Shown here: positions 1 to 64,000 of the stretch, one piece after another
Layout: every line of letters begins with the position of its first letter
Position numbering within the stretch: the first letter of the stretch is position 1
Assembly (NCBI RefSeq): GCF_000317675.1
Contig: NC_019776.1
Span: 62,001-126,000, forward strand
DNA: 64,000 nucleotides
Reading direction: 5' to 3'
DNA from: Cyanobacterium aponinum PCC 10605
Lineage (GTDB): Bacteria; Cyanobacteriota; Cyanobacteriia; Cyanobacteriales; Cyanobacteriaceae
Translations under genes and position numbers: made by a program
The notes under the pieces: model-generated
What the model was told of the DNA's origin: nothing
What the model saw: the letters and a program-made list of their open reading frames with translations, nothing else
Databases searched by the model: none

Positions 1-459
1 AATAATACCAGTGCGATCGCTACTATTGTCATTAATTACCCAAAAATCGTACAAATGGCGAGGATAGTCCACATTTGCCAACATTTTCACTAACTTAGCC
101 ACCACTGCTTCTTCATTCTTTGCCGATACCATTAAAGAAACATAGGGTAATTTTTCCAACTCAGGGGTTTTTATCGTAGGAGAAGCCACAAACATTAACC
201 TTAAAGCCTGAATGGTGACAAAAATCCCTAAAATCGCTATGATCCAGACACTCCAAGAAACAAGATGGAGAGTTACCGTCACAATCCAGATAATACCCAA
301 AGCAAAAGCGGCTTTCTTTCGCCTTCCCGACAATCCCTGAAAAAAGTCACTTCTAAATTCCTCTTCTTCCATTTCTGGGTCAGAAAACTCATCTATAAAG
401 GAAGTGATGGGATCTAATTCTTGATTTTCGTAGTTATCTTGGTGATTATTTGGCATCAT
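1..459 (-). CDS. Family 2 glycosyltransferase, N-terminal part (cut by window edge)
   Basis: The reading frame runs off the left edge, leaving 153 codons. A start ATG lies at 459, with a second ATG at 456. An acidic cytoplasmic N-terminus (about 45 residues rich in D/E) is followed by a hydrophobic stretch of two probable membrane segments (about residues 50-85). The beginning of a GT-A fold comes next: VSLMVSAKNEEAVV and then DFWVINDNSSDRT, the usual nucleotide-sugar-binding start of GT2 enzymes. Membrane-anchored GT2 proteins of this layout make polysaccharides or glycolipids, but substrate and product cannot be told from this fragment. The catalytic DxD and QxxRW regions lie outside the window. 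Confidence 0.8.
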   Translation of the reverse strand, partial: MMPNNHQDNYENQELDPITSFIDEFSDPEMEEEEFRSDFFQGLSGRRKKAAFALGIIWIVTVTLHLVSWSVWIIAILGIFVTIQALRLMFVASPTIKTPELEKLPYVSLMVSAKNEEAVVAKLVKMLANVDYPRHLYDFWVINDNSSDRTGII

Positions 460-464
460 TGTTT

Positions 465-485
465 GAGTAATGAGTAATGAGTAAT
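465..485. repeat. Tandem heptamer GAGTAAT x3
   Basis: Three perfect head-to-tail copies of GAGTAAT, followed by a variant GAGTAGG. The array sits between the glycosyltransferase start and the DUF3318 gene. It is followed (about 522-547) by CCTGACACCCGAAACCTGAAACC, another 7-bp-period run. It belongs to the heptameric repeat families that recur throughout the window. Confidence 0.8.
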
Positions 486-562
486 GAGTAGGAAGTGGGA
501 AAATTAAATAAAATTAATTATTAACCTGACACCCGAAACCTGAAACCTCTATTCTTAATTCT

Positions 563-1258
563 TTAAATGTTTTTCATTCTGGCACTAGAGCGCGATCGCA
601 CGGAGGGGGTTTTCAGGGGTTGATTACCGCCTTCTGGAGTCTTCTGTTGTTTTGCTTTTGCCGCACTACGTCTTAAAGCCTGTAAACGCTCCTCATATTT
701 CTTGCGTTGACTACGGTTAGGAGTTTGCTCTATTAAAGTTTTAAAAGCACTTCCTAGACTTTGATAGGCATTTTTTAAGGTGTATCCGAAACGAGTGGCA
801 ATTTGAATCGCTTTTTCATCGGCTTCAATAGCTTCTTTTAGGTTTTTCTCCCCATTATTTTTCTGCCAGAGACGATAACCAGAAATACCACACAAAGCCA
901 AAGCTAAAAGCAACAATAAACCATCTTGTACCCATAACTCCCCTACAGCACCGCCTAAACCAATAGCTAACGCCGCCATTTCCCATCCTTCTTTGGGAAT
1001 CGTATCATTTTGAATTCGGGCTACTTCATGCCAGAATAAGAGATTACGTTGATCTATCGCTAAGTTTTCCCATTTTGCCAAATCAATTTGAATTTCTACC
1101 TCATCCTTCCCTAATTCTTCTGTGCGAACTAAAGGAGGATTGACTTCTGTAGAGGCTTCAATCATCACCCAACTTTGTAACTCAGGCGGTAGTAACGTTT
1201 TCAACCTTCTCAGTTCATTCATTTCAGCCCTTGCAGAGGAAGTTGTATAAGAAGTCAT
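563..1258 (-). CDS. DUF3318 domain protein, membrane-associated
   Basis: This 231-residue protein matches my knowledge of the cyanobacterial DUF3318 family. An N-terminal half (MNELRRLKTLLPPELQSWV...) contains a WHEVARIQ segment. A glycine/leucine-rich hydrophobic region (about residues 95-130) could form two membrane passes. It is followed by a basic, probably helical C-terminus ending in a polar tail. No catalytic motif is visible and the function is unknown. The ATG at 1258 precedes a short A/T-rich leader shared with the divergent gene at 1400. Confidence 0.7.
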   Translation of the reverse strand: MTSYTTSSARAEMNELRRLKTLLPPELQSWVMIEASTEVNPPLVRTEELGKDEVEIQIDLAKWENLAIDQRNLLFWHEVARIQNDTIPKEGWEMAALAIGLGGAVGELWVQDGLLLLLALALCGISGYRLWQKNNGEKNLKEAIEADEKAIQIATRFGYTLKNAYQSLGSAFKTLIEQTPNRSQRKKYEERLQALRRSAAKAKQQKTPEGGNQPLKTPSVRSRSSARMKNI

Positions 1259-1399
1259 ATAAATATTTACTCTCTAAAATATATAATTTTCGATAAACTA
1301 TGATTTTACTGACTCAGGGTCAATTTTTAATTATTTCCTGAGATAAAATCAATTTTTATTCTATGCTAGTCCTAATAAAGTTTAATTGCCAATTTTAAC

Positions 1400-1804
1400 A
1401 TGGAACGTGGTTTACTCTGGTTGCCGTTACTCGTGCTATTCTTTTGGTTAGCGTGGAGTGGTAAAAAAGAATATGATAAAGTTCAGGCTTATCAAGCATG
1501 GGCAGAACAATTTGATAAGTCCAAATATGACATTTATTCAGTGTTGGGGAAAAAAGGTGATTTAATCACTATTGGTATTCCCACTAACCAAGGAATAAAA
1601 GAGCAAAAAACTTTTTCTCTACAGAATTTATCCCAATTGAATCTATTAGTTAAAAATCAAGTCGTTGATGTAGATAATCTACCGGAAAAAGGAGAAGCAA
1701 CTCTCCAGTTTAGTTTAAAGGAAAATCAAACTATTGATGTACCTTTTACCGATATTAATATTGCCAGTCAGTGGTTAAAGTATTTAAAAAAATTAATAAT
1801 TTAA
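1400..1804 (+). CDS. Hypothetical membrane-anchored protein
   Basis: A 134-residue protein that I do not recognise by family. A single N-terminal hydrophobic helix (residues 4-20, GLLWLPLLVLFFWLAWSG) acts as an anchor, with the remaining ~110 residues probably forming a small soluble, beta-rich domain (ITIGIPTN, ATLQFSLKEN, IDVPFTDI). It is divergent from the DUF3318 gene, and the 141-bp spacer probably holds both promoters. Codon use resembles the core genes, so I treat it as a genuine host gene. Confidence 0.6.
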   Translation: MERGLLWLPLLVLFFWLAWSGKKEYDKVQAYQAWAEQFDKSKYDIYSVLGKKGDLITIGIPTNQGIKEQKTFSLQNLSQLNLLVKNQVVDVDNLPEKGEATLQFSLKENQTIDVPFTDINIASQWLKYLKKLII

Positions 1805-1830
1805 CCTGAGAATATCAGTTCTTGCTTAGA

Positions 1831-1863
1831 AAAGGTATCAGGTTGCAGGTGTCAGATGTCAGG
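1831..1863. repeat. 7-bp-period GGTGTCA/GGTTGCA repeat array
   Basis: A degenerate run of heptamers of the type ggtatca-ggttgca-ggtgtca-gatgtca lies directly behind the 1400-1804 gene. It is the same family as arrays near 12557, 16843, 19019, 50127, 52061, 54054 and 58962, in either orientation. It contains no coding potential. Confidence 0.65.
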
Positions 1864-1995
1864 GGAAATAAAAACTATGATATTTTTCAAGGGAATGGGG
1901 AGAGATTTATGCTTTAAGGTTATCGTCTCTATTTTAGAGAAATATCCAATGTGTGTTACAATCTTGATTATCTTGAAAACTAAAGAAATTTTAAC

Positions 1996-2307
1996 ATGAG
2001 TACAATCATAGAAAACGATTTAAAAGAACTTAAGGATTTAATTAATCTTAAGTTTCAGCAAATGGATTCAAGATTCGATCATATGGAAGCCAAAATTGAT
2101 AAATTAGAAGCTAATTATATCAGTCTTGATAAAACTGTTACTAAGATTGAAGCTAAAATTGATACGATGAAGCCCGTTTTCGATAAAATACCTGAATTAT
2201 CAGAAAAGATAGGAGAATACAAAAATTGGAAACAAATATCAATTATTCTCTTAACAGGGTTTTTGACTTCTGTTTTTTGGGCATTTAGAAATACGCCTAA
2301 TTTTTAA
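1996..2307 (+). CDS. Small coiled-coil protein with C-terminal membrane anchor
   Basis: A 103-residue protein. Residues 1-75 show heptad-type repeats (FDHMEAKIDKLEANY, VTKIEAKIDTM) typical of a coiled coil, and a hydrophobic helix (about 82-97, ISIILLTGFLTSVFWAF) near the C-terminus is probably a membrane anchor. Such small coiled-coil/TM proteins are common in cyanobacterial genomes and have no assigned function. It stands alone, with a 190-bp A/T-rich spacer upstream and 245 bp downstream. The regular heptads and clear ATG support a real gene, but no role can be given. Confidence 0.55.
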   Translation: MSTIIENDLKELKDLINLKFQQMDSRFDHMEAKIDKLEANYISLDKTVTKIEAKIDTMKPVFDKIPELSEKIGEYKNWKQISIILLTGFLTSVFWAFRNTPNF

Positions 2308-2552
2308 GTTTTTCAATGGTTTAACAAAAAGACTACTGATTGATTTCTGTGGTGTTTTTTGGTTTTAGATAGAGAGATTTTTAGAGATTTTTGTATTTTA
2401 TAATAGGCGAAGACGTATTTAGTTTAAATTTTTTATTGATTTGATTCTTGAAAATGACTGACAGTCTTAACTCTTCCCTTTTCCCTACCATCACCAGTAA
2501 ACTTAAATGTAAATTAGCCTAATTGAAATGCAAATTAGCTTAATTGATAATC

Positions 2553-4052
2553 ATGGACAGAAATAAGAAAATCATCGTTATAGGTGCAGGATGGGCAGGT
2601 TTAGGGGCAACTTATCACCTTGTTAAACAAGGTTTTGATGTTACTTTACTAGAAGCCTCCTCCCATGCAGGAGGATTAGTAGCTGGTTGGAAAACCGCAC
2701 AGGGTAAGAGTGTAGAAGCTGGAATACACGGCTTTTGGTATCCCTACCGTAATATTTTCCATCTGGTGAAAGAACTAAATTTAGAGCCTTTTACCGCCTT
2801 TACTCAATCTAATCAATATTCTCCCTACGGCTTAGAAACCACTTCCCCTATTTTTCAAAATCAACCCTATTTGCCCTCCCCTTTAGGTACTTTTGTCTAT
2901 CCCCAATTCCATCGTTTACCATTGTGCGATCGCATCTCTGCGTTACCTTTGATGTATGCAGTAATAGATTTTGATAATTCAGAAGAAGCATGGAGAAGAT
3001 ACGATAAAATCACCGCAAGGGAGTTATTTAGACAATACGGAGTCTCATCCCGTTTATATCATGAATCCTTTGAACCAATGTTGTTGGTAGGTTTGTTTGC
3101 ACCCGGAGAGCAGTGTAGCGCGGCGGCGGCGTTGGGGATGTTGTATTATTTTATCTTGGCACATCAGCCCGATTTTGATGTGGTTTGGTGTCGTGGCACA
3201 GTGGGAGAGAAAATTTTTCAACCTTGGATAGAGGAAATTGAGAAATTAGGAGGAAAAGTCGTCACGAATCAGAGAGTAACCGATATTCTAGTTGACGAGC
3301 GGGGGTTAGCCACTGGGGTAGTTTGTTCTGATAACGTCTATGAAGCTGATAGTATTATTTCTGGGGTAAGTGTTTCGGGTATCAAAAAAATCGTTAGCAG
3401 TAGTAAGTCTCTTAACCGTTATCAGCAGTTTAGAAACCTTAATAACTTAGGTGGCATCGATGTTTTAGCCGTCAGACTGTGGTTTGATAAAAAAGTGAAT
3501 ATTCCTCAACCTTCTAACGCTTGTTTTGGGTTCGATCGCACTACGGGTTGGACATTCTTCGATCTTAATGCTCTTCATGATCAATATCAAGGGGAAAAAG
3601 GAAGCGTTGTAGAAGTAGATTTTTACCACGCCAATCAGTTTTTATCTATGACAGATGATGCCATTGTTGAAAGAGTACATCAATATTTAAAAACTTGTTT
3701 ACCAGAATTTGCGATGGCAGAAATTATCGATAGTAGCGTCATTAGGATACCTCAAGGAGTGACTCATTTTGCTCCCGGTAGCTATCAACACCTTTTAAAA
3801 GTGCAAACAGCTATTCCTAATTTATTTATGAGTGGTGATTGGATTATAACTAATCATGGTTCTTGGTCACAGGAAAAAGCCTATGTAACAGGTTTAGAAG
3901 CGGCAAATAAAGTAATAGAATATTTCCATCAGGGTAAACAAGCTGATATTATCCCTGTTCAAAAAGACGAACCTCATATAGAAATAGCTCGTATAATAAA
4001 TAAAAATCTACGTCAAGTAACGGAAGGCTTTTTTCCTAATTTTTCTCTTTAG
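2553..4052 (+). CDS. FAD-dependent amine oxidase / carotene-desaturase-like oxidoreductase
   Basis: A 499-residue flavoprotein. The N-terminus has the dinucleotide-binding motif GAGWAGLG (residues 11-18), an acidic residue ending the second strand (LLEAS) and the GG doublet of NAD(P)/FAD amine oxidases. The C-terminal FAD motif appears as LFMSGDWI...GSWSQEKAYVTGLEAANKV, as in zeta-carotene and phytoene desaturases. The family covers carotenoid desaturases and related isoprenoid oxidoreductases, and the substrate cannot be decided here. I chose the ATG at 2553; an in-frame TTG at 2544 would add three residues. The gene stands alone. Confidence is high for the fold and low for the reaction. Confidence 0.8.
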   Translation: MDRNKKIIVIGAGWAGLGATYHLVKQGFDVTLLEASSHAGGLVAGWKTAQGKSVEAGIHGFWYPYRNIFHLVKELNLEPFTAFTQSNQYSPYGLETTSPIFQNQPYLPSPLGTFVYPQFHRLPLCDRISALPLMYAVIDFDNSEEAWRRYDKITARELFRQYGVSSRLYHESFEPMLLVGLFAPGEQCSAAAALGMLYYFILAHQPDFDVVWCRGTVGEKIFQPWIEEIEKLGGKVVTNQRVTDILVDERGLATGVVCSDNVYEADSIISGVSVSGIKKIVSSSKSLNRYQQFRNLNNLGGIDVLAVRLWFDKKVNIPQPSNACFGFDRTTGWTFFDLNALHDQYQGEKGSVVEVDFYHANQFLSMTDDAIVERVHQYLKTCLPEFAMAEIIDSSVIRIPQGVTHFAPGSYQHLLKVQTAIPNLFMSGDWIITNHGSWSQEKAYVTGLEAANKVIEYFHQGKQADIIPVQKDEPHIEIARIINKNLRQVTEGFFPNFSL

Positions 4053-4164
4053 AAACCTTTGCCGCAAATTTATTAAGATGAATTGCTTAGATTACAATTT
4101 AAAAATATAGCTTATAATCACTTTTTTATTTATATTTATCATTATAAACTCTCTAAATATAGCA

Positions 4165-4479
4165 ATGTTTAGTAAAAACAACCCTGATAAAAACCCAATG
4201 GCAACCTCTGAAATAGAGAACCTAACTAATGAGAATAATGAGGATTTATTTGATACGGAATTAGAAGAAATCGACTCTCCACCATTGGTTAAATTAGTGG
4301 AAAAAATTAGTGGTATTTTATCACCCTATTTTATTGTAATAGTTGGTTTATATTTATATGATAATAACTTTTTATTTGGTTCTATTTTAATCTTGATAGG
4401 TGTTTTATCTTTGCTGAAAATTTCCTATGAAGACGTTTTGGCATGGATCGAAAAAATTAAGGGGATGTTTAAAAGTTAG
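4165..4479 (+). CDS. Small hypothetical membrane protein
   Basis: A 104-residue protein with an acidic, Asn/Glu-rich N-terminal ~45 residues. Two adjacent hydrophobic helices follow (about 52-66 and 70-86: ISPYF region and FGSILILIGVLSLL), then a short basic amphipathic tail. I do not recognise a family. The gene converges with the DUF1232 gene at 4571 and is separated from it by a probable bidirectional hairpin terminator. Confidence 0.55.
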   Translation: MFSKNNPDKNPMATSEIENLTNENNEDLFDTELEEIDSPPLVKLVEKISGILSPYFIVIVGLYLYDNNFLFGSILILIGVLSLLKISYEDVLAWIEKIKGMFKS

Positions 4480-4528
4480 TTTTCTGAGTAATCAAAATTA
4501 TTTTTATTCCCCTGTTTAATTATGTTAT

Positions 4529-4555
4529 GTTGGGCTTTGATTTATTCAACCCAAC
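4529..4555. terminator. Hairpin between convergent genes
   Basis: Inverted repeat GTTGGG ... CCCAAC (6 bp perfect, 15-nt loop), followed on the plus strand by ctatttttattt. It lies between two convergent genes (stops at 4479 and 4571), so it may serve both. This is inferred from sequence only. Confidence 0.5.
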
Positions 4556-4570
4556 CTATTTTTATTTACT

Positions 4571-4846
4571 TTATTCCACTGAAACTGCATCCACATCGAC
4601 AGTTTTTTCTGTTGGTTTTTCTTCTTCTTTTTTCTGACTATTAAACACCATTTGGGTAACTTCGATCGCCATTATTGATAGTAGTAAAAAATCATCAATT
4701 TGTCCTGCCAAGGGGAATATATCGGGGGAAATATCAATAGGACTTAAAACATAAATTAATGTGCCAAGAATAATCCAATTACGATATTTAGGGTTACGAA
4801 TAGCATTGCTATAAAGACTATAAATTGCTTGAGGGGTAATTTTCAT
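4571..4846 (-). CDS. YkvA/DUF1232 family membrane protein
   Basis: A 91-residue protein carrying the DUF1232 signature: YVLSPIDISPDIFPLAGQIDD (residues ~33-53), in which the P-x-D-x-x-P-D pattern and the trailing DD are conserved. It is followed by a hydrophobic helix (FLLLSIMAIEV) and a polar acidic tail. DUF1232/YkvA proteins are small inner-membrane proteins of unknown function. The family recognition is strong and the biological role is unknown. Confidence 0.8.
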   Translation of the reverse strand: MKITPQAIYSLYSNAIRNPKYRNWIILGTLIYVLSPIDISPDIFPLAGQIDDFLLLSIMAIEVTQMVFNSQKKEEEKPTEKTVDVDAVSVE

Positions 4847-5029
4847 AATATTTTAAAAGCCAGAAAAATTTTATTTCCATACTTCTATCATATATTAATC
4901 TCAAATCAGTTGGACAAAATGCGATCGCTCTTAAATGTAATAATCAAAGTATTTATAAAAATTACAAGGAACAAACTGAGAATTTTTGGAATCTTATTAT
5001 CAATTGTCAGACAAGAATAAAGAAACATA

Positions 5030-6370
5030 ATGAATATTGCCCTACCTTATTTTAAGAATTTATGGACACATCATCGTAATGTTGTTCCGATTTCCGAACC
5101 TCAAATTAAGATTAATCAATATTTTGCTGTTAAAAAAGAACAAATATTTCCTAAAAAATTAAAAATAGTTCTTTATTCTCATGACACGATGGGTTTAGGG
5201 CATAAAAGAAGAAATCAGCTAATCGCTCAAACTTTAGAAGAATCCGGTATTTCTGGCAATATTTTAATAATTAGTGGTATAGGAGAGGGTAATCAGTTTT
5301 TTTCTTCTTCTGCTATTGATTACTTAACTCTTCCTGCCTTATATAAGTCTAGTGATGGGGAATATCGGGCTAGGCATTTTGATATGTCTTTGAAACAAAT
5401 TATTAAGATGCGATCGCAAATTATTTTAACAGCAATGAAGAATTTTCAACCAGATGTTTTTATTGTTGACAATGTGCCTAGGGGTGCAATCAATGAGTTG
5501 AATCCTATCCTTAAATATCTAAGAAAAAAGACAAAAACTAAATGTATTCTGGGTTTAAGAGATATTTTAGATGATCCTGATGTTATTAAAAATAGTTGGC
5601 AAAAAAATAATTATGAAGATGCCATTCGCAAATATTATGATCAAGTATGGATTTATGGGGATGAGCAAATTTATGACTCGATACAAGAATATACTTTTAG
5701 TCCTGATATAGCCAGTAAGTTGCACTATACAGGTTATTTAGATCAAACTGCTCGTATTCAATGGTATCAAAAACATCATCATAAAACAGATTTACATTTT
5801 CCGTCAAACTCTCTCGCTTTATGTATGGTGGGAGGAGGGCAAGACGGTGGAAATTTAGCTTTAGCTTTTGCTCAAAGTAAGTTACCAAAAAATACTTATG
5901 GTATTATTGTCACAGGTCCCATGATGCCTCCTTCTGTGCGGCAACAAATTCAGGAATATTGTGAAATGCCATCGCAAAATGGTGCAGTGCGATCGAATCT
6001 ACAGGTATTAGAATATGTTAATGAACCCACCTTATTACTAAAAAAAGCCGATTGGGTAGTGTCAATGGGAGGATATAATAGCACCTGCGAAATACTTTCT
6101 TTTCAAAAACGGGCTTTAATAGTGCCACGAATTACCCCCCGCAAGGAACAATTAATTAGGACAGAAATACTAAACAAACTAGGTTTTGTCGATATGTTGC
6201 ACCCCCAACAATTGAGTGCCGATGCCTTAAGTCAGTGGTTTAGACAAGAAAAAAAACACCATCCACAAACAGTAAATATAGATTTAGATGGGTTAAAAAA
6301 AATTCCGCAATTAATCACAGAAATTGTTAAAAAGAAGAAAAATTCTGCCAAAATTCTCTTAAAAACTTGA
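5030..6370 (+). CDS. MurG-fold (GT28/GT1-type) glycosyltransferase
   Basis: A 446-residue GT-B enzyme. The N-terminal domain begins LKIVLYSHDTMGLGHKRR (about residue 44), the usual glycine-rich loop of UDP-sugar transferases of the MurG/EryCIII class. The C-terminal domain shows VGGGQDGGN (about 267) and SMGGYNSTCEIL (about 344), the nucleotide-sugar-binding region of the GT28 C-terminus, followed by PRITPRKEQ. Donor and acceptor are unknown. It sits alone, 183 bp from the divergent DUF1232 gene. I recall similar long proteins in many cyanobacteria annotated only as glycosyltransferases. Confidence 0.72.
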   Translation: MNIALPYFKNLWTHHRNVVPISEPQIKINQYFAVKKEQIFPKKLKIVLYSHDTMGLGHKRRNQLIAQTLEESGISGNILIISGIGEGNQFFSSSAIDYLTLPALYKSSDGEYRARHFDMSLKQIIKMRSQIILTAMKNFQPDVFIVDNVPRGAINELNPILKYLRKKTKTKCILGLRDILDDPDVIKNSWQKNNYEDAIRKYYDQVWIYGDEQIYDSIQEYTFSPDIASKLHYTGYLDQTARIQWYQKHHHKTDLHFPSNSLALCMVGGGQDGGNLALAFAQSKLPKNTYGIIVTGPMMPPSVRQQIQEYCEMPSQNGAVRSNLQVLEYVNEPTLLLKKADWVVSMGGYNSTCEILSFQKRALIVPRITPRKEQLIRTEILNKLGFVDMLHPQQLSADALSQWFRQEKKHHPQTVNIDLDGLKKIPQLITEIVKKKKNSAKILLKT

Positions 6371-6781
6371 ATAAATTCCCAATTTCTCATTGCTAATTAG
6401 GATTTGCTGAATGATTCAAAATCTTTACCTCAAGAGTTTTTTACCGTGAAACAGACATCTTGCCTATAAAAATTATAAGGTTCTTCAGAGTGTGGTTATG
6501 ATAAATTAATAGAAAATAACTTCCATAACCTTTATTGAATAGTATTTATAGTAAAACTAAAACTAAAAGTTTATAAATTATTATTTAATAATCCCCCATT
6601 GCCTATTGCCTCTTGCCTGTTGCCTACCCTAACTAATAACTTACATACTCAAAGTGATAGAGCCAATTATAATTATTATTATCAGATTTATTAACAAATG
6701 TAGCAAAATAGCCATTTTTAAAGAATAAAAAGGCTACAATAAAGGCAAAATCAACCTAAAATAATCGAAAAGGGGGGAATC
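6371..6781. other. Intergenic spacer with TTGCCT-type repeat, no gene seen
   Basis: A 411-bp A/T-rich spacer. It contains a heptamer run, ttgccta-ttgcctc-ttgcctg-ttgccta (6599-6626), and the sequence aaaggcaaaatcaacc shortly before the next gene. I found no ORF, tRNA or convincing terminator in it. A purine-rich stretch (aaaaggggggaatc) just before the start at 6782 can act as ribosome binding site. Confidence 0.6.
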
Positions 6782-6979
6782 ATGCTAGTAATTCTCCAAA
6801 AAGAACAGATTTTAAGCACGGATAGTGTGTGTCAAAATTGCTTATGGGCTAATCAACAAGGAAGCCCTCGTTGGCAAGGGGGAAAACTCAGTTGTGGTCA
6901 TTGTTTAGGTACATCAGAACCAAGACAACCTCAATTATATGAATGTCAGATGGGGTTTCGTCTTGTTAATATCGTATAA
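6782..6979 (+). CDS. Small two-CxxC protein, probable zinc ribbon
   Basis: A 65-residue protein with Cys17-x2-Cys20 and Cys38-x2-Cys41 (CQNC and CGHC) and a fifth cysteine at 55. This spacing fits a small zinc-ribbon or a redox-active protein. The start ATG is preceded by an AGGGGGGA purine tract four bases upstream, an unusually strong ribosome binding site for this genome. I do not recognise the family. It lies 39 bp upstream of the Tic20-like gene on the same strand and may be cotranscribed with it. Confidence 0.6.
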   Translation: MLVILQKEQILSTDSVCQNCLWANQQGSPRWQGGKLSCGHCLGTSEPRQPQLYECQMGFRLVNIV

Positions 6980-7018
6980 ATAAACATTGGTTAAAATCAA
7001 ACACCTAATCTTAAATTT

Positions 7019-7498
7019 ATGAATTGGCGAACCTCATCTACTGACTGGAAAGATAGACTTTTTGCATCTCTTGTTTATCTTTTCCCTCTTTACTACGCCC
7101 TAGAGTTTGGCAGTTTTTTATTTGGACAATTCCCTTTTTTACAATTAATTATCATACCTCTTTATCCTCTAATTTTGATCAATCAAATACCCTTTGGCGG
7201 TTTTATTCTATTTATTGTTTTATTTGCCGCCGTGGTGCGAAATGCCCGTATCAGTCATTTTATTCGCTTTAATACCATGCAGGCAATTTTAATCGATATT
7301 CTACTGATTCTCGTCGGTTTGGTTTTCAATGTCATTTTTAGAGGTTTAGGCACATCCTTGCTCACAGAAACTATCTCTAATGCACTATTTTTAGGTACTC
7401 TGGTAGCCTGTGGCTATGGTATTTTCCAGTCTGCTTCAGGTAAATATGCAGAAATGCCTACTATATCTGAAGCCGCCTATTCTCAAGTACCTTGGTAA
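7019..7498 (+). CDS. Tic20 family protein
   Basis: A 159-residue, strongly hydrophobic protein with about four membrane helices. The family features are visible: DRLFASLVYLFPLYYALEFG at the start and VRNARISHFIRFNTMQAIL in the middle (a basic/aromatic loop before the third helix), followed by LGTLVACGYGIF. Tic20 is the chloroplast inner-envelope protein-translocation component; cyanobacterial homologues are membrane proteins of unsettled function. Its stop converges on the FAH gene with a small hairpin between them. Confidence 0.82.
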   Translation: MNWRTSSTDWKDRLFASLVYLFPLYYALEFGSFLFGQFPFLQLIIIPLYPLILINQIPFGGFILFIVLFAAVVRNARISHFIRFNTMQAILIDILLILVGLVFNVIFRGLGTSLLTETISNALFLGTLVACGYGIFQSASGKYAEMPTISEAAYSQVPW

Positions 7499-7555
7499 TG
7501 AGCTTAAGGTTGGGAGTTGCATTCAACAAATATTAAAGAAAAAATTTCTAAAATA

Positions 7556-7569
7556 AGGGCTTTAGCCCT
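7556..7569. terminator. Short GC-rich hairpin between convergent genes
   Basis: AGGGCTTTAGCCCT is a perfect palindrome-like hairpin (stem AGGGCT/AGCCCT with a tiny loop) in the spacer between the convergent Tic20-like and FAH genes. No strong T-tract follows, so a bidirectional terminator is only one reading. The same short element may also be a dispersed repeat. Confidence 0.35.
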
Positions 7570-7620
7570 CACTATAAATCTATATTAATAGATTAGTAAT
7601 TATTTACTTTATTTCTTTAT

Positions 7621-8406
7621 TCACTCCGTTGGACTAGCTTCAATAAAGTTGGTTAACTTGCCAATACTTTCAATTTCTACTGTTACTGAATCTCCCACTT
7701 GTAGAGGGGCAATGCCTTCTGGAGTACCTGTTAAAATCACGTCTCCGGGCAATAGAGTCATAATTTGAGAAATATAAGCAACTAATTCTTCAGGTGAAAA
7801 AACCATATCAGATAATAAAGCGGATTGCTTCGGCTCGTTTTCATCTTCATTGATATATGTTTGTATTCTTGCTCCTGAAGTCAATTCTCGCACAATCCAA
7901 GGACCTAGAGGGCAAAATGTGTCAAATCCTTTCGCTCTACTCCACTGTCCATCTTTTTTCTGTAAATCTCTAGCCGTTACATCATTGGCAATGGTATAAC
8001 CCCAAATTTTATCTTTTGCATCTTCAATACTACAATTTTTGGTGCGATCGCCTATAATTAAAGCCAACTCTCCCTCAAAATCAACTCTTTGAGACTGTTT
8101 AGGATAAATAACCGCCTGTTCATGAGCAATAATAGCAGAAGGGGGCTTAAGAAAAATCAGAGGTTCTTTTGGTATATCTGAACCCATTTCTGCCGCATGA
8201 GCAGAATAGTTTTTGCCCACAGCCACAATTTTAGAGGGAGCACAGGGGGGCAGTAACCGATAATCGGATTCTTGTAAGATTAAATCTGTTACTTTTCCAT
8301 TTAACCATGGTGGAGCATCTAAAACTTCTACAGTACGATTCAGTTGTAATCGACCATAATAGGTTTGTCCAGTAATGGTTTTTACCCTGACATAACGTTG
8401 TGCCAT
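7621..8406 (-). CDS. Fumarylacetoacetate hydrolase family protein
   Basis: A 261-residue FAH-superfamily enzyme. Characteristic blocks are KIVAVGKNYSAHAAEMG (about residue 60), FLKPPSAI, VDFEGELALIIG with the metal-binding glutamates, GYTIANDVTARDLQ, KGFDTFCPLGPWIV and GDVILTGTPEG near the C-terminus. Family members hydrolyse or decarboxylate/isomerise acylpyruvates such as oxaloacetate, fumarylpyruvate and homoprotocatechuate intermediates, using a divalent metal. The cyanobacterial substrate is not known, and no neighbouring aromatic-degradation gene supports one. It is divergent from rpsF. Confidence 0.88.
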   Translation of the reverse strand: MAQRYVRVKTITGQTYYGRLQLNRTVEVLDAPPWLNGKVTDLILQESDYRLLPPCAPSKIVAVGKNYSAHAAEMGSDIPKEPLIFLKPPSAIIAHEQAVIYPKQSQRVDFEGELALIIGDRTKNCSIEDAKDKIWGYTIANDVTARDLQKKDGQWSRAKGFDTFCPLGPWIVRELTSGARIQTYINEDENEPKQSALLSDMVFSPEELVAYISQIMTLLPGDVILTGTPEGIAPLQVGDSVTVEIESIGKLTNFIEASPTE

Positions 8407-8448
8407 AATCGAAAAATAAAATGAATTAAAATTATATAATGAGAATGA

Positions 8449-8477
8449 TTGTGCAATAAATTCTTTTCTGCTATAAA
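8449..8477 (+). promoter_or_regulatory. Sigma70-type promoter of rpsF
   Basis: TTGTGC (8449-8454), a 17-bp spacer and TATAAA (8472-8477) make a good vegetative promoter, predicting transcription from about 8484 and a leader of about 120 nt before the rpsF start. Predicted by eye from consensus match and spacing. Confidence 0.5.
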
Positions 8478-8550
8478 TATATAAGCACTATTGTCCGAAA
8501 GTATCAATAAAAATATTTTTCAGATAGTAAATAGGACAACAAAAAACCTT

Positions 8551-8572
8551 GCTTCTGGTAATAAAAAGAAGC
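8551..8572 (+). promoter_or_regulatory. rpsF: Hairpin in rpsF leader
   Basis: GCTTCT (8551-8556) pairs with AGAAGC (8567-8572) around a 10-nt A/T loop, 31 bp before the rpsF start and just ahead of the AAAAGGAG ribosome binding site (GGAG at 8588-8591). Ribosomal protein operons are often autoregulated through leader structures. I did not find the bulged S6:S18-binding motif known elsewhere, so the role is open. Confidence 0.3.
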
Positions 8573-8603
8573 CTTTACAGTCCAAAAGGAGAAACTTACA
8601 AAA

Positions 8604-9053
8604 ATGACCAATACCTATGAAATGATGTTTGTCTTGCGTCCTGATTTAACTCAAGAGCAAGTCAACGGGCAGATGCGCAAATATCGTGATTTCCTCAAAG
8701 AAAATGGAGCAGAAAAAGTATCCCTTGAAGTTTGGGGCAAACGTCGTCTAGCTTACCCTATTCAAAAATTTCAAGAAGGAATCTACATTCTAACCTACTA
8801 TACAGGTGATGGTTCTCAAGTTGCCTCCATAGAAAGAGATATGCGCTTAGGAGAGGAAGTTTTACGTTATCTTACTATCAAATTAGATTCTGATTTCGAC
8901 TTTGAAGAAAAAGATATTCCTTCCGCCCCTTCTACCGCTTCTGAATCACCCATTGAGTTACCAACTCCTGCGGCGGCTGATTCTTCTCCCACTGAAGAAA
9001 GTAGTGAGGAGGAAGTGGAAGTAGAAGAAACAGAAACACCTGTAGAAGCGTAA
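8604..9053 (+). CDS. rpsF: 30S ribosomal protein S6
   Basis: A 149-residue protein whose first ~100 residues are S6: [20 protein letters not shown] at the start, then [29 protein letters not shown] and the terminal strand region. It binds 16S rRNA with S18 in the platform of the small subunit. Beyond residue ~105 is a long acidic Ser/Pro/Glu tail ([12 protein letters not shown]), giving a length above the usual S6. Acidic tails are known for S6 in several cyanobacteria. No rpsR follows; the next gene is the DUF1818 gene 23 bp downstream, likely cotranscribed. Confidence 0.95.
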
Positions 9054-9076
9054 TTTTCTCTTAGAGGATAAATTAC

Positions 9077-9433
9077 TTGATTAAACAAGGTAAAGGATGG
9101 CGTATTGGTTGGAAACCAAATCCTTGCACTTATCAAGGATTATTAGGGGGCGAAGATTGGGCGATGGAGCTAACTTCTGCCGAAATGGCTGATTTTTGTC
9201 GTCTTTTACCAGAAATTAATCAAGCAGTAATTGATATAAGCGAACATCTCATGGATGAAGAAAAAATCGTCTGTGAGATGGAAAGTGAACTTTTGTGGTT
9301 AGGAGCAGAAGGATATCCTCAAAATTATTCCTTACGAGTTATTTTATCTCAAGGTAGATGTTGTGAAGGAACTTGGTCTGTCGAAGTTCTACCAGAGCTT
9401 TTAAAGGCTATACAGTCTTTTCACTTATTCTAA
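9077..9433 (+). CDS. DUF1818 family protein (TTG start)
   Basis: A 118-residue protein fitting the cyanobacterial DUF1818 family: IKQGKGWRIGWKPNP at the N-terminus, then a helical ELTSAEMADFCRLLPEINQAV block and a GRCCEGTWSVEVLPELLKAI end. No in-frame ATG exists before the conserved N-terminus, so TTG at 9077 is the best start, with AGAGG at 9063-9067 as ribosome binding site. Function is unknown. Its tight position behind rpsF suggests cotranscription. The Trp-rich N-terminus resembles small nucleic-acid-binding domains, but that is speculation. Confidence 0.75.
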   Translation: MIKQGKGWRIGWKPNPCTYQGLLGGEDWAMELTSAEMADFCRLLPEINQAVIDISEHLMDEEKIVCEMESELLWLGAEGYPQNYSLRVILSQGRCCEGTWSVEVLPELLKAIQSFHLF

Positions 9434-9434
9434 C

Positions 9435-9463
9435 TTGACGACTTGTTCTTTTTTTATTATAAT
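9435..9463 (+). promoter_or_regulatory. Promoter of tRNA-Pro
   Basis: TTGACG (9435-9440), 17-bp spacer, TATAAT (9458-9463): a near-consensus sigma70 promoter placed 17 bp before the mature tRNA 5' end. This is one of the best promoter matches in the window, as expected for a stable RNA gene. It begins immediately after the DUF1818 stop codon. Confidence 0.75.
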
Positions 9464-9480
9464 AGGATAATGTGATTAAA

Positions 9481-9554
9481 CGGGGCGTAGCGCAGCTTGG
9501 TAGCGCACCACTTTGGGGTAGTGGGGGTCGTGGGTTCAAATCCCGCCGCTCCGA
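9481..9554 (+). tRNA. trnP-GGG: tRNA-Pro (anticodon GGG)
   Basis: The full cloverleaf can be folded by hand: acceptor stem CGGGGCG/CGCTCCG (one G-T pair), D stem GCGC/GCGC with loop AGCTTGGTA, anticodon stem CCACT/AGTGG with loop TTGGGGT, variable region GGGTC, T stem GTGGG/CCCGC with loop TTCAAAT, and discriminator A. The anticodon is the central GGG, reading CCC and CCT proline codons. CCA is not encoded; the gene is followed by a T-rich run (tttttttgttttt) that can terminate transcription. Confidence 0.93.
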
Positions 9555-9632
9555 TTTTTTGTTTTTAAGATAACCTAGCTTTTTAAGGTGGGGTTCAGCT
9601 TAGGAATATCAGATAAACTTGAGTTATTGGGG

Positions 9633-9647
9633 TTGAACATTGTTCAA
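9633..9647. terminator. Hairpin behind tRNA / DUF760 gene
   Basis: TTGAACATTGTTCAA forms a 6-bp perfect stem with a 3-nt loop, inside an imperfect longer GGGG...CCCC frame. It lies 25 bp beyond the stop of the minus-strand DUF760 gene. No clear T-tract follows on the minus strand, so this is only a candidate terminator. Confidence 0.3.
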
Positions 9648-9672
9648 TCAATCCCCTGATAACCTGCAAAAA

Positions 9673-9996
9673 TTAAAGAGAATCAGTATTGCTGATGCTG
9701 TCTTCTAAATCCTTTCTTTTTTCCATCTGGCAAAGAAAATAACCAGTCATCATCGCCGAAGCTAATAAATTCGCTAAATACTGTCTATCTGTGACAATTT
9801 GTACGTTAAATCCATCAGAGGGTAAAACTCCTAATAAACCTTGTACATTGTGAGTGATAATTTCTCTTACTTCTGGAGTTGCCGATTGGGCAACTCTTTC
9901 TAATGTTTCTGGATGTTGTTTTTGTAAATATTCAACTAATGTATTTTTGAGTGTTGTTTCTGATTCGCGCTGAAAAAAATTAGAATCAAATACCAT
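9673..9996 (-). CDS. DUF760 family protein
   Basis: A 107-residue protein of the cyanobacterial/plastid DUF760 family. It has helical LKNTLVEYLQKQHPETLERVAQ and EVREIITHNVQGLLGVLPSDGFNVQI blocks, then RQYLANLLASAMMTGYFL and a polar C-terminus. Plant members are plastid-targeted, and none has a firm biochemical role as far as I know. It is divergent from the UbiB-like gene with a 243-bp spacer. Family assignment is from recognition of the sequence pattern. Confidence 0.72.
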   Translation of the reverse strand: MVFDSNFFQRESETTLKNTLVEYLQKQHPETLERVAQSATPEVREIITHNVQGLLGVLPSDGFNVQIVTDRQYLANLLASAMMTGYFLCQMEKRKDLEDSISNTDSL

Positions 9997-10239
9997 TATT
10001 AATTTCCTCTGTTGGAATTTACGCCGTTACTCTTTGCTTTGTTAACAATATGATAATCTTTTTTTCTCTATTCTGTCGGCTAAATATATATCCACAAATT
10101 TATTTTTACTGGTTTATGATGAAGATATTGTTACAATAGTTAACAAAACTAGGCTCTCGACAAGATCTTGATCTTTCATGAGATATTCTAGCTCAGTTAT
10201 TCTAATTGTTCTTGACCAAAGAGTATAGTAGAAACTTTT

Positions 10240-12306
10240 ATGACTCAAACCATCACCCCTCCAGAAAGCAAAGAAAATCTTGATAATATTGATGACAATA
10301 TCGTTAACATCCATGATAATCCTGTTGTTATCCCCGTAAAACATAAGGAAGATTTAGGTCCAGTGAGTGATATGTCTCCTGATAGTTGGCGGTATCACCC
10401 AGATATGATTATTGAATATTATCGTCAACGCCCTTTACAAGTATTCGGTAGATTATTAAATATTCTGTTTCCATTTCTGTCTTTCTTGTTGGATGGTTGG
10501 TGGGATGGTTTTTGGGGAAATACGAAAAAAAATGAATTGAAGCGAGCGGTAAAATTAAGAAAAATTCTGACAAAATTAGGTCCTGCTTATATAAAAATAG
10601 GCCAAGCATTGTCCACACGCCCTGATTTAGTTCCTCCTAAATATTTGGATGAATTAACCAGATTACAGGATCAGCTACCTCCTTTTCCCAATGAAATTGC
10701 CTATCAGTTTATCGAGGAAGAATTGGGGGCAAAACCTCAAGAAGTTTATGCGGAAATTTCTGAACATCCCATCGCCGCCGCTTCTTTAGGACAAGTATAT
10801 AGAGGAAAATTACATTCAGGGGAGGAAGTAGCGATAAAAGTACAGCGCCCTGATTTAGTAAGACGTATCACCCTTGATATTTATATTATGAGGTCGATCG
10901 CATCTTGGATCAAAGAAAATGTCAAAAAAATTCGCTCAGACTTAGTCGCAATTACCGACGAGTTAGCCGCCCGTATCTTTGAGGAGATGAATTATTTACA
11001 AGAAGGGGAAAATGCGGCTCGATTTAAAGAATTATATGGACATATTCCCGAAATCTACGTACCGAAAATTTATTGGGAATACACCGGGCGCCGAGTCTTA
11101 ACGATGGAATGGATTAATGGCACAAAATTAACCAAAATCAAAGAAATTGAAGCTCAAGGCATCAACGCCACAGGATTGGTAGAGATAGGGGTACAATGTT
11201 CCTTACAACAACTATTAGAACATGGATTCTTTCATGCTGACCCTCACCCCGGTAATTTATTAGCAATGGAAGACGGTAAACTGGCTTATCTCGATTTTGG
11301 GATGATGAGTACGATTTTACCCTATCAACGATATGGCTTAATTGATGCAGTGGTACACCTTGTAAATCGTGATTTTGAAGCTCTCGCTCAAGATTATGTA
11401 AAATTAGACTTTTTAACTCCCGACACAGACTTAACGCCCATTATTCCAGCCCTAGCAAACGTTTTTAACAATGCCCTTGGTGCTAGTGTGGCAGAACTCA
11501 ATTTTAAGCGAATCACAGACGAAATGTCGGCAATGATGTACGAATTTCCTTTCCGAGTACCAGCTTACTATGCTTTAATTATTCGCTCAATGGTGACATT
11601 GGAAGGTATCGCTATTAATATAGATCCCAATTTTAAAGTATTAAGTAAAGCCTATCCCTATGTTGCCAAAAGACTATTAACAGATCAATCTCCTGAGTTA
11701 AGAAAATCCCTGAAAGATTTGTTATTTAAAGATGGTAGTTTCCGTTGGAATCGTCTGGAAAATTTATTAAGAAATGCCAAAGATTCCCCTGATTATGATT
11801 TTGACAGAGTAATTAACCAAGGCTTAGATTTTTTGTTATCGGAAAGAGGTGAGTTTATCAGAGAAAGATTAGCCGATGAAATAGTTAATTCTTTAGATAA
11901 CTTTGGACAAAAAACATGGATTAATATTTCTACCACCGTGCGAGAAACTCTTGGTTTCAATAATGGCTCATCGGTAGATCATAATAATGGTAATGGTAGA
12001 AACGGGAATCATAATAATGGCAGTAATGATGAATCTTTTGAAAGATTGATGAATATTGTTAAAATCCTTCAAGAAACTGATGGATATGATCCTTTAAAAT
12101 TAATTCCCGTAGTCACGAATATTATTCAGAATAAAGAAACTCAAAAATTGGGACAGAAAATAGCTGGAGGTTTAGCAGAAAAAGCAACGGCAAGGTTAAT
12201 TCGTAGTTTATTACTAGAGTCGAATAATGGTAATAACTATAATGGCAATGGTAAAAATGGGGTTAAAAATAATCCTCAATATTCTTTACCTAGTGCAAGA
12301 AAATAA
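10240..12306 (+). CDS. ABC1/UbiB atypical kinase (AarF family)
   Basis: A 688-residue ABC1K protein. The diagnostic elements are the KxGQ motif (KIGQALSTRPD, about residue 119), the alanine-rich loop in place of the P-loop (AAASLGQVY, about 180), the catalytic HADPHPGN (about 331) and the metal-binding DFG (LDFGMM, about 353). Such proteins act in ubiquinone/plastoquinone and tocopherol metabolism and in plastoglobule-type lipid homeostasis. Cyanobacteria carry several paralogues, so the specific role is open. The region at about 570-600 is an Asn/Gly-rich low-complexity linker. No partner gene is adjacent. Confidence 0.88.
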   Translation: MTQTITPPESKENLDNIDDNIVNIHDNPVVIPVKHKEDLGPVSDMSPDSWRYHPDMIIEYYRQRPLQVFGRLLNILFPFLSFLLDGWWDGFWGNTKKNELKRAVKLRKILTKLGPAYIKIGQALSTRPDLVPPKYLDELTRLQDQLPPFPNEIAYQFIEEELGAKPQEVYAEISEHPIAAASLGQVYRGKLHSGEEVAIKVQRPDLVRRITLDIYIMRSIASWIKENVKKIRSDLVAITDELAARIFEEMNYLQEGENAARFKELYGHIPEIYVPKIYWEYTGRRVLTMEWINGTKLTKIKEIEAQGINATGLVEIGVQCSLQQLLEHGFFHADPHPGNLLAMEDGKLAYLDFGMMSTILPYQRYGLIDAVVHLVNRDFEALAQDYVKLDFLTPDTDLTPIIPALANVFNNALGASVAELNFKRITDEMSAMMYEFPFRVPAYYALIIRSMVTLEGIAINIDPNFKVLSKAYPYVAKRLLTDQSPELRKSLKDLLFKDGSFRWNRLENLLRNAKDSPDYDFDRVINQGLDFLLSERGEFIRERLADEIVNSLDNFGQKTWINISTTVRETLGFNNGSSVDHNNGNGRNGNHNNGSNDESFERLMNIVKILQETDGYDPLKLIPVVTNIIQNKETQKLGQKIAGGLAEKATARLIRSLLLESNNGNNYNGNGKNGVKNNPQYSLPSARK

Positions 12307-12677
12307 AGACTCTCTTACTTTGAGTAAGTTAGGATATATCCAAATCATAAGGGGCGGTAGGTAGCTAGTTAACCTGAGTTTTGGATAAGCTGAAAGCATC
12401 CCAACTCGTAGTCAGAAAACCTTATAGCTTCTTAGAAATAACGATAAAATTGCCTTAACCCGAACTGAAGTGAAATATATTCAACCCCTACCACCCCAAA
12501 ACCCTAAACCCCTACTTCCCCCTCTCACCCTCTCCCCTCATCTCCTCATCACCCTAACACCTGCAACCTGACACCTGACACCTAACCTTATCGGATATTC
12601 TTAAACCGAACGAAGGTTAGTTATCGGAATAAATCCGCTAGCAAAACCAAAAAATTTACACTGGACTAGCTTTAATT
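12307..12677. other. Spacer with composite repeat, no gene seen
   Basis: A 371-bp spacer behind the UbiB gene containing a half-palindrome (gaaatatattcaacccctacc, about 12472), a C-rich run (ccctctcaccctctcccc) and the composite heptamer/GATATTC repeat listed separately. No open reading frame or RNA gene is recognised. Most of its length appears to be built from dispersed repeats also found at 14.7, 16.8, 50.1, 52.1 and 59.0 kb. Confidence 0.6.
12557..12619. repeat. Composite repeat copy A (CACCTG heptamers + GATATTC block)
   Basis: Heptamers aacacctgcaacctgacacc... run straight into a conserved block, cttatcgGATATTCTTAAACCGAACgaaGGTTA. The same order is found at 16843-16899 and 58962-59025. 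The order and spacing are kept while single bases vary, so it behaves as one unit rather than chance adjacency. Confidence 0.7.
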
Positions 12678-13571
12678 TTACTCAACTTGTTGAATTTGAA
12701 AATCTATATTTTTTTGCTGTTCAACTTTACTAATTAATTTATTTATAGATTGGCTTGATATTCCCCAACTTAAATTACTCATATTTTTTACTTGATTTTC
12801 GGGGATGTCATTTCCATTTTGATAAATATAAGGATTACCTAAAGGGGGATATTTTCCTAAACCATTAATACCTATTAGTTGACCTTGTAAATTGAGAATT
12901 GAGCCTCCACTCATACCACTATGAACATTATTTGTATAACCAATTTGGTAGCCTCCGATTAAAGGCTTTGGTAAAACTTGGCTTAAATTTCCGAAAGTGT
13001 ATTTAATGTTTTCTGATTGTTTTAAGTTGTCTTGAAAAGGAAATCCACTAGCTAAAATTAATTCATTTTTCTTAGGTATATAATTATTTTTGATATTGAT
13101 AGTTTGATATTGTTCTTGACTTTCAAAAGTTAATAAAGCTAAATCATCAACTATTAAATTATCATTATTTTGCCAAATAACTTCCCCTTTATAAATTTTT
13201 CCTGTGTGAGTTTGAATTTGATAATTAATTTCTTTGTTATCAACTACATGGTTGTTTGTTAATACTAAATAACTATTTTTTCTTTGACCAATTATTACTC
13301 CTGAACCACCTATTTCATGGTCATCAATATTTGCAAAAACTCTAACATTTACTAATTTTGCTATTTCTTTTAATTCTGTTTGATTAAGACTTTTTTTTGG
13401 TATTTTACTATTTTTACCTATCTCTTTTATTTTCGTTTCGAGGGTTTTATGTTGGGTAGTTTTCTGCTCTTGGATAATGAAAGTGAGGGTAAAGAAAAGG
13501 AAAAATGCGATCGCCCATAACTGCCATTTTTGACGAAATACCTTAATAAATAGCTGGTTTACGGGCAACAT
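12678..13571 (-). CDS. Trypsin-like (HtrA-type) serine protease, membrane-anchored
   Basis: A 297-residue S1-family protease. A single N-terminal hydrophobic helix (residues ~17-32) anchors it or acts as uncleaved signal. The catalytic triad is visible: His108 in LTNNHVV, Asp143 in VDDLALL and Ser221 in SGMSGGS. There is no PDZ domain, so it is shorter than DegP/HtrA. The protease domain probably faces the periplasm or lumen. Codon use is more A/T-rich than the neighbouring UbiB gene. Substrates are unknown. It is divergent from vipp1 with a 277-bp spacer. Confidence 0.85.
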   Translation of the reverse strand: MLPVNQLFIKVFRQKWQLWAIAFFLFFTLTFIIQEQKTTQHKTLETKIKEIGKNSKIPKKSLNQTELKEIAKLVNVRVFANIDDHEIGGSGVIIGQRKNSYLVLTNNHVVDNKEINYQIQTHTGKIYKGEVIWQNNDNLIVDDLALLTFESQEQYQTINIKNNYIPKKNELILASGFPFQDNLKQSENIKYTFGNLSQVLPKPLIGGYQIGYTNNVHSGMSGGSILNLQGQLIGINGLGKYPPLGNPYIYQNGNDIPENQVKNMSNLSWGISSQSINKLISKVEQQKNIDFQIQQVE

Positions 13572-13848
13572 AGAGGGAGTTTAACCAAAAAAGATAATGC
13601 CATTTTAACATTGTAAACTCATCTTAAACAGAGAACCCATATCAGCAAAAAAAAAACTTAATTTGCCCAATTCCATCAAAAGACTTTTTCAGAAAACCCT
13701 CAACATATCTTATTCATAGCATTATATTCTCGTAGATTTTAAATAATGCAACAGATGAGTTATAACCCTAATCTTAGAATGATGATTTAGAATAAAATTA
13801 GTCTAAAGTAATATAGAAAATATAGTTAAAATAAAGGTCAAAGTAATT

Positions 13849-14631
13849 ATGGGAATTTTTGATCGCATCAGTAGGGTAATAAGAGCAAATGTCAATGATA
13901 TGATTGATAAAGCTGAAGATCCCGAAAAGGTTTTAGAGCAGAGTATCCGTGAAATGGGCGATGACCTCGTTAAAATGCGTCAAGCTGTAGCACAAGCGAT
14001 CGCCTCTCAAAAAAGAACAGAACAACAGTACCAGAAAAATCTAAGCGAAGCCAATACATGGCAACAAAGAGCGCAATTAGCTTTATCAAAAGGAGAAGAG
14101 GGTTTAGCAAGAGAAGCGTTAGTGAGAAAGAAAACCCATGCTGAAACTGCCGCTACTTTAAAAGCACAATTAGATAGTCAAGTGCAACAAATTGATGCCC
14201 TTCGTCGTAATTTAACCGCTTTAGAGAGCAAAATTTCAGAAGCAAAAACGAAGAAAGATATGCTTAAAGCTCGTATTAGTGCGGCAAAAGCAAATAAACA
14301 GCTACAAAGTACCATCAGCAATATTAACAGTAGTTCCGCCATGTCTGCCTTTGAGCGCATGGAAGAAAGAGTAATGCTAGAAGAAGCAGAAGCAAGTGCT
14401 GTAGGAGAATTAGCGGGAATGGGAGAGGATTCCAAATGGGCATCCTTAGAAGGTGGCACGGCGGTAGATGATGAATTAGAAGCCTTGAAACGTCAATTAT
14501 CTGGTACTCCTGAACCCAGTACTGCTTTACCTGCTGGTAATGAGATTATTGATGGTGAAACAGTTTCTAGCAATACACCTCCCATTGATGATGAGTTGGA
14601 AAAATTAAGAGCGGAATTAAGAAAAAGCTAA
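13849..14631 (+). CDS. vipp1: Vipp1/IM30 (PspA family) thylakoid membrane protein
   Basis: A 260-residue ESCRT-III-superfamily protein. It begins MGIFDRISRVIRANVNDMIDKAEDPEKVL, the amphipathic helix 0 and the conserved EDPEK. A long alpha-helical hairpin follows (about 30-150) with LRRNLTALESKISEAKTKKDMLKARI, and then FERME...EA. After residue ~215 comes a linker and a C-terminal helix (IDDELEKLRAELRK). This extension separates Vipp1 from bacterial PspA. Vipp1 forms rings and rods that shape and protect thylakoid membranes. It stands alone here, and no pspBC partners are present. Confidence 0.92.
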   Translation: MGIFDRISRVIRANVNDMIDKAEDPEKVLEQSIREMGDDLVKMRQAVAQAIASQKRTEQQYQKNLSEANTWQQRAQLALSKGEEGLAREALVRKKTHAETAATLKAQLDSQVQQIDALRRNLTALESKISEAKTKKDMLKARISAAKANKQLQSTISNINSSSAMSAFERMEERVMLEEAEASAVGELAGMGEDSKWASLEGGTAVDDELEALKRQLSGTPEPSTALPAGNEIIDGETVSSNTPPIDDELEKLRAELRKS

Positions 14632-14708
14632 TTATTTTATGGGGTTTTAGGGGATTGGAAAGAAATAAGTAATGAGTAGTAATGAGTTCGGGGTTTGGAG
14701 TTAGGTAG

Positions 14709-14728
14709 GGGCGAATGGCCATTCGCCC
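14709..14728. repeat. Perfect 20-nt palindrome GGGCGAATGGCCATTCGCCC
   Basis: The 20-mer is its own reverse complement and is flanked by TAG...GTACA. A degenerate relative lies at about 50225-50246 (ggggcgaatggctattcgc). A nearly identical copy missing one C occurs inside the chlH coding region at 23486-23508. It belongs to a dispersed cyanobacterial palindromic repeat. Confidence 0.85.
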
Positions 14729-14904
14729 GTACATTAGAAGTTATTAATTATCAACTATTTACCTTTGCCTTCCCCCATATTTAGGAGGGATAGAGGGGGA
14801 TTTGCGTTTTATCCTTTCTAATTACAACTGTCTATAGCAAAACAAGTCAATGATTAAACTTTATCTTATACTATGGAATAGTTAAAAATATTGATGGCTT
14901 TTAT

Positions 14905-16527
14905 ATGACGATTTTAAATAAAAATAAGGGAAAAAATCATTGGTTATTAAAACTTAATAAACTTTTCTTGAATATTGCAATATTAACTATTATTCCTTTT
15001 TTATTTCAGACTTTGCCTCTTTTAGCATTGGATCTACAAATTGGTATTGTGCAAAGATTTGGAGAAGAATTAGAAGATGAAATAACTTTAACAAGTATTG
15101 GTGAGGATAATTTAAAACTAACTTTTACAGATAATCTCACTGGGGAAAATAAGTCTTTAACTACTAAGCAATTAAAATTAGACATCATACCCCAGCCTTT
15201 ACCCCACAAATACATTGAAGAAAGATTAATATTAGGGGATCATGGTACGTTTGAAACAGCAGAAGATGATGCCAATAATTGGAGGGAATTAGGTATTGAT
15301 GTGGAGATAACTCAACCCGGGCGTTGGCAGGTATGGGCAAAGCGTGGCACTTACAACACTCCTTTTTTGAGACGATTATTATTAGAACAGTTACAAGAAG
15401 CAGGTTATAGTAATGTCTATATTGAAACAGCTATTTTATTAGAAAAGCCAGAGGTTTCTTTTTCGGTGGGGGAGAATACCTATCAAGTAAATTTTTTAAA
15501 AATCAGTAGCAATCAAGGATTAATAGAAATTAAGGAAGGAAAAGACGGCAAAAATCGCAAATATGGAGGCAATTTTACACTTCAGCCCAATTCCTATGGC
15601 AATTATACTTTGGTTAATAAAGTTGATATAGAAACCTATTTACGGGGAGTTGTGCCTCACGAAATCGGTAGCAATGCACCCTTAGCCGCCGCTCAAGCTC
15701 AAACTATTATTGCTCGAACTTACGCCCTACGCAACACAAGAAGGTTTGCGGCTGATAATTATGAACTTTGTGCAAATACCCATTGTCAAGTTTATTATGG
15801 TTTAAGTGGTACATCCAAAATAGCAGATCAGGCGATCGCATCTACAAAAGGATTAGTATTAACGTATGAAAATGAATTAGTGGATGCTTTATATTCTTCT
15901 ACCACAGGGGGAATAACCTCTAATTTTACAGATATTTGGAATGGAGAAAATCGCCCTTATCTAAAATCCGTGATTGATTCACCGCAACAAGTGTGGAATT
16001 TAAGTCAACAAAGTCTTGAGTCTGAAGATAATTTTCGTAAGTTTATCTCTTTAGAAAAAGGCTTTAATGAAACGGGTAGAAGTTTATTTCGTTGGCAAAA
16101 ACAAAGTAGCATCACAGATTTAACTAAAGATTTGCAAAAATATTTAACCCGAATAAAACATCCTCTTGTAGATATAAAAGAAATTCAATCCATGAAAATA
16201 ACAGAGCGATCGCCCTCTGGTAGAATCTTAAAGTTAGATGTAAAAACTGACTTAGGAGTTATTACCCTAGAAAAAAATGAAGTCAGAAGCGCCTTCGCCC
16301 CCCCTAGAAGCACCTTTTTTTACTTAGAACCTATTTATGATAAAAACAAAAAATTAACAGCCTATCAATTCATAGGCGGTGGTTTTGGTCATGGAGTAGG
16401 ACTAAGTCAATTTGGCAGTTATAATCTTGCTAAGCTAGGTTGGACTGCGGAAAAAATATTACAATTTTATTATCCCGGAACACAAGTTCAACCTTTAAAA
16501 GATAATCAGGCAATCAACAGCAACTAA
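14905..16527 (+). CDS. SpoIID/LytB domain protein
   Basis: A 540-residue exported protein. An N-terminal hydrophobic helix (about 17-37) acts as signal or anchor. Residues ~245-525 hold the SpoIID domain: VNKVDIETYLRGVVPHEIGSN, then AAAQAQTIIARTYALRNTRR, and near the end IGGGFGHGVGLSQFGSYNLAKLGWT. SpoIID-type enzymes are lytic transglycosylases acting on denuded peptidoglycan; cyanobacterial homologues probably remodel the cell wall in vegetative cells. The N-terminal ~200 residues (amidase-enhancer-like) are less conserved. The downstream dxs is 532 bp away, so this gene is monocistronic. Confidence 0.85.
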   Translation: MTILNKNKGKNHWLLKLNKLFLNIAILTIIPFLFQTLPLLALDLQIGIVQRFGEELEDEITLTSIGEDNLKLTFTDNLTGENKSLTTKQLKLDIIPQPLPHKYIEERLILGDHGTFETAEDDANNWRELGIDVEITQPGRWQVWAKRGTYNTPFLRRLLLEQLQEAGYSNVYIETAILLEKPEVSFSVGENTYQVNFLKISSNQGLIEIKEGKDGKNRKYGGNFTLQPNSYGNYTLVNKVDIETYLRGVVPHEIGSNAPLAAAQAQTIIARTYALRNTRRFAADNYELCANTHCQVYYGLSGTSKIADQAIASTKGLVLTYENELVDALYSSTTGGITSNFTDIWNGENRPYLKSVIDSPQQVWNLSQQSLESEDNFRKFISLEKGFNETGRSLFRWQKQSSITDLTKDLQKYLTRIKHPLVDIKEIQSMKITERSPSGRILKLDVKTDLGVITLEKNEVRSAFAPPRSTFFYLEPIYDKNKKLTAYQFIGGGFGHGVGLSQFGSYNLAKLGWTAEKILQFYYPGTQVQPLKDNQAINSN

Positions 16528-17059
16528 ATTAAACCAGAAACCTATCTAAATCGCATATTCTTATATCGAACTTAGGTAATCTCAATTCTGGATAAATTTT
16601 TATAGAGAGTGATTGAGAAAAGGGCAATGGGCAAACCCCCCTTGTTTAAGAGGGAGTAATAAGTAACGAGCAATGAGTAATGAGTTTTGATAATTTATTA
16701 TGATTAATTGATTGTTTCAAGATTTTTTATTCTGACTTAAAATCTGCAAGTCAAAAATCTCCCCATCTCCCTCTCCCCTTATCCCCCGCTCTTTTTTCTT
16801 TCTCGAAAATGAAACAGCCCTGCCCTTTATCCCCCATCCCCTAACACCTGCAACCTGACACCTACTCTTATCTGATATTCTTAAACTGAACTGAGGTTAA
16901 GTAGGTAAATTAAAGACAATTTTTGTCATTCATGAAACATTACAAAGATTTATAATCCTTTACCTTAAAGCAAGAAAAGAAAAATTAAGACAAAATAAAG
17001 GAAAGTAGTCTTAACAATCTGACATATTAATCAATATATATTATAGGGAAAAAAGAATA
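16528..17059. other. 532-bp spacer with repeats and dxs leader
   Basis: No gene is seen. The left part carries a degraded GATATTC-type element (catattcttatatcgaacttagg, about 16553) and GAGTAAT-type heptamers (about 16661-16686). The middle carries C-rich runs, a tctcgaaaatgaaacagccctgcc element also echoed near 34136 and 55545, and composite repeat copy B (16843-16899). The last 150 bp, A/T-rich with aaagatttataatcc, probably contains the dxs promoter. Confidence 0.55.
16843..16899. repeat. Composite repeat copy B
   Basis: Heptamer part aacacctgcaacctgacacct followed by cttatctGATATTCTTAAACTGAACTGAGGTTAA. It is the second of three copies with the same internal order, 160 bp before dxs. Confidence 0.7.
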
Positions 17060-18976
17060 ATGCACATAAGTGAAATAACCCATCCCAATCAACTACATGG
17101 TTTATCAATTCGGCAGTTAGAAGACATCGCGCAACAAATCAGAGAAAAGCATTTAGAAACCGTAGCGGCAACAGGAGGACATTTAGGACCTGGTTTAGGG
17201 GTTGTGGAACTAACCATTGGCTTATATCAAACCCTAGATTTAGATCATGATAAGGTGATTTGGGATGTAGGACATCAGGCTTATCCCCATAAAATGCTCA
17301 CAGGAAGATACCATGATTTTCATACTTTAAGACAAAAAGATGGCATTGCAGGGTACTTAAAACGCTGTGAGAACAAATTTGACCATTTTGGTGCTGGACA
17401 CGCCTCTACAAGCATCTCAGCAGGGTTAGGAATGGCTTTAGCAAGAGATAGCAAAGGGGAAAATTTCAAAGTAGTTTCTATTATCGGTGATGGGGCGTTA
17501 ACTGGAGGTATGGCATTAGAAGCCATTAATCACGCTGGGCATTTACCGAATACTAACTTAATGGTAGTCTTGAATGATAACGAAATGTCTATTTCTCCTA
17601 ACGTGGGGGCGATTTCTCGTTATTTGAATAAAGTACGCCTATCTGACCCCATTCAGTTTATCACAGGTAATTTAGAGGAACAATTCAAGCATTTGCCTTT
17701 ATTTGGTGATGGAGAAAATTTATCTGCTGAAATGAAAAATCTGAAAGAGGCGATGAAACGTCTAGCAATGCCCAAGGTTGGTGCAGTCATTGAGGAATTA
17801 GGCTTTACTTATTTTGGTCCCATTGATGGTCACAATTTGAGCGAATTGATTGATACTTTCAATAAAGCCCATAAAGTGAAAGGTCCTGTTTTAGTTCATG
17901 TGGCAACGGTAAAAGGCAAGGGTTATGCTTTGGCAGAAAAGGATCAAGTGGGTTATCATGCTCAAAATCCCTTTAATTTAGCTACAGGGAAACCAATCCC
18001 TTCTAATAAACCCAAACCCCCTAGTTACTCGAAAGTTTTTGCTCATACTTTAACTACTTTGGCGGCAAATAATCCCAAAATTGTAGGTATTACGGCGGCA
18101 ATGGCTACGGGTACAGGTTTAGATAAGTTACAACAAAAATTACCTGATCAATATATTGATGTAGGAATTGCAGAACAACACGCTGTTACTTTAGCCGCAG
18201 GTTTGGCTTGTGAGGGAATGCGCCCTGTCGTTGCTATTTATTCTACTTTCTTACAACGGGCTTATGATCAAATTATCCATGATGTGTGCATTCAAAAATT
18301 ACCTGTATTTTTCTGTTTAGACAGAGCGGGTATTGTGGGTGCAGATGGTCCTACTCATCAGGGTATGTATGATATTGCTTATTTACGTTGTATCCCCAAT
18401 ATGGTGATTATGGCACCTAAAGATGAAGCGGAAATGCAACGAATGATTGTCACTGGTATTAATTATACTGAAGGTGCGATCGCAATGCGTTATCCTCGTG
18501 GTAGTGGTATTGGTGTACCTTTAGCCGAGGAAGGTTGGGAAGAATTGGAAATTGGCAAGGGCGAAATTTTACGTCAGGGAGATGATATTTTATTGCTTGG
18601 TTATGGTTCAATGGTAAATACTGCCATGCAAACTGCTGGTATTTTAAGTGAACACGGAATCGAAGCAACTGTGGTTAATGCACGTTTTGTTAAACCCTTA
18701 GACAAAGAGTTAATTTTACCTTTAGCAGAAAAAATTGGTAAAGTTGCCACCCTCGAAGAAGGTTGTTTGATAGGTGGTTTTGGTTCAGCAGTGGCGGAAG
18801 CCCTAACAGAAGCGGAAGTTATGGCAAAATTAAAACGTTTTGGTGTACCTGATATTTTAGTAGATCATGCCAAACCCGATCAATCTTTTGCTGATTTAGG
18901 CTTAACTGCACCTCAAATTTCTGAGCAAATTCTCTCCTCTTGGTTTGCGGAAAAACCTGCAGTTGTTGCTAGTTAA
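17060..18976 (+). CDS. dxs: 1-deoxy-D-xylulose-5-phosphate synthase
   Basis: A 638-residue thiamine-diphosphate enzyme that condenses pyruvate and glyceraldehyde-3-phosphate, the first step of the MEP isoprenoid pathway. It shows the N-terminal [17 protein letters not shown] block, FGAGHAST, the TPP motif [13 protein letters not shown]...ND (about residue 142), the transketolase pyrimidine-binding region [16 protein letters not shown] and GADGPTHQG (about 430), and a C-terminal regulatory domain. Length is normal for Dxs. It is monocistronic. Another MEP gene, ispF, lies at 42388 in the same window but is not linked. Confidence 0.97.
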
Positions 18977-19018
18977 TCTTTATTAGAGGTGTTGAAAAAG
19001 TGTTTTGGTGAGGATAGG

Positions 19019-19127
19019 TGGCAGGTTGCAGGTTTCAGGTGTCAGGTGTCAAGTTTGACTGTTTTAATTAATTACTAATTACTAATTACCTATTGCCTAT
19101 TGCCTATTGCCTATTGCCCTTTTGAAA
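19019..19127. repeat. Two adjoining 7-bp-period arrays
   Basis: GGTTGCA/GGTTTCA/GGTGTCA heptamers (about 19019-19050) are followed after about 20 bp by ttaatta-ctaatta and then four head-to-tail TTGCCTA-type units (about 19088-19117). Different units share the same 7-bp period in one spacer, between dxs and the RCK channel gene. Confidence 0.75.
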
Positions 19128-19271
19128 TCTATTTACTATTCACTATTGCCTTATCCTACATTCCTAATTCCTTTAGCTAATTGTTTTGTGGATTACAGTT
19201 AATTTCTGGGTGCTAGAGGATAATTTTGATCAGGTTAATAGAGGTTTGATAAAAAATTAGCAGATAGGGCA

Positions 19272-20969
19272 ATGAAACCACTTATTATAGTTTCGGGTTT
19301 AGGGCGTACAGGATACAAAATTTATCAGTTGTTAAAGCAACAGGGTGCCGAGGTTGTGGGTTTAAGCGATCGCACCTTGGTAGTTCAAGAAGATGATAGA
19401 ATTATTGTGGGAGATTTATGTTCACCACAAGTATTAATAGAAGCGGGAATAAAAGAAGCAACCACGATTGTTTTAGCTAGTAATGATGATGCTTTAAACA
19501 TAGCTATATTAACTCAAGCAAAGACTTTAAACCCAAAAATTCGCATCGTTAATCGTCTTTATAATCAAACTCTCGGACAAAGATTAGATTATACCGTTAC
19601 CGATCATTTAACCATGAGTGTTGCTCGTTTAGCCGCCCCCATTTTCGCTTTTTCGGCATTGGGAAGTAAAACTATTGGACATTTACGACTATTTGAGCAA
19701 ACTTGGTCATTACATGAAGAAATTATCGACTCTAATCATCCTTGGTATGGTGTCAGTTTGTCTCACTTATGGGAAAATCTTGAACAAATGTTAATTTATT
19801 ATCTGCCCAAAATAGGGGAGATGGACTTAGTAACAGGGGTAAAAACAGAGCAAAAATTACAAGTAGGGGATCATTTGATTGTTGCTCATAAAACTAAATT
19901 TAAGCGCAAATCTCGTTTTTTATGGAAGCAGTGGTTCAAATTTTTTTTCAATTTAAGCACCTATAAGCAATATGTGCGCCCTGTCATCATGGTGACATTA
20001 ATTTTGATAATTCTCATTGCCCTTGCAAGTATTATTTATTTAATGGTTAATTGGAATATTTCTCCAGTAGATGCTCTTTATTTTAGTGTGGGAATGATTA
20101 CAGGAGCAGGAGGAAAGGAGGAAGTAGCGGAATCCGCCCCCGATGGGATTAAAATTTTTACGGCTGTCATGATGATTATTGGGGCGGGAATTGTGGGTAT
20201 TTTTTATGCTTTACTCAATGATTTTGTTTTGGGTAGCCGTTTTAAACAGTTTTTAGATGCGGCAAGGGTAGCAACGGTTAATCATTATGTTGTTTGTGGT
20301 TTGGGTAATGTCGGTATGGAAGTAATTCGGGAATTAAAACAGCAAGGACATGATATAGTGGTGATTGAGTCTGATCATAGTAATCGTTTTTTACACTCAG
20401 TGCGATCGCTCGGTATTCCAATTATTCTCGAAGATGCAACCCTAGCAGAAACCTTACAATCTGCCCATATTGAAGGAGCAAATGGCATCATCGTCGTTAC
20501 TAGCAATGATATGGTAAATGTGGAAATTGCCTTAACAGCAAAAGCCCTAATGCCGAAATTACCCGTAGTGTTACGTATCCAAGACAATCAATTTACTGAA
20601 TCTGTGCAGGATGTCTTTCAATTTGAAAATGTTTTTTCTCCTAGTGAATTAGCAACTTATTCTTTTGCGGCGGCGGCTCTTGGCGGTAGAATATTAGGTA
20701 ATGGTATGACTGATGATTTATTATGGGTTGCGATCGCAACTCTAATTACTCCTAATCATCCCTTTTGTGGGAAAATCGTTGAGAATATCGCACCAGATGG
20801 AGATTTTGTTCCCTTATACATTGCCAGAGAAGATAAAAATATTCACGGTTGGAATTTACTCACCACAGAATTAAAAAATCAAGATGTATTATATTTGACA
20901 GTTCCTGCTACAAAATTAAAACAATTATGGCAAAGCAATTCAAATCAAATCCTACAAATAATCTACTAA
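19272..20969 (+). CDS. TrkA/RCK potassium-channel-like protein with two NAD-binding domains
   Basis: A 565-residue protein. An N-terminal TrkA-N/Rossmann domain (VSGLGRTGYKIYQLL, residues ~6-20, up to about 215) precedes two membrane helices (about 237-262 and 290-320) with a pore-like loop. A second RCK/TrkA-N domain then follows (VVCGLGNVGMEVIRELKQQG, from about 337) with its C-terminal regulatory part. The pore loop reads YFSVGMITGAGG instead of the TVGYGD of K+ channels, so selectivity is doubtful. RCK domains bind nucleotides or Ca2+ and gate ion flux. It could be a K+/cation channel, or a channel-derived sensor. The gene stands alone. Confidence 0.78.
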   Translation: MKPLIIVSGLGRTGYKIYQLLKQQGAEVVGLSDRTLVVQEDDRIIVGDLCSPQVLIEAGIKEATTIVLASNDDALNIAILTQAKTLNPKIRIVNRLYNQTLGQRLDYTVTDHLTMSVARLAAPIFAFSALGSKTIGHLRLFEQTWSLHEEIIDSNHPWYGVSLSHLWENLEQMLIYYLPKIGEMDLVTGVKTEQKLQVGDHLIVAHKTKFKRKSRFLWKQWFKFFFNLSTYKQYVRPVIMVTLILIILIALASIIYLMVNWNISPVDALYFSVGMITGAGGKEEVAESAPDGIKIFTAVMMIIGAGIVGIFYALLNDFVLGSRFKQFLDAARVATVNHYVVCGLGNVGMEVIRELKQQGHDIVVIESDHSNRFLHSVRSLGIPIILEDATLAETLQSAHIEGANGIIVVTSNDMVNVEIALTAKALMPKLPVVLRIQDNQFTESVQDVFQFENVFSPSELATYSFAAAALGGRILGNGMTDDLLWVAIATLITPNHPFCGKIVENIAPDGDFVPLYIAREDKNIHGWNLLTTELKNQDVLYLTVPATKLKQLWQSNSNQILQIIY

Positions 20970-21286
20970 TATTGTGTAATATGTGAGTGACAAGCAAGGT
21001 TCAGGAGTTAGGGTATTAGGGTATTGGGGTGTTAAGGTTATTATTAATTAAACACTTTTGCCTCTTGCCCTTTGCCTCATCTTCACCAAAACATTTTTTC
21101 GGCAATCATCGAGTAAAAAGTGTAAAGAGATGTAACAAAAAACTACGGATAACCGTAAAAAAAGACTTCATCTAGGTAAAAGAGCTTATTTTCATGGTAA
21201 AAACAATAAAGAGCCTATTATTGGGCAAGTCATTATTTTTTCACATACCTAGTATAAAAATCATATAACACGGAGTTTTCTGCTTA
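20970..21286 (+). promoter_or_regulatory. chlH upstream/leader region
   Basis: A 317-bp spacer with no gene. It contains a TTGCCTC/TTGCCCT/TTGCCTC repeat (about 21061-21080), a small hairpin CTACGGataaCCGTAaaaaaa (about 21145-21165) that resembles an attenuator or small terminator, and TAGTATAAAAAT shortly before the gene. The CGGAG ribosome binding site (GGAG 21272-21275) sits 11 bp before the chlH ATG. I could not identify a defined operator or riboswitch. Confidence 0.4.
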
Positions 21287-24200
21287 ATGTTTACTAACGT
21301 AAAATCAGCTATCCGACATATAGCACCAGAAGATTTACAAGGACGTGCTTTAATGAAGGTAGTTTATGTGGTACTAGAGTCACAATATCAAAGTGCCATT
21401 TCTGGAGCAGTTAAATCCATCAATGCTCATAATCCCAATCTTGCCATTGAGGTAAGTGGTTATTTAATTGAGGAGTTGAGAAGCCCAGAAAATTACGAGG
21501 AATTTAAAAAGGATGTAGCAGAAGCAAATATTTTCATTGCCTCTCTTATCTTTATCGAAGAATTAGCTCAGAAAGTTGTAGATGCGGTAACACCCTATCG
21601 AGATAACTTAGATGTTGCGGTGGTTTTCCCTTCTATGCCTGAAGTGATGCGCCTTAACAAAATGGGCAGTTTCAGTATGGCACAGCTAGGACAAAGCAAG
21701 AGCGTTATTGGCGACTTCATGAAAAAACGTCGTCAAAAATCTGGTGCTGGTTTTGAGGATGCTATGCTCAAATTATTACGCACTTTGCCTACGGTATTAA
21801 AATATCTCCCCGTAGAAAAAGCACAGGATGCGCGTAACTTTATGTTGAGTTTTCAGTATTGGTTAGGTGGTTCATCTGATAACCTTGAAAACTTTTTCTT
21901 GATGCTAGCAGACAAATACGTATTCACAGGGGAAAAATCTTTATTAGCTAGTAAAGACTACGCAGAGCCTATTGTCTATCCTGATATGGGTATTTGGCAT
22001 CCTCTCGCCCCAAAAATGTTTGAAAACATCAAGGATTATCTAGCATGGTATAACAGCCGTGATGACATTAGCGAAGACTTAAAAGATCCCCTTGCTCCTT
22101 GTGTAGGTTTAGTCTTACAAAGAACCCATTTAGTAACCGGAGATGATGCTCACTATGTGGCGATGTTGCAGGAGTTAGAATATCGTGGTGCGAGAGTTAT
22201 TCCTGTGTTTGCCGGTGGTTTGGATTTCTCGAAACCTGTGGATGAGTATTTCTGGGATAAGCCTGTAGAGGGAGTTGAGCCTTTACCTATCGTTGATGCT
22301 GTAGTCTCTTTGACTGGTTTTGCATTGGTAGGAGGTCCTGCTAGACAAGATCATCCCAAGGCAGTGGAATCCTTAACCCGTCTCAATCGTCCCTACATGG
22401 TAGCTTTACCTTTAGTATTCCAAACTACGGAAGAATGGGAAGAAAGTGATCTCGGTTTACACCCTATTCAAGTTGCATTACAAATCGCTATTCCTGAATT
22501 AGATGGTGCGATCGAGCCTATTATTTTATCAGGGAAAGATGGCAACACGGGTAAATCTATCACCCTTCAAGATAGAGTAGAGGCGATCGCAACTCGTGCT
22601 TTAAAATGGGCAAATTTACGCAAAAAACCCAAATTAGAGAAAAAATTAGCAATTACCGTCTTTAGCTTCCCTCCTGATAAAGGAAACGTGGGTACAGCCG
22701 CTTATTTAAACGTGTTTGGCTCAATTCATGAAGTGTTAAAAGGCATGAAAAACAACGGCTATGACGTGCAAGACGTGCCAGACACCCCCGAAGAATTGAT
22801 GCAAATGGTAATCCATGACGCACAGGCTCAATATTCTAGCCCCGAATTAAATGTTGCCTATCGTATGAGTGTGGAAGAATACGAGCGTTTAACCCCCTAC
22901 TCCAAAAAATTAGAAGAAAACTGGGGCGCACCTCCGGGGCATCTGAATAGCGATGGACAAAATCTGTTAATTTACGGCAAACACTTCGGCAACGTTTTTA
23001 TCGGTGTACAACCCACCTTCGGTTACGAGGGTGATCCGATGAGATTACTTTTCTCTCGCTCTGCGTCTCCTCATCATGGTTTTGCTGCTTACTATACTTA
23101 TCTTGAAAAAGTCTGGGGTGTTGATGCTGTATTGCACTTTGGCACACATGGTTCTCTCGAATTTATGCCAGGTAAACAAATGGGTATGTCTGGGGAATGC
23201 TATCCTGACAGTTTAATCGGTAATATTCCTAATATCTACTACTACGCCGCTAACAACCCCAGTGAGGCAACCATTGCAAAACGTCGTAGTTATGCCGCTA
23301 CTATCTCCTATTTAACCCCTCCTGCGGAAAATGCTGGATTATACAAAGGTTTAGAGGAATTAAGCGAGTTAATCGGTTCTTATCAAAGCCTTAAAGACGG
23401 TGGGCGAGGTGTGCAAATTGTCAATACCATCGTGGATAAAGCCCGTATCTGCAACCTAGACAAAGACATCCCTGAAATTGCACCCGTAGGGGCGAATGGC
23501 ATTCGCCCAGAAGCAGAAACCGATTTATTTGATTCTAGCACCCTTTCCCAAGATGAAAGAGATCACATTGTCGGTGCAGTCTATCGCAAGTTGATGGAGA
23601 TTGAGTCTCGTCTTTTACCCTGTGGCTTGCACATCATCGGTAAACCTCCTACCGCAGAAGAGGCGATCGCAACTCTTGTCAATATCGCTAGTTTAGACAG
23701 AGAAGAAGAAGGCATTTGGGCATTACCAACCATTATCGCCAATAGTATTGGACGCAACATGGAGGAAATTTACCGCAACGCTGATAAAGGTGTCTTAGCG
23801 GATGTGGAGTTGTTGCAACAAATCACCGAAGCCACCAGAGCCGCAGTAAGAGCTTTAGTAGAGGAGCAAACCAACGCAGAAGGGCGAGTTTCCTTTGTTT
23901 CTAAGCTCAACTTCTTCAATATGGGTAAAAAAGAACCTTGGGTAGCCAAATTACACGAATTAGGTTACACCAAAGTGGATGAAAAAGCCATCAAACCCTT
24001 ATTTGAATACCTCGAATTTTGCTTAGAGCAAGTTTGTGCCGATAATGAATTAGGCGGATTATTAAAAGCCCTTGAGGGTGAATATGTGCTTCCTGGACCC
24101 GGAGGCGATCCCATTCGTAACCCCAATGTATTGCCCACTGGTAAAAATATTCATGCCCTCGATCCCCAAAAAATACCTACTTTAGCGGCAGTACAATCAG

Positions 24201-25327
24201 CCAAAATCGTTGTTGACAGACTCTTAGAGCGTCAAAAGATAGACAACGACGGAAAGTACCCAGAAACCATCGCTTGTGTATTATGGGGAACAGATAACAT
24301 CAAAACTTACGGGGAATCCTTAGCTCAAATTATGTGGATGATTGGGGTTAAACCCGTGCCTGATGCTTTAGGGCGTGTCAACAAACTCGAATTAATCCCC
24401 TTAGAGGAATTAGGCAGACCTCGTATCGACGTAGTCGTTAACTGTTCGGGTGTATTTCGTGACTTGTTCATCAATCAAATGGCATTATTAGATCAAGCGG
24501 TGAAAAAAGCCGCCGAAGCCGATGAGCCTTTAGAAATGAACTATGTACGCAAACACGCCTTAGAACAAGCGGAAGAAATGGGCGTTAATATTCGTGAAGC
24601 GGCAACCCGTGTCTTTTCTAATGCTTCTGGTTCATATTCTAGTAACGTTAACCTAGCGGTAGAAAATAGTAGTTGGGAAGAGGAGCAAGAATTGCGGGAT
24701 ATGTACTTAAACCGTAAATCCTTTGCCTTTAACTCCGATAATCCGGGGGTAATGGACGAAAATCGAGCTATTTTTGAGAAATCCTTGAAAACTGCCGATG
24801 CTACCTTCCAAAACCTAGATTCTTCTGAGATTAGCTTAACGGATGTATCCCACTACTTCGACTCCGATCCTACCAAAGTAGTTGCATCTTTGCGCGATGA
24901 TGGTAAAAAACCCTCTGCATATATCGCAGACACCACCACCGCTAATGCCCAAGTGCGTACTCTTTCCGAAACCGTGCGTTTAGATGCTCGTACCAAATTA
25001 TTAAATCCTAAGTGGTATGAGGGTATGTTATCTAACGGTTATGAAGGGGTAAGGGAATTATCCAAACGCCTTGTAAATACGATGGGATGGAGTGCTACTG
25101 CCGACGCTGTGGATAACTGGGTTTATGAGGATACCAACACCACCTTTATCAAAGATGAAGAGATGTGTAAACGGTTGATGGATTTAAACCCCAACTCATT
25201 CCGCCGTATGGTAAGCACCCTCTTAGAAGTTAACGGGCGTGGTTACTGGGAAACCTCAGAGGAGAATATTGAAAGGTTACAACAACTCTACCAAGAAGCA
25301 GAAGATCGCATCGAAGGCATTGAATAG
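21287..25327 (+). CDS. chlH: Magnesium chelatase subunit H
   Basis: A 1346-residue porphyrin-binding subunit that inserts Mg2+ into protoporphyrin IX together with ChlI and ChlD, committing tetrapyrrole to chlorophyll. Family blocks include [29 protein letters not shown] with the conserved HFGTHGS region, [33 protein letters not shown] and [22 protein letters not shown]. Around residues 728-748 a segment with [11 protein letters not shown] is encoded in part by an intergenic-type palindromic repeat (23486-23508). Compared with ChlH proteins I know, this adds about 15 residues, which matches the total length. Frame is intact. A long inverted repeat follows the stop. Confidence 0.97.
23486..23508 (+). 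repeat. chlH: Palindromic intergenic repeat inside chlH, in frame
   Basis: GGGGCGAATGGCATTCGCCC, preceded by GTA, is the same element (one C shorter) as the intergenic palindrome at 14709-14728. Here it lies within the chlH reading frame and encodes part of VGANGIRP, a stretch not expected between the conserved CNLDKD and RD-x-x-VG blocks. Confidence 0.75.
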
Positions 25328-25342
25328 TTAATATAGATTTAT

Positions 25343-25390
25343 GGGTAATAAGTTTTAACTTTTATGAACAAAGGTTTTTTCTTATTACCC
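25343..25390 (+). terminator. chlH: Probable chlH terminator
   Basis: GGGTAATAAG (25343-25352) and CTTATTACCC (25381-25390) are perfect 10-bp inverted repeats with a 28-nt loop ending in a T-run, 15 bp behind the chlH stop. The loop is long for a classical terminator. The structure separates chlH from the DUF262-HEPN cassette. Confidence 0.5.
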
Positions 25391-25418
25391 GATTTATCTT
25401 GATAAAAATATTAATTTT

Positions 25419-26606
25419 ATGACTACCACAACAGATAGACTCCCAAAAAAATTGATCACAGAAAGAGTAGAAAATATCTATGCTCCATCTGAAATCAATA
25501 TGTGGGAGGAAAATAGACAATTTTCGACACCTAATGCACCAAAATTAAGAATTTTAACCGAATTTAATCGTGAAAGATTACCCGCCTTTGTCGAAACCTT
25601 AAAAAAAGATAATTATTTAAAAATACAACCGTTTTATCAAAGAAGAAAACGATGGACAAATAAAGATAAATCACTTCTAATAGAATCATTTATTATTAAT
25701 ATTCCTATACCTCCCGTTATTTTTTATGAAAAATCATATAGTTCATACGAAGTAATTGATGGTCAACAAAGAATTAATGCAATTCAAGAATTTTATAGTA
25801 ATAAATTTAAATTAACAGGTTTGGATTTATGGAAGGACTTAAATGGTTATACTTATGAATCATTACCATCGGATATTAGATCTGAAATTAATAGAAGATC
25901 AATTCCTATAATAGTTGTAATAACAGAATCTGCCAAAAGAGAAGAGGATAAATTTTATTTAACACAACTTGCTTTTGAACGTCTTAATAGGGGTGGAATT
26001 GATATGAAACCTCAAGAAATTAGAAACTGTTTATATCATGGTAAATTTAGTGAATTATTATCAGATTTAGCGAAAAACACTATTTTTAGAAAAGCATGGG
26101 ATCTTCCATTAGATGAAACAAAGTTGGAAAAAAATATCATGTACAAAAAAATGGAAGATATAGAGTTAATTCTTCGATTTTTTGCTTTGCGTCATCTTGA
26201 TGATTTTAACGGAGATATTAAAAGATTTTTAGATAGTTATATGTTAAAAGCGTTAAATTTTAATCGGGATGATATTAATTATTTAGAAACTGTTTTTAAT
26301 CAAACTATTGAGCTTTGCTTTTCTATTTATGAAGAAAATCTTTTTAAACCTTTTGATATAAAAAATAATGATTGGGGTAAAAAATCTCATAAAGTTTATT
26401 ATGATGCAATTATGGTTGCATTTAGCTTTAATTTAGACAAAGCAAATATTATTCTTAATAAGAAAGAATTAATAATTCAAAAGACTAAAGAGATATTTTA
26501 TGGAGAAAAATCTAAGCTCTTATCATCGGGAAAAACTAGCAAATCAGAAACACAGGAAAGAATCAAAATAGTTAATGATATGTTAATAGGAATTGTTAAA
26601 AACTGA
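25419..26606 (+). CDS. DUF262 (GmrS-N-like) domain protein
   Basis: A 395-residue protein with the DUF262 signature of the ParB/sulfiredoxin-like fold: FYQRRKRW (about 72-79), LLIESFIINIPIPPVIFYE (86-104), VIDGQQR (112-118) and ERLNRGGIDMKPQEIRN (about 187-203). DUF262 domains are the NTP-using sensor parts of GmrSD-type restriction systems and related conflict systems, where they are usually fused to DUF1524 HNH nucleases. No nuclease domain is fused here. The stop is followed after six bases by a HEPN gene. Codons are strikingly A/T-rich compared with chlH. I infer a two-gene defence or toxin-antitoxin-like cassette. Confidence 0.85.
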   Translation: MTTTTDRLPKKLITERVENIYAPSEINMWEENRQFSTPNAPKLRILTEFNRERLPAFVETLKKDNYLKIQPFYQRRKRWTNKDKSLLIESFIINIPIPPVIFYEKSYSSYEVIDGQQRINAIQEFYSNKFKLTGLDLWKDLNGYTYESLPSDIRSEINRRSIPIIVVITESAKREEDKFYLTQLAFERLNRGGIDMKPQEIRNCLYHGKFSELLSDLAKNTIFRKAWDLPLDETKLEKNIMYKKMEDIELILRFFALRHLDDFNGDIKRFLDSYMLKALNFNRDDINYLETVFNQTIELCFSIYEENLFKPFDIKNNDWGKKSHKVYYDAIMVAFSFNLDKANIILNKKELIIQKTKEIFYGEKSKLLSSGKTSKSETQERIKIVNDMLIGIVKN

Positions 26607-26612
26607 TATTAG

Positions 26613-27710
26613 ATGAATAAATTTATTCAAAAACTACAAAACCTTTTAGATAAAGTTGATAATAATATTCAAAGTATAAAGGAAATTACCACAAAAAATC
26701 AGAAGTTAACGGACATAATATTTGGTAATGATTCTACTGTAAAAAATATTTTGAAAGAAAATAATCAATTGGATTTAACTAAAAGTAGTGTAGGATTTGA
26801 TCAATGGAAACGTTATCAACATTGTTCTGTCATTACGCAATTATATGCTATTTATGAAGATTTTGTTGAAGAGTTGATTTCAATTTGGATTGATAATCTA
26901 CCAAATATATTTGAGAAATACTCAGATTTAGGAATGGATTTTCAGAAACAATATATTTTAGGAATTGCTAAATTAATAAAAAGATTAAATAGAAATAAAT
27001 ATCCAGAATTAAAACTAGAAAAATTAATCAACATTCCTAAAAATACAAATATTAATTATAAGTTAGTTCAAGAAGTTTTTACAGATCACCAATATAATTT
27101 GCGAATGAGTGAATTAAATAAATTATTAGACAATGCAGGAATAAAAAATACATCGGATTGGCTACAAAAAAGTAACAGTATTCAGCAATCAATATCAAGT
27201 ATTAATAGTAATCAAACTACTGTTGAAAAAGAATTACAGAGGTTTATTAATTATCGAAATGATGCTAGTCATAATATTCAACAAGATAATATATTAAATT
27301 TTAATGAGTTAATTGATTTTTGTAACTTTATAAATACTATATGTTTTTCTCTTCATGATTTGATTTTATATCAAACTCTTGAAAGAATGATTGCTTTAAA
27401 TAAAATAATCACTTTAGGCCAAATTAGACAATATCGAGATAAATTAAAATCTGCAAGACTAAAAGTAAATAATAGTATTTTATTATCAGTCGGTTTACCT
27501 ACTCTATTAGTCAAGAAAGAAACATCTATTTGTAAATTTGCAAAAATAGAAAAAATAAGTATTGTATCGAATGACCAATATATAGAAAAAGAAGATATTA
27601 AAGTTCCTGAAAAAGAACAAGATATTTGGATTCAATTTAATATTGATGCAAGAAAAAATTGGACAGTATATATATTTAATTTTGATAAACTAGATAGTGG
27701 AACATTTTAA
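26613..27710 (+). CDS. HEPN-domain protein (MAE_28990/MAE_18760-type), putative RNase
   Basis: A 365-residue, mainly helical protein. The HEPN RNase motif Rx4-6H is seen as RNDASH (Arg215 to His220), within FINYRNDASHNIQ. The first helical pair is around residues 60-95 (WKRYQHCSVITQLYAIYEDFVEELISIW), as in the MAE_28990-like HEPN proteins I know from cyanobacteria. A C-terminal ~100-residue region (about 260-365) has no recognised domain. HEPN proteins with this motif cut RNA as toxins or defence effectors. It starts six bases after the DUF262 stop, so the two are almost certainly one operon. Confidence 0.8.
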   Translation: MNKFIQKLQNLLDKVDNNIQSIKEITTKNQKLTDIIFGNDSTVKNILKENNQLDLTKSSVGFDQWKRYQHCSVITQLYAIYEDFVEELISIWIDNLPNIFEKYSDLGMDFQKQYILGIAKLIKRLNRNKYPELKLEKLINIPKNTNINYKLVQEVFTDHQYNLRMSELNKLLDNAGIKNTSDWLQKSNSIQQSISSINSNQTTVEKELQRFINYRNDASHNIQQDNILNFNELIDFCNFINTICFSLHDLILYQTLERMIALNKIITLGQIRQYRDKLKSARLKVNNSILLSVGLPTLLVKKETSICKFAKIEKISIVSNDQYIEKEDIKVPEKEQDIWIQFNIDARKNWTVYIFNFDKLDSGTF

Positions 27711-27835
27711 TGATATACTACAATCATATTTGCTACCTATTTAATCTAAGTATTCGTACCAAAAAAACATTAATACTCTTTTATCAATAAACTTGATTAA
27801 CTTTACATATTATATGTAGTTAGTAAAAGATATTT

Positions 27836-27915
27836 TAGTGGAAAACCTCAGAGAAGAATATTGATCAAATGAATCTCAATTATTATACTAAGAAGGGATG
27901 TGATCGATGATGAAG
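27836..27915 (+). pseudogene. Decayed copy of the chlH 3' end
   Basis: The stretch matches the chlH terminus at 25245-25315. TGG-AAACCTCAGAG-AGAATATTGA differs at only two positions within about 28 bp. After a 5-base length difference, TAC-AAGAAG...GATCG-AT-GAAG follows in the same order. The reading frame is not maintained. It lies 126 bp after the HEPN gene, so the DUF262-HEPN cassette is bracketed by two copies of the chlH end. Confidence 0.6.
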
Positions 27916-27956
27916 TGGTGCTGTGCGATCGAATTTAAGACATTGAGTAATCATTA

Positions 27957-28092
27957 GAGTTGTTGCAAAATAACGAAAAAAACGCCTGAAAACTTTACTG
28001 AGTATAAGTTGTAGCCATTTGACGCTAGAAGTGTTTGTAAATCTTATATAGCAAGGATTTCGAGCATTTTAAGACATTATTTCACAACAAGT
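27957..28092. mobile_element. MITE-like or IS-end element with terminal inverted repeats
   Basis: The left end GAGTTGTTGCAAAATAA (27957-27973) and the right end TTATTTCACAACAAGT (28077-28092) are imperfect inverted repeats about 136 bp apart, with no ORF between. A non-autonomous element or a solo remnant of an insertion sequence fits. A clear target-site duplication is not visible, which keeps confidence moderate. Confidence 0.5.
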
Positions 28093-28169
28093 TTATTAAT
28101 AATAGGGTGGGAAATGAGTACCTTTTTCATTTAATAAAAAAAATTAACTTGAAAATATTGCTTTATTTT

Positions 28170-28313
28170 TTAATCATTAATATCAGGTTTTTTAAAAAAA
28201 TATTGTATATTTGGTAAATTCTGAAAATGATCATCGGATGTTATAATTTGCACTTTTTCTTGTACTGCTGTGGCATAAACAATTGCATCGGCAAGAGTTA
28301 GCTTAAATAAGGC
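28170..28313 (-). pseudogene. PIN-domain (VapC-like) toxin remnant
   Basis: On the minus strand the frame ends with LADAIVYATAVQEKVQIITS, DDHFQNLPNIQYF and a stop. This is the C-terminal half of a PIN nuclease: the LADAIIYA acidic helix and the TSD-x-HF region. An in-frame TGA lies immediately upstream, and the N-terminal catalytic half is missing. It is a broken toxin gene. Confidence 0.65.
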
Positions 28314-28386
28314 TCAAATTTATCCGCCAAAATCCTGTCTGTTCGCTATTCAATCCATCCACCTTCATTTAATTAACGGAATCGTA

Positions 28387-28560
28387 TCGCAAACCACTTT
28401 ACAAAAAATCATATTTTTATAAAAAAATTAGTCTCCATAATGACTTTATTTTGTTTTAAAGTAACTGCTTCTTTTTGTGCAGTTTCAATTATCTGATTAA
28501 AGTTTTTATGGGCATATTCTATGGAAAATTCTTGCCGATGAGGGATATTTACAAAAAAAC
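28387..28560 (-). pseudogene. Possible Phd/YefM-type antitoxin remnant
   Basis: A minus-strand frame reads NIPHRQEFSIEYAHKNFNQI followed by IETAQKEAVTLKQNK, resembling the N-terminus of Phd-type antitoxins (FSIEEAQKNFxxLI...V.L..N). It has no good start and breaks after about 55 codons. Its place just upstream (minus-strand order) of the PIN remnant fits a decayed antitoxin-toxin pair. Boundaries are approximate. Confidence 0.4.
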
Positions 28561-28605
28561 AATCGCATTTTGCTTGATCTTAACAATTATTTAACCATTA
28601 AATGT

Positions 28606-29352
28606 TTAAAGATTTTCATTAACAAAACGAGGTAAATCTGATAGATTATTAATAAATTCAGCATTTAAGGGTTTACCAATAAAAGCCACATCAAAAAATT
28701 TAAACATTCCACGATGTTGAGGATTATTAATTTCATCATAAAAATTTACCGTTGCAAACCCAACTAAAGGCATATTTTTATGTTCATAACTAATGTTATA
28801 TTTTTCTTTAATGGGATTATCAGAAGTGGCAATTTCTAATAATAATTTCCACGCACAAATTTGCTCACTTTTTTTTCTTAAAGATGTTTTTAATGATAAG
28901 ATTAAACATTTATTTAACTCATTTTCTTTGTTGATACTATAGATTGCTAAATCCATATCTGGTTTTTGAGTTTCATTATCAACTTTAATGGTTACTATAT
29001 CGCTAATTAATTTATATTGTTTAGGATTAGAAGTTACAAAAACATTAGATTTGATAAATTTATTTTCCTTTAAAGTTAGAAATAAATATTTAATAAGAAG
29101 AGAAAAAGCATTTCCTGCAATAGATTTTCTGGCCTGAGATTTATCTTTTATTTCTCCAGCTAAAATTCTCTTGTCTAACAAAATTTCCACGTCATCTTTT
29201 GCTAAAATTAAAATCTTATTGAGATAATCTAGTGATTTTTCTAAACCATATTTATCAATATATTCATCAAGTTTACTGAGAATAGGAATCATATAATATC
29301 TGGACTTGATCATTTTTAATATTTGTTTTTCCTGTTTCAATAAAGAAGACAT
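28606..29352 (-). CDS. Putative type II restriction endonuclease (PD-(D/E)xK variant)
   Basis: A 248-residue protein starting at the ATG at 29352, 22 bp after the HNH gene stop. Longer frames would overlap the HNH gene and are unlikely. It contains QKPDMDLAIYS (about residues 128-138) followed by CLILSLKTSLRKKSEQICAW (about 148-167). The acidic residue, then SLK-x-S-L-R, resembles the active site of type II enzymes I know with an S-x-K version of PD-(D/E)xK. A BsaWI-like type is possible but not certain. The neighbours (HNH nuclease and C5-methyltransferase stub) support restriction. Specificity cannot be read from sequence. Confidence 0.6.
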   Translation of the reverse strand: MSSLLKQEKQILKMIKSRYYMIPILSKLDEYIDKYGLEKSLDYLNKILILAKDDVEILLDKRILAGEIKDKSQARKSIAGNAFSLLIKYLFLTLKENKFIKSNVFVTSNPKQYKLISDIVTIKVDNETQKPDMDLAIYSINKENELNKCLILSLKTSLRKKSEQICAWKLLLEIATSDNPIKEKYNISYEHKNMPLVGFATVNFYDEINNPQHRGMFKFFDVAFIGKPLNAEFINNLSDLPRFVNENL

Positions 29353-29374
29353 AATATTCACTAATTGAATAAAA

Positions 29375-30145
29375 TTAACTGGATTTAATAAAAATATTAT
29401 TTCTATGGTAGGATAAAAAATCAGAAGACGGATAGAATTTTTTAGGAAAATTAATTTCCCTATGATTAAAATTAATAAAATAATTATTAATCGCATTATT
29501 CTTAATTTTATGTATTTGAGGAGAAATGATAACTTTAAATTCCTCATCAAAAGAAATTAATCCTTGATCGAAAGCCTTATCATGAATTGAACATAAACAA
29601 ATACCGTTATGAGGATTTAATCTTGTTTCTTTATTTTTTGACCAAGGAATTATATGACTAGCAACTAATAAAGATACATAATTTAAACTACAAATTGCAC
29701 AATTTTCATTGTAATTAGACAAGACAATTTTTCTGAAAAAATTTTGGTTAATTCTCCTTTTTGTTTTTGTTATTATTTCTTCTCCTATTTTTCGATTGGG
29801 TTCATAAAGATAAATTTCTTGTGATGTATCTCTATCTTTATTTTTATAAAACTCATAAAGTAATTCAGCTTCTAAAAAAAGTTTTTCCCAATTATCATGA
29901 AACTCATCAAAAATAATCTTATCCATTTTAGCGTAATTACCCATTCCTTTTATTCCTCTTTTTTTCAATTCGGGATCTAAACTGGAAAAATTCACCAATT
30001 TAAGAGCTACCGCATTAGGAGTTCTATCAATCATTTTTGATAATTTAATAATATCTGGATTAAGACGATGTAACTTTCCAAAAGGAGTTTGGCAATAAAA
30101 GCTAAAAGCCAAAATCAATTCATGTCTAGTCCAATTTCTTCTCAT
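29375..30145 (-). CDS. HNH endonuclease
   Basis: A 256-residue protein. The N-terminal ~80 residues start RRNWTRHELILAFSFYCQTPFGKLHRLNP, a helical region seen in several restriction-associated HNH proteins. The C-terminal HNH domain has CAIC, then ASHIIPWSK and NPHNGICLCSIHDKAFDQG (about residues 150-205), with all core His/Asn/His positions present. It cuts DNA using a single divalent metal. It is between a methyltransferase fragment and a second nuclease, on the same strand, with short gaps, so a restriction operon is the natural reading. Confidence 0.85.
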   Translation of the reverse strand: MRRNWTRHELILAFSFYCQTPFGKLHRLNPDIIKLSKMIDRTPNAVALKLVNFSSLDPELKKRGIKGMGNYAKMDKIIFDEFHDNWEKLFLEAELLYEFYKNKDRDTSQEIYLYEPNRKIGEEIITKTKRRINQNFFRKIVLSNYNENCAICSLNYVSLLVASHIIPWSKNKETRLNPHNGICLCSIHDKAFDQGLISFDEEFKVIISPQIHKIKNNAINNYFINFNHREINFPKKFYPSSDFLSYHRNNIFIKSS

Positions 30146-30181
30146 ATTTTGTGGTCATATTAATTAACTTAATTTATAGTT

Positions 30182-30472
30182 TTAAAAATCTCTGTTTTTT
30201 CCCAGAGATTTTTTTTTACTCACACCTGCGATCGAAAATGGTTGACAGGGAAAACCAGCACATAATAAATCAAAGTTAGGGATATTTTCAGCAGGAATAT
30301 TGTTTAAATCTTCACAAAATATTTCCCCAAAATTAGCTGAATATGTTTGACAACTATATTTGTTATAATCATTAGAATAAATACAATTTAAACCATTATT
30401 TTCTAAGGCAATTCTAAAACCACCTATTCCTGCAAATAAATCAATGCCAGTTTTTATATCTATTGTGTTCAA
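30182..30472 (-). pseudogene. C5-cytosine DNA methyltransferase, N-terminal fragment
   Basis: A 96-codon frame, probably from a TTG start at 30472, with motif I DLFAGIGGFRIAL and the catalytic motif IV AGFPCQPFSIAG. It then stops right after SKKKSLGKNRDF. A complete C5-methyltransferase needs about 300 residues, with ENV, QRR and the target-recognition domain, all missing. The stop lies in an 11-bp perfect hairpin, and the HNH gene begins 36 bp later, so the rest was deleted. It would be inactive as a methylase. Confidence 0.85.
30184..30213. terminator. Perfect 11-bp hairpin at methyltransferase stub end
   Basis: AAAAATCTCTG (30184-30194) and CAGAGATTTTT (30203-30213) pair perfectly around an 8-nt loop. 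On the plus strand a T-tract follows. The last codons and the stop of the methyltransferase fragment lie in it. It may be an intrinsic terminator or the scar of the deletion. Confidence 0.55.
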
Positions 30473-30513
30473 GGCTCTTAACTAATATGTGTGGTAAGGA
30501 AATTATAACGTAG

Positions 30514-30530
30514 GGTGGGCAATGCCCACC
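30514..30530. repeat. Palindrome GGTGGGCAATGCCCACC behind carB
   Basis: A perfect 7-bp stem GGTGGGC/GCCCACC with a 3-nt loop, 17 bp past the carB stop (minus strand). It is of the GTAGGGTGGGC-x-GCCCACC type, which I recall as a common cyanobacterial intergenic repeat. It could terminate carB transcription. Confidence 0.55.
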
Positions 30531-30546
30531 ATCAGGAAAAATTAAA

Positions 30547-33500
30547 TTATACAAAATAATCCTGTAAAGCCTTAACCTGTAAAGGTTCGGACTGGAGCGA
30601 TCGAATCGCTTCCACCGTTGCTTTAGCCCCTGCAATCGTTGTAATAATCGGTAACTTGTAATCTAAGGCCGCCCGACGAATTTTACGCCCATCAGTTTGG
30701 GTTTCCTCCTCATTGCTAGGAGTATTGATAATAAACTGAATTTGCTTATTTTTAATCCAGTCCACTACATGGGGACGACCTTCATGAAGTTTTAAGACTA
30801 AATCCACATCCTTAACCCCATTCTCTAACAGAGTTTGACGAGTGCCAGAAGTTGCTACAATCTTGAAACCTAGAGCCTGTAAATCTTTCGCCACGGATAC
30901 GATCGCACCTTTATCTCGGTTATTCATGGAGATAAATACTGTACCCTTAGTATCTAAGATTACACCCGCTCCGATTTCCGCCTTAGCGAAGGCTTTACCA
31001 AAATCACTATCAATGCCCATTACCTCGCCCGTGCTACGCATTTCAGGACCTAATAAAGTATCAGTACCCGGAAACTTACTGAAAGGCAATACAGCCTCTT
31101 TAACCGCCACATGACGGGGAATTATCTCCTCGGTTACCCCTAATTCTTCGAGGGTTTTTCCAGACATGACGAGGGAAGCGACTTTTGCTAATGGTCTGCC
31201 TGTCGCTTTAGAAACATACGGCACAGTACGAGACGCACGGGGATTAGCTTCGAGGATATAGACAGTTTCTCCTTGTACGGCGTACTGGATGTTCATTAAG
31301 CCAATTACTTTCAAAGATTGGGCTAATTTGATGGTTGCACTACGAATGGTGCTTAAAACCCCATCTGAGAGGGAAGTATAAGGAATTGAACAAGCGGAAT
31401 CCCCAGAATGTACACCCGCTTCCTCGATATGTTCCATGATACCACCGATAACCACTTGTCCTGTGAGATCTGCGATCGCATCTACATCAACCTCAATGGC
31501 ATTTTCGAGGAATTTATCGATTAAGATTGGATGGTCAGGCTCAACATCTACTGCATAGGTCATATAATGCTCTAATTCCTGCTCATTGTAAACGATACGC
31601 ATAGCTCTGCCTCCGAGTACATAAGAAGGACGAACAACTACAGGATAACTAATACGATTAGCAATGGCTAAAGCCTCCTCAAAACTCCTTGCGATACCGT
31701 TGGGAGGTTGTTTGATGTCCAACTCTTTCAAAATTGCTTCAAATTTTTCTCTATCTTCGGCGGTGTCGATAGAATCAGGAGAAGTTCCCCAAATTTTGGT
31801 TTTAACGGTAGTATCAGGATGAGCGAGGTAATTTTTCAAAGGTACAGCTAATTTTAAGGGAGTTTGTCCCCCAAATTGAATAATTACACCGTCAGGGTTC
31901 TCCGCTTCAATGATATTTAATACATCTTCTTTGGTTAAAGGCTCAAAATAAAGGCGATCGCTTGTATCATAATCAGTGGAAACAGTTTCGGGATTGGAGT
32001 TAACCATAATTGTTTCATAACCTGCATCTGATAAAGCAAAAGCCGCATGACAACAACAATAATCAAATTCTATACCCTGTCCGATACGATTAGGCCCCCC
32101 GCCTAAAATCATTACCTTCGGTTTATCAGTGACATTGTTTTCACTTTCTCCCGATTCATAGGTGGAGTAATAGTAGGGAGTAAAGGCTTCAAACTCGGCG
32201 GCACAAGTATCCACCAATTTATAGACAGGAGTGATACCTAACGATTTACGATATGCTCTTACTTCATCTTCTGTCGTCTTGGTTGCAAAAGCAATTTGGC
32301 GATCGCTGAATCCATGTTGTTTAATGGTAAGCATATCATCGGCTTTAATATCCTTTAAAGAAGCCCGTTTCATAAACTTCTCTATCTCTACTAACGACTG
32401 CATTTTATCCAAAAACCAAGGGTCGATCGCCGTTAACTCAAATACTTGTTCTACGCTCATCCCCAATTTAAAGGCATGATAAACACTAAAAATCCTTTCT
32501 GGGTTAGGGGTGCGTAAATGAGAGCTAATTTGCGAGAGAGTGGGTAAAGTCTCGTTTTTATCACAACCAAAGCCATAACGTCCCGTTTCTAAAGATCTTA
32601 ACGCTTTTTGGAAAGATTCACAGAAAGTACGCCCGATGGCCATTGCTTCACCCACAGACTTCATTTGAGTGGTTAACACAGGTTCACTACCGGGGAATTT
32701 TTCAAAAGCAAAACGAGGAATTTTGGTCACTACATAATCGATGGTAGGCTCAAAAGAAGCAGGAGTTTTCTGGGTAATATCATTAGAAATCTCATCAAGG
32801 GTATAACCTACCGCCAATTTTGCCGCAAATTTAGCAATGGGGAAACCCGTCGCTTTTGATGCCAATGCTGAAGAGCGAGACACACGAGGATTCATTTCAA
32901 TTACAATTACTTCCCCATTAACAGGATTAACAGAAAACTGAATATTAGAGCCTCCTGTTTCTACCCCAATCTCTCGGATAATAGCTTTTGCGTAGTCTCT
33001 TAATCGTTGATATTCTTTATCGGTTAAAGTTTGAGCAGGGGCAACGGTGATAGAATCTCCAGTATGTACCCCCATAGGATCAATATTTTCGATGGAACAG
33101 ATAATAACCACATTATCCGCTAAATCCCGCATTACCTCCAGCTCGTATTCCTTCCAACCGATGAGGGATTTTTCGACCAAAATCTGCGACACAGGAGAAG
33201 CATCAATCCCAAACTTTGCCATTTCCTCATATTCTTCTTGGTTATAGGCAATACCGCCACCAGTACCGCCCATAGTGAACGCAGGACGTATAATTAAAGG
33301 ATAAGAACCAATTTCTTCCGCTACGGCTTTGGCTTCTTCCCAGTTACTAGCAATGCCTGAAGGGCATACAGGCACACCGATACGAGCCATCGCTTCTTTG
33401 AATAATTCCCTATCCTCTGCCATTTTAATAGCTGGTAATTTCGCTCCAATTAACTCAACTCCGTATTTATTTAATACCCCTGATTCTGCTAAGGCAACAG

Positions 33501-33795
33501 CAGTATTAAGGGCGGTCTGTCCCCCCATTGTGGGTAATAATGCGTCAGGTCTTTCCTTGGCGATTACTTTCTCGACTATTTCAGGGGTAATGGGTTCAAT
33601 GTAGGTACGTTCTGCCGTTTCGGGATCAGTCATAATAGTAGCGGGGTTGGAGTTAACTAAAACTACCTCATAACCTTCCTCTCGTAGCGCTTTACAGGCT
33701 TGTGTACCAGAATAGTCAAATTCACAGGCTTGTCCAATAATAATAGGTCCTGAACCTAATAGTAATATTTTATTTATATCTTCACGACGTGGCAT
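30547..33795 (-). CDS. carB: Carbamoyl-phosphate synthase large subunit
   Basis: A 1082-residue enzyme making carbamoyl phosphate from glutamine-derived ammonia, bicarbonate and two ATP, for arginine and pyrimidine synthesis. It has the expected two homologous halves: [20 protein letters not shown] with the first ATP-grasp, and [20 protein letters not shown] with the second. A C-terminal MGS-like allosteric domain follows ([26 protein letters not shown]). Length is normal. carA is not adjacent. The gene borders the accessory island, and no damage is visible. Confidence 0.97.
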
Positions 33796-34878
33796 AGATT
33801 TTATGGCTTAACAATATTCAATTTTATACATCGATCCCGATCATTTTAATCTACATAGCGGTTATTTCTCTATCTCTTTATCAAGATTTACTCATAAATA
33901 ATCTTTGATATACTCACTGTTGAGCATAACTTGAGCTAGGTGAGGGTAAGCAATAGGTTTTCCCCCCTAAATAAACAGGGTTTTTTCAAAGTAGATATTA
34001 AAACGCATTTGTTTTGGAAGGGGAGAAATGAATAGAGGGGGAAAGGGGTATTTTTTTCTAATATTTTTTCTAATAGATTAATAGTTAAAAATTTTTGTAT
34101 TTAGCATTATCTCTTAATTTTAGAAATTGACATTTTCGAGAATAAAAACGCCCTGCTTAATAAAAAGGCAACAGGCAACAGTTTTTTGTAGTATTAAATC
34201 ATAACATTGGATAGTATATTAAATTCAAATATGATTTTTAGAGAAAGTGACCAGATTTTTGATTTAAATTTGAAAATAAATATTTTAAGTTCAATTTAAT
34301 TATTCTTATTTTTCTCATCCAGTCTATTAATTAAAATTCAACTGGAAAAATACTTTTTATTGTTTGAACTACCTACGATTATCTATTGCAAATAATTATA
34401 AATAATTAGGAATTAAATGGTGATTCTCTGACTTCTAGTTTTGATAAATTCTTTTTTAAAAAGATGTAGGGTATTTTCTTTTAGTTATTAGTTTTAGGAA
34501 TTGATATTAAATGTATCTTAATCAATTTTCCTATTCTCAATTTTTAAATTTATTAATCAAGATCTCAATGGTTTTCAACCTGAAACTTGCTAACTTATAC
34601 TTGATAACCACCTTAGTCAGATATTTTTGCGTCAAACTGAGTCTGGAACAAAGTGGGAAAAATATTTTATATCCTTTGTAATGTTTTACATTTTTTAATG
34701 TTATTGAATAAAAATCATTCCTTACTTAATAGATACTTAATATTGTAGGTTAACTTAATCAAAAATTAAAATAAAAATGCGTATTATTACTGACATTTTC
34801 CCCTCTAAAAAGGGTTAAAATTTAGAGTAAATTCTGGTTTTATACTTAGATATTTTTACATGGGGGTAGGGGGCATCA
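33796..34878. other. 1.08-kb spacer before the pseudopilin cluster
   Basis: A long A/T-rich region with no ORF I can support and no RNA gene that I recognise. It carries short repeat pieces (aaaggcaacaggcaacag near 34165; gagaataaaaacgccctgc near 34138) and, near its right end, a dyad CTCTAAA ... TTTAGAG (34803-34827) followed by TTTTATACTTAG. The right end probably holds the promoter and a regulator site for the downstream cluster. The rest is unexplained. Confidence 0.5.
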
Positions 34879-35667
34879 ATGGAAAAACAAGGAAAAAAAA
34901 CAAAATTTTTAAACAACTTTATACAATCTTTAAAAACCTCAAAAAACTATGGTTATACTTTGGTGGAGGTTCTAACGGTTTTAATCATTTTGGGGATTAT
35001 GGGCGCATTGATGGGGCCTCGTCTTTTTTTCGGGGATTCTAGTAGTGCTAGTGGTGATGCTTATAACTTGGCTAAATCTTTAGTGGGAGTTACCCGTCAA
35101 CGGGCTATATCTCAAACTTCGGCGGCAAGGTTAAGTTTTGATCCGAATCAATCGGATAAATTTTTGATTGAAATTGCTAACACTAGGGGTTGTGAAGCCT
35201 TGACAAGATTAAGTGAAGCTGCGGTTAGTTCTCAAACAGATATTAAAGTTTATTCGACAACTGGTTTTCAAATAGGAGATAAGCTCAAAATTGGTAGTGA
35301 CACTACTAGCAATGAAATTACGGGTAAAGATAATACAACAATTACTTTAGGTGTGGCTTTGGGTACATCTCAAAATAAAGATAGCACTGTGGAGTTAGTA
35401 GAAAACTGGAAGGAAGATAGTGCTTTAAATCTGAAAAAAAATATCGGAAATGGTAAGTATATTTATGAGTATTTGCAATTACCTGAAAATGTGACTGTGA
35501 CATCAAACATAACTAATTGGACTCTGTGTTTTAACAGTCGTGGTATAGCTACTATTTATGATAATTCTGGAAATTCTCAAGCTAAGTTGGAACTTACTTT
35601 CAAGGACGGTTCTAGCAATGAGGAAACTTTAACTATTTTAAAAGGAGGTGCGATCGCAACTAATTGA
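34879..35667 (+). CDS. Type IV prepilin-like protein (GspH/FimT-like), Hps-cluster
   Basis: A 262-residue protein with a prepilin signal: a basic leader (residues 1-30) ending NYG, then YTLVEVLTVLIILGIMGALM with Glu at position +5 after the cleavage glycine. The remainder is a pseudopilin head with a single disulfide pair possible (two cysteines, GCEAL and TLCFN). It is the first gene of a four-gene run on the plus strand. Such pseudopilins next to an HpsA-like gene match the hps loci described for polysaccharide secretion in filamentous cyanobacteria. Which hps gene it equals is not clear. Confidence 0.75.
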   Translation: MEKQGKKTKFLNNFIQSLKTSKNYGYTLVEVLTVLIILGIMGALMGPRLFFGDSSSASGDAYNLAKSLVGVTRQRAISQTSAARLSFDPNQSDKFLIEIANTRGCEALTRLSEAAVSSQTDIKVYSTTGFQIGDKLKIGSDTTSNEITGKDNTTITLGVALGTSQNKDSTVELVENWKEDSALNLKKNIGNGKYIYEYLQLPENVTVTSNITNWTLCFNSRGIATIYDNSGNSQAKLELTFKDGSSNEETLTILKGGAIATN

Positions 35668-35756
35668 TTGACAAGAAAAATACTGATTTGATTTGTTACA
35701 GGCAAGATGCCTGTTTCACAAAAAAAAATTTCTATTCACTCACTTATCTAAATCCT

Positions 35757-36257
35757 ATGAATAATTTACTCAAACACTGGCTAATTAAATACCGAAATCG
35801 AGAGGAAGGATTTACTTTTCTGGAATGTTTAGTTGCGATCATCATTCTAAGTATGGCTTTTGCTTTTAACGGACAAATGGTTCTGATGTTAAAAATGCAA
35901 AATTTAAAACAAGAAATTGAAAGTGCCGCTGTGGCGGTAGGGAAAGATGTTTTAGATGATCTACGTTTTCAACTAGGTAAAAACATTAATAACGTATCTG
36001 TGACAGGTAATACACCTACCACTCTGACCGATCGCATCAGTTTTGGTCATACCTTTGACGCTGATGTATATGTATGTACTGATCCGCCAACGGTGGAAAC
36101 AGATACAGATAATCCTAATCAATTAAAAGTCAGTAATTGTCCGTCTGGTTCGACGGATGCCTTAATTCGTTACATAGTTGTTCAAGTTATTGATAAAAAA
36201 AGAGACAATGAAAAAATCTACACTGTACAGACTAATTTTGCACAACTGCAAAGATAA
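35757..36257 (+). CDS. Prepilin-type N-methylation domain protein (pseudopilin)
   Basis: A 166-residue protein from the ATG at 35757; an upstream in-frame start at 35664 would add a 31-residue leader not typical of prepilins. The signal is REEG then FTFLECLVAIIILSMAFAFN, with the +5 Glu present, followed by a helical segment and a small head with three cysteines (CTDPP, NCPSG). It belongs to the pseudopilins that assemble into a short fibre for type II/type IV-like export. The downstream prepilin gene overlaps its 3' end by 50 bp, so the two are translationally linked. Confidence 0.72.
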   Translation: MNNLLKHWLIKYRNREEGFTFLECLVAIIILSMAFAFNGQMVLMLKMQNLKQEIESAAVAVGKDVLDDLRFQLGKNINNVSVTGNTPTTLTDRISFGHTFDADVYVCTDPPTVETDTDNPNQLKVSNCPSGSTDALIRYIVVQVIDKKRDNEKIYTVQTNFAQLQR

Positions 36258-37239
36258 AAGCAGTCTTGAAAAGGGCTTTAGTTTAATTGAAGCAATTTCA
36301 ACTTTACTTATGGGTAGCATTATTCTTGGTGTTGCCCTTTCTGGATTTTTCCAAATTAAAGAATTTTTCGGCAAAGATAAGCTAACCACAGATGTAAACC
36401 AAAGGTTGAGAACGGCTTTTCAAACTATTGGGCCAGACTTACAACAAATGGGGGAAAATGTCAGTAATATAGAATTTCCTGCCGTTGCCCTTAGCACCAA
36501 TAACGGAACATCAGAAATAACTATTCGCCGAGGTGGTTTAGAGCCTTTAACCCTCTGTGCTGACATAAGTGCTAACAGTACTGACTCTGTTACTGTGCTT
36601 GATAAAAATTTTACCGCTTCTCCTGCTTGTATCTCCGTTAATGACGATGATGGAGATGGCTGGCCTGACACGGTGAAAGAATGGCAAAATTTTCGTAATG
36701 GCAATACCATAAGAGCCTATATTGTCGATACTTCGACCAATAAAGGAGAATTCTTTGAATACAAAGGGGAAGAAACTCTTGACAGTGGGGGGGCGACGAT
36801 GACACCGTCTGGGGGTACAGAACCTTATGTTGTTAATTTGACTACAAATACTCATACTTGGGCAAATGATTATTCGGCGTCGACAACGGCAATTTATTTA
36901 TTTGATGAGAGTACATACAAAGTTACGAATAACACTCTGCAACTAATTAGGAATGGGGAGGTTTTTGATTTAGTAGAAGACATTGAAAAATTAGATATTA
37001 CAGCGATTATTCAGGAAAATCCCACCGCTACAGAGTACGAATGCAAGACTATAAATTTAACTGAGGTGGACTGTGATCCTACTTTTTCGATAGATGATTA
37101 TACGTGGAATCTAATCAAGTCTCTTGATGTTGAAGTGACGGCTTTACCCCCTCAAGACAAGGGTAATTTTGCGAAATTAACGGAGGATGATTTAACTTTA
37201 TCACAGCAATTTCTCCCTCGTAACCGTTTAAATTTTTAA
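36208..37239 (+). CDS. PilW-like prepilin protein
   Basis: A 343-residue protein. The start at 36208 (MKKSTLYRL, preceded by AAAGAGA) overlaps the previous gene by 50 bp in another frame. Another start at 36178 would add ten residues. The prepilin signal is SLEKG then FSLIEAISTLLMGSIILGVALSGF, with Glu at +5. A long, Thr/Asp-rich extracytoplasmic domain follows with a DDDGDGWPD stretch (about residue 148), which looks like a calcium-binding loop. In type IV pilus systems PilW-type minor pilins prime fibre assembly. It is third in the cluster. Confidence 0.72.
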   Translation: MKKSTLYRLILHNCKDKSSLEKGFSLIEAISTLLMGSIILGVALSGFFQIKEFFGKDKLTTDVNQRLRTAFQTIGPDLQQMGENVSNIEFPAVALSTNNGTSEITIRRGGLEPLTLCADISANSTDSVTVLDKNFTASPACISVNDDDGDGWPDTVKEWQNFRNGNTIRAYIVDTSTNKGEFFEYKGEETLDSGGATMTPSGGTEPYVVNLTTNTHTWANDYSASTTAIYLFDESTYKVTNNTLQLIRNGEVFDLVEDIEKLDITAIIQENPTATEYECKTINLTEVDCDPTFSIDDYTWNLIKSLDVEVTALPPQDKGNFAKLTEDDLTLSQQFLPRNRLNF

Positions 37240-37295
37240 ATTTATATTTCCTACTATCAACCAATGTTAAACATTTATTTTATTTATTTAATGTC

Positions 37296-39827
37296 ATGAA
37301 AAATAACGCTAAAAAACAATTAATTCTTCAAAAAGATAGTTTATCCTCTATTAAATGCTGGTTTCTATCAAGGTTACTCAATACTGATTCTGAAAAGGGA
37401 TATGTTTTGGTAATTGCGATCGCACTTTTATTTGGTTTGGCTAGTTTAGTTTTAGTTTATGCCCGAAGTAGCCGTATAGAACAAGTAAGTAATACTGCGG
37501 CAGTGGATAGCACTAGTGGTTTCTACGGAGCCGAGGCGGCTTTGAATGAAAGAGCCAATGAAATTACGAAAATTTATCAAAGTAATAGCGTTCCCAGTGG
37601 TACAAGTCCAGAAAGTACCATGGCTTGTTTTGATAATAGTATCAGTGATGGTACAGGGGATTATCAATGTAAAACCTATCAATTTTCAGGGGGAGATAGT
37701 GAGCGTAGTGGTTATTCTGCTACCACTTATGTTTTAGAGAAAAATGGGGGTGTCGGCAATGTGGGTAATGTTCCGCCCGGGGATAACCATGCTGGATTGA
37801 ATATGATTGAGTATGGACACTCTATTATTGCTTTAGCCTTTAAAGATAGTGATGTACAACAAAGACAACAACAGGGAAGTGGTCAAGGAAGAGGTGCGAT
37901 CGCCATTCTGCAAATGGACATCAAAAACCGTCTGATTCCCCTTTTTCAGTTCGCCGCTTTCTATAAAGATGACCTAGAAATTTTCCCGGGGGCGAATATG
38001 ACTTTGAGCGGGCCTGTTCATACTAACGCCGACTTATATATTGGAGGGCAACTACAAGAAGTAAAAGGAGAAGTAACTACCGCAGGAGAGAATATACACG
38101 ATCAGAAAAAAGTTGCCACTCCTATTAGCCCCAGTCAATACCAAAGTAAAATTATCGATAGATTTAAGATACCATCTTTAAGAGTAGGAATAGACCCTTT
38201 AGGACTACCTGAACCAGATTTTTTAGACTCATCAGGGGAATATTTTACCAAAGCTGATATTAGAATTAAATTTACTCCTACAGGTACAAATCAATCAACA
38301 TACGGAGAAGATATACCTTTCACTATTGAAGTCATTGAACGAACCCAAGCAAACAACAGTCCTGTATCAGCCCCCGTAGCCGTTTCCCTAACTTCTGCTC
38401 AAAGACATAGTTTAAGACAACCTATATTAGTGAGTGAACAATTAGCTTCTATTCCCAGTAGTAGCGAATCTTTTAGTAACAGCACAAGTAACAAATTCTA
38501 TTCTAAGGCACAAAATCCAGATTTTAGTAGTTGTAAACCAGTGTATGGAGCTAATTTTTCCAATGCTGGAAATAATTTAACACCAGCATTTAAAAGTACT
38601 TGGAATGGACTAACATCACAGCAAAAAAAAGATGCGGCACAGTTTGCCCATAATATTTTAGTGAGAAGAGTACAAGAAGAAACAAGTCCTCTCAAATTTA
38701 AGGATTTAGACAAAGTTGGCGGCATACCAGGATTAGTATTTACCAACAACATGGCCAATATTCCTCAATCTCTAGCTACTTTCCAAGTCGCAAAATTAAA
38801 TTCTTTGACTCCCAATGAAATTGCTGCTCTTCCTTATCCTGATGCTAGTGGAAAGATAGTGCAGAGATGTTTTGTACCTGCTCCTCTAACAGACATTGGT
38901 AAAGATGCTTCTAATCATAATAAACCCCCATTTCGGTTTTTTAATAATCGGGAGAATAATAACAACGGTAGAGATATGCGGTTGCTACAAATCAACATAA
39001 AAAGTCTGACGATATGGAATTATGAAGGAATATATTTAGATGGCTCTCAACTCAAATCTGCTAACCAATTACTATTCAAAACAGCACCTGCTGATAACAA
39101 AGCCCCCGCCAATTCATTTCAGGCTTTAGGTATGGCGGCAAGAGACACTTCCGATGATGGTTTAGTCATGTATTTGACTATTGATAGTAACTCTTATACC
39201 AATGCAGGAGGAAATACTAGCCCCTACGGTTTCGCTATTGTGGAAGGAAATCAGTTACCCGGTTTAGGTTCAGATAATGCTTTTAATCTTAATGATCCTA
39301 CAGGGTTAACCATTGCTAGTGACCAAGCAGTCTATCTTCAAGGGGATTATAACACTAGAAATAAACAACCTGCTTCTATTCTCAGCGATTCTTTAAATGT
39401 TCTTTCTAATAAATGCTTTGACCCTAACAAAGTTATAAACAAAGAAAATAACATGAACTGTAACGATAGCACTAAAAATAATAATAATAGTTTAGGTAAT
39501 GCACTTCAAACAGTAATGAATGTGGCGTTTTTAGCGGGTAATGATGAAACTAAAGGTAGTCAATATAATGGAGGTTTAGAAAATTATCCTCGTCTCCATG
39601 AGAGTTGGAGCGGTATTCCTTTACGTTATAGAGGTTCTTTTGTTAGTTTGGGAACTCCAAATCATGTCAACGGTAAATGGCCTGGCACTGGGGGCAAGTT
39701 TTATAATGCACCCAATAGACAATGGGATTATGATACTGAATTTAATGATGCAAAAAATCTACCGCCTTTAACTCCCCGATTCAGTGCGATGAAACAAGAA
39801 TCCTTTATCCGTAGCTTTGATCAGTAG
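37296..39827 (+). CDS. HpsA-like exported protein (hormogonium polysaccharide family)
   Basis: An 843-residue protein. After a basic ~32-residue leader comes SEKG then YVLVIAIALLFGLASLVLVYA, a prepilin-like/GspK-like segment lacking the +5 glutamate. The long exported part contains RLIPLFQFAAFYKDDLEIFP followed by GANMTLSGPVHTNADLYIGG (about residues 210-250), a block that I associate with HpsA proteins. HpsA takes part in extracellular polysaccharide secretion in Nostoc hormogonia. No glycosyltransferases follow here. The preceding three pseudopilin genes suggest one export machine. Confidence is moderate for HpsA itself. Confidence 0.65.
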   Translation: MKNNAKKQLILQKDSLSSIKCWFLSRLLNTDSEKGYVLVIAIALLFGLASLVLVYARSSRIEQVSNTAAVDSTSGFYGAEAALNERANEITKIYQSNSVPSGTSPESTMACFDNSISDGTGDYQCKTYQFSGGDSERSGYSATTYVLEKNGGVGNVGNVPPGDNHAGLNMIEYGHSIIALAFKDSDVQQRQQQGSGQGRGAIAILQMDIKNRLIPLFQFAAFYKDDLEIFPGANMTLSGPVHTNADLYIGGQLQEVKGEVTTAGENIHDQKKVATPISPSQYQSKIIDRFKIPSLRVGIDPLGLPEPDFLDSSGEYFTKADIRIKFTPTGTNQSTYGEDIPFTIEVIERTQANNSPVSAPVAVSLTSAQRHSLRQPILVSEQLASIPSSSESFSNSTSNKFYSKAQNPDFSSCKPVYGANFSNAGNNLTPAFKSTWNGLTSQQKKDAAQFAHNILVRRVQEETSPLKFKDLDKVGGIPGLVFTNNMANIPQSLATFQVAKLNSLTPNEIAALPYPDASGKIVQRCFVPAPLTDIGKDASNHNKPPFRFFNNRENNNNGRDMRLLQINIKSLTIWNYEGIYLDGSQLKSANQLLFKTAPADNKAPANSFQALGMAARDTSDDGLVMYLTIDSNSYTNAGGNTSPYGFAIVEGNQLPGLGSDNAFNLNDPTGLTIASDQAVYLQGDYNTRNKQPASILSDSLNVLSNKCFDPNKVINKENNMNCNDSTKNNNNSLGNALQTVMNVAFLAGNDETKGSQYNGGLENYPRLHESWSGIPLRYRGSFVSLGTPNHVNGKWPGTGGKFYNAPNRQWDYDTEFNDAKNLPPLTPRFSAMKQESFIRSFDQ

Positions 39828-39853
39828 TTTTGATCGTTTCCCAATATTTCCTG

Positions 39854-39899
39854 CCCTCACCCCTAACCCCTCTCCCACGGGGCGAGGGAAGATTTTTTT
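39854..39899 (+). terminator. Palindromic repeat acting as probable terminator of the hps cluster
   Basis: CCCTCACCC (39854-39862) pairs with GGGCGAGGG (39880-39888) with one wobble-type mismatch, followed by aagattttttta. The sequence is the widespread CTCACCCCTAACCCCTCTCCC... element of cyanobacteria and is found 27 bp after the HpsA-like stop. It explains a spurious small frame across it (LTPNPSPTGRG). Confidence 0.6.
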
Positions 39900-40257
39900 A
39901 TCACTATTAATTGATAGAACGACTTTACCTAACTATCTTAAATGTCAAAAGAGGACTCCCGTTGCATTTGACAAGAAAGAAATACACTACAAATCCTTTA
40001 GTCCTGACGAAAGGAAGGAACTGGGAGATGAATTTTGACCAACAAAAAAAAATAAAACGAAAATCAATGATTAATTGATTGAGTTTTTTCCTCTTAAATG
40101 TTATGATGGTTTCCAGCAGTAATGTGCGTAAGGTATTCGGGGGAGTGACTTCCCTAGCTTCTTTCGTCGGAACAAATATCGCCCCAGAAAATGTAATGGT
40201 GACGCGTTTGGTAAGTTAAAGCATTGATAGCAAAGTTAAAAAATTAAACAACTAAAG

Positions 40258-40415
40258 TTTTAAATCCTTCGGCGGTAGGGCATACCGTAGAAGTAAAGGT
40301 AAAATGCTTGTGGATTCGGTCTGACGGGGGCATCATTAGTGATAATGATGCCTAGTTAAGAGGAGTAGAAGCAAGAATCACCTGTTACAATCTTTGATTT
40401 AACGGGTGAGTGTCA
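40258..40415 (+). mobile_element. Right-end remnant of an IS200/IS605-type (TnpB) element
   Basis: The stretch runs from a structured CGGCGGTAGGGCATACCG segment through a perfect 10-bp hairpin (GGCATCATTA gtga TAATGATGCC, 40329-40352) to GAAGCAAGAATCACC. It ends in a second hairpin CACCTGTTA/TAACGGGTG (40379-40408) and GTGTCAA. This AGCAAGAATC-hairpin-GTGTCAA order is what I know from right ends of cyanobacterial TnpB elements, where the omega RNA is encoded. Upstream, a small frame (about 40105-40221, VRKVFGGVTSLASFVG) might be the tail of a tnpB. No intact tnpB or tnpA is present. Confidence 0.45.
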
Positions 40416-40418
40416 AAT

Positions 40419-42359
40419 TCAACTATTGTTTTCTAACTCTGATAACTCTAACCATTTTTCTGTTTTACTATCTATTTCCTTGATTATTTGGTTTAATTCT
40501 TCTGTTAAAATATTTAATTGCTCATAATCTTTCCCGCCATTTTCATAAATTCTTTTTTCTAAATTGGCTTTTTTTTCTTCTAATTCAGGGATGATTACTG
40601 TTTCTAATTTTTCTAATTCTCTTCTTTGAAAGTTAGATATTTTTCTTTTTTTCTGTTCAATATTATTCTGTTTTTTTTCTTTCTTTTCTACTGTTTTAGT
40701 TTCTTTTACTTCATTTATTTTTTCTACTTTGTTTTCTTTTTCTTCTCTGGTTTTATATTCTAAGTAAAGAGAGTAATTTCCCGGATATTCTCTAATTATT
40801 CCTTCTCCTTCAAAGGCAAAAATTGTGTCCACAGTGCGATCGAGAAAATAGCGATCGTGAGATACAATAATTACACAACCCTTAAAAGATTCGAGATATT
40901 CTTCTAATACCCCTAAAGTTTGTACGTCTAAATCGTTGGTGGGTTCATCAAGAATCAAAACGTTGGGATTCCCCATGAGAATTTTAAGCAGAAAAAGACG
41001 ACGTTTTTCCCCTCCTGATAGTTTTTCTATGGGTGCATATTGCTGATTTGGGGTGAATAAAAATCTTTCTAAAAGTTGAGAAGCACTGATTTGCTTTCCA
41101 TCTCCTGTTTCAATATAACTAGCAACGTCTTTGATATATTCTATAACTCTCTGTTGATTTTCTGCGGCAGTAATTAGATTTTCTGAGTATTGATCAAAAT
41201 AGCCGATTTTTATGGTGCTACCGATTTCGATTTTACCTTCATCTGGTTCAATTTGACCCATTATTAAATTCATCAGGGTTGATTTTCCTACCCCATTACC
41301 GCCAATAACGCCCACTCTATCATCGGGTTCAAAAAAATAGGTAAAGTCTTTAATGAGAGGATAGCCTTCCCAGAATTTAGAAATATTATGTATTTCAATA
41401 ACTTTTTTCCCGATGCGACGGGAGGGAGTATCAATTTCTACTTTTCCTTGTTTTGCCTTAAATTCTTTGTTTTGCATTTGCTCAATGCGTTGAATACGGG
41501 CTTTTTGTTTTGTGCTACGGGCTTTTGCTCCTCTTTTGAGCCATTCTAATTCTTTTCTGAGGATTCCTTTAAGTTTTTGTTGACTACTTGCTGTAGATTC
41601 TTCTGCTAGGGCTTTTTTCTCTAAGTAATAACTATAATTGCCACTATAATTGTACATATCACCGCGATCGATCTCTAAAATACGATTGGTAACTTGGTCT
41701 AAAAAGTAGCGATCATGGGTTATTAATAAGATAGCACCTGAAAACTTTTGCAGATAGGTTTGTAACCATTCCACTAATTCTGCATCAAGATGGTTTGTAG
41801 GCTCATCCATTAATAATAAATCAGGTTCAGCCATCAGGGCGGCGGCTAAGGCGACTCTTTTACGATAACCCCCCGATAAGCCTCCCATTTTTAATTCAAA
41901 ATCCTGAATACCCAATTTATCAAGGACAATTTTAGCGTTGGTTTCTAAATCCCAAGCATTTTCTTGGTTAATTTTTTCTGTTACCGTTGCCAATTTTGCC
42001 ATTAACTCCTGCTGTTTTTCTTCCCTTACACTTGCCAATCGATGAGATAAGTCTTCATATTCAAGTATCAACTGCATTTGTTCGCCACAATAGGCTAAAA
42101 CCTGCTGTAAAACTGTATTTTCTGGGTCTATTTCTGGTTGTTGAGGTAAATAGATAATTTTTGCCCCAGATTTTACCTGCATTTCTCCCCCATCATTAGC
42201 TTCCCATCCAGCCAACATTTTGAGGAGAGTAGATTTTCCACTGCCGTTAACTCCAATTAAGCCAACTTTATCACCTTCTTCGATACTGAAATTTGCGTCT
42301 TTTAATATTTCTTTGATTCCAAAGTCTTTTTTGAGAGATTTAACGGTTAATACGGTCAT
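40419..42359 (-). CDS. ABC-F family ATPase, Uup-like
   Basis: A 646-residue soluble protein with two ABC ATPase domains and no membrane segments. Walker A GVNGSGKST (about residue 37) and GGNGVGKST, signatures LSGGYRKRV and LSGGEKRRL, and Walker B MDEPTNHLD and LDEPTNDLD are intact. A C-terminal Lys/Glu-rich coiled coil (about 545-646) matches Uup, which binds branched DNA or ribosomes. ABC-F proteins act on the ribosome in translation. It follows ispF by 28 bp on the same strand, suggesting cotranscription. Confidence 0.88.
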   Translation of the reverse strand: MTVLTVKSLKKDFGIKEILKDANFSIEEGDKVGLIGVNGSGKSTLLKMLAGWEANDGGEMQVKSGAKIIYLPQQPEIDPENTVLQQVLAYCGEQMQLILEYEDLSHRLASVREEKQQELMAKLATVTEKINQENAWDLETNAKIVLDKLGIQDFELKMGGLSGGYRKRVALAAALMAEPDLLLMDEPTNHLDAELVEWLQTYLQKFSGAILLITHDRYFLDQVTNRILEIDRGDMYNYSGNYSYYLEKKALAEESTASSQQKLKGILRKELEWLKRGAKARSTKQKARIQRIEQMQNKEFKAKQGKVEIDTPSRRIGKKVIEIHNISKFWEGYPLIKDFTYFFEPDDRVGVIGGNGVGKSTLMNLIMGQIEPDEGKIEIGSTIKIGYFDQYSENLITAAENQQRVIEYIKDVASYIETGDGKQISASQLLERFLFTPNQQYAPIEKLSGGEKRRLFLLKILMGNPNVLILDEPTNDLDVQTLGVLEEYLESFKGCVIIVSHDRYFLDRTVDTIFAFEGEGIIREYPGNYSLYLEYKTREEKENKVEKINEVKETKTVEKKEKKQNNIEQKKRKISNFQRRELEKLETVIIPELEEKKANLEKRIYENGGKDYEQLNILTEELNQIIKEIDSKTEKWLELSELENNS

Positions 42360-42387
42360 TATTTTTAATAATTCAGTTTAGATAAAT

Positions 42388-42864
42388 TTATTCTTTGATT
42401 AACAATACTACTGCATAGGCACAAATAGCTTCTTCTCTACCCACAGGACCCAATTTTTCGTTAGTAGTAGCTTTAATACTAATTTGTTCAGGTGCGATCG
42501 CAATTTTATCAGCTAAAGACTTGATCATGGCAGGTAAATGAGGCTTTAACTTTGGACGTTCTGCGACAATAACACTATCAATATTACCAATGCTCCATCC
42601 CTTATCTTTAATCAACTTATCGACTTGATACAATAACTCCATGCTATCAGCACCAGCCCATTTTGGATCGGAAGGGGGGAAATAATGTCCAATGTCACCT
42701 AAACTTAAAGCCCCTAATAAAGCATCCATAATTGCATGAGTTAAAACATCCGCATCACTATGACCCAATAAACCAAGATGATGATCAATTTCTACACCAC
42801 CAAGAATCAGTTTTCTACCCTCAACTAACCTGTGTAAATCGTAGCCATTGCCAATTCTAATCAT
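42388..42864 (-). CDS. ispF: 2-C-methyl-D-erythritol 2,4-cyclodiphosphate synthase
   Basis: A 158-residue enzyme of the MEP pathway converting CDP-ME 2-phosphate to the cyclic diphosphate. It has the metal-binding GNGYDLHRL (Asp8, His10) and [22 protein letters not shown] blocks, and the C-terminal [21 protein letters not shown]. Length is typical and the protein trimerises. It is the upstream member of a two-gene unit with the Uup-like gene. Confidence 0.96.
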
Positions 42865-43075
42865 AATTTAAGTATATGCAATTTTTTTACTTAGTTATAG
42901 GTAAATAATTATAATGGAAATAATCCTTTCAATAAACCAACCTCATACTGATATTTTTGAGAAGAGAAAAAAGAAAGAAATATTTTAGCTAACCACATTA
43001 TGTAAAAATATTATATCTATCAAATTTGTCGAGTTACTAATTGATACTATTAATTTTACAATATATAGCAAATAA

Positions 43076-43972
43076 ATGAACAAACCGAAAGCAAAACCTT
43101 TTTTAAAATGGGCGGGAGGAAAAACTCAATTATTAGAAATAATTACCTCAAATTTTCCATATAAAAATCAAGATGAATTTATTTATGTTGAACCATTTGT
43201 TGGTAGTGGTGCTGTTTTATTTTGGGTTTTAAATAATTATCAAAATATAAAAAAAGCTATTATTAATGATATAAATTTAGATTTAATTAATGCTTATAAA
43301 ATAATCAAAAAAAATGTAGAAGATTTAATTTTCATTTTAGAAAAATGGCAAAATGAATACTATTCTTTAGAGCATGATCAAGAAGACAAAAAAAAATATT
43401 TTTATGAAAAAAGAGATTTATTTAATCAAAGAAAATCCAACCAAATCAAACATACAGCTTTATTTATTTTTCTAAACAAGACTTGTTTTAATGGGTTATA
43501 TCGTGTTAATAAAAATAATCTATTTAACGTTCCTATAGGTAGTTATAGAAAACCTATTATTTGTGACAAAAACAACCTGCGACTTGTCAGCAATTCCCTT
43601 AAAAAAGTTGAAATTATTCACGGTGATTTTGAGAAAACTTTGAGGTATGCCGAGAACAAAAGTTTATTTTATTTAGATCCCCCTTATAAGCCATTAAATA
43701 AAACATCAAACTTTAATTCCTATGCTGACCAAAAATTCAATGATACCGAGCAAATAAGACTAAAAAAATTTTGTGACAAATTAGACCAATTAGGTTGTAA
43801 ATGGATATTAAGTAACTCTGATGTTAGAGAGGCTAATTCCGAAAATATTTTTTTTGATGACCTATATAAAAAATATCAAATTCATCGAGTTCTCGCCAGA
43901 AGAAATATCAATTCTAATGGTTTAAAAAGAGGTTTATTAAATGAATTATTAATAACGAATAATCGTAAATAA
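43076..43972 (+). CDS. Dam-type adenine-N6 DNA methyltransferase
   Basis: A 298-residue class-D12 methyltransferase: FLKWAGGKTQLLE (SAM motif, residues ~9-21), VEPFVGSGAVLFW (about 38-50), LFYLDPPYKPL (catalytic DPPY, about 199) and a C-terminal RNINSNGLKRG. This arrangement is that of Dam/DpnM enzymes, which usually methylate GATC. HIP1 (GCGATCGC) contains GATC and is frequent in this window, so HIP1 would be a natural target. No restriction gene is adjacent, so it looks solitary. The codons are A/T-rich, suggesting accessory origin, but the family is common in cyanobacteria. Confidence 0.87.
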   Translation: MNKPKAKPFLKWAGGKTQLLEIITSNFPYKNQDEFIYVEPFVGSGAVLFWVLNNYQNIKKAIINDINLDLINAYKIIKKNVEDLIFILEKWQNEYYSLEHDQEDKKKYFYEKRDLFNQRKSNQIKHTALFIFLNKTCFNGLYRVNKNNLFNVPIGSYRKPIICDKNNLRLVSNSLKKVEIIHGDFEKTLRYAENKSLFYLDPPYKPLNKTSNFNSYADQKFNDTEQIRLKKFCDKLDQLGCKWILSNSDVREANSENIFFDDLYKKYQIHRVLARRNINSNGLKRGLLNELLITNNRK

Positions 43973-44174
43973 AGTTAACTCTTAATGGGTATTTTTCCAT
44001 AGCTATGATAATTTAATAGAAAATAAGAGCTTCAAATTATTATCACAAAAGCATATAGATTAAAATGAAAATTTGATCGTTTACTATATTAAAAATCGCC
44101 CGTTGCCTATTAACCAATAATTTACACAACGGGAAGTAAAAGAGCCTTCTTAATTCCTAATTCCTGATACTTTC

Positions 44175-45206
<1,032 letters not shown>

Positions 45207-45279
45207 TTATGGGTATTGAGAGTTTTGATGTGTTAAACTCCTTACTTCTAATTGTGTTGATTTTAGAGCAAAGCAAATC

Positions 45280-46167
45280 TTAATTTTTTGGGAATTTTTT
45301 ATAATCGAGTATTGGGTTTTTTCCTAGCAACCAACCGAAAACCGCACTTGTTACAAACATTATTAATGAATATATTGCCGCCGGAATTGCCATATTAGGC
45401 ATATTTAATAAAGTTGTAGCAATGGCAATGGCTAATGTCCCATTTTGAATACCAACTTCCACTGTAATAGATTTACGACTGGATTGATCAAGGTTAGAAA
45501 TAGTTGCTAGAGTATATCCTAAGATCATAGTTAATATATTAAGAGTCAAAGTTACCCCCCCTACTTGTACAAAGAAGTTACTGACATTTTCTTTCTCTTT
45601 AAGCAATAAACCAAAGATAATTATTCCTAAAAAAAACAAGGAAAGCCATTTTACTCCTTTGTCAAAAACTCTTGCTAATTTAGGTGAATAGTAATGTATT
45701 AACATACCTAGAGAAATAGGTATAAGGGTGATTACAGCTATTTGAAGAATAGTTTTTCCGACAGGCAGTTGTAGTGTTACTCCTTCTCCCATAAACTTGG
45801 TCATGGAAAGATTAATTAGTAAAGGGATAGTAAATATTGTAACTAGGCTAGTTATTGCTGTTAAAGTAATGGATAAAGCAACATTTCCCTTTATTAAGTA
45901 AGTAATCATATTAGAAGTTGAACCTCCAGGGCAAGTAGCCAATATCATCACTCCGACGGCTAATTCTGGGGCAAGTTGAAAAGCTAATGCTAAAAAATAT
46001 CCAATAATTGGTAACATGAATAATTGGGCAATTAAACCAATGATGACTGCTTTTGGTTCAACAAAAACTCGTTTAAAGTCATCTAATGTTAAACTAAGTC
46101 CCATGCCCAGCATGATAATAAACAAGGCTAAAGGTAGAAAAATAGCTGTTAAAAAATTTGATTCCAT
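45280..46167 (-). CDS. BASS family (bile acid:sodium symporter-like) transporter
   Basis: A 295-residue membrane protein with nine or ten helices. The family hallmark ATCPGGSTSNMITYLIKGNVALSITLTAI (about residues 77-105) contains the conserved sodium-binding P-G-G-S-x-S-N and N-V-A-L-S region, with GIQNGTLAIAIAT (about 240) near the C-terminus. Homologues carry bicarbonate, pyruvate or pantoate with Na+; the cargo here is unknown. It is upstream of gap1 on the same strand, with a spacer of about 90 bp. Confidence 0.85.
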   Translation of the reverse strand: MESNFLTAIFLPLALFIIMLGMGLSLTLDDFKRVFVEPKAVIIGLIAQLFMLPIIGYFLALAFQLAPELAVGVMILATCPGGSTSNMITYLIKGNVALSITLTAITSLVTIFTIPLLINLSMTKFMGEGVTLQLPVGKTILQIAVITLIPISLGMLIHYYSPKLARVFDKGVKWLSLFFLGIIIFGLLLKEKENVSNFFVQVGGVTLTLNILTMILGYTLATISNLDQSSRKSITVEVGIQNGTLAIAIATTLLNMPNMAIPAAIYSLIMFVTSAVFGWLLGKNPILDYKKFPKN

Positions 46168-46324
46168 TACTTTAAAAACTAAATAATATTGAAAATTGTG
46201 CTTATTTTACTTCATTATTCTAATTTTATTAATGGTTATTTATTGAGATAATATTATGAGATTTATTTATTGCTCTCAAATCACTAATTTCTTGAAAAAG
46301 AAAAAATACAAGAGTTGATCAGGG

Positions 46325-49300
46325 TTAATTAAGATTAATTCCCAAAACTTGCGTATAAGCTCCTCTGGCTTGTGTCACTCCAATAGTTCGTTGTGCCGCT
46401 TCAATCATTGGTCTTCTTAAACTAACTACAATAAATTGAGCCTCTTTTGCTTGTTGTTGAATCATTTTAGATAGTTTTTCCACATTCGCACCATCTAAAA
46501 ACATATCCACTTCATCAAAGGCATAAAAAGGAGAAGGGCGGTATCTTTGCAAAGCGAAAATAAAACTTAATGCCGTCAAAGATTTTTCTCCCCCTGACAT
46601 AGAACTTAATCTTTGAACGGCTTTTCCTTTAGGGTGAGCCACGAGGGTTAAACCACCATTAAAAGGGTTATTTTCATCCTCTAATTTTAAGTAACCATCT
46701 CCATCTGAAAGGGTAGCAAAAATGTTTTTAAAATTTTCATTTACTGCATCAAAGGCTTCTTTAAATGCTCTCAATCTTAAAGTAGTAAAGTTTTCGATTC
46801 TTAATAGTAATTCTGTCCTTTCTCCCTCTAAGGTTGTTAGTTTTTCTGATAATTCCTCTAGTCTTTCTTGATTCTTTTCAAACTGTTCCAATGCTAACAT
46901 ATTAACAGGCTCTAAAGCCTCTAATTTTTTCTCTAGTTTACTTATTTCTAGTTTAATTTGTTCCAATTGTTCTTTAAGACTAGCAAAGGTGATTTTTTCT
47001 CCATTACCTTCTTTTAAATCAGTATTAACTAAAAAAGGAATTTCAGGTAAAGGATTTGGTAAATTAGCCTCTAACTCTTGAATAAGAGAGTTTAATTCAC
47101 TGATTTTAGTTTGATACTCTTGATGTTGTAGAACAAATTTTTCTAACTTCCATTGGAGGTTTTTCTGCTCATTTTCAATTTTCTTTAATTCTTGCTCTTG
47201 TTTATCTCTTTTTGCTTTCGCTTGTTCTAATTTTTGGGCTAATACTTGAACTTGTTGCTCAAATTGAAATATATTTTGGCTGATTATTTCTGATTCTTGG
47301 TTAAGATTCACTATTTCTTCTTTTTGTTTCTGTTGATTATGTAATAAATCATTAATTTTATCCTCGTTAATTTGTAATTCTTTCTCTAATTGACTCTGTT
47401 TGTTAACTAAAGTTCTTAGTTTTTCTTTATTTTCACTTAAAAGTAATTGTCTTTCTTCTAACACTGATTCTTGCTCATTAATTAACTGTTGTAATTGTTG
47501 CCATTCTTCGTTATCAAAGCTAGATTCTAAATCTTTTAATTGTGCCTGTTTTTCTTCTAATTCTCTTTGCAATTGAGGTAATTTTTCTAGCAGACTATTT
47601 AACTCTTGTGTGCCTATTACTAATTGTTGATAGTTATTAGCGTTACTCTCAATAATATTTTCTTTTTCTCTTTCTAAACGGCTAATTTCTCCCTGATTTT
47701 GCTCTAACATTAATTGTTGTTTTTGTCGATTTTGTCTTGCTTGATTTAATTCTTCTGATAAGTTCTTGACTTTTTCTCTTTTTTGAGATATTTTGATGGT
47801 AAGCTGAGGCTTAATGTTTTCAATTTCAGAAATGCGATCGCGCCATTCCTTAAATTCTTCATTCTCAGAAGCGGAAACCTTACCAAAATGTAAGGATGAT
47901 TTTTTCGACACACTACCCCCCGTCATCGCGCCACTGATTTCCAATAATTCACCATCAAGGGTGACAATGCGATGTTGCCCAATCAAATTTCTAGCGGTTT
48001 CTAAATTTTCAAATACCATAGTATTGCCAAAAACATAAGCAAAAATAGGTTGATAAATAGGCTCAAAATCCACTAAATTAAGGGCTAAATCCACAAATCC
48101 CCTTGTTTTCAGTAAATTATTGGGCAAATGAATGCGAGGGGCGTTAATCTTATTTAAAGGTAAAAAAGTTGCCCTTCCTGCCCTTTGTTGTTTTAATAGC
48201 TTAATCGCCATTGAAGCGATACTGTCATCCTCTACCACAATAAAACCGAGACGACTTCCTGCGGCAATTTCCAACGCCAATTGATACTGCGACTCTACCT
48301 CCCCCAATTGGGCAACCAAACCGCAAACCCCGGGTAAATCAGAGTTAAGGATAATTTTACTAGCATAAGTGCCTTGGGCTTCCTGTTGCGCCTGACGAGT
48401 GGCTTCTAGTTTATCTAATTGTCTTTGTTTGTCTCTTTGCTCATTTTCGAGACGGGTTAAGGTTTCCTGATTTAAAAATATTTCCGCTTCAATTTTTGCT
48501 AATTTTTCGGCTATATTCTGAATATTAGTCTCTGATAAGGCTATTTGCTGAGTTAAACTATTAATTTCTTCATTTTTAGCGATGATATTATCTTCTAAAT
48601 GCGCTAATTGTTGGTTTTCCTGTTGAATAGTTGCCTGTAATTGACTACATCTTTCTGTTAATAATGCCTGTTTAGTTAATTGAGGATTTAATACTCCTTG
48701 CAAAGCATTTATTTGTTGATTTAATTCTGTTTGTTGGTTAACCCATACTTGGGATTGAGAGGCAATTGCTTGGGCTTTTTTCTTAGTTTCCTCTAAGGTT
48801 TGTTTGCTTTCATTTTTACTATTTTCTAACTGAGGAATAAGGTTATTTTCTAAGGATTCAATTTCTTTGTTTAACGCAGAGATTTCCTGTTGATTCTGTT
48901 TAATATTTCGTTGATATTCTTCCTGTTTAATGGTTGCTTCTTTTTGAAGGTTAACTAACTCCTGTTTCCGTTTGACTAGATTTTCTTGTTTCAGTTTCTC
49001 CGTAGCTAGTTGGGAAGCAATGCTGATTTGTTCATCTTCACCTAATGCTTTAACTTGCTGATTAAGGGTGACTAATTCTCCTTGAGTTATATCAATTTTT
49101 TCTTGAATTTTGACCAAATTTGCTTGAGTTTTTGTTTGTTGAATATCTATCTCATTTAATTGCTTTTGATAGTCTTCTTTTTCTTGTAATAAGCAACGCC
49201 AGTTAATCACTATTTCCCATTGTTTTTTCTCCTGTATTTGAGCTTTAATTTTCTGATACTTTGCCGCTTTTTCGGAATCCTGTTTTAATCTGGCACTATT

Positions 49301-49984
49301 TTGGATTAATTCTTCTTGGATGATATGACATTTTTCCTCTCTCTCTCTCACCGCCTCTAAAGTGGTTTTGGTTTGCTCAATTTTGCGATCGAACTCCGCA
49401 ACACCCGCTAATTCATCAATAATTTCTCGTCTTTCTTTACCATTCATGGTAATGATACGGGTAACATCTCCCTGTAAAACCACGTTATAACCTTCGGGAT
49501 AAATGCGAAGGCGACTTAACTGCTCATGTAATTCTGTAGCTGTACAAGGCACATCATTAATATAGAAGGTAGAAGCATAGCTTCCCCCTTTAGTGACTCT
49601 TAGGCGACGGGTAATTTTTAATTCTGTTTGACTGTCAAGGTTAAATTTTGTCTCTGATTCTTCCTCACTATTACTATTATCATTATCTGCTAATAAAGGA
49701 TTATTTAAACTGCTTAAATCTTCTAAATCAAACACCACAGAAACCACAGTTTCAATACTCTTACTATTGCTTTTTTGACTATTATTAATTAAATCTGGCA
49801 GTCTTTCCGCCCTCATTCCTTTTGAACTAGCCAAACCTAAACAGAATAATAAAGCATCTAAAATATTTGATTTTCCTGAACCGTTAGGACCTGAAATAAC
49901 TGTAAATCCAGTTAAAAAAGGAACTATATTACTACCACCAAAAGACTTGAATCTTGACAATTCAACTTGTTTAATATGCACCAT
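46325..49984 (-). CDS. smc: Chromosome segregation protein SMC
   Basis: A 1219-residue SMC ATPase that with ScpA/ScpB loops and condenses chromosomal DNA. The N-terminal head has Walker A GPNGSGKSN (residues 33-41) and the Q-loop region. Two long coiled coils flank a hinge (about 548-690, LPGVCGLVAQLGEVESQYQLALEIAAGSRLGF). The C-terminal head contains LSSMSGGEKSLTALSFIFALQ (about 1123) and the Walker B FYAFDEVDMFLDG. Length is normal. Neither scpA nor scpB is adjacent. Confidence 0.96.
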   Translation of the reverse strand: MVHIKQVELSRFKSFGGSNIVPFLTGFTVISGPNGSGKSNILDALLFCLGLASSKGMRAERLPDLINNSQKSNSKSIETVVSVVFDLEDLSSLNNPLLADNDNSNSEEESETKFNLDSQTELKITRRLRVTKGGSYASTFYINDVPCTATELHEQLSRLRIYPEGYNVVLQGDVTRIITMNGKERREIIDELAGVAEFDRKIEQTKTTLEAVREREEKCHIIQEELIQNSARLKQDSEKAAKYQKIKAQIQEKKQWEIVINWRCLLQEKEDYQKQLNEIDIQQTKTQANLVKIQEKIDITQGELVTLNQQVKALGEDEQISIASQLATEKLKQENLVKRKQELVNLQKEATIKQEEYQRNIKQNQQEISALNKEIESLENNLIPQLENSKNESKQTLEETKKKAQAIASQSQVWVNQQTELNQQINALQGVLNPQLTKQALLTERCSQLQATIQQENQQLAHLEDNIIAKNEEINSLTQQIALSETNIQNIAEKLAKIEAEIFLNQETLTRLENEQRDKQRQLDKLEATRQAQQEAQGTYASKIILNSDLPGVCGLVAQLGEVESQYQLALEIAAGSRLGFIVVEDDSIASMAIKLLKQQRAGRATFLPLNKINAPRIHLPNNLLKTRGFVDLALNLVDFEPIYQPIFAYVFGNTMVFENLETARNLIGQHRIVTLDGELLEISGAMTGGSVSKKSSLHFGKVSASENEEFKEWRDRISEIENIKPQLTIKISQKREKVKNLSEELNQARQNRQKQQLMLEQNQGEISRLEREKENIIESNANNYQQLVIGTQELNSLLEKLPQLQRELEEKQAQLKDLESSFDNEEWQQLQQLINEQESVLEERQLLLSENKEKLRTLVNKQSQLEKELQINEDKINDLLHNQQKQKEEIVNLNQESEIISQNIFQFEQQVQVLAQKLEQAKAKRDKQEQELKKIENEQKNLQWKLEKFVLQHQEYQTKISELNSLIQELEANLPNPLPEIPFLVNTDLKEGNGEKITFASLKEQLEQIKLEISKLEKKLEALEPVNMLALEQFEKNQERLEELSEKLTTLEGERTELLLRIENFTTLRLRAFKEAFDAVNENFKNIFATLSDGDGYLKLEDENNPFNGGLTLVAHPKGKAVQRLSSMSGGEKSLTALSFIFALQRYRPSPFYAFDEVDMFLDGANVEKLSKMIQQQAKEAQFIVVSLRRPMIEAAQRTIGVTQARGAYTQVLGINLN

Positions 49985-50152
49985 ATAGCAATTCGATTCG
50001 GAATATAGAAATTGAGACGAGGAAAACTTAACTTCGATTTATGGTTAGCAATTTACTACTAACATCAAAATTTTCAAAGATGTATAAATATATCATAAAT
50101 AGCGGTTGATGAAAAAGTTTTGTCTAGGTATCAGGTGTCAGACAGGTAGTAG

Positions 50153-50172
50153 GGGTTGAATATATTCAACCC
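50153..50172. repeat. Perfect palindrome GGGTTGAATATATTCAACCC, copy 1
   Basis: A 20-nt perfect self-complementary sequence followed by TTACGG and preceded by a GGTATCAGGTGTCAG heptamer unit about 25 bp upstream. The same arrangement, with the same TTACGG flank, recurs at 52086-52105. Confidence 0.85.
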
Positions 50173-50264
50173 TTACGGTGATGAGGGGGGAGAGAGAAAC
50201 AAGTAATTAGTTAGGAGTTAGTTAGGGGCGAATGGCTATTCGCTCATACAGGAGTTAAGAGTTT

Positions 50265-50350
50265 TTAATTCTTAATTCTTAATTCTTAATTTTTAATTAT
50301 CAACTATTAACTATTAACTATTAACTATTAACTATTCACTATTCACTAAT
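50265..50350. repeat. Heptamer array TTAATTC then AACTATT
   Basis: Three perfect TTAATTC units and a degenerate fourth run into a series of about five AACTATT units, then TTCACTA-type variants. Every unit is 7 bp. Two different units sharing the same period in one array suggest replication-slippage growth at a 7-nt register. Confidence 0.8.
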
Positions 50351-50359
50351 TGCCCTTTA

Positions 50360-51484
50360 TTAATACAATTCGTACTTTAATAAGGTGCAATCTATGCCAC
50401 CATTATTAATGGCAATACGACGGGAAGTCCTCAAACCAACTTTTTTAGTTAATAATTTATTACCTGTTAAGATATAAGCTGTCCAACCTTTAAAACGTTG
50501 CTTTAAAATATCTCCTAAAAGTTTATATAAAGGAAATAAAGCTTCAGTATCTTCAAGACGTTTACCGTAGGGGGGATTACAAATCAAAATTCCAGACTCG
50601 GCAGGAGGAGTAGCATCCACTAAGTGACGTTGGAAAAATTCGACATGATTAGCAATTTGGCAGGTTTTAGCGTTATGTTGAGCCTGTTTAATGATACTAC
50701 TATCAATGTCTGTGCCGACAATGGGGGGTAAATCTATTTTTTGACTTTTTCTTGCTTCATCAATCAAATTTTGCCATAAATTATGATCATAGTCTTGCCA
50801 ATTTTCAAAGCAAAATTGATGACGATATAATCCCGGTGCAATATTTAAACCCATTAATGCCCCTTCAATTAGGATAGTACCTGAACCACAAAAAGGATCA
50901 TATAATGGTATGCTTGAATCCCATTCTGCTATGTATAGTAACGCCGCCGCTAGAGTTTCTTTTAGAGGTGCTAATCCCACTGCAGGGCGATAACCTCGTC
51001 GATGCAGACTTTCTCCTGTGCTATCTAAGCTAAGGATACATTCGTCATGGTGAATATGGGCGTTAATGACTATATCAGGGGAATTAGTATCAATGTTCGA
51101 TCTCACTTTATGATATTTTTGTTGTTGTTCAACGATGGCATTTTTGATTTGAATAGCAGTAAAATGGCTATGATTTAGTTGATCATTTTTACCTGTACAA
51201 CGAATAGCTAAAGTTTGTTGAGGTTGTAAAAATTCTGACCAATCGATTTTTTGTACATTGCGGAATAACTGTTGTGGAGTTTGACTTTTTATTGTAGCGA
51301 TAGGTTTCAAAACACGAAAAATAGTTCGTCCCCAAAGATTTACTCGGTATAATAATTCTTTATCTCCCTGAAAATGTACTCCTGTAAAGTCGGTTTTAAC
51401 TTCCTTCGCCCCCAATGTGGTTAATTCTTGGGCGGTAATTTCTTCCAACCCTCTGGAAGTAGTGGCAAAATAAGATGTAGTCAC
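50360..51484 (-). CDS. THUMP-domain class I RNA methyltransferase (RlmL/Trm14-like)
   Basis: A 374-residue SAM-dependent methyltransferase starting with GTG at 51484. The N-terminal ~160 residues are a ferredoxin-like/THUMP region (FATTSRGLEEITAQELTTLGAKEVKTDFTGV). The catalytic part has PLYDPFCGSGTILIEGALM (about residue 192), VGTDID and ICNPPYGKRLED (about 306), the N-P-P-Y of base N-methyltransferases. Relatives modify 23S rRNA guanosine (RlmL N-half) or tRNA guanosine (Trm14); which RNA applies here is open. It is divergent from mreD with a 44-bp spacer. Confidence 0.86.
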   Translation of the reverse strand: MTTSYFATTSRGLEEITAQELTTLGAKEVKTDFTGVHFQGDKELLYRVNLWGRTIFRVLKPIATIKSQTPQQLFRNVQKIDWSEFLQPQQTLAIRCTGKNDQLNHSHFTAIQIKNAIVEQQQKYHKVRSNIDTNSPDIVINAHIHHDECILSLDSTGESLHRRGYRPAVGLAPLKETLAAALLYIAEWDSSIPLYDPFCGSGTILIEGALMGLNIAPGLYRHQFCFENWQDYDHNLWQNLIDEARKSQKIDLPPIVGTDIDSSIIKQAQHNAKTCQIANHVEFFQRHLVDATPPAESGILICNPPYGKRLEDTEALFPLYKLLGDILKQRFKGWTAYILTGNKLLTKKVGLRTSRRIAINNGGIDCTLLKYELY

Positions 51485-51528
51485 TATGATAAATACTAAT
51501 TGATATATTCCTATTATTTTATAAAAAA

Positions 51529-52035
51529 ATGAAGGTCTGGCAAAATTTTTGGTGGCAAAGATTAATTATAATTGTCTCGATCGCAGCTTGTTGTATATTA
51601 TTAATGGTGAGAATTTCAGGACTGGAATTATTAGGAGTTACCCCCAATTGGCTTTTAATCTGGCTTGTTACATGGAGTGTCAGACGTAATATTTGGCAAA
51701 GTGCGATCGCATCTATCTGTTTAGGGTTAATATGGGATAGCTTAACGGGAGTATTTCCTTCTCATGTTTTAGGTTTATTGGTAGTGGGAATATTTACCAG
51801 CAATGTTTATAGTAAAGAATATATTAAAGAAGACTTGATTTCGATTATGTTGATAGTCTTTGGCATGGCAATTATCAACGAAACCATTACCGCCCTTCAA
51901 TATAGCATACAAACTCAAGTACCTTTAACCGATATATGGTTAAACTACCAGAAAAACTCTCTTACTTCCGCTATTATAAGCAGTTTATGGACTCCTTTAG
52001 TTTATTACCCCTTAAATTATCTCGTTAATAAGTAG
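51529..52035 (+). CDS. mreD: Rod shape-determining protein MreD
   Basis: A 168-residue membrane protein with about five helices and short loops. It has the MreD-type block GLELLGVTPNWLLIWLVTWSVRR near the N-terminus, then SICLGLIWDSLTGVFPSHVLGLL, which carries the conserved G-x-x-x-D-x-x-x-G-x-x-x-G-x-x-G spacing of the family. MreD works with MreB/MreC in placing peptidoglycan synthesis along the wall. mreB and mreC are not in the window. Family assignment rests on pattern and topology. Confidence 0.75.
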   Translation: MKVWQNFWWQRLIIIVSIAACCILLMVRISGLELLGVTPNWLLIWLVTWSVRRNIWQSAIASICLGLIWDSLTGVFPSHVLGLLVVGIFTSNVYSKEYIKEDLISIMLIVFGMAIINETITALQYSIQTQVPLTDIWLNYQKNSLTSAIISSLWTPLVYYPLNYLVNK

Positions 52036-52085
52036 ATGGAAGATTGGGGAAATAGGGAGATAAGGTATCAGGTGTCAGGTGGTAG

Positions 52086-52105
52086 GGGTTGAATATATTC
52101 AACCC
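52086..52105. repeat. Perfect palindrome GGGTTGAATATATTCAACCC, copy 2
   Basis: Identical 20-mer to 50153-50172, again behind a GGTATCAGGTGTCAGG heptamer unit and before TTACGG. The two copies lie 1.9 kb apart on either side of the THUMP methyltransferase/mreD pair. Confidence 0.85.
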
Positions 52106-52209
52106 TTACGGTTTTAGGAAAACTTCTTTTTTATATTAACTCCGAACTCAAATTATTGCCTCTTGCCCTTTGCCCCTTACTCTATTCTTTCGTTATGCCT
52201 TGAAAACTT

Positions 52210-52238
52210 TTGATCCGTTGTCTCTATTTTGCTATAAT
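52210..52238 (+). promoter_or_regulatory. Sigma70 promoter of ycf23
   Basis: TTGATC (52210-52215), a 17-bp spacer and TATAAT (52233-52238) predict transcription from about 52245, leaving a ~30-nt leader before the ycf23 start. The match to consensus is good. Confidence 0.6.
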
Positions 52239-52276
52239 TAGCATTCTAAAAGTTAGAGATACCAATAAATTCTAAG

Positions 52277-53023
52277 ATGATTAATAATTCTAAATTAGCT
52301 CAAGCCTTCGCCTCAAAAAAAGCTCTAAAAGTGATTAGCGGTTTAAATAACTTCGATGTTGAAAATGTAACTGCTGTATGTAAATCTGCTGAGTTAGGTG
52401 GTGCAACCTTTGTCGATATTGCGGCGGATATGGATTTAATCAAAACTGTACGTCAGTTAATCAGTCTTCCTATCTGTGTTTCTGCCGTTTCTGCTGAAAT
52501 TTTAGCCCAAGCAGTAGATAATGGAGCGGATTTGGTGGAAATCGGTAACTTTGATAGTTTTTATGCTCAAGGTATTACTTTTTCCGCAGAAGATGTTTTA
52601 AACTTAACCCGTGAAACCCGTAAATTATTACCTGAAACAACCCTTTCTGTTACTGTACCTCATATTTTAGCCCTTGATGAACAAGTTGAGTTAGCACAGG
52701 CTTTAGTTGCTTCCGGTGCAGATATTATTCAAACAGAAGGTGGCACAAGCTCCAACCCCAATCATAGCGGTATTTTAGGATTAATTGAAAAAGCATCTCC
52801 TACCCTCGCCGCCGCTTATGCCCTATCCCGTGCGGTTGAAGTACCTGTTATGTGTGCTTCAGGTTTATCTGATGTTACTGCTCCTATGGCGATCGCATCT
52901 GGTGCTTCTGGTATTGGTGTTGGCTCTGCTATCAATAAATTAAATGACCAAGTTGCCATGATTGCTGTAGTACGCAGTTTAGTTGAGGCTTTAAATACTG
53001 CTTCTGTAAAAGTATCTATGTAA
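52277..53023 (+). CDS. ycf23: Ycf23 / DUF561 protein
   Basis: A 248-residue TIM-barrel-like protein of the DUF561 family, encoded as ycf23 in red-algal plastids. Repeating beta/alpha units can be followed: KVISGLNNFD, GGATFVDIAAD, LPICVSAVSAE, GADLVEIGNFD, SVTVPHILALDEQ, GADIIQTEGG, VPVMCASGLSD and ASGIGVGSAINKL. The C-terminal glycine-rich phosphate loop resembles that of phosphate-binding barrels. The function is unknown. A clear vegetative promoter lies 39 bp upstream. Confidence 0.88.
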   Translation: MINNSKLAQAFASKKALKVISGLNNFDVENVTAVCKSAELGGATFVDIAADMDLIKTVRQLISLPICVSAVSAEILAQAVDNGADLVEIGNFDSFYAQGITFSAEDVLNLTRETRKLLPETTLSVTVPHILALDEQVELAQALVASGADIIQTEGGTSSNPNHSGILGLIEKASPTLAAAYALSRAVEVPVMCASGLSDVTAPMAIASGASGIGVGSAINKLNDQVAMIAVVRSLVEALNTASVKVSM

Positions 53024-53092
53024 CCCAAGTTATAAGTTCGGAGTTGGAAATTGAGAGTTAAAATTAACAGATTTTGACAAAGAAAAGAAATA

Positions 53093-53926
53093 ATGGGCAA
53101 TAAAAAAACTTTAATTCAGATTATAACCATTTATATCTTATTAATAATAATTGCCCTAGCAATGTTATTTCCGTTATTTTGGTTGTTAAGTACCTCTTTT
53201 AAGTCTGCAGGAGAAGATATTTTTGCATTTCCTCCTCAATTTATTCCGCAACAATTTACCCTTGAAAATTTTGTTTTAGTTTGGCAAAATTACCCCTTTG
53301 GTAAGTATTTATTAAATAGTAGTATTAGTGCGGTTTTAACTGTTAGTTTAAACTTATTATTTTGTGCTTTAGCCGCTTATCCTTTAGCCAGATTAGAATT
53401 TAAAGGTAGAGATTTTATTTTTGTCTTAATCGTGGCAACTATCATGATTCCTTTTCAAATCGTGATGATTCCCCTATATATTTTTGCTGTTAATCTAGGT
53501 CTAAAAAATAACTATTTAGGTTTGATTTTGCCACAAATTACCTCGGCTTTCGGTATATTTTTACTAAGACAAGCATTTCAGGGAGTACCAAAAGAGTTAG
53601 AAGAAGCAGGAAGAATGGACGGTTGTAGTGAATTGGGTATTTGGTGGCATATTATGTTACCTGCGATTCGCCCTGCAATTATTACCCTTGCTATCTTTGT
53701 TTTTATTGGTTCTTGGAGTGATTTTCTCTGGCCTCTTATTATCCTCGATCGCCCCGACTACTATACTTTACCATTAGGAGTTGCATCTTTAGCTAGTTCT
53801 TTGGACTTAAATTGGCGTTTTATTGCCGCAGGTTCGATTATTTCCTTAGTTCCAGTTTTAGTTTTATTTATTACTTTACAACATTATATTATTCCTAGTG
53901 ATGCCAATACGGGAGTGAAGGGATAA
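53093..53926 (+). CDS. Carbohydrate ABC transporter permease (MalG type)
   Basis: A 277-residue permease with six helices. It starts with the long first helix and LSTSFKSAGEDIFAFPP, typical of MalG/UgpE-type permeases. The EAA loop that contacts the ATPase is present as EEAGRMDGCSELGIWWHIMLPAIRP (about residues 175-199). Its MalF-type partner, binding protein and ATPase are not nearby, so the transporter is assembled from scattered genes, as often occurs in cyanobacteria. The sugar is unknown. It follows ycf23 by 69 bp, and cotranscription is possible. Confidence 0.88.
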   Translation: MGNKKTLIQIITIYILLIIIALAMLFPLFWLLSTSFKSAGEDIFAFPPQFIPQQFTLENFVLVWQNYPFGKYLLNSSISAVLTVSLNLLFCALAAYPLARLEFKGRDFIFVLIVATIMIPFQIVMIPLYIFAVNLGLKNNYLGLILPQITSAFGIFLLRQAFQGVPKELEEAGRMDGCSELGIWWHIMLPAIRPAIITLAIFVFIGSWSDFLWPLIILDRPDYYTLPLGVASLASSLDLNWRFIAAGSIISLVPVLVLFITLQHYIIPSDANTGVKG

Positions 53927-54289
53927 AGAGTAATTAGGAGTTATATTAGTTCAGATTGCGGAGTTAAAGTTAATAGATTTCTTGCAGAAATCAGGTAACA
54001 GGCAACGATAAAAAATGTCTCTATTACTTTGAGTATGTAAATTATTGGTTAGGAAAAGGTTGCAGGTGGCAGGTTTGACAGTTAAATAAAAAATAGAAAA
54101 AAAGACAGTTAATTAATAGTAAATAGCTCATAATGAATAGATTTCAATTAAGAATAAAGAAAAAGTAGTGACACACTAGATAAAAAAAGAAGAATGAAAA
54201 TAGTTAACTCCTAATTTTAATGCCTGATACCTGAAACCAGAAACCTACCTAACATTATTGATATTATTACGTCGAATTGAGGTTTTTTT
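53927..54289. other. 363-bp spacer with GGTTGCA/AAACCTG repeat pieces
   Basis: No gene recognised. It contains a degenerate heptamer run (aaaggttgcaggtggcaggtttgac, about 54056-54080), the reverse type atacctgaaaccagaaacct (about 54225-54245), and a GATATTATTACGTCGAATTGAGG element (about 54260) that resembles the conserved block of the composite repeat, directly before the aminotransferase start. Confidence 0.5.
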
Positions 54290-55447
54290 ATGCGTGCAGA
54301 TAACATACAATTACCATTAATACCCATTATTAATGAATTAATTATTAATAACCCGAATACTATCTCTTTAGGGCAAGGAGTTGTATTTTATCCCCCTCCA
54401 GATGAGACTTTCAAAGAGATTGATAAATTTGCCGGTAATCCTCAAAATAATTTATATCAATCTATCAATGGTATCAATAAATTATTAGAAGAAATAGAAA
54501 CTAAATTAGCTCAAGATAATCAGATTAACTATAGTCAAAATAGGTCATCTATTTTCGTAACTGCAGGGTCAAATATGGCGTTTATGAATGCAGTTTTAGC
54601 TATCACTAATCCAGAAGATGAAATAATTATTTTAGCCCCTTATTATTTTAATCATGAAATGGCGATTAGATTGGCTAATTGTAAACCCATAATTGTCGAT
54701 ACAAATAATCAATATCAACCAGATATAGATCAAATTATTAATGCCATAACACCAAAAACAAAAGCAATTGTAACCATTTCTCCTAATAATCCCACAGGGG
54801 TTGTTTACTCAAAAAAAGACTTATTAGCTATTAATATAATATGTAAGGAAAAAGGAATTTATCATATCAGTGATGAGGCTTATGAGTATTTTACTTACAA
54901 TGGAATTAAACATTATTCTCCCGCCTCTTTTGTAGATAGTGATAATCACACAATTTCTTTATTCAGTTTATCGAAAGCCTATGGTTTTGCTAGTTGGAGA
55001 ATTGGCTATATGGTGATTCCAAAACATTTAGAAATGGCTGTTAAAAAAATTCAAGATACCATTCTAATTTGTCCTCCTGTCATTTCCCAATATGGTGCTT
55101 ATGGTGCTTTAAAAATTGGCAAAAATTATTGTCAAAAATACTTACTAGAAATAAATAAAGTTAGAGAAAAAATGCTTGATTCTTTAGCAAAAATTTCTAA
55201 TATTTGTGAAGTGAGTAAATCTGATGGGGCATTTTATTTGTTTTTAAAAATTAAGAGCGATATGAATTCTTTTGAATTAACAAAAAAACTCATTGAAAAT
55301 TATCGAGTGGCGGTAATTCCCGGAACAACTTTTGGTGTAGAAAATAAGTGTTGTTTAAGGGTTGCCTATGGAGCGTTAAATTATGATACTGCATCTATAG
55401 GTATTAATAGATTGGTGGAAGGTTTATCACAACTTATCGAGGTTTAA
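54290..55447 (+). CDS. PLP-dependent aminotransferase, class I/II
   Basis: A 385-residue enzyme of fold type I. Visible signatures are the N-terminal ISLGQGVVFYPPP, SPNNPTGVVYS (about residue 164, substrate-binding Asn-Pro), ISDEAYEYF (about 196, PLP-binding Asp and Tyr) and the lysine motif SLSKAYGFASWRIGYM (about 229). A conserved C-terminal arginine lies in NKCCLRVAYG. It is close to aspartate/aromatic aminotransferases; the substrate cannot be fixed. It is isolated in the region. Confidence 0.9.
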   Translation: MRADNIQLPLIPIINELIINNPNTISLGQGVVFYPPPDETFKEIDKFAGNPQNNLYQSINGINKLLEEIETKLAQDNQINYSQNRSSIFVTAGSNMAFMNAVLAITNPEDEIIILAPYYFNHEMAIRLANCKPIIVDTNNQYQPDIDQIINAITPKTKAIVTISPNNPTGVVYSKKDLLAINIICKEKGIYHISDEAYEYFTYNGIKHYSPASFVDSDNHTISLFSLSKAYGFASWRIGYMVIPKHLEMAVKKIQDTILICPPVISQYGAYGALKIGKNYCQKYLLEINKVREKMLDSLAKISNICEVSKSDGAFYLFLKIKSDMNSFELTKKLIENYRVAVIPGTTFGVENKCCLRVAYGALNYDTASIGINRLVEGLSQLIEV

Positions 55448-55702
55448 AGCGGGGGAGAAAGCAAAGTTAAAAGGGCAATGGGCAATAATTTGAGTTCGGA
55501 GTTAAGATAAAAAAGAAATTTCCCTCTTTTTATCCCCTCTCTCAAAGCAGGGCTGTTTCAAAGTAAAAAATTAGGTTAACTGAGATTAAGTAAGAGTAAG
55601 AGATATAAGGATTTTTTTCTATTAGTTAAAACTTTATGAACAAAAATCCCCCCATCTCCCTCTCCCCCTATCTCCCAATCCCCTAACACTCTAACTCAAT
55701 AC

Positions 55703-56485
55703 TTACTCTGTCATGCCCATAATTTCATAACCTGCATCCACATAAATAATTTGTCCTGTAATACCACTAGCTAGGTCACTACATAAAAAAGCGGCGGTAT
55801 TCCCTACTTCAGTTTGAGTAACAGTGCGTCTGAGGGGTGCAACTTTTTCCACGTGGTGAATCATATCAAGAATTCCTCCTACTGCAGAAGAGGCAAGAGT
55901 GCGAATGGGGCCTGCAGAAATCGCATTTACTCGCACATTCATAGGGCCTAATTCGGAGGCTAAATAACGAACACTCATTTCTAAGGCGGATTTAGCAACA
56001 CCCATGACATTATAGTTAGGGATAACTTTTACACCCCCAAGATAGCTAAGGGTTAAGATACTACTACCTTCACGAAATAAGGGTTTCGCTGATTGCACTA
56101 AACGGGTTAGTGAATAGGCGCTGACATCTAAGGCTGTTTGAAAACCATTACGAGAAGTATTACTAAATTCTCCCGATAGGTCTTCTTTCTGCGCAAAGGC
56201 TAGGCAATGAATTAAAATGTCTATATGACCCCATTGGTCTTTGATTTGATCGAAGGTAGAATCTATTTGAGCATCATCTTGCACATTGCAAGGAAGAAAA
56301 ACACTGGGGTTTAAAGGTTCTACTAAATCTCCAACTTTTTTCTCGAAACGTCCTTTTTCATCGGGTAAATAGGTAACACCAATATTTGCACCGGCTTTAT
56401 GTAGTTGTTGAGCAATACCCCAAGCAATAGATTTATTGTTAGCAATACCTGTTACTAAGGCGTTTTTTCCTGTCAAATCTAACAT
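55703..56485 (-). CDS. fabI: Enoyl-ACP reductase (NADH)
   Basis: A 260-residue short-chain dehydrogenase catalysing the last reduction of each fatty-acid elongation cycle. The N-terminus carries the FabI-type cofactor loop GKNALVTGIANNKSIAWGIAQ. The catalytic region has LSYLGGVKVIPNYNVMGVAKSALE, with the Tyr-x6-Lys of FabI, and VNAISAGPIRTLAS follows. It is the classical FabI rather than FabL or FabV. It is divergent from ntcA, 153 bp away. Confidence 0.95.
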   Translation of the reverse strand: MLDLTGKNALVTGIANNKSIAWGIAQQLHKAGANIGVTYLPDEKGRFEKKVGDLVEPLNPSVFLPCNVQDDAQIDSTFDQIKDQWGHIDILIHCLAFAQKEDLSGEFSNTSRNGFQTALDVSAYSLTRLVQSAKPLFREGSSILTLSYLGGVKVIPNYNVMGVAKSALEMSVRYLASELGPMNVRVNAISAGPIRTLASSAVGGILDMIHHVEKVAPLRRTVTQTEVGNTAAFLCSDLASGITGQIIYVDAGYEIMGMTE

Positions 56486-56638
56486 ATTCTTGATTTTGAA
56501 TCTAATTTTCTGTAATTTAAGGACAATTATTCGCTAAACTGATCAAGTTATAGACGGTTTTCTCGTTATTCCTATTTTCTTATAGAAAGGGTCGTTTATC
56601 GAGCCATTTTTAATTTTATTTTTAAGTTAATTATCCCT

Positions 56639-57316
56639 ATGCAATCATTGTCTATGTCTGAACAACCCTTAGCTTCAGTTTTTCGTCAAATTGGGGCGGG
56701 AATTTATACCCCTGTGGTGGAAAAATTTGAACGAGGTAAAACAATTTTTTTTCCGGGTGACCCTGCGGAAAGAGTATATTTTTTAATGAAAGGTGCTGTC
56801 AAGTTGTCACGGGTTTATGAGGCAGGGGAAGAGATTACCGTGGCTTTGTTGCGAGAAAATAGTGTTTTTGGGGTCTTGTCTTTGATTACTGGGCAAAAAT
56901 CCGATCGCTTCTATCATGCGGTGGCTTTTACTCCTGTGGAATTACTTTCCGCTCCTATCGAGCATTTTCAGCGTTCTTTAAAAGAAAATCCTGAGTTGTC
57001 TCGATTGATGTTACAAGGCTTATCGTCTCGCATATTGCAAACAGAGATGATGATTGAAACTTTAGCTCATCGTGATATGGCTTCTCGTTTAGTTAGTTTT
57101 TTATTGATTCTTTGTCGAGATTTTGGTATTCCTAGCCCTAGCGGTATTACTATTGATTTAAAATTATCTCATCAGGCGATCGCAGAGGCTATTGGTTCAA
57201 CACGGGTAACGGTGACTCGTTTATTAGGAGAATTAAGACAAGAAAATTTAATTACTATCAATAAGAAAAAAATCACAGTACATAATCCTGTTGCCCTTAG
57301 TCAGCAATTTGCATAA
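56639..57316 (+). CDS. ntcA: Global nitrogen regulator NtcA
   Basis: A 225-residue CRP/FNR-family regulator: a cyclic-nucleotide-binding-like effector domain (residues ~25-120, [35 protein letters not shown]), a long dimerisation helix, and a winged helix-turn-helix (about 170-210, [26 protein letters not shown]). The sequence is that of cyanobacterial NtcA, which binds 2-oxoglutarate and PipX and activates nitrogen-assimilation genes at GTA-N8-TAC sites. I found no such site in the 153-bp fabI-ntcA spacer, so autoregulation is not evident here. Confidence 0.96.
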
Positions 57317-57396
57317 GTTTTTCCTCTATTTCCTCCCACCTCTACTAACAAAAAATAATCATTTTTTTGATTTTTAACTACACAAATTATTAACTA

Positions 57397-58845
57397 ATGA
57401 CTAGCGCTTATATTTTAATCATAGCGATGTTACTTTTGGGGGGACTAATCGCAGCATTGGGCGATCGCATTGGTACAAGGGTTGGAAAAGCAAGATTAAG
57501 ACTCTTTCAATTAAGACCCAAACAAACTGCTGTTTTAATTACCATCGGTACAGGAACATTAATTTCTGCTTCTACTTTAATTATTTTATTTAGTTTAAGT
57601 GCATCTTTGCGTCAGGGGGTTTTTCAACTAGATGAAATTCTCAAAAAAAGACGAGAAATTACTCAACAATTAGATACGGTAAAAGCGGAAAAAGAAAGGG
57701 TAGAAGAAGCTCTGCTAGAGGCTAAAAATAGACAAAACACTGTCTTAAATCAGTTGAATGTTAAAGAAAATGAATTGTCAACAACTCAAAAAAAAGTTAG
57801 AGAAATTCAAAGTAGAACAGAAAAACTAAGAAAAGAAGTAGAAAGAATTATTAAAGAAAAAGAAGATTTATTAATAGAAAAAGATGAAATTCAACAACAG
57901 AGCTTAAAGTTAGAACAATCCATCGCCCAAAGAGATCAAGAATTACGAGAAAAACAAGGACAAATTGAACAGCAAGAGGCAATTTTACAACAACAACAAA
58001 TCAGCCTTGAACAGTTAAAAAATAGACAAAAACAGTTAGAATCAGAAATAAGTAGCCGAGATGAGCAAATAGTAGAACTCGATCGCCTCATTTCTCAAAC
58101 GGATGATATATTAGATGCAAAAGAGCGGGAATTAGCTTCTTTAGAAGGTCAACTGGAATTTTACCGCCAAGAAGTGGAAATTCTCGAACAATACTACCAA
58201 ACTTATCAAGATTTAAGAGAAAGACCCATTGCTGTTATTAAAGGACAAGTATTAAGCGTTACTTTGGTACAAATCAAAAAAGATACAGACATCAGCGAGT
58301 TAGTGGATGCTATTTTAAGTCAAGCCAATCGCAATGTGATGCAGATTATTGGTTATGGTAATCAGCCCCCCAAAGAAAGGTTTGTACAGATAACTAGGGG
58401 GCAAGTAGAACAGATGAAACAACAATTAGCCAATCCGGGGCAATATTTAGTGAGAATTTTATCGGCTGGTAATTATGTGCAAGGAGAAGAAAGAATCCGT
58501 ATTTTTGGAGATGTTACCCCTAATCAAATAATCTACCAAAAAAATGAAGCGATCGCATCTATTTCTATTGATGAACAAGATTTAAACAGTGGCGAATTAC
58601 AAGAAAAACTAGACTTTCTCATTTCCGTTAGCCAATTCCGAGCTCGTAGAGAGGGAATATTAGGACAAATTTTTATCGGGGATGGCAAAATAACCTCCCT
58701 TGTTAACTTTATCGAAGAATTACAGTCTTCAGACCAAACTATTGACGAAATTTTGACTGTCGCCGCCAGTGAAACCTATACCTCAGGACCATTACAAATT
58801 AACTTAGTAGTGATTGCGGACGGCAAAGAAGTATTTAGACTATGA
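57397..58845 (+). CDS. DUF3084 membrane coiled-coil protein
   Basis: A 482-residue protein of the cyanobacterial DUF3084 family. Two N-terminal membrane helices (about 3-22 and 45-68) frame a short cytoplasmic loop with GDRIGTRVGKARLRLFQLRPKQTA. A long coiled coil follows (about 78-270, LEEAL..KEKEDLLIEKDE...). The C-terminal ~200 residues form a globular domain (RPIAVIKGQVLSVTLVQIKK, QIIGYGNQPPKERFVQITR). Function is unknown; the architecture resembles membrane-tethered scaffolds. It follows ntcA by 81 bp on the same strand. Confidence 0.82.
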   Translation: MTSAYILIIAMLLLGGLIAALGDRIGTRVGKARLRLFQLRPKQTAVLITIGTGTLISASTLIILFSLSASLRQGVFQLDEILKKRREITQQLDTVKAEKERVEEALLEAKNRQNTVLNQLNVKENELSTTQKKVREIQSRTEKLRKEVERIIKEKEDLLIEKDEIQQQSLKLEQSIAQRDQELREKQGQIEQQEAILQQQQISLEQLKNRQKQLESEISSRDEQIVELDRLISQTDDILDAKERELASLEGQLEFYRQEVEILEQYYQTYQDLRERPIAVIKGQVLSVTLVQIKKDTDISELVDAILSQANRNVMQIIGYGNQPPKERFVQITRGQVEQMKQQLANPGQYLVRILSAGNYVQGEERIRIFGDVTPNQIIYQKNEAIASISIDEQDLNSGELQEKLDFLISVSQFRARREGILGQIFIGDGKITSLVNFIEELQSSDQTIDEILTVAASETYTSGPLQINLVVIADGKEVFRL

Positions 58846-58961
58846 TTTCTCATTTAGTTAGGGAATAGGCAAGAGGCAAAAGACAGCCTCTTAATTAAGA
58901 ATTAAAAACTCTGAACACTTATCACTCATTACTTGTTTCTTCCTCATCCCCTAAACATCCT

Positions 58962-59025
58962 AACACCTGAAACCTGAAACCTGAAACCTACCCTTACCCG
59001 ATATTCTTAAACCGAACTGAGGTTA
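58962..59025. repeat. Composite repeat copy C
   Basis: Heptamers aacacctgaaacctgaaacct... followed by cttacccGATATTCTTAAACCGAACTGAGGTTAA. It is the third copy with the same two-part structure as at 12557 and 16843, five bases beyond the stop of the diguanylate cyclase gene. Confidence 0.7.
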
Positions 59026-59029
59026 AATA

Positions 59030-60055
59030 TTATTCTAAGTCAACACTATACCGAAAACAATTTCTACCCTCTTTTTTTGCCAGATAAAGAGCATCATCTG
59101 ATTTATCAATTAAAGTATAGGGATTAATTTTTGCAGAGGGAATAAGACAATGAACGCCCATACTAATCGTAATGCTATTACTGGCACTAGAACCCCGATG
59201 GGGTATAGCTAATTCCATTATTTTTAGAGAAATATTCTCACATATCGTGATTGAACCCTGTAAATCAGTATTAGGTAAGAGAATCACAAATTCTTCCCCC
59301 CCATAACGGGCAACAAAATCACTGGAGCGTTGTAAACTAGACTTTAGGGTTGATGCGATCGCCTTTAAAACTTCATCACCCTGTAAATGTCCATAGGTGT
59401 CATTATATTCCTTAAAACAGTCAATATCAACCATAATCATTGATAAAGGTTGCTTTTCTCGACATAAACGATACCATTCTTTTGATAATAAATCATTAAA
59501 ATAACGACGATTATAAACCCCCGTTAAACCATCAATATTAGCAATTTGTTCCAGTTTTTGATTTGCAATTAATAACTGTTGTTCAACTTTTTTTCGGGCA
59601 ACTATTTCCTGATTTAAAAGATTTTGATAACGATAAATTTTTAAATGAGTTTCCAAACGACAAACTACTTCAGCCACCACAAAAGGCTTAGTTATATAAT
59701 CAACCCCCCCCACTTTAAAACCCTTAATTTTTTCCGACAATTGTTGTTTAGCACTAAGAAATATAATGGGGATTTGACAGGTACGAGAATTACTCTTTAG
59801 TTGACGACAAACCTCATAACCATCTATTTCAGGCATCATTATATCTAACAAAATTAATTCAGGAGGATCATAATCAACTACTTTTAACGCCTGTTTTCCA
59901 CTTAATACTTGTCTCACCTCATAACCATTATCCATCAACATCGTGGAAAGAAATTGGATATTTTCAATTTGATCATCAACAATTAAAATATCACCTCTTT
60001 TTGAATTTTGGTTATCTCCGCCGTCACTTGTATTCGCACCACTATCAGTAGTCAT
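59030..60055 (-). CDS. Response regulator with GGDEF domain (PleD-like diguanylate cyclase)
   Basis: A 341-residue regulator. The receiver domain (about residues 20-140) has ILIVDDQ, the phosphorylatable Asp in LILLDIMMPEIDGYEV and the Lys in YITKPF. A short coiled coil leads to the GGDEF domain (about 175-335) with the active site GGEEF (about 248). The inhibitory I-site RSSD lies five residues before it, so product feedback is likely intact. It makes cyclic di-GMP. Its start lies within the last 11 bases of the upstream hybrid kinase gene, so the pair is translationally coupled and probably one pathway. Confidence 0.93.
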   Translation of the reverse strand: MTTDSGANTSDGGDNQNSKRGDILIVDDQIENIQFLSTMLMDNGYEVRQVLSGKQALKVVDYDPPELILLDIMMPEIDGYEVCRQLKSNSRTCQIPIIFLSAKQQLSEKIKGFKVGGVDYITKPFVVAEVVCRLETHLKIYRYQNLLNQEIVARKKVEQQLLIANQKLEQIANIDGLTGVYNRRYFNDLLSKEWYRLCREKQPLSMIMVDIDCFKEYNDTYGHLQGDEVLKAIASTLKSSLQRSSDFVARYGGEEFVILLPNTDLQGSITICENISLKIMELAIPHRGSSASNSITISMGVHCLIPSAKINPYTLIDKSDDALYLAKKEGRNCFRYSVDLE

Positions 60056-63000
60056 TTATGTTACTCAAATACATTAACTCTTCAAAGTTAAGTTGATCAG
60101 TCAATAATTTTAGAGACTCTCTTATTTGTTGATAGTTATAGGGAATTTCTTCAATGGTCTTTAGTATTTTACTACTTCGGGCACTTAAAGAATTATAAAA
60201 AAGTTTTTTGCGCCAAGAATAGCCCATAAAGACTAAATTTTCAGGTTTTAATCGAATCGTCTTTTTATTATTTTCATGATCAACAATTTCATTTTGCCAC
60301 TTAAGTTCTATATTCAAACATAATTCTATTTTTCGCCAAAAATTAGTAAAATCAAAGGGCTTTAAGATAAAATCATCAAAACCCGCCGTTAAAAGTTCAT
60401 TAGTTGACGATAAAGTTGTTAAAGCGACAATTTTAGTCTGATATGAATAATTGAATTCTAACCTTCTAATTATTTTTACTGTTTCTATATTTTTACTATT
60501 TAAACTCGAAACGGAAATTAAAATTAGACTTGGTTGCCATTGCTGATAAATATCGAGAATTTCTTGTCTATTTTTGCCCTCTCTAAGCTCAAAATTCGCT
60601 CCCCTAAAAAGATGACGAATAATTTGAATATCTACGGAGTTTTTTTCTAGTAGTAATATTCTATATTTTGAGATAAAAGAGTCGTTATTAACGATCTTAA
60701 CAATGTTATTGCCCTTAACTAAATCAGTAAATTTTACTTTTTGACATATAATGTTAAATTCAAACTTACTACCATAATGGAGTTTACTGCTAACTTTAAT
60801 ATATCCCCCCAATAAATTAGTATATGTTTTACAAATAGCTAACCCTAAACCACTTCCTTCTCCTGAATTTTGCCCCCTATTTCCCTGAGTAAAAACTTTA
60901 AAGATTTTTTCTAGTTCATTTTCGGGAATACCCGCCCCAGTATCCTCAACAGAGAAATAAATATTAACATTTTGATTATCTTCTTGTTGACTATTATCGT
61001 CATTAATTATTTTAACAGTGAGTGTTATTGAACCTTGACGAGTGAATTTAATCCCATTATTAATCAAATTAGTAATAATAGATCTCAGTTTTCCTTGATC
61101 TGTTTTTATATATTCGGGCAAACCAGACTGTTTATGTAAAATAAAATCGATATTTTTGTTTCGAGCTTTTAGGGTAAAAATTTCATCGAGGTTATTAAGA
61201 AAATCCAGAAAATTGAAAGAGTATTTATTGACTTTTAATTTACCATATTCTATCTTTGATAGATCTATTATTTCATTAATAAGTGATAATAAATGTTCCC
61301 CAGATTTACTAATAGTATTGATATATTGCTTATGTCTTTGAGAAATATCATCATCAAGGCTCATTAGTTGAGTAAAGCCTAAAATTGCATTAAGGGGAGT
61401 GCGTAACTCATGGCTCATATTTGCCAAAAAAAGGCTTTTTGCTTGGGAGGCTTCTTCGGCTTTAATTTTTGCTTTTTTTAATTCGATTTCTGTTTGTTTA
61501 CGCTCTGTTATATCTTTAAACATTCCCACTAAGCCAATAATATTTCCCTTTTCATCAGGCAAAGGGGCTTTATGAGTTTCTATCCAAAGTTGCTCACCAT
61601 TATCTAAAGTGAATGTTTCTTCAATAAATAATTTTGCTTGATTGGATTCTATCACTTCTCTATCATCTTCAATGTACTTTAGGGCTTCCTCCTCTGTAAC
61701 AGCAAAGTCAAAAGGGGTTTTTCCGATTATTTCGTTGGTTGATGATAAACCGTGAATATCTGCTAGTAGTTGATTACAGCCAAGAAAAATACTATTTCTG
61801 TCTTTCCAAAAAATGGGAAAGGGGATAGTGTTAATAATAGTTTCGATGAATTTTTGTGATTTTTGTAAATTTTGCTCTAATTCTTTTAGGGGCGTAATAT
61901 CTGTTAATCCTCCAATTGAGCCAGTATTTTCCCCTTTTTCATTGTAGGTAAAAGTACAATTTGCCATCACCCATACCACTTTACCGTTAGGATGTAAAAA
62001 ACGATATTCTTCTTGCCAATAAGATTTACTTTTAAAGGCTTTCATCCACGATTCATAAATTCTTTGGGCATCTTCTGGATGAAGTCGTTTTGCCCACCCT
62101 TCTCCTAAACATTCTTCAAAACTAATGCCTAAAAGTTCACTGGTTTTCTGATTAATATAAATACATTGACCCTCTGTATTATTGCGATATAAACCTATAG
62201 GTAAAGATTCTGCTAACTCTGCATAACGATTTTCGCTTTCTTTAAGTGCAATTTCAGCTAATTTGGTTTGAGTGATGTTACGAATATTTATTAAAAATTC
62301 TTGGTTATTTAAAGCAACTACTCTTGCTTCTTCATAGTTTATTTTTCCGTCTTTAAGTATGCAATAGTCAAATTTAACTACTTCTTTTGTTTGTTGACAA
62401 TACTTTATGGCATCAAATATTTTTTGACAGAAGTAATCGGGAAAAACATCCATAATCGATTTAGATAAAGATACTTCAGCCGATAGATATAAGTTACTAA
62501 AACGAGAAGAAGATTTATAGTCAATAATTATTCCTTGAGAAGAAATAGTTAAGAATAAGTCTGGCAGTGCGTCAAAGATGGCACTCATCTTTGCATTTGT
62601 TTCTAAAAGTTGATTTTGGACTTTATTTTTTTCTGTTATGTCTTGCTGAAAACCAACGACTAAGTTAAATTCTTTAATATAGTTGACGCTAACTAGCAAG
62701 TCCATCATTGTGCCGTCTTTACGTCGGTGTTTAGTTTCAAAACAAAGTTTTTGGGATTTGATAATCATTTCCGTCCTTTCTTGAAGGGTTTTAGGATTAA
62801 GATCATATTCAATGTCTAAAATTGACATAGACAGTAATTCTGACTTGGTATAACCACTCATATAACAGTAAGCATCATTGACTTCCACTAGACGAGGAGG
62901 ATTTGTGGCAACATCAACAATCCAAATACCATTCATGGCGGTTTTGAGTATTGTTTTATATTTCTTTTTTTGGCTTTCTAATTCTAATTGAGTTTGTTTG

Positions 63001-63473
63001 CGTAGGGTTGTATCTTCGTGAAAAATTATAATCTGTTTTAGTTTTTCTCTTTCTTGAGCAATAGTAGTTTGATAGTTTATGGTATTTTGTTTTAATTGTT
63101 TTTGATAACGGCTATTTTCAAGAGATAAACGGAGAGAATGTTCTAGTAAAACGGAATTTAATTGATTAACTACTAAATAATCGCTAATACCTTGATGTAA
63201 AAAATTTCTACCTGTTGCGATGTCTTCGGTGAGTAAAATTATTGGAGAGGGAAAAAGTTGTTTACACCATTGTTTGATATTATTTGCTGATGAGTTGATT
63301 ATATAAGCATCATAGTCATAAAATTGAGATGCGCTCACCGCAGCTTCTTGAATATTTTTAAACCATTTTAAACTGTAATCTGCATATTTTATTTGTGTGA
63401 GTAATTTGCGAATTAAACTATAATTACCTTTCTGTGGTTCAATTAGGAGTAAATTAATTTTTTCGGAACTCAT
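60045..63473 (-). CDS. Multi-PAS hybrid sensor histidine kinase with degenerate receivers
   Basis: A 1142-residue kinase from the ATG at 63473; a TTG at 63497 would add eight residues. Order: a receiver-like N-terminus (1-125), four PAS regions (about 171-284, 290-405, 418-531, 538-664; several ending in the PAC motif), HisKA with SHELRTPLNAILGF (about 686, His is the phosphosite), HATPase with N-box TNLINNGIKFT, DTGAGIPE and GEGSGLGLAI (about 804-880), and a C-terminal receiver-like domain (about 938-1044). Both receiver-like domains lack the acceptor Asp (NSSAN and SVSS in its place). No membrane helix is seen, so it is cytosolic. It overlaps the PleD-like gene by 11 bases. Confidence 0.9.
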   Translation of the reverse strand: MSSEKINLLLIEPQKGNYSLIRKLLTQIKYADYSLKWFKNIQEAAVSASQFYDYDAYIINSSANNIKQWCKQLFPSPIILLTEDIATGRNFLHQGISDYLVVNQLNSVLLEHSLRLSLENSRYQKQLKQNTINYQTTIAQEREKLKQIIIFHEDTTLRKQTQLELESQKKKYKTILKTAMNGIWIVDVATNPPRLVEVNDAYCYMSGYTKSELLSMSILDIEYDLNPKTLQERTEMIIKSQKLCFETKHRRKDGTMMDLLVSVNYIKEFNLVVGFQQDITEKNKVQNQLLETNAKMSAIFDALPDLFLTISSQGIIIDYKSSSRFSNLYLSAEVSLSKSIMDVFPDYFCQKIFDAIKYCQQTKEVVKFDYCILKDGKINYEEARVVALNNQEFLINIRNITQTKLAEIALKESENRYAELAESLPIGLYRNNTEGQCIYINQKTSELLGISFEECLGEGWAKRLHPEDAQRIYESWMKAFKSKSYWQEEYRFLHPNGKVVWVMANCTFTYNEKGENTGSIGGLTDITPLKELEQNLQKSQKFIETIINTIPFPIFWKDRNSIFLGCNQLLADIHGLSSTNEIIGKTPFDFAVTEEEALKYIEDDREVIESNQAKLFIEETFTLDNGEQLWIETHKAPLPDEKGNIIGLVGMFKDITERKQTEIELKKAKIKAEEASQAKSLFLANMSHELRTPLNAILGFTQLMSLDDDISQRHKQYINTISKSGEHLLSLINEIIDLSKIEYGKLKVNKYSFNFLDFLNNLDEIFTLKARNKNIDFILHKQSGLPEYIKTDQGKLRSIITNLINNGIKFTRQGSITLTVKIINDDNSQQEDNQNVNIYFSVEDTGAGIPENELEKIFKVFTQGNRGQNSGEGSGLGLAICKTYTNLLGGYIKVSSKLHYGSKFEFNIICQKVKFTDLVKGNNIVKIVNNDSFISKYRILLLEKNSVDIQIIRHLFRGANFELREGKNRQEILDIYQQWQPSLILISVSSLNSKNIETVKIIRRLEFNYSYQTKIVALTTLSSTNELLTAGFDDFILKPFDFTNFWRKIELCLNIELKWQNEIVDHENNKKTIRLKPENLVFMGYSWRKKLFYNSLSARSSKILKTIEEIPYNYQQIRESLKLLTDQLNFEELMYLSNINDY

Positions 63474-63740
63474 CACAGGATTGATAGTGATTTTCAAGAT
63501 TTGCTCAAATTATGACACGTTTTTTTCTTAATCAATGAAAATTTTAGGGATTAATCAATGTGTTAAAAGAAACAAAAATCCATGAAGATAAGTTTTATAT
63601 AATTCTTTAGCCTGTATAGATTGAATATCATTCAATACCTACTGTTTTACATTTTATTTTAGCCAAAAAAATTTCATTTCGAGCAGAGGTTATATATAAT
63701 ATATGCTGAAAGTCTAAAGATATTTTTACTGTTATTTTCT

Positions 63741-64000
63741 ATGAATAATTATGATGTAATCATTATTGGTGGGGGCTTAACTGGCTCTGTTTTAAGTTAT
63801 GAATTAGCTAAAAAAAATCTGCGAGTTTTGCTATTAGAAAAAGATTCCATTTTTAATAATGCTACAGTTTATAGTTATGGGGGAATTTCTTATTGGTGCG
63901 GAACAGATGAAACAACTATTAAATTATGCCAAGAAGGTATTAATATTTATCGTAATTTAACAGAAGAGTTAGACTATAACATTGATTTTCGAGAATTAGA
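63741..64000 (+). CDS. FAD-dependent oxidoreductase, N-terminal part (cut by window edge)
   Basis: Eighty-six codons from ATG at 63741 run off the right edge. They begin MNNYDVIIIGGGLTGSVLSYELAKKNLRVLLLEKD, the dinucleotide-binding fold of GMC/DAO-type flavoproteins with GGGLTG. A second block, YGGISYW, looks like an FAD-contacting loop. The family (DAO, GMC or monooxygenase) cannot be decided from the fragment. It is divergent from the kinase gene with a 267-bp spacer. Confidence 0.8.
   Translation, partial: MNNYDVIIIGGGLTGSVLSYELAKKNLRVLLLEKDSIFNNATVYSYGGISYWCGTDETTIKLCQEGINIYRNLTEELDYNIDFREL

Follow-up and report, generated by a model that had tools for sequence, protein, structure and literature searches.

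How does a small defence-type cassette come to lie directly behind a chlorophyll biosynthesis gene and directly in front of a damaged copy of that gene's last codons? The question is raised by a 64,000-nucleotide stretch of the Cyanobacterium aponinum PCC 10605 genome (contig NC_019776.1, positions 62,001 to 126,000; here called the window), in which a long reading frame is followed by a two-gene cassette and then by a sequence resembling the frame's own 3' end (Table 1). From general knowledge of the protein, we take this frame to be chlH, encoding magnesium chelatase subunit H; its C terminus is 84 to 99% identical to those of relatives, and the set of chlH homologues covered 60 genomes. An earlier note on this DNA had proposed that the cassette entered by recombination at the chlH 3' end, keeping the gene in frame and leaving the displaced end behind, as integrative elements do. 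Neither the list of open reading frames nor Pfam revealed an integrase gene within or adjoining the cassette.

Table 1. Features of the chlH locus, in window coordinates.
Feature	Position	Strand	Basis
chlH (magnesium chelatase subunit H), intact, 1346 aa	21287..25327	+	ORF list
Duplicated chlH 3' end, last 28 codons including stop	25243..25327	+	Repeat comparison, profile match
Inverted repeat (GGGTAATAAG...CTTATTACCC) 3' of intact chlH	25343..25390	+	Inverted-repeat search, post-stop sequences
DUF262 / GmrSD_N protein, 395 aa	25419..26606	+	Pfam PF03235, E 1.9e-22
HEPN protein (MAE_28990-like), 365 aa, DUF262 partner	26613..27710	+	Pfam PF18737, E 6.7e-40
Left edge of remnant (AAAGATATT)	27824..27834	+	Resembles left edges of decayed copies in G014, G008, G005 (AAAGTATATT / GAAGTATATT)
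Displaced chlH 3' end: 30-nt core 27835-27864, insert of about 30 nt, relic stop TAA 27948-27950	27835..27950	+	Repeat and profile matches
TCATTA, first bases of old post-chlH DNA	27951..27956	+	Same in G001, G008, G012, G014
MITE-like insert in old terminator, inverted ends GTTGTTG...CAACAAG	27957..28094		Whole-genome search
Rest of old post-chlH terminator (TTAATAATAGGGTGGG...)	28095..28132	+	84% to DNA directly behind G008 chlH

The core of the remnant matches 25243-25272 at 27 of 30 positions, with three mismatches, on the same strand and at an offset of 2,592 bp. The match of about 28 bp with two mismatches described in the earlier note is this same match, trimmed. Its local alignment score of 45 compares with a maximum of 33 in 300 first-order Markov simulations of whole chlH against intergenic DNA, and a search of the whole genome with 27800-28110 returned only the segment itself, one mobile-element-like copy, and chlH (E = 3.2e-4). 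The weaker collinear match that the note carried on to about 27915 fails against the genome's own chlH, where similarity past 27864 is at chance level (11 of 55 positions identical without gaps, p of about 0.2 with gaps). Homology past the core does stand against relatives' chlH ends and their decayed copies. An nhmmer profile built from the chlH ends of 14 relatives aligns with the remnant all the way from 27835 to the stop if an insertion of about 30 nucleotides is allowed for (profile positions 39 to 121, E = 0.0015), and a decayed copy in G014, which itself adjoins a DUF262-HEPN-type pair, matches at 82% over 73 bp (E = 7.8e-14) and 82% over 44 bp (E = 3e-6). On this evidence, the remnant spans about 27835-27950. 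With a core repeat above chance and a profile match running to the stop, the cassette does lie between an intact and a degraded chlH end, and the insert is flanked in the window by long direct target repeats.

Behind the remnant stands the DNA that relatives have behind chlH. With the MITE-like insert skipped, the remnant and its right flank aligned to the chlH stop and terminator of four relatives with scores of 69 (G008), 60 (G001), 59 (G014), and 57 (G012), compared with 32 or less for shuffled sequence and 22 for the window's own intact chlH end. The empty site in these relatives, some of which carry other cassettes further downstream, has a single copy of the target. Since the right flank of the remnant corresponds to the relatives' post-chlH terminator, the DNA behind the remnant is the old post-chlH DNA, and since this terminator lies behind the remnant and not behind intact chlH, the cassette went in between chlH and the gene's old end. 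What now follows intact chlH is what arrived, including the inverted repeat, which is probably a new terminator brought in with the insert and which differs from the relatives' terminator at this position. The empty-site comparison with relatives, which the earlier note had suggested, bears out entry at the chlH 3' end and supports the view that the old end and its terminator were pushed about 2.6 kb downstream, where they are now decaying; the remnant is too decayed for a donor-versus-resident test.

The region downstream has a further history of its own. The MITE-like element, about 140 bp long, has a second chromosomal copy at 97% (G000:C1:3398402-3398547; matching stretch in the window, 27953-28098). 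The block at 28175-28308 has a counterpart, 86% identical, in G010, where it lies about 280 bp behind a chlH-end copy; two genera with different cassettes in front thus have in common the order of chlH end and then this block. Beside carB, at 28606-30472, are remains of a restriction-modification locus with a BsaWI-like nuclease (PF18643), an HNH nuclease (PF13391), and a 96-amino-acid truncated C5 cytosine methyltransferase; this locus, having no full methyltransferase, is probably dead or reduced.

The cassette is a newcomer. Its G+C content is 23 to 27%, compared with 43 to 44% for chlH. Close homologues of its DUF262 protein (about 50 to 56% identical, among them 54%) sit in other families of the order. 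Within its own family, the only DUF262 match at an E value of 1e-40 or better is broken and lies elsewhere in G014; no close DUF262 homologue is present in the sister genome G001. The window has the two-gene order of GmrSD_N followed by a MAE_28990-type HEPN gene, and the HEPN gene adjoined a DUF262 homologue in all nine other loci examined. The pair is a putative anti-virus-type, or defence, cassette, judged by the similarity of the DUF262 protein to the PADLOC models NsnA (1e-64) and PD-T4-2_A (4e-44).

Similar arrangements recur in the window's own family. At least five of its genomes carry chlH-end copies behind toxin-antitoxin, XisHI, Uma2, or DUF262 cassettes, a list of payloads that takes in the Nostocaceae cases as well. 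Extra decayed chlH ends lie 1 to 5 kb behind chlH in G005 (two copies), G008, and G014, another lies in G010 on a contig without chlH, and weak traces of such copies are present in G001 and G012; elsewhere in these genomes, nothing of the repeat was found beyond short fragments. The payloads ahead of the family copies include HicAB, a RelE-type gene, a pair of 709 and 220 amino acids, and DUF262-HEPN in the other orientation (here and below, payloads were named by sequence inspection unless Pfam is cited). Payload blocks common to several genomes stop at the chlH-end repeats, and two shared blocks stand in opposite order in G008 and G012.

Beyond the family, Nostocales and one Prochloraceae genome also show this arrangement. 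The copies measure 185 bp at 94% (L107), 146 bp (L110), 154 bp (L137), 93 bp (L122), 71 bp (L104), 125 bp (G175), 128 bp (G103), 133 bp at 92% (G138), and 89 bp (G174); G176 has two copies of about 240 to 257 bp, and G177 has copies of up to 402 bp. Among 123 Nostocaceae genomes with a chlH tail match, 10 have a further chlH-end copy within 20 kb downstream, in one of these genomes (G122) as short tandem repeats. The most frequent first reading frames behind chlH, in 76 loci, were Uma2 (10), XisH (8), HigB (6), and IS200-like transposase (4). When 968 genes were tested in the same loci, chlH showed a downstream partial duplication of its 3' end in 9 loci. All other matches were to multi-copy payload or transposase genes, paralogous genes, and unassigned reading frames, and no other recognizable single-copy housekeeping gene among the 968 showed such a duplication.

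The clearest example is L133 (Amazonocrinis), with the gene order chlH, XisHI, remnant, HigBA. The 500 bp that begin at base +1 after its remnant are 92 to 93% identical to what G181 and L122 have from base +1 after their intact chlH. Behind its own intact chlH, again from the first base, L133 matches the XisHI-type post-chlH DNA of L125, L119, L137, and L142. L133 is two alternative post-chlH states stacked, with a chlH end marking the join, and the displaced-end arrangement claimed for the window is here seen directly against relatives lacking the L133 cassette. These comparisons also bear on whether the window repeat could have arisen by chance or be some unrelated short repeat of A/T-rich sequence. 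In favor of chance are the failure of the genome's own chlH to match past 27864 and the absence of an unusual fold in the remnant, but the core is significant genome-wide in the correct place and orientation, the profile match extends to the stop, and the same arrangement is present in many genomes. Chance is exceedingly improbable as an explanation, and it is refuted by the old terminator behind the window remnant together with the empty-site comparison in L133.

How the cassettes enter was judged from the borders of the duplications and from the genes nearby. Integrative elements at the 3' ends of protein-coding or tRNA genes leave the host gene whole, have the displaced end on the far side, and accumulate by tandem accretion. 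The chlH site resembles them in all three respects (in the window, chlH is intact and its displaced end lies beyond the cassette) and differs in that no integrase was found nearby, no fixed core is apparent, and the payloads are very small. Site-specific integration would involve a tyrosine recombinase whose core site lies within the final 86 bp of chlH, with a mimic of the gene end on the element, and the cassettes would be remnants of such elements or would have been moved by them in trans. This classic geometry, the recurrence of the left end (GG)TTAYTGGGAAAC at −85/−86 in the window, G005, G008, G014, L122, and G174, and a step in divergence at the same position in L110 all favor it. However, a PF00589 search around chlH was negative in 16 genomes (G001 and 15 that have remnants), a recombinase motif scan of 114 loci was negative at a sensitivity of about half (10 of 18 known recombinase loci found), and the units, which can be as short as 0.37 kb, then contain no gene for mobility. 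The duplications end on the right at the stop codon (mostly −1 to +10) and begin on the left at −43, −60, −86, −122, −146, −152, −175, −223, or −399, and because they start at such different points in different genomes, there is no fixed attachment core at both borders. The lack of a nearby integrase and the variable left ends therefore disfavor fixed-core integration, which we consider unlikely, and the note's comparison with integrative elements cannot be kept if an integrase was meant. The −85/−86 left end does recur in two distant groups and the −122 left end in three genomes, which could hint at a preferred site, and common descent of junctions explains at least part of this recurrence; the recurring left end near −85/−86 keeps fixed-core integration alive.

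A different origin of the remnants would be foreign rather than displaced DNA: a donor segment of chlH end plus downstream genes would have joined the locus behind a cassette already there. A Nostoc chlH matches the L122 remnant at 97%, compared with 83% for the chlH of L122 itself; the remnant of L137, too, is closer to a different genus, with home placement rejected by a tree test (p = 0.016); and the window remnant has GATC and insert features in common with copies in another genus, g5. The tree tests, which used short remnants and gave no consistent signal across them, did not reject home placement for L110, G175, L107, G103, or L122 (p = 0.42), so that the foreign best match of the last was not upheld as foreign origin by the AU test. 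An apparent mosaic that had suggested import of the G174 tail proved to be an artefact of an indel in an ungapped comparison. The DNA behind the window remnant matches post-chlH DNA of the sister genome G001 as well as of g5 and therefore need not be foreign, and we give addition from a donor little credence. Internal tandem duplication of the chlH end, with cassettes later inserted between the copies by other means (for example, linked to insertion sequences), would agree with the 200-bp tandem repeats of chlH end including post-stop DNA in G122 and with the insertion sequences and RAYT-like genes behind chlH in several genomes. Against it, similarity halts at the stop codon in most genomes, and in L133 and its relatives two alternative post-chlH units are seen one behind the other; such an origin is quite improbable.

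Two precedents bear on integration by homology. In Escherichia coli, circles with part of a gene end integrated by single crossover and thereby duplicated 109 to 950 bp of lacZ (PMC3240628), and restriction-modification systems insert with long, variable target duplications according to PMC3031569 (citing Nobusato et al. 2000 and Furuta et al. 2010). These precedents of single crossover and of long duplication therefore favor homologous, integrase-free integration. We hold with moderate confidence the combined reading that small toxin-antitoxin and defence cassettes have repeatedly landed at the chlH 3' end in Cyanobacteriales and that they enter by RecA-type single crossover with the chlH end as homology arm. 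As in single-crossover integration or homology-facilitated illegitimate recombination (PMC3240628), integration of a circle or fragment that includes a partial gene end would duplicate that end; that case concerned a laboratory plasmid in E. coli and not a cyanobacterial route. The likeness to the restriction-modification insertions, as described in PMC3031569, lies in the selfish or defence gene pairs, the long and variable duplicated flanks, the dispensability of an integrase, and a duplication that permits later amplification or loss. Relative to that description, the chlH insertions differ in that one gene end is used repeatedly across many genera, copies accumulate in series, and the duplication extends to the stop codon, making them a variant of insertion with long target duplication.

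For integrase-free homologous integration, the incoming DNA would be a cassette linked to part of a chlH 3' end, which would recombine with the resident chlH end by an ordinary RecA-type single crossover; alternatively, homology could act at one end and illegitimate joining at the other. By either route, chlH would remain whole and the cassette would follow its stop, with a second chlH end on the cassette's far side. With repeated events, cassettes would line up in an array with decaying chlH ends between them, and recombination between the repeats could swap or delete cassettes. The strongly conserved last codons of chlH would make a good shared homology arm, and similarity may stop at the stop codon because only the coding part is conserved between different donor and recipient species. 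More tentatively, chlH ends may act as natural integrase-free homology arms by which toxin-antitoxin and defence modules move between cyanobacterial species and stack behind an essential gene, in an integron-like array that has no integrase.

Chromosomal integrons hold arrays of cassettes rich in toxin-antitoxin genes, with related repeats between them and an order that differs among genomes. The chlH arrays share these properties and differ in that no IntI was found near the locus, the repeats derive from the end of a host gene, and there is no consistent hairpin. An attC-like hairpin was dropped as a candidate: copies in G005 and G010 and one Nostocales copy fold somewhat better than shuffled sequences, the window remnant does not (DNA fold z = +1.65), and no hairpin was consistent across copies. 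In the Pseudomonas aeruginosa core defence hotspots cDHS1 and cDHS2, defence genes vary between fixed core neighbors with no obvious mobile element, homologous recombination has been proposed, and how defence hotspots between core genes form without visible mobile elements is an open question (PMC10250203). Unlike those hotspots (PMC10250203), the chlH insertions leave readable scars, the chlH ends, that mark each event. The insertion seen in the window is one case of a hotspot for toxin-antitoxin and defence cassettes that is widespread and apparently undescribed, as a limited literature search returned nothing relevant on a chlH hotspot. Each event leaves a datable scar, so that insertions could be ordered, dated, and traced to donors across hundreds of genomes, and the scars could be used to locate cassette borders and new defence or toxin-antitoxin genes.

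Several further copies were noted. An unassigned 166-amino-acid gene (L132:12686-13183, minus strand) may be another gene with this type of end duplication, as a copy of its last 33 bp, 94% identical, lies 1.6 kb downstream. The tandem array of G122 (L158) consists of three copies of about 160 to 200 bp, which include the final 61 bp of chlH together with about 100 bp from beyond the stop. In L045 (G036, contig C48, 1771-1885, reverse strand), a 109-bp chlH 3' end with 81% protein identity over 37 amino acids sits behind a small toxin-antitoxin-like gene pair, on a contig without the main chlH gene. The two chlH ends of G176 (L155), 10 and 15 kb behind chlH, are well preserved at 91 to 95%, and between them lie methyltransferase-like and other defence-type genes.

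Follow-up and report, generated by a model that had tools for sequence, protein, structure and literature searches.

Remains of a BsaWI-type restriction-modification operon, probably wrecked by an HNH nuclease gene, in Cyanobacterium aponinum PCC 10605

How can a genome keep two nuclease genes beside a C5-methyltransferase gene that is too short to protect its DNA? The question is raised by a locus in the window analysed here (64,000 nucleotides of Cyanobacterium aponinum PCC 10605, contig NC_019776.1, positions 62,001 to 126,000), where the open reading frames of the minus strand follow the order C5-methyltransferase stub, HNH gene, PD-(D/E)xK gene. An earlier note on this DNA had placed the 96-codon stub, an HNH and a PD-(D/E)xK nuclease there, and open reading frames and Pfam profiles confirmed all three.

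The three genes and their parent operon

The stub (30182-30472, minus strand, 96 codons) is the N-terminal part only of a C5 methyltransferase, matching positions 3-83 of the 324 of PF00145 (E 9e-29), which we take to be motifs I to IV with none beyond, and we agree with the earlier note that it is unable to methylate. A profile search of the locus in the window found no complete C5 methyltransferase and no C-terminal part nearby. The stub shares 86% identity with the beginning of the 338-codon gene of the relative G008, which is intact, and 84% with that of G006, and over 30186-30529 the window and G008 were 88.7% identical. Sequence comparison thus gave a common upstream stretch (30473-30529, minus strand) which is probably the old promoter region of the methyltransferase, as it also precedes the intact gene of G008. 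A terminator-like inverted repeat (AAAAATCTCTG / CAGAGATTTTT, 30184-30213), seen by eye only, closes the stub; none was seen in G010, a Geminocystis MAG.

The HNH gene (29375-30145, minus strand, 256 codons) encodes a Myb-like N-terminal domain and an HNH domain (HNH_2, E 6e-14; PADLOC model HNH, E 3e-95), and its product keeps the residues that are invariant in a 27-member alignment. It occupies the place of the missing methyltransferase remainder, from about residue 97 onward, and ends about 23 bases before the restriction enzyme (RE) gene in both the window and G010. The RE gene (28606-29352, minus strand) is a full-length frame whose product belongs by sequence to the BsaWI family (PF18643 RE_BsaWI, E 2e-9, 38 bits against a cut-off of 26.2) and is probably inactive, given its motif changes. 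Its start is most likely the ATG at 29352 and not that at 29550, because the longer frame would overlap the HNH gene and relatives begin near the shorter start. No solved structures related to the RE by sequence were found.

BsaWI reads CCGG by an R-(D/E)-R motif lying 4-6 residues past the catalytic lysine (R169-D170-R171, K165; PMC4652773). In REs without an HNH gene, those of four intact pairs (G001, G014, G035, G036) and of G006, which has the nearest HNH-free relative of the window RE, the segment reads SLKTSLRERAxQTYKWK. The changed segment of the window RE, SLKTSLRKKSEQICAWK, lies at 28846-28896 on the minus strand (positions obtained by manual counting along the frame that begins at 29352) and its motif segment reads KTSLRKKSEQICAWK, RER having become RKK; that of G010 reads KISLNKYPEQICAWK, the PD aspartate also being changed to N, and that of G020 reads KPSLKEKTIPTDIWK. 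The motif is thus altered in all three REs beside an HNH gene (window, G010, G020) and kept in all five without one. Changes at invariant positions were in excess within the motif for G020 (8/16 versus 4/102, P = 7e-6) and, modestly, for G010 (8/16 versus 22/102, P = 0.02), and were not significantly so for the window alone against four distant enzymes (6/16 versus 22/102, P = 0.14). This suggests that the window RE is probably dead through loss of its CCGG-recognition motif, which would remove the protection paradox. The nuclease called intact in the earlier note is therefore so as an open frame but not in its recognition motif, and the suggestion of an inactive nuclease gains support from the lost R-(D/E)-R motif for the RE alone.

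In four relatives (G001, G014, G035, G036) the methyltransferase (M) and RE (R) genes stand side by side without an HNH gene and the methyltransferases are complete. In G006 and G008 the methyltransferase is likewise intact, but the RE is frameshifted in the former and reduced to a 34-residue remnant in the latter. Stub, HNH gene and RE occur together in the window, G010 and G020, and in the window and G010 the methyltransferase ends after about codon 96-104 with the HNH gene in its place. Judged by sequence, stub and RE are what is left of a wrecked BsaWI-type (CCGG-family) M-R operon. An ancestral M-HNH-R order was rejected for the BsaWI type as the four intact relatives show M-R without HNH, and the same operons (L059, L061, L066, L067) speak against a compound system with two nucleases per methylase, as the earlier note had considered, as does the HNH gene elsewhere, which accompanies other RE types or stands alone. 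G001, which is of the same genus, has nothing of the HNH/RM unit after carB, and elsewhere carries an HNH gene as well as an intact BsaWI-type M-R pair; a genome-wide exclusion between HNH and intact BsaWI-type methyltransferases was dropped, there being too few cases (60 relatives) and both being present in G001.

Other ways out of the paradox found no favour. A protecting methylase elsewhere in the genome was searched for by sequence and none of the same type was found, the best match to the lost part being 40% identical, though another enzyme of the same specificity may exist; the genome has five long C5 genes, one of them with an internal stop, and the methylase at 43076-43972 modifies adenine (D12 type), just as the earlier note had said. 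Another C5 fragment of the source genome (G000:C1:2554435-2554863, L007/L008), which covers profile positions 1-54 and 260-321 within a single frame of 213 aa, is by its sequence another damaged or unusual methyltransferase. Absence of the site finds no support if WCCGGW is that site, 25 copies being present in the 464 kb of the source genome (G000) read. Avoidance of WCCGGW as a sign of RE activity was also abandoned: its rarity is uninformative, as it is still rarer (2 in 200 kb) in G011, where no such RE was found. An assembly slip is an unlikely cause of the truncation, because the Geminocystis MAG (G010 = L071/L055) has the same stub-HNH join, at the identical location directly downstream of carB.

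Synonymous divergence (dS) between the window and G010 was 0.47 for the stub, 0.46 for the HNH gene (residues 106-256) and 0.44 for the RE, compared to 1.18 for carB. As these values are near-equal and well below that of carB, the stub-HNH-RE unit appears to have spread to the same place in a single piece after the hosts split. The omega values for this pair were 0.063 (HNH), 0.20 (RE) and 0.175 (stub), those of stub and RE being lower than expected from decay, for which some residual function, or else exchange with intact copies, could be responsible. The HNH gene of G010 lacks residues 8-104. At 25419-27710 (plus strand) the window encodes a GmrSD_N protein (PADLOC NsnA, 217 bits) beside a HEPN protein (MAE_28990-like), apparently a separate defence pair adjoining the RM locus. 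Two short stretches of 28352-28561 are found again in rearranged form close to carB in G008, and G012 has one of the two; gene turnover at the site downstream of carB seems, from these sequences, to have been repeated in this family.

Recurrence of the HNH gene at broken methyltransferase loci

Species genomes were scanned with the HNH alignment, giving 166 relatives, and profiles built for C5, HpaII, MvaI, BsaWI and Vsr were applied around the best 80 of the 166 HNH loci. The counts that follow are loci, not events, as some loci share one event and some are one genome seen twice (L071 = L055, L093 = L057, L139 = L063, L141 = L060, L132 = L251, L098 = L240/L262, L084 = L245/L263). An RM piece lay within 2 kb of the HNH gene in 41 of these best 80 loci, and the zones at 2-4 kb held one in only 4; many of the 80 had neither stub nor RE piece by the custom profiles. 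A C5 gene lay within 2 kb of HNH in 18 of the 80, being truncated or split in 14 (L071, L077, L081, L083, L084, L085, L089, L093, L104, L107, L108, L129, L139, L141) and complete in two (L101, L109), with two unclear (L122, nearly complete; L143, near the locus end); the breakpoints scatter from profile position 30 to 298 in different loci. A nearly complete methyltransferase directly precedes HNH in L122 and L284. REs lay within 2 kb of HNH in 26 of the 80; 14 lacked at least the first 96 profile positions, one (L099) was in two pieces and 11 were seemingly complete. Even among these 11, three MvaI-type enzymes lack Pfam positions 1-44, five of HpaII type lack the N-terminal GNKGE segment and two of BsaWI type have a changed motif, such that the sole RE appearing whole is that of L081. 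Several of the HpaII-type REs that are truncated at the N-terminus still form open frames, 183-273 aa long. In mobile records, 5 of 101 plasmid and 1 of 4 phage HNH relatives cover 80% of the query.

An unselected sample of 296 genomes, from the family of one Bacteroidota genome, gave a similar picture. RE_HpaII was present in 15 of them, and the methyltransferase was broken or missing at all five HpaII loci with HNH (five of 15, counted with wider flanks) and complete at all ten without it, two of these being fused to the RE (Fisher P = 0.00033). Full-length HNH was present in 20 of the 296 genomes, and five of these fall among the 15 HpaII genomes (P = 0.0016); an RM piece lay within 1.5 kb of nine of the 20 HNH genes. 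None of the ten genomes with complete HpaII operons had HNH anywhere, fewer than one being expected in any case. The N-terminal segment of HpaII (GNKGEW/NKGEW) was lost in four of the five with HNH and kept in nine of the ten without, the exception being L241, with another gene between M and R. A different 239-aa gene lies between an intact HpaII-type methyltransferase and the RE in L255 (6515-7231, minus strand), where the RE has lost its N-terminal segment too.

The structure of the insert is clearest in L249, where a break at profile positions 191 to 194 (placed by eye between motif VIII and the recognition domain) divides the methyltransferase, both halves are kept and the RE follows an insert that runs Flavo-1, small ORF, HNH, then another Flavo-1 in inverted orientation. 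The insert of L089 resembles it, both methyltransferase halves again being kept, and in L058 HNH runs opposite to the two pieces that enclose it, a methyltransferase N-part and an HpaII C-part, which are themselves co-directional. Flavo-1 (RF01705) is an RNA motif without known function. Rfam placed it beside HNH in 8 of the 9 loci submitted, and a search of the 80 loci with a model made from those gave 17 copies, of which 14 lay no more than 400 bases from HNH, although 8 of these 14 were the model's own seeds. At the edges of the HNH insert it is found at 5695-5771 and 6752-6826 of L249, and also in L077, L084, L089, L096, L104, L107, L108 and L132, the copies being inverted where both are present, so that a Flavo-1 pair may mark the ends of a mobile cassette. 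An integron attC had been considered as the junction element of the Bacteroidota loci and was dropped when Rfam identified Flavo-1. Small ORFs of about 65-120 aa accompany HNH in Bacteroidota loci (e.g. L096, L132, L081, L113), with three recurrent types before HNH and others after it, none with a Pfam family above the cut-off.

Explanations for the wrecked operon

The explanation that we prefer, and hold to be probable though far from secure, is that a BsaWI-type RM operon was wrecked by an invading nuclease gene, that its RE was disarmed, that the unit was then passed on whole and that HNH is a type IV enzyme. Comparison with the intact relatives shows that a Myb-HNH gene entered the operon and that the methyltransferase lost everything from about residue 97 onward, which left HNH directly before the RE, probably driven by the old methyltransferase promoter. 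The RE would then have lost its CCGG-recognition motif (the change is seen, the inactivity would follow from it) and no longer have endangered the unprotected genome, and the wrecked unit would have been handed on as one piece, as judged from one pair of genomes (window and G010). Lastly HNH would cut 5mC-modified DNA, like PcaRCII, so that beside a matching methyltransferase the gene would kill unless it landed in, and destroyed, that methyltransferase gene; the published insertion of drg in dam (PMC4269198) is a precedent.

Such methylation dependence of the HNH protein is suggested by its VcaM4I/TagI-like domain, by an architecture like that of PcaRCII and by the wrecked methyltransferases of operons whose RE types recognise CCGG, CCWGG/CCSGG and WCCGGW, and it would explain the many copies in methyltransferase genes, at varied points, in both orientations, with different REs and at no fixed site. 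In its predicted structure (pLDDT 86) the protein consists of a helical N-domain and a domain of HNH type, the latter closest to modification-dependent enzymes, namely VcaM4I (Z 14.3, 125 residues, 4.7 A) and TagI (Z 13.4, 109 residues, 3.0 A) and only weakly like EcoKMcrA (Z 6.0). The N-domain model has three helices (7-19, 30-38, 43-56), and its Myb likeness comes from weak matches (Z 4.3-4.9) to spliceosome chains, presumably those of CDC5L. The window protein thus combines, in the model, a three-helix Myb-like N-domain with a VcaM4I/TagI-like HNH domain. Several facts are contrary to a type IV role: G001 has an HNH gene together with an intact BsaWI-type M-R pair, L122 and L284 have nearly complete and L101 and L109 complete methyltransferases near HNH, and gonococci have an HNH homologue yet 5mC at CCGG is reported in them, being listed for 25 of 25 N. 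gonorrhoeae strains (PMC6789123). We also count against our preferred explanation the 11 of 20 sample HNH genes with no RM piece within 1.5 kb, the HNH deletion of G010 and the non-significant motif excess of the window. The contrary cases could reflect silenced or inactive copies, or a specificity that is narrower than CCGG.

Were HNH instead a selfish homing gene, cutting methyltransferase or RE genes that lack it and being copied in by recombination, RM systems would be destroyed with no dependence on methylation, and one would expect, as is seen, HNH genes inside methyltransferase genes with both halves retained (L249, L089), near-identical HNH genes (L089, L096, L098; 87-91%) in different break contexts and an element at each end of the L249 insert, inverted. 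Homing enzymes use one conserved site, however, and no fixed insertion site emerges from the scattered breakpoints; neither an intron nor another Rfam RNA was matched at the junction or locus in the window, and about half of the HNH genes lie outside RM loci, making homing rather unlikely. Unlikely too, in our judgement, is that HNH began as the restriction gene of an ordinary type II pair with a C5 methyltransferase (M-HNH), the loci seen now being such pairs in decay. L122 and L284 would suit such a pairing, and PADLOC labels a related profile as a type II restriction enzyme, but a nuclease in need of protection should not repeatedly outlive its methyltransferase, the methyltransferases belong to HpaII-, MvaI- and BsaWI-type operons having their own RE, and HNH is inverted in L058.

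We think it very improbable that stub, HNH and RE form a new working unit whose fragments are kept for a purpose, such as DNA binding by the disarmed RE. In its favour, omega is low for stub and RE (window and G010, dS about 0.45) even though the stub was already cut, as the shared junction implies, and several N-truncated HpaII-type REs are still open frames; against this, many HNH loci have neither fragment, the fragments vary between loci and exchange with intact copies could equally hold omega low.

If a type IV role for HNH is granted, members of this large HNH family are predicted to cut 5mC in CC(N)GG contexts, which can be checked. RM systems are generally regarded as difficult to lose, since a cell that loses the methyltransferase first dies, and repeated breakage of the methyltransferase by a nuclease gene, with disarming of the adjoining RE, would provide a concrete route for their death or replacement. 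A wider proposal, which we make tentatively and with more doubt than conviction, is that a nuclease gene of wide occurrence, flanked at times by inverted Flavo-1 in Bacteroidota, repeatedly invades and replaces the C5 methyltransferases of CC(N)GG-type RM systems across phyla, the orphan RE then being disarmed. If true, RM systems would face a dedicated antagonist that converts their loci to type IV restriction, and two-subunit methyltransferases such as M.AquI would have a natural origin in insertions that fall, as in L249 and L089, between motif VIII and the recognition domain. It would also offer an explanation for published remnants such as NgoAXIII, and the HNH insert edges give a positional clue to Flavo-1.

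Likeness to known systems

The BsaWI-type II RM system (PMC4652773) resembles the window in its RE family and has the M-R order of the relatives, but unlike it the window has a truncated methyltransferase and an RE with a changed R-(D/E)-R motif. M.AquI is naturally split, and split M.SssI is described as functioning best, between motif VIII and the recognition domain (PMC3404938), the place at which the methyltransferases of L249 and L089 are divided as well; the window lacks the second half, which leaves no possibility of complementation there.

PcaRCII of Pectobacterium restricts DNA with 5mC in CCNGG, and its N-domain is described as a three-helix bundle like hTRF1 (PMC8989522). Compared by description only, it has the N-terminal three-helix bundle and C-terminal VcaM4I/TagI-like HNH domain of the window protein, but unlike the window it is described with no methyltransferase gene nearby and with its RM conflict settled by promoter methylation (PMC8989522).

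An N. gonorrhoeae record (L264) contains pheS, Vsr, a C5 stub (profile positions 6-72), a small ORF, an HNH homologue 41% identical to that of the window and pheT, with pheS and pheT named by eye as the record is unannotated there. It fits, by its sequence, the published NgoAXIII locus, in which Vsr is followed by a C5 methyltransferase remnant of 112-133 aa, while meningococci have NmeDI (RCCGGY) between pheS and pheT (PMC6789123, PMC7973814). NgoAXIII is like the window in its C5 remnant, which an HNH homologue adjoins in L264, and unlike it in that no RE was detected there with the custom profiles; the term HNH is absent from the text on NgoAXIII (PMC6789123).

In the literature, judged mostly from listings, we recognised no report of an HNH gene inserted in a C5 methyltransferase gene. 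The closest parallel is drg of Neisseria, a nuclease gene whose product cuts GmeATC and which is inserted in dam, methylation of the locus being lost (PMC4269198). As in the window, a nuclease gene lies within a methyltransferase gene and truncates it, but drg is DpnI-like, its cutting was shown by assay and the dam gene is described as solitary with no RE adjoining (PMC4269198). Unlike drg, the arrangement described here is known from sequence alone, and it involves C5 methyltransferases, a Myb-HNH protein, an orphaned RE and several phyla; in common with drg, a nuclease gene interrupts or replaces a methyltransferase gene, in the window and recurrently in other loci.
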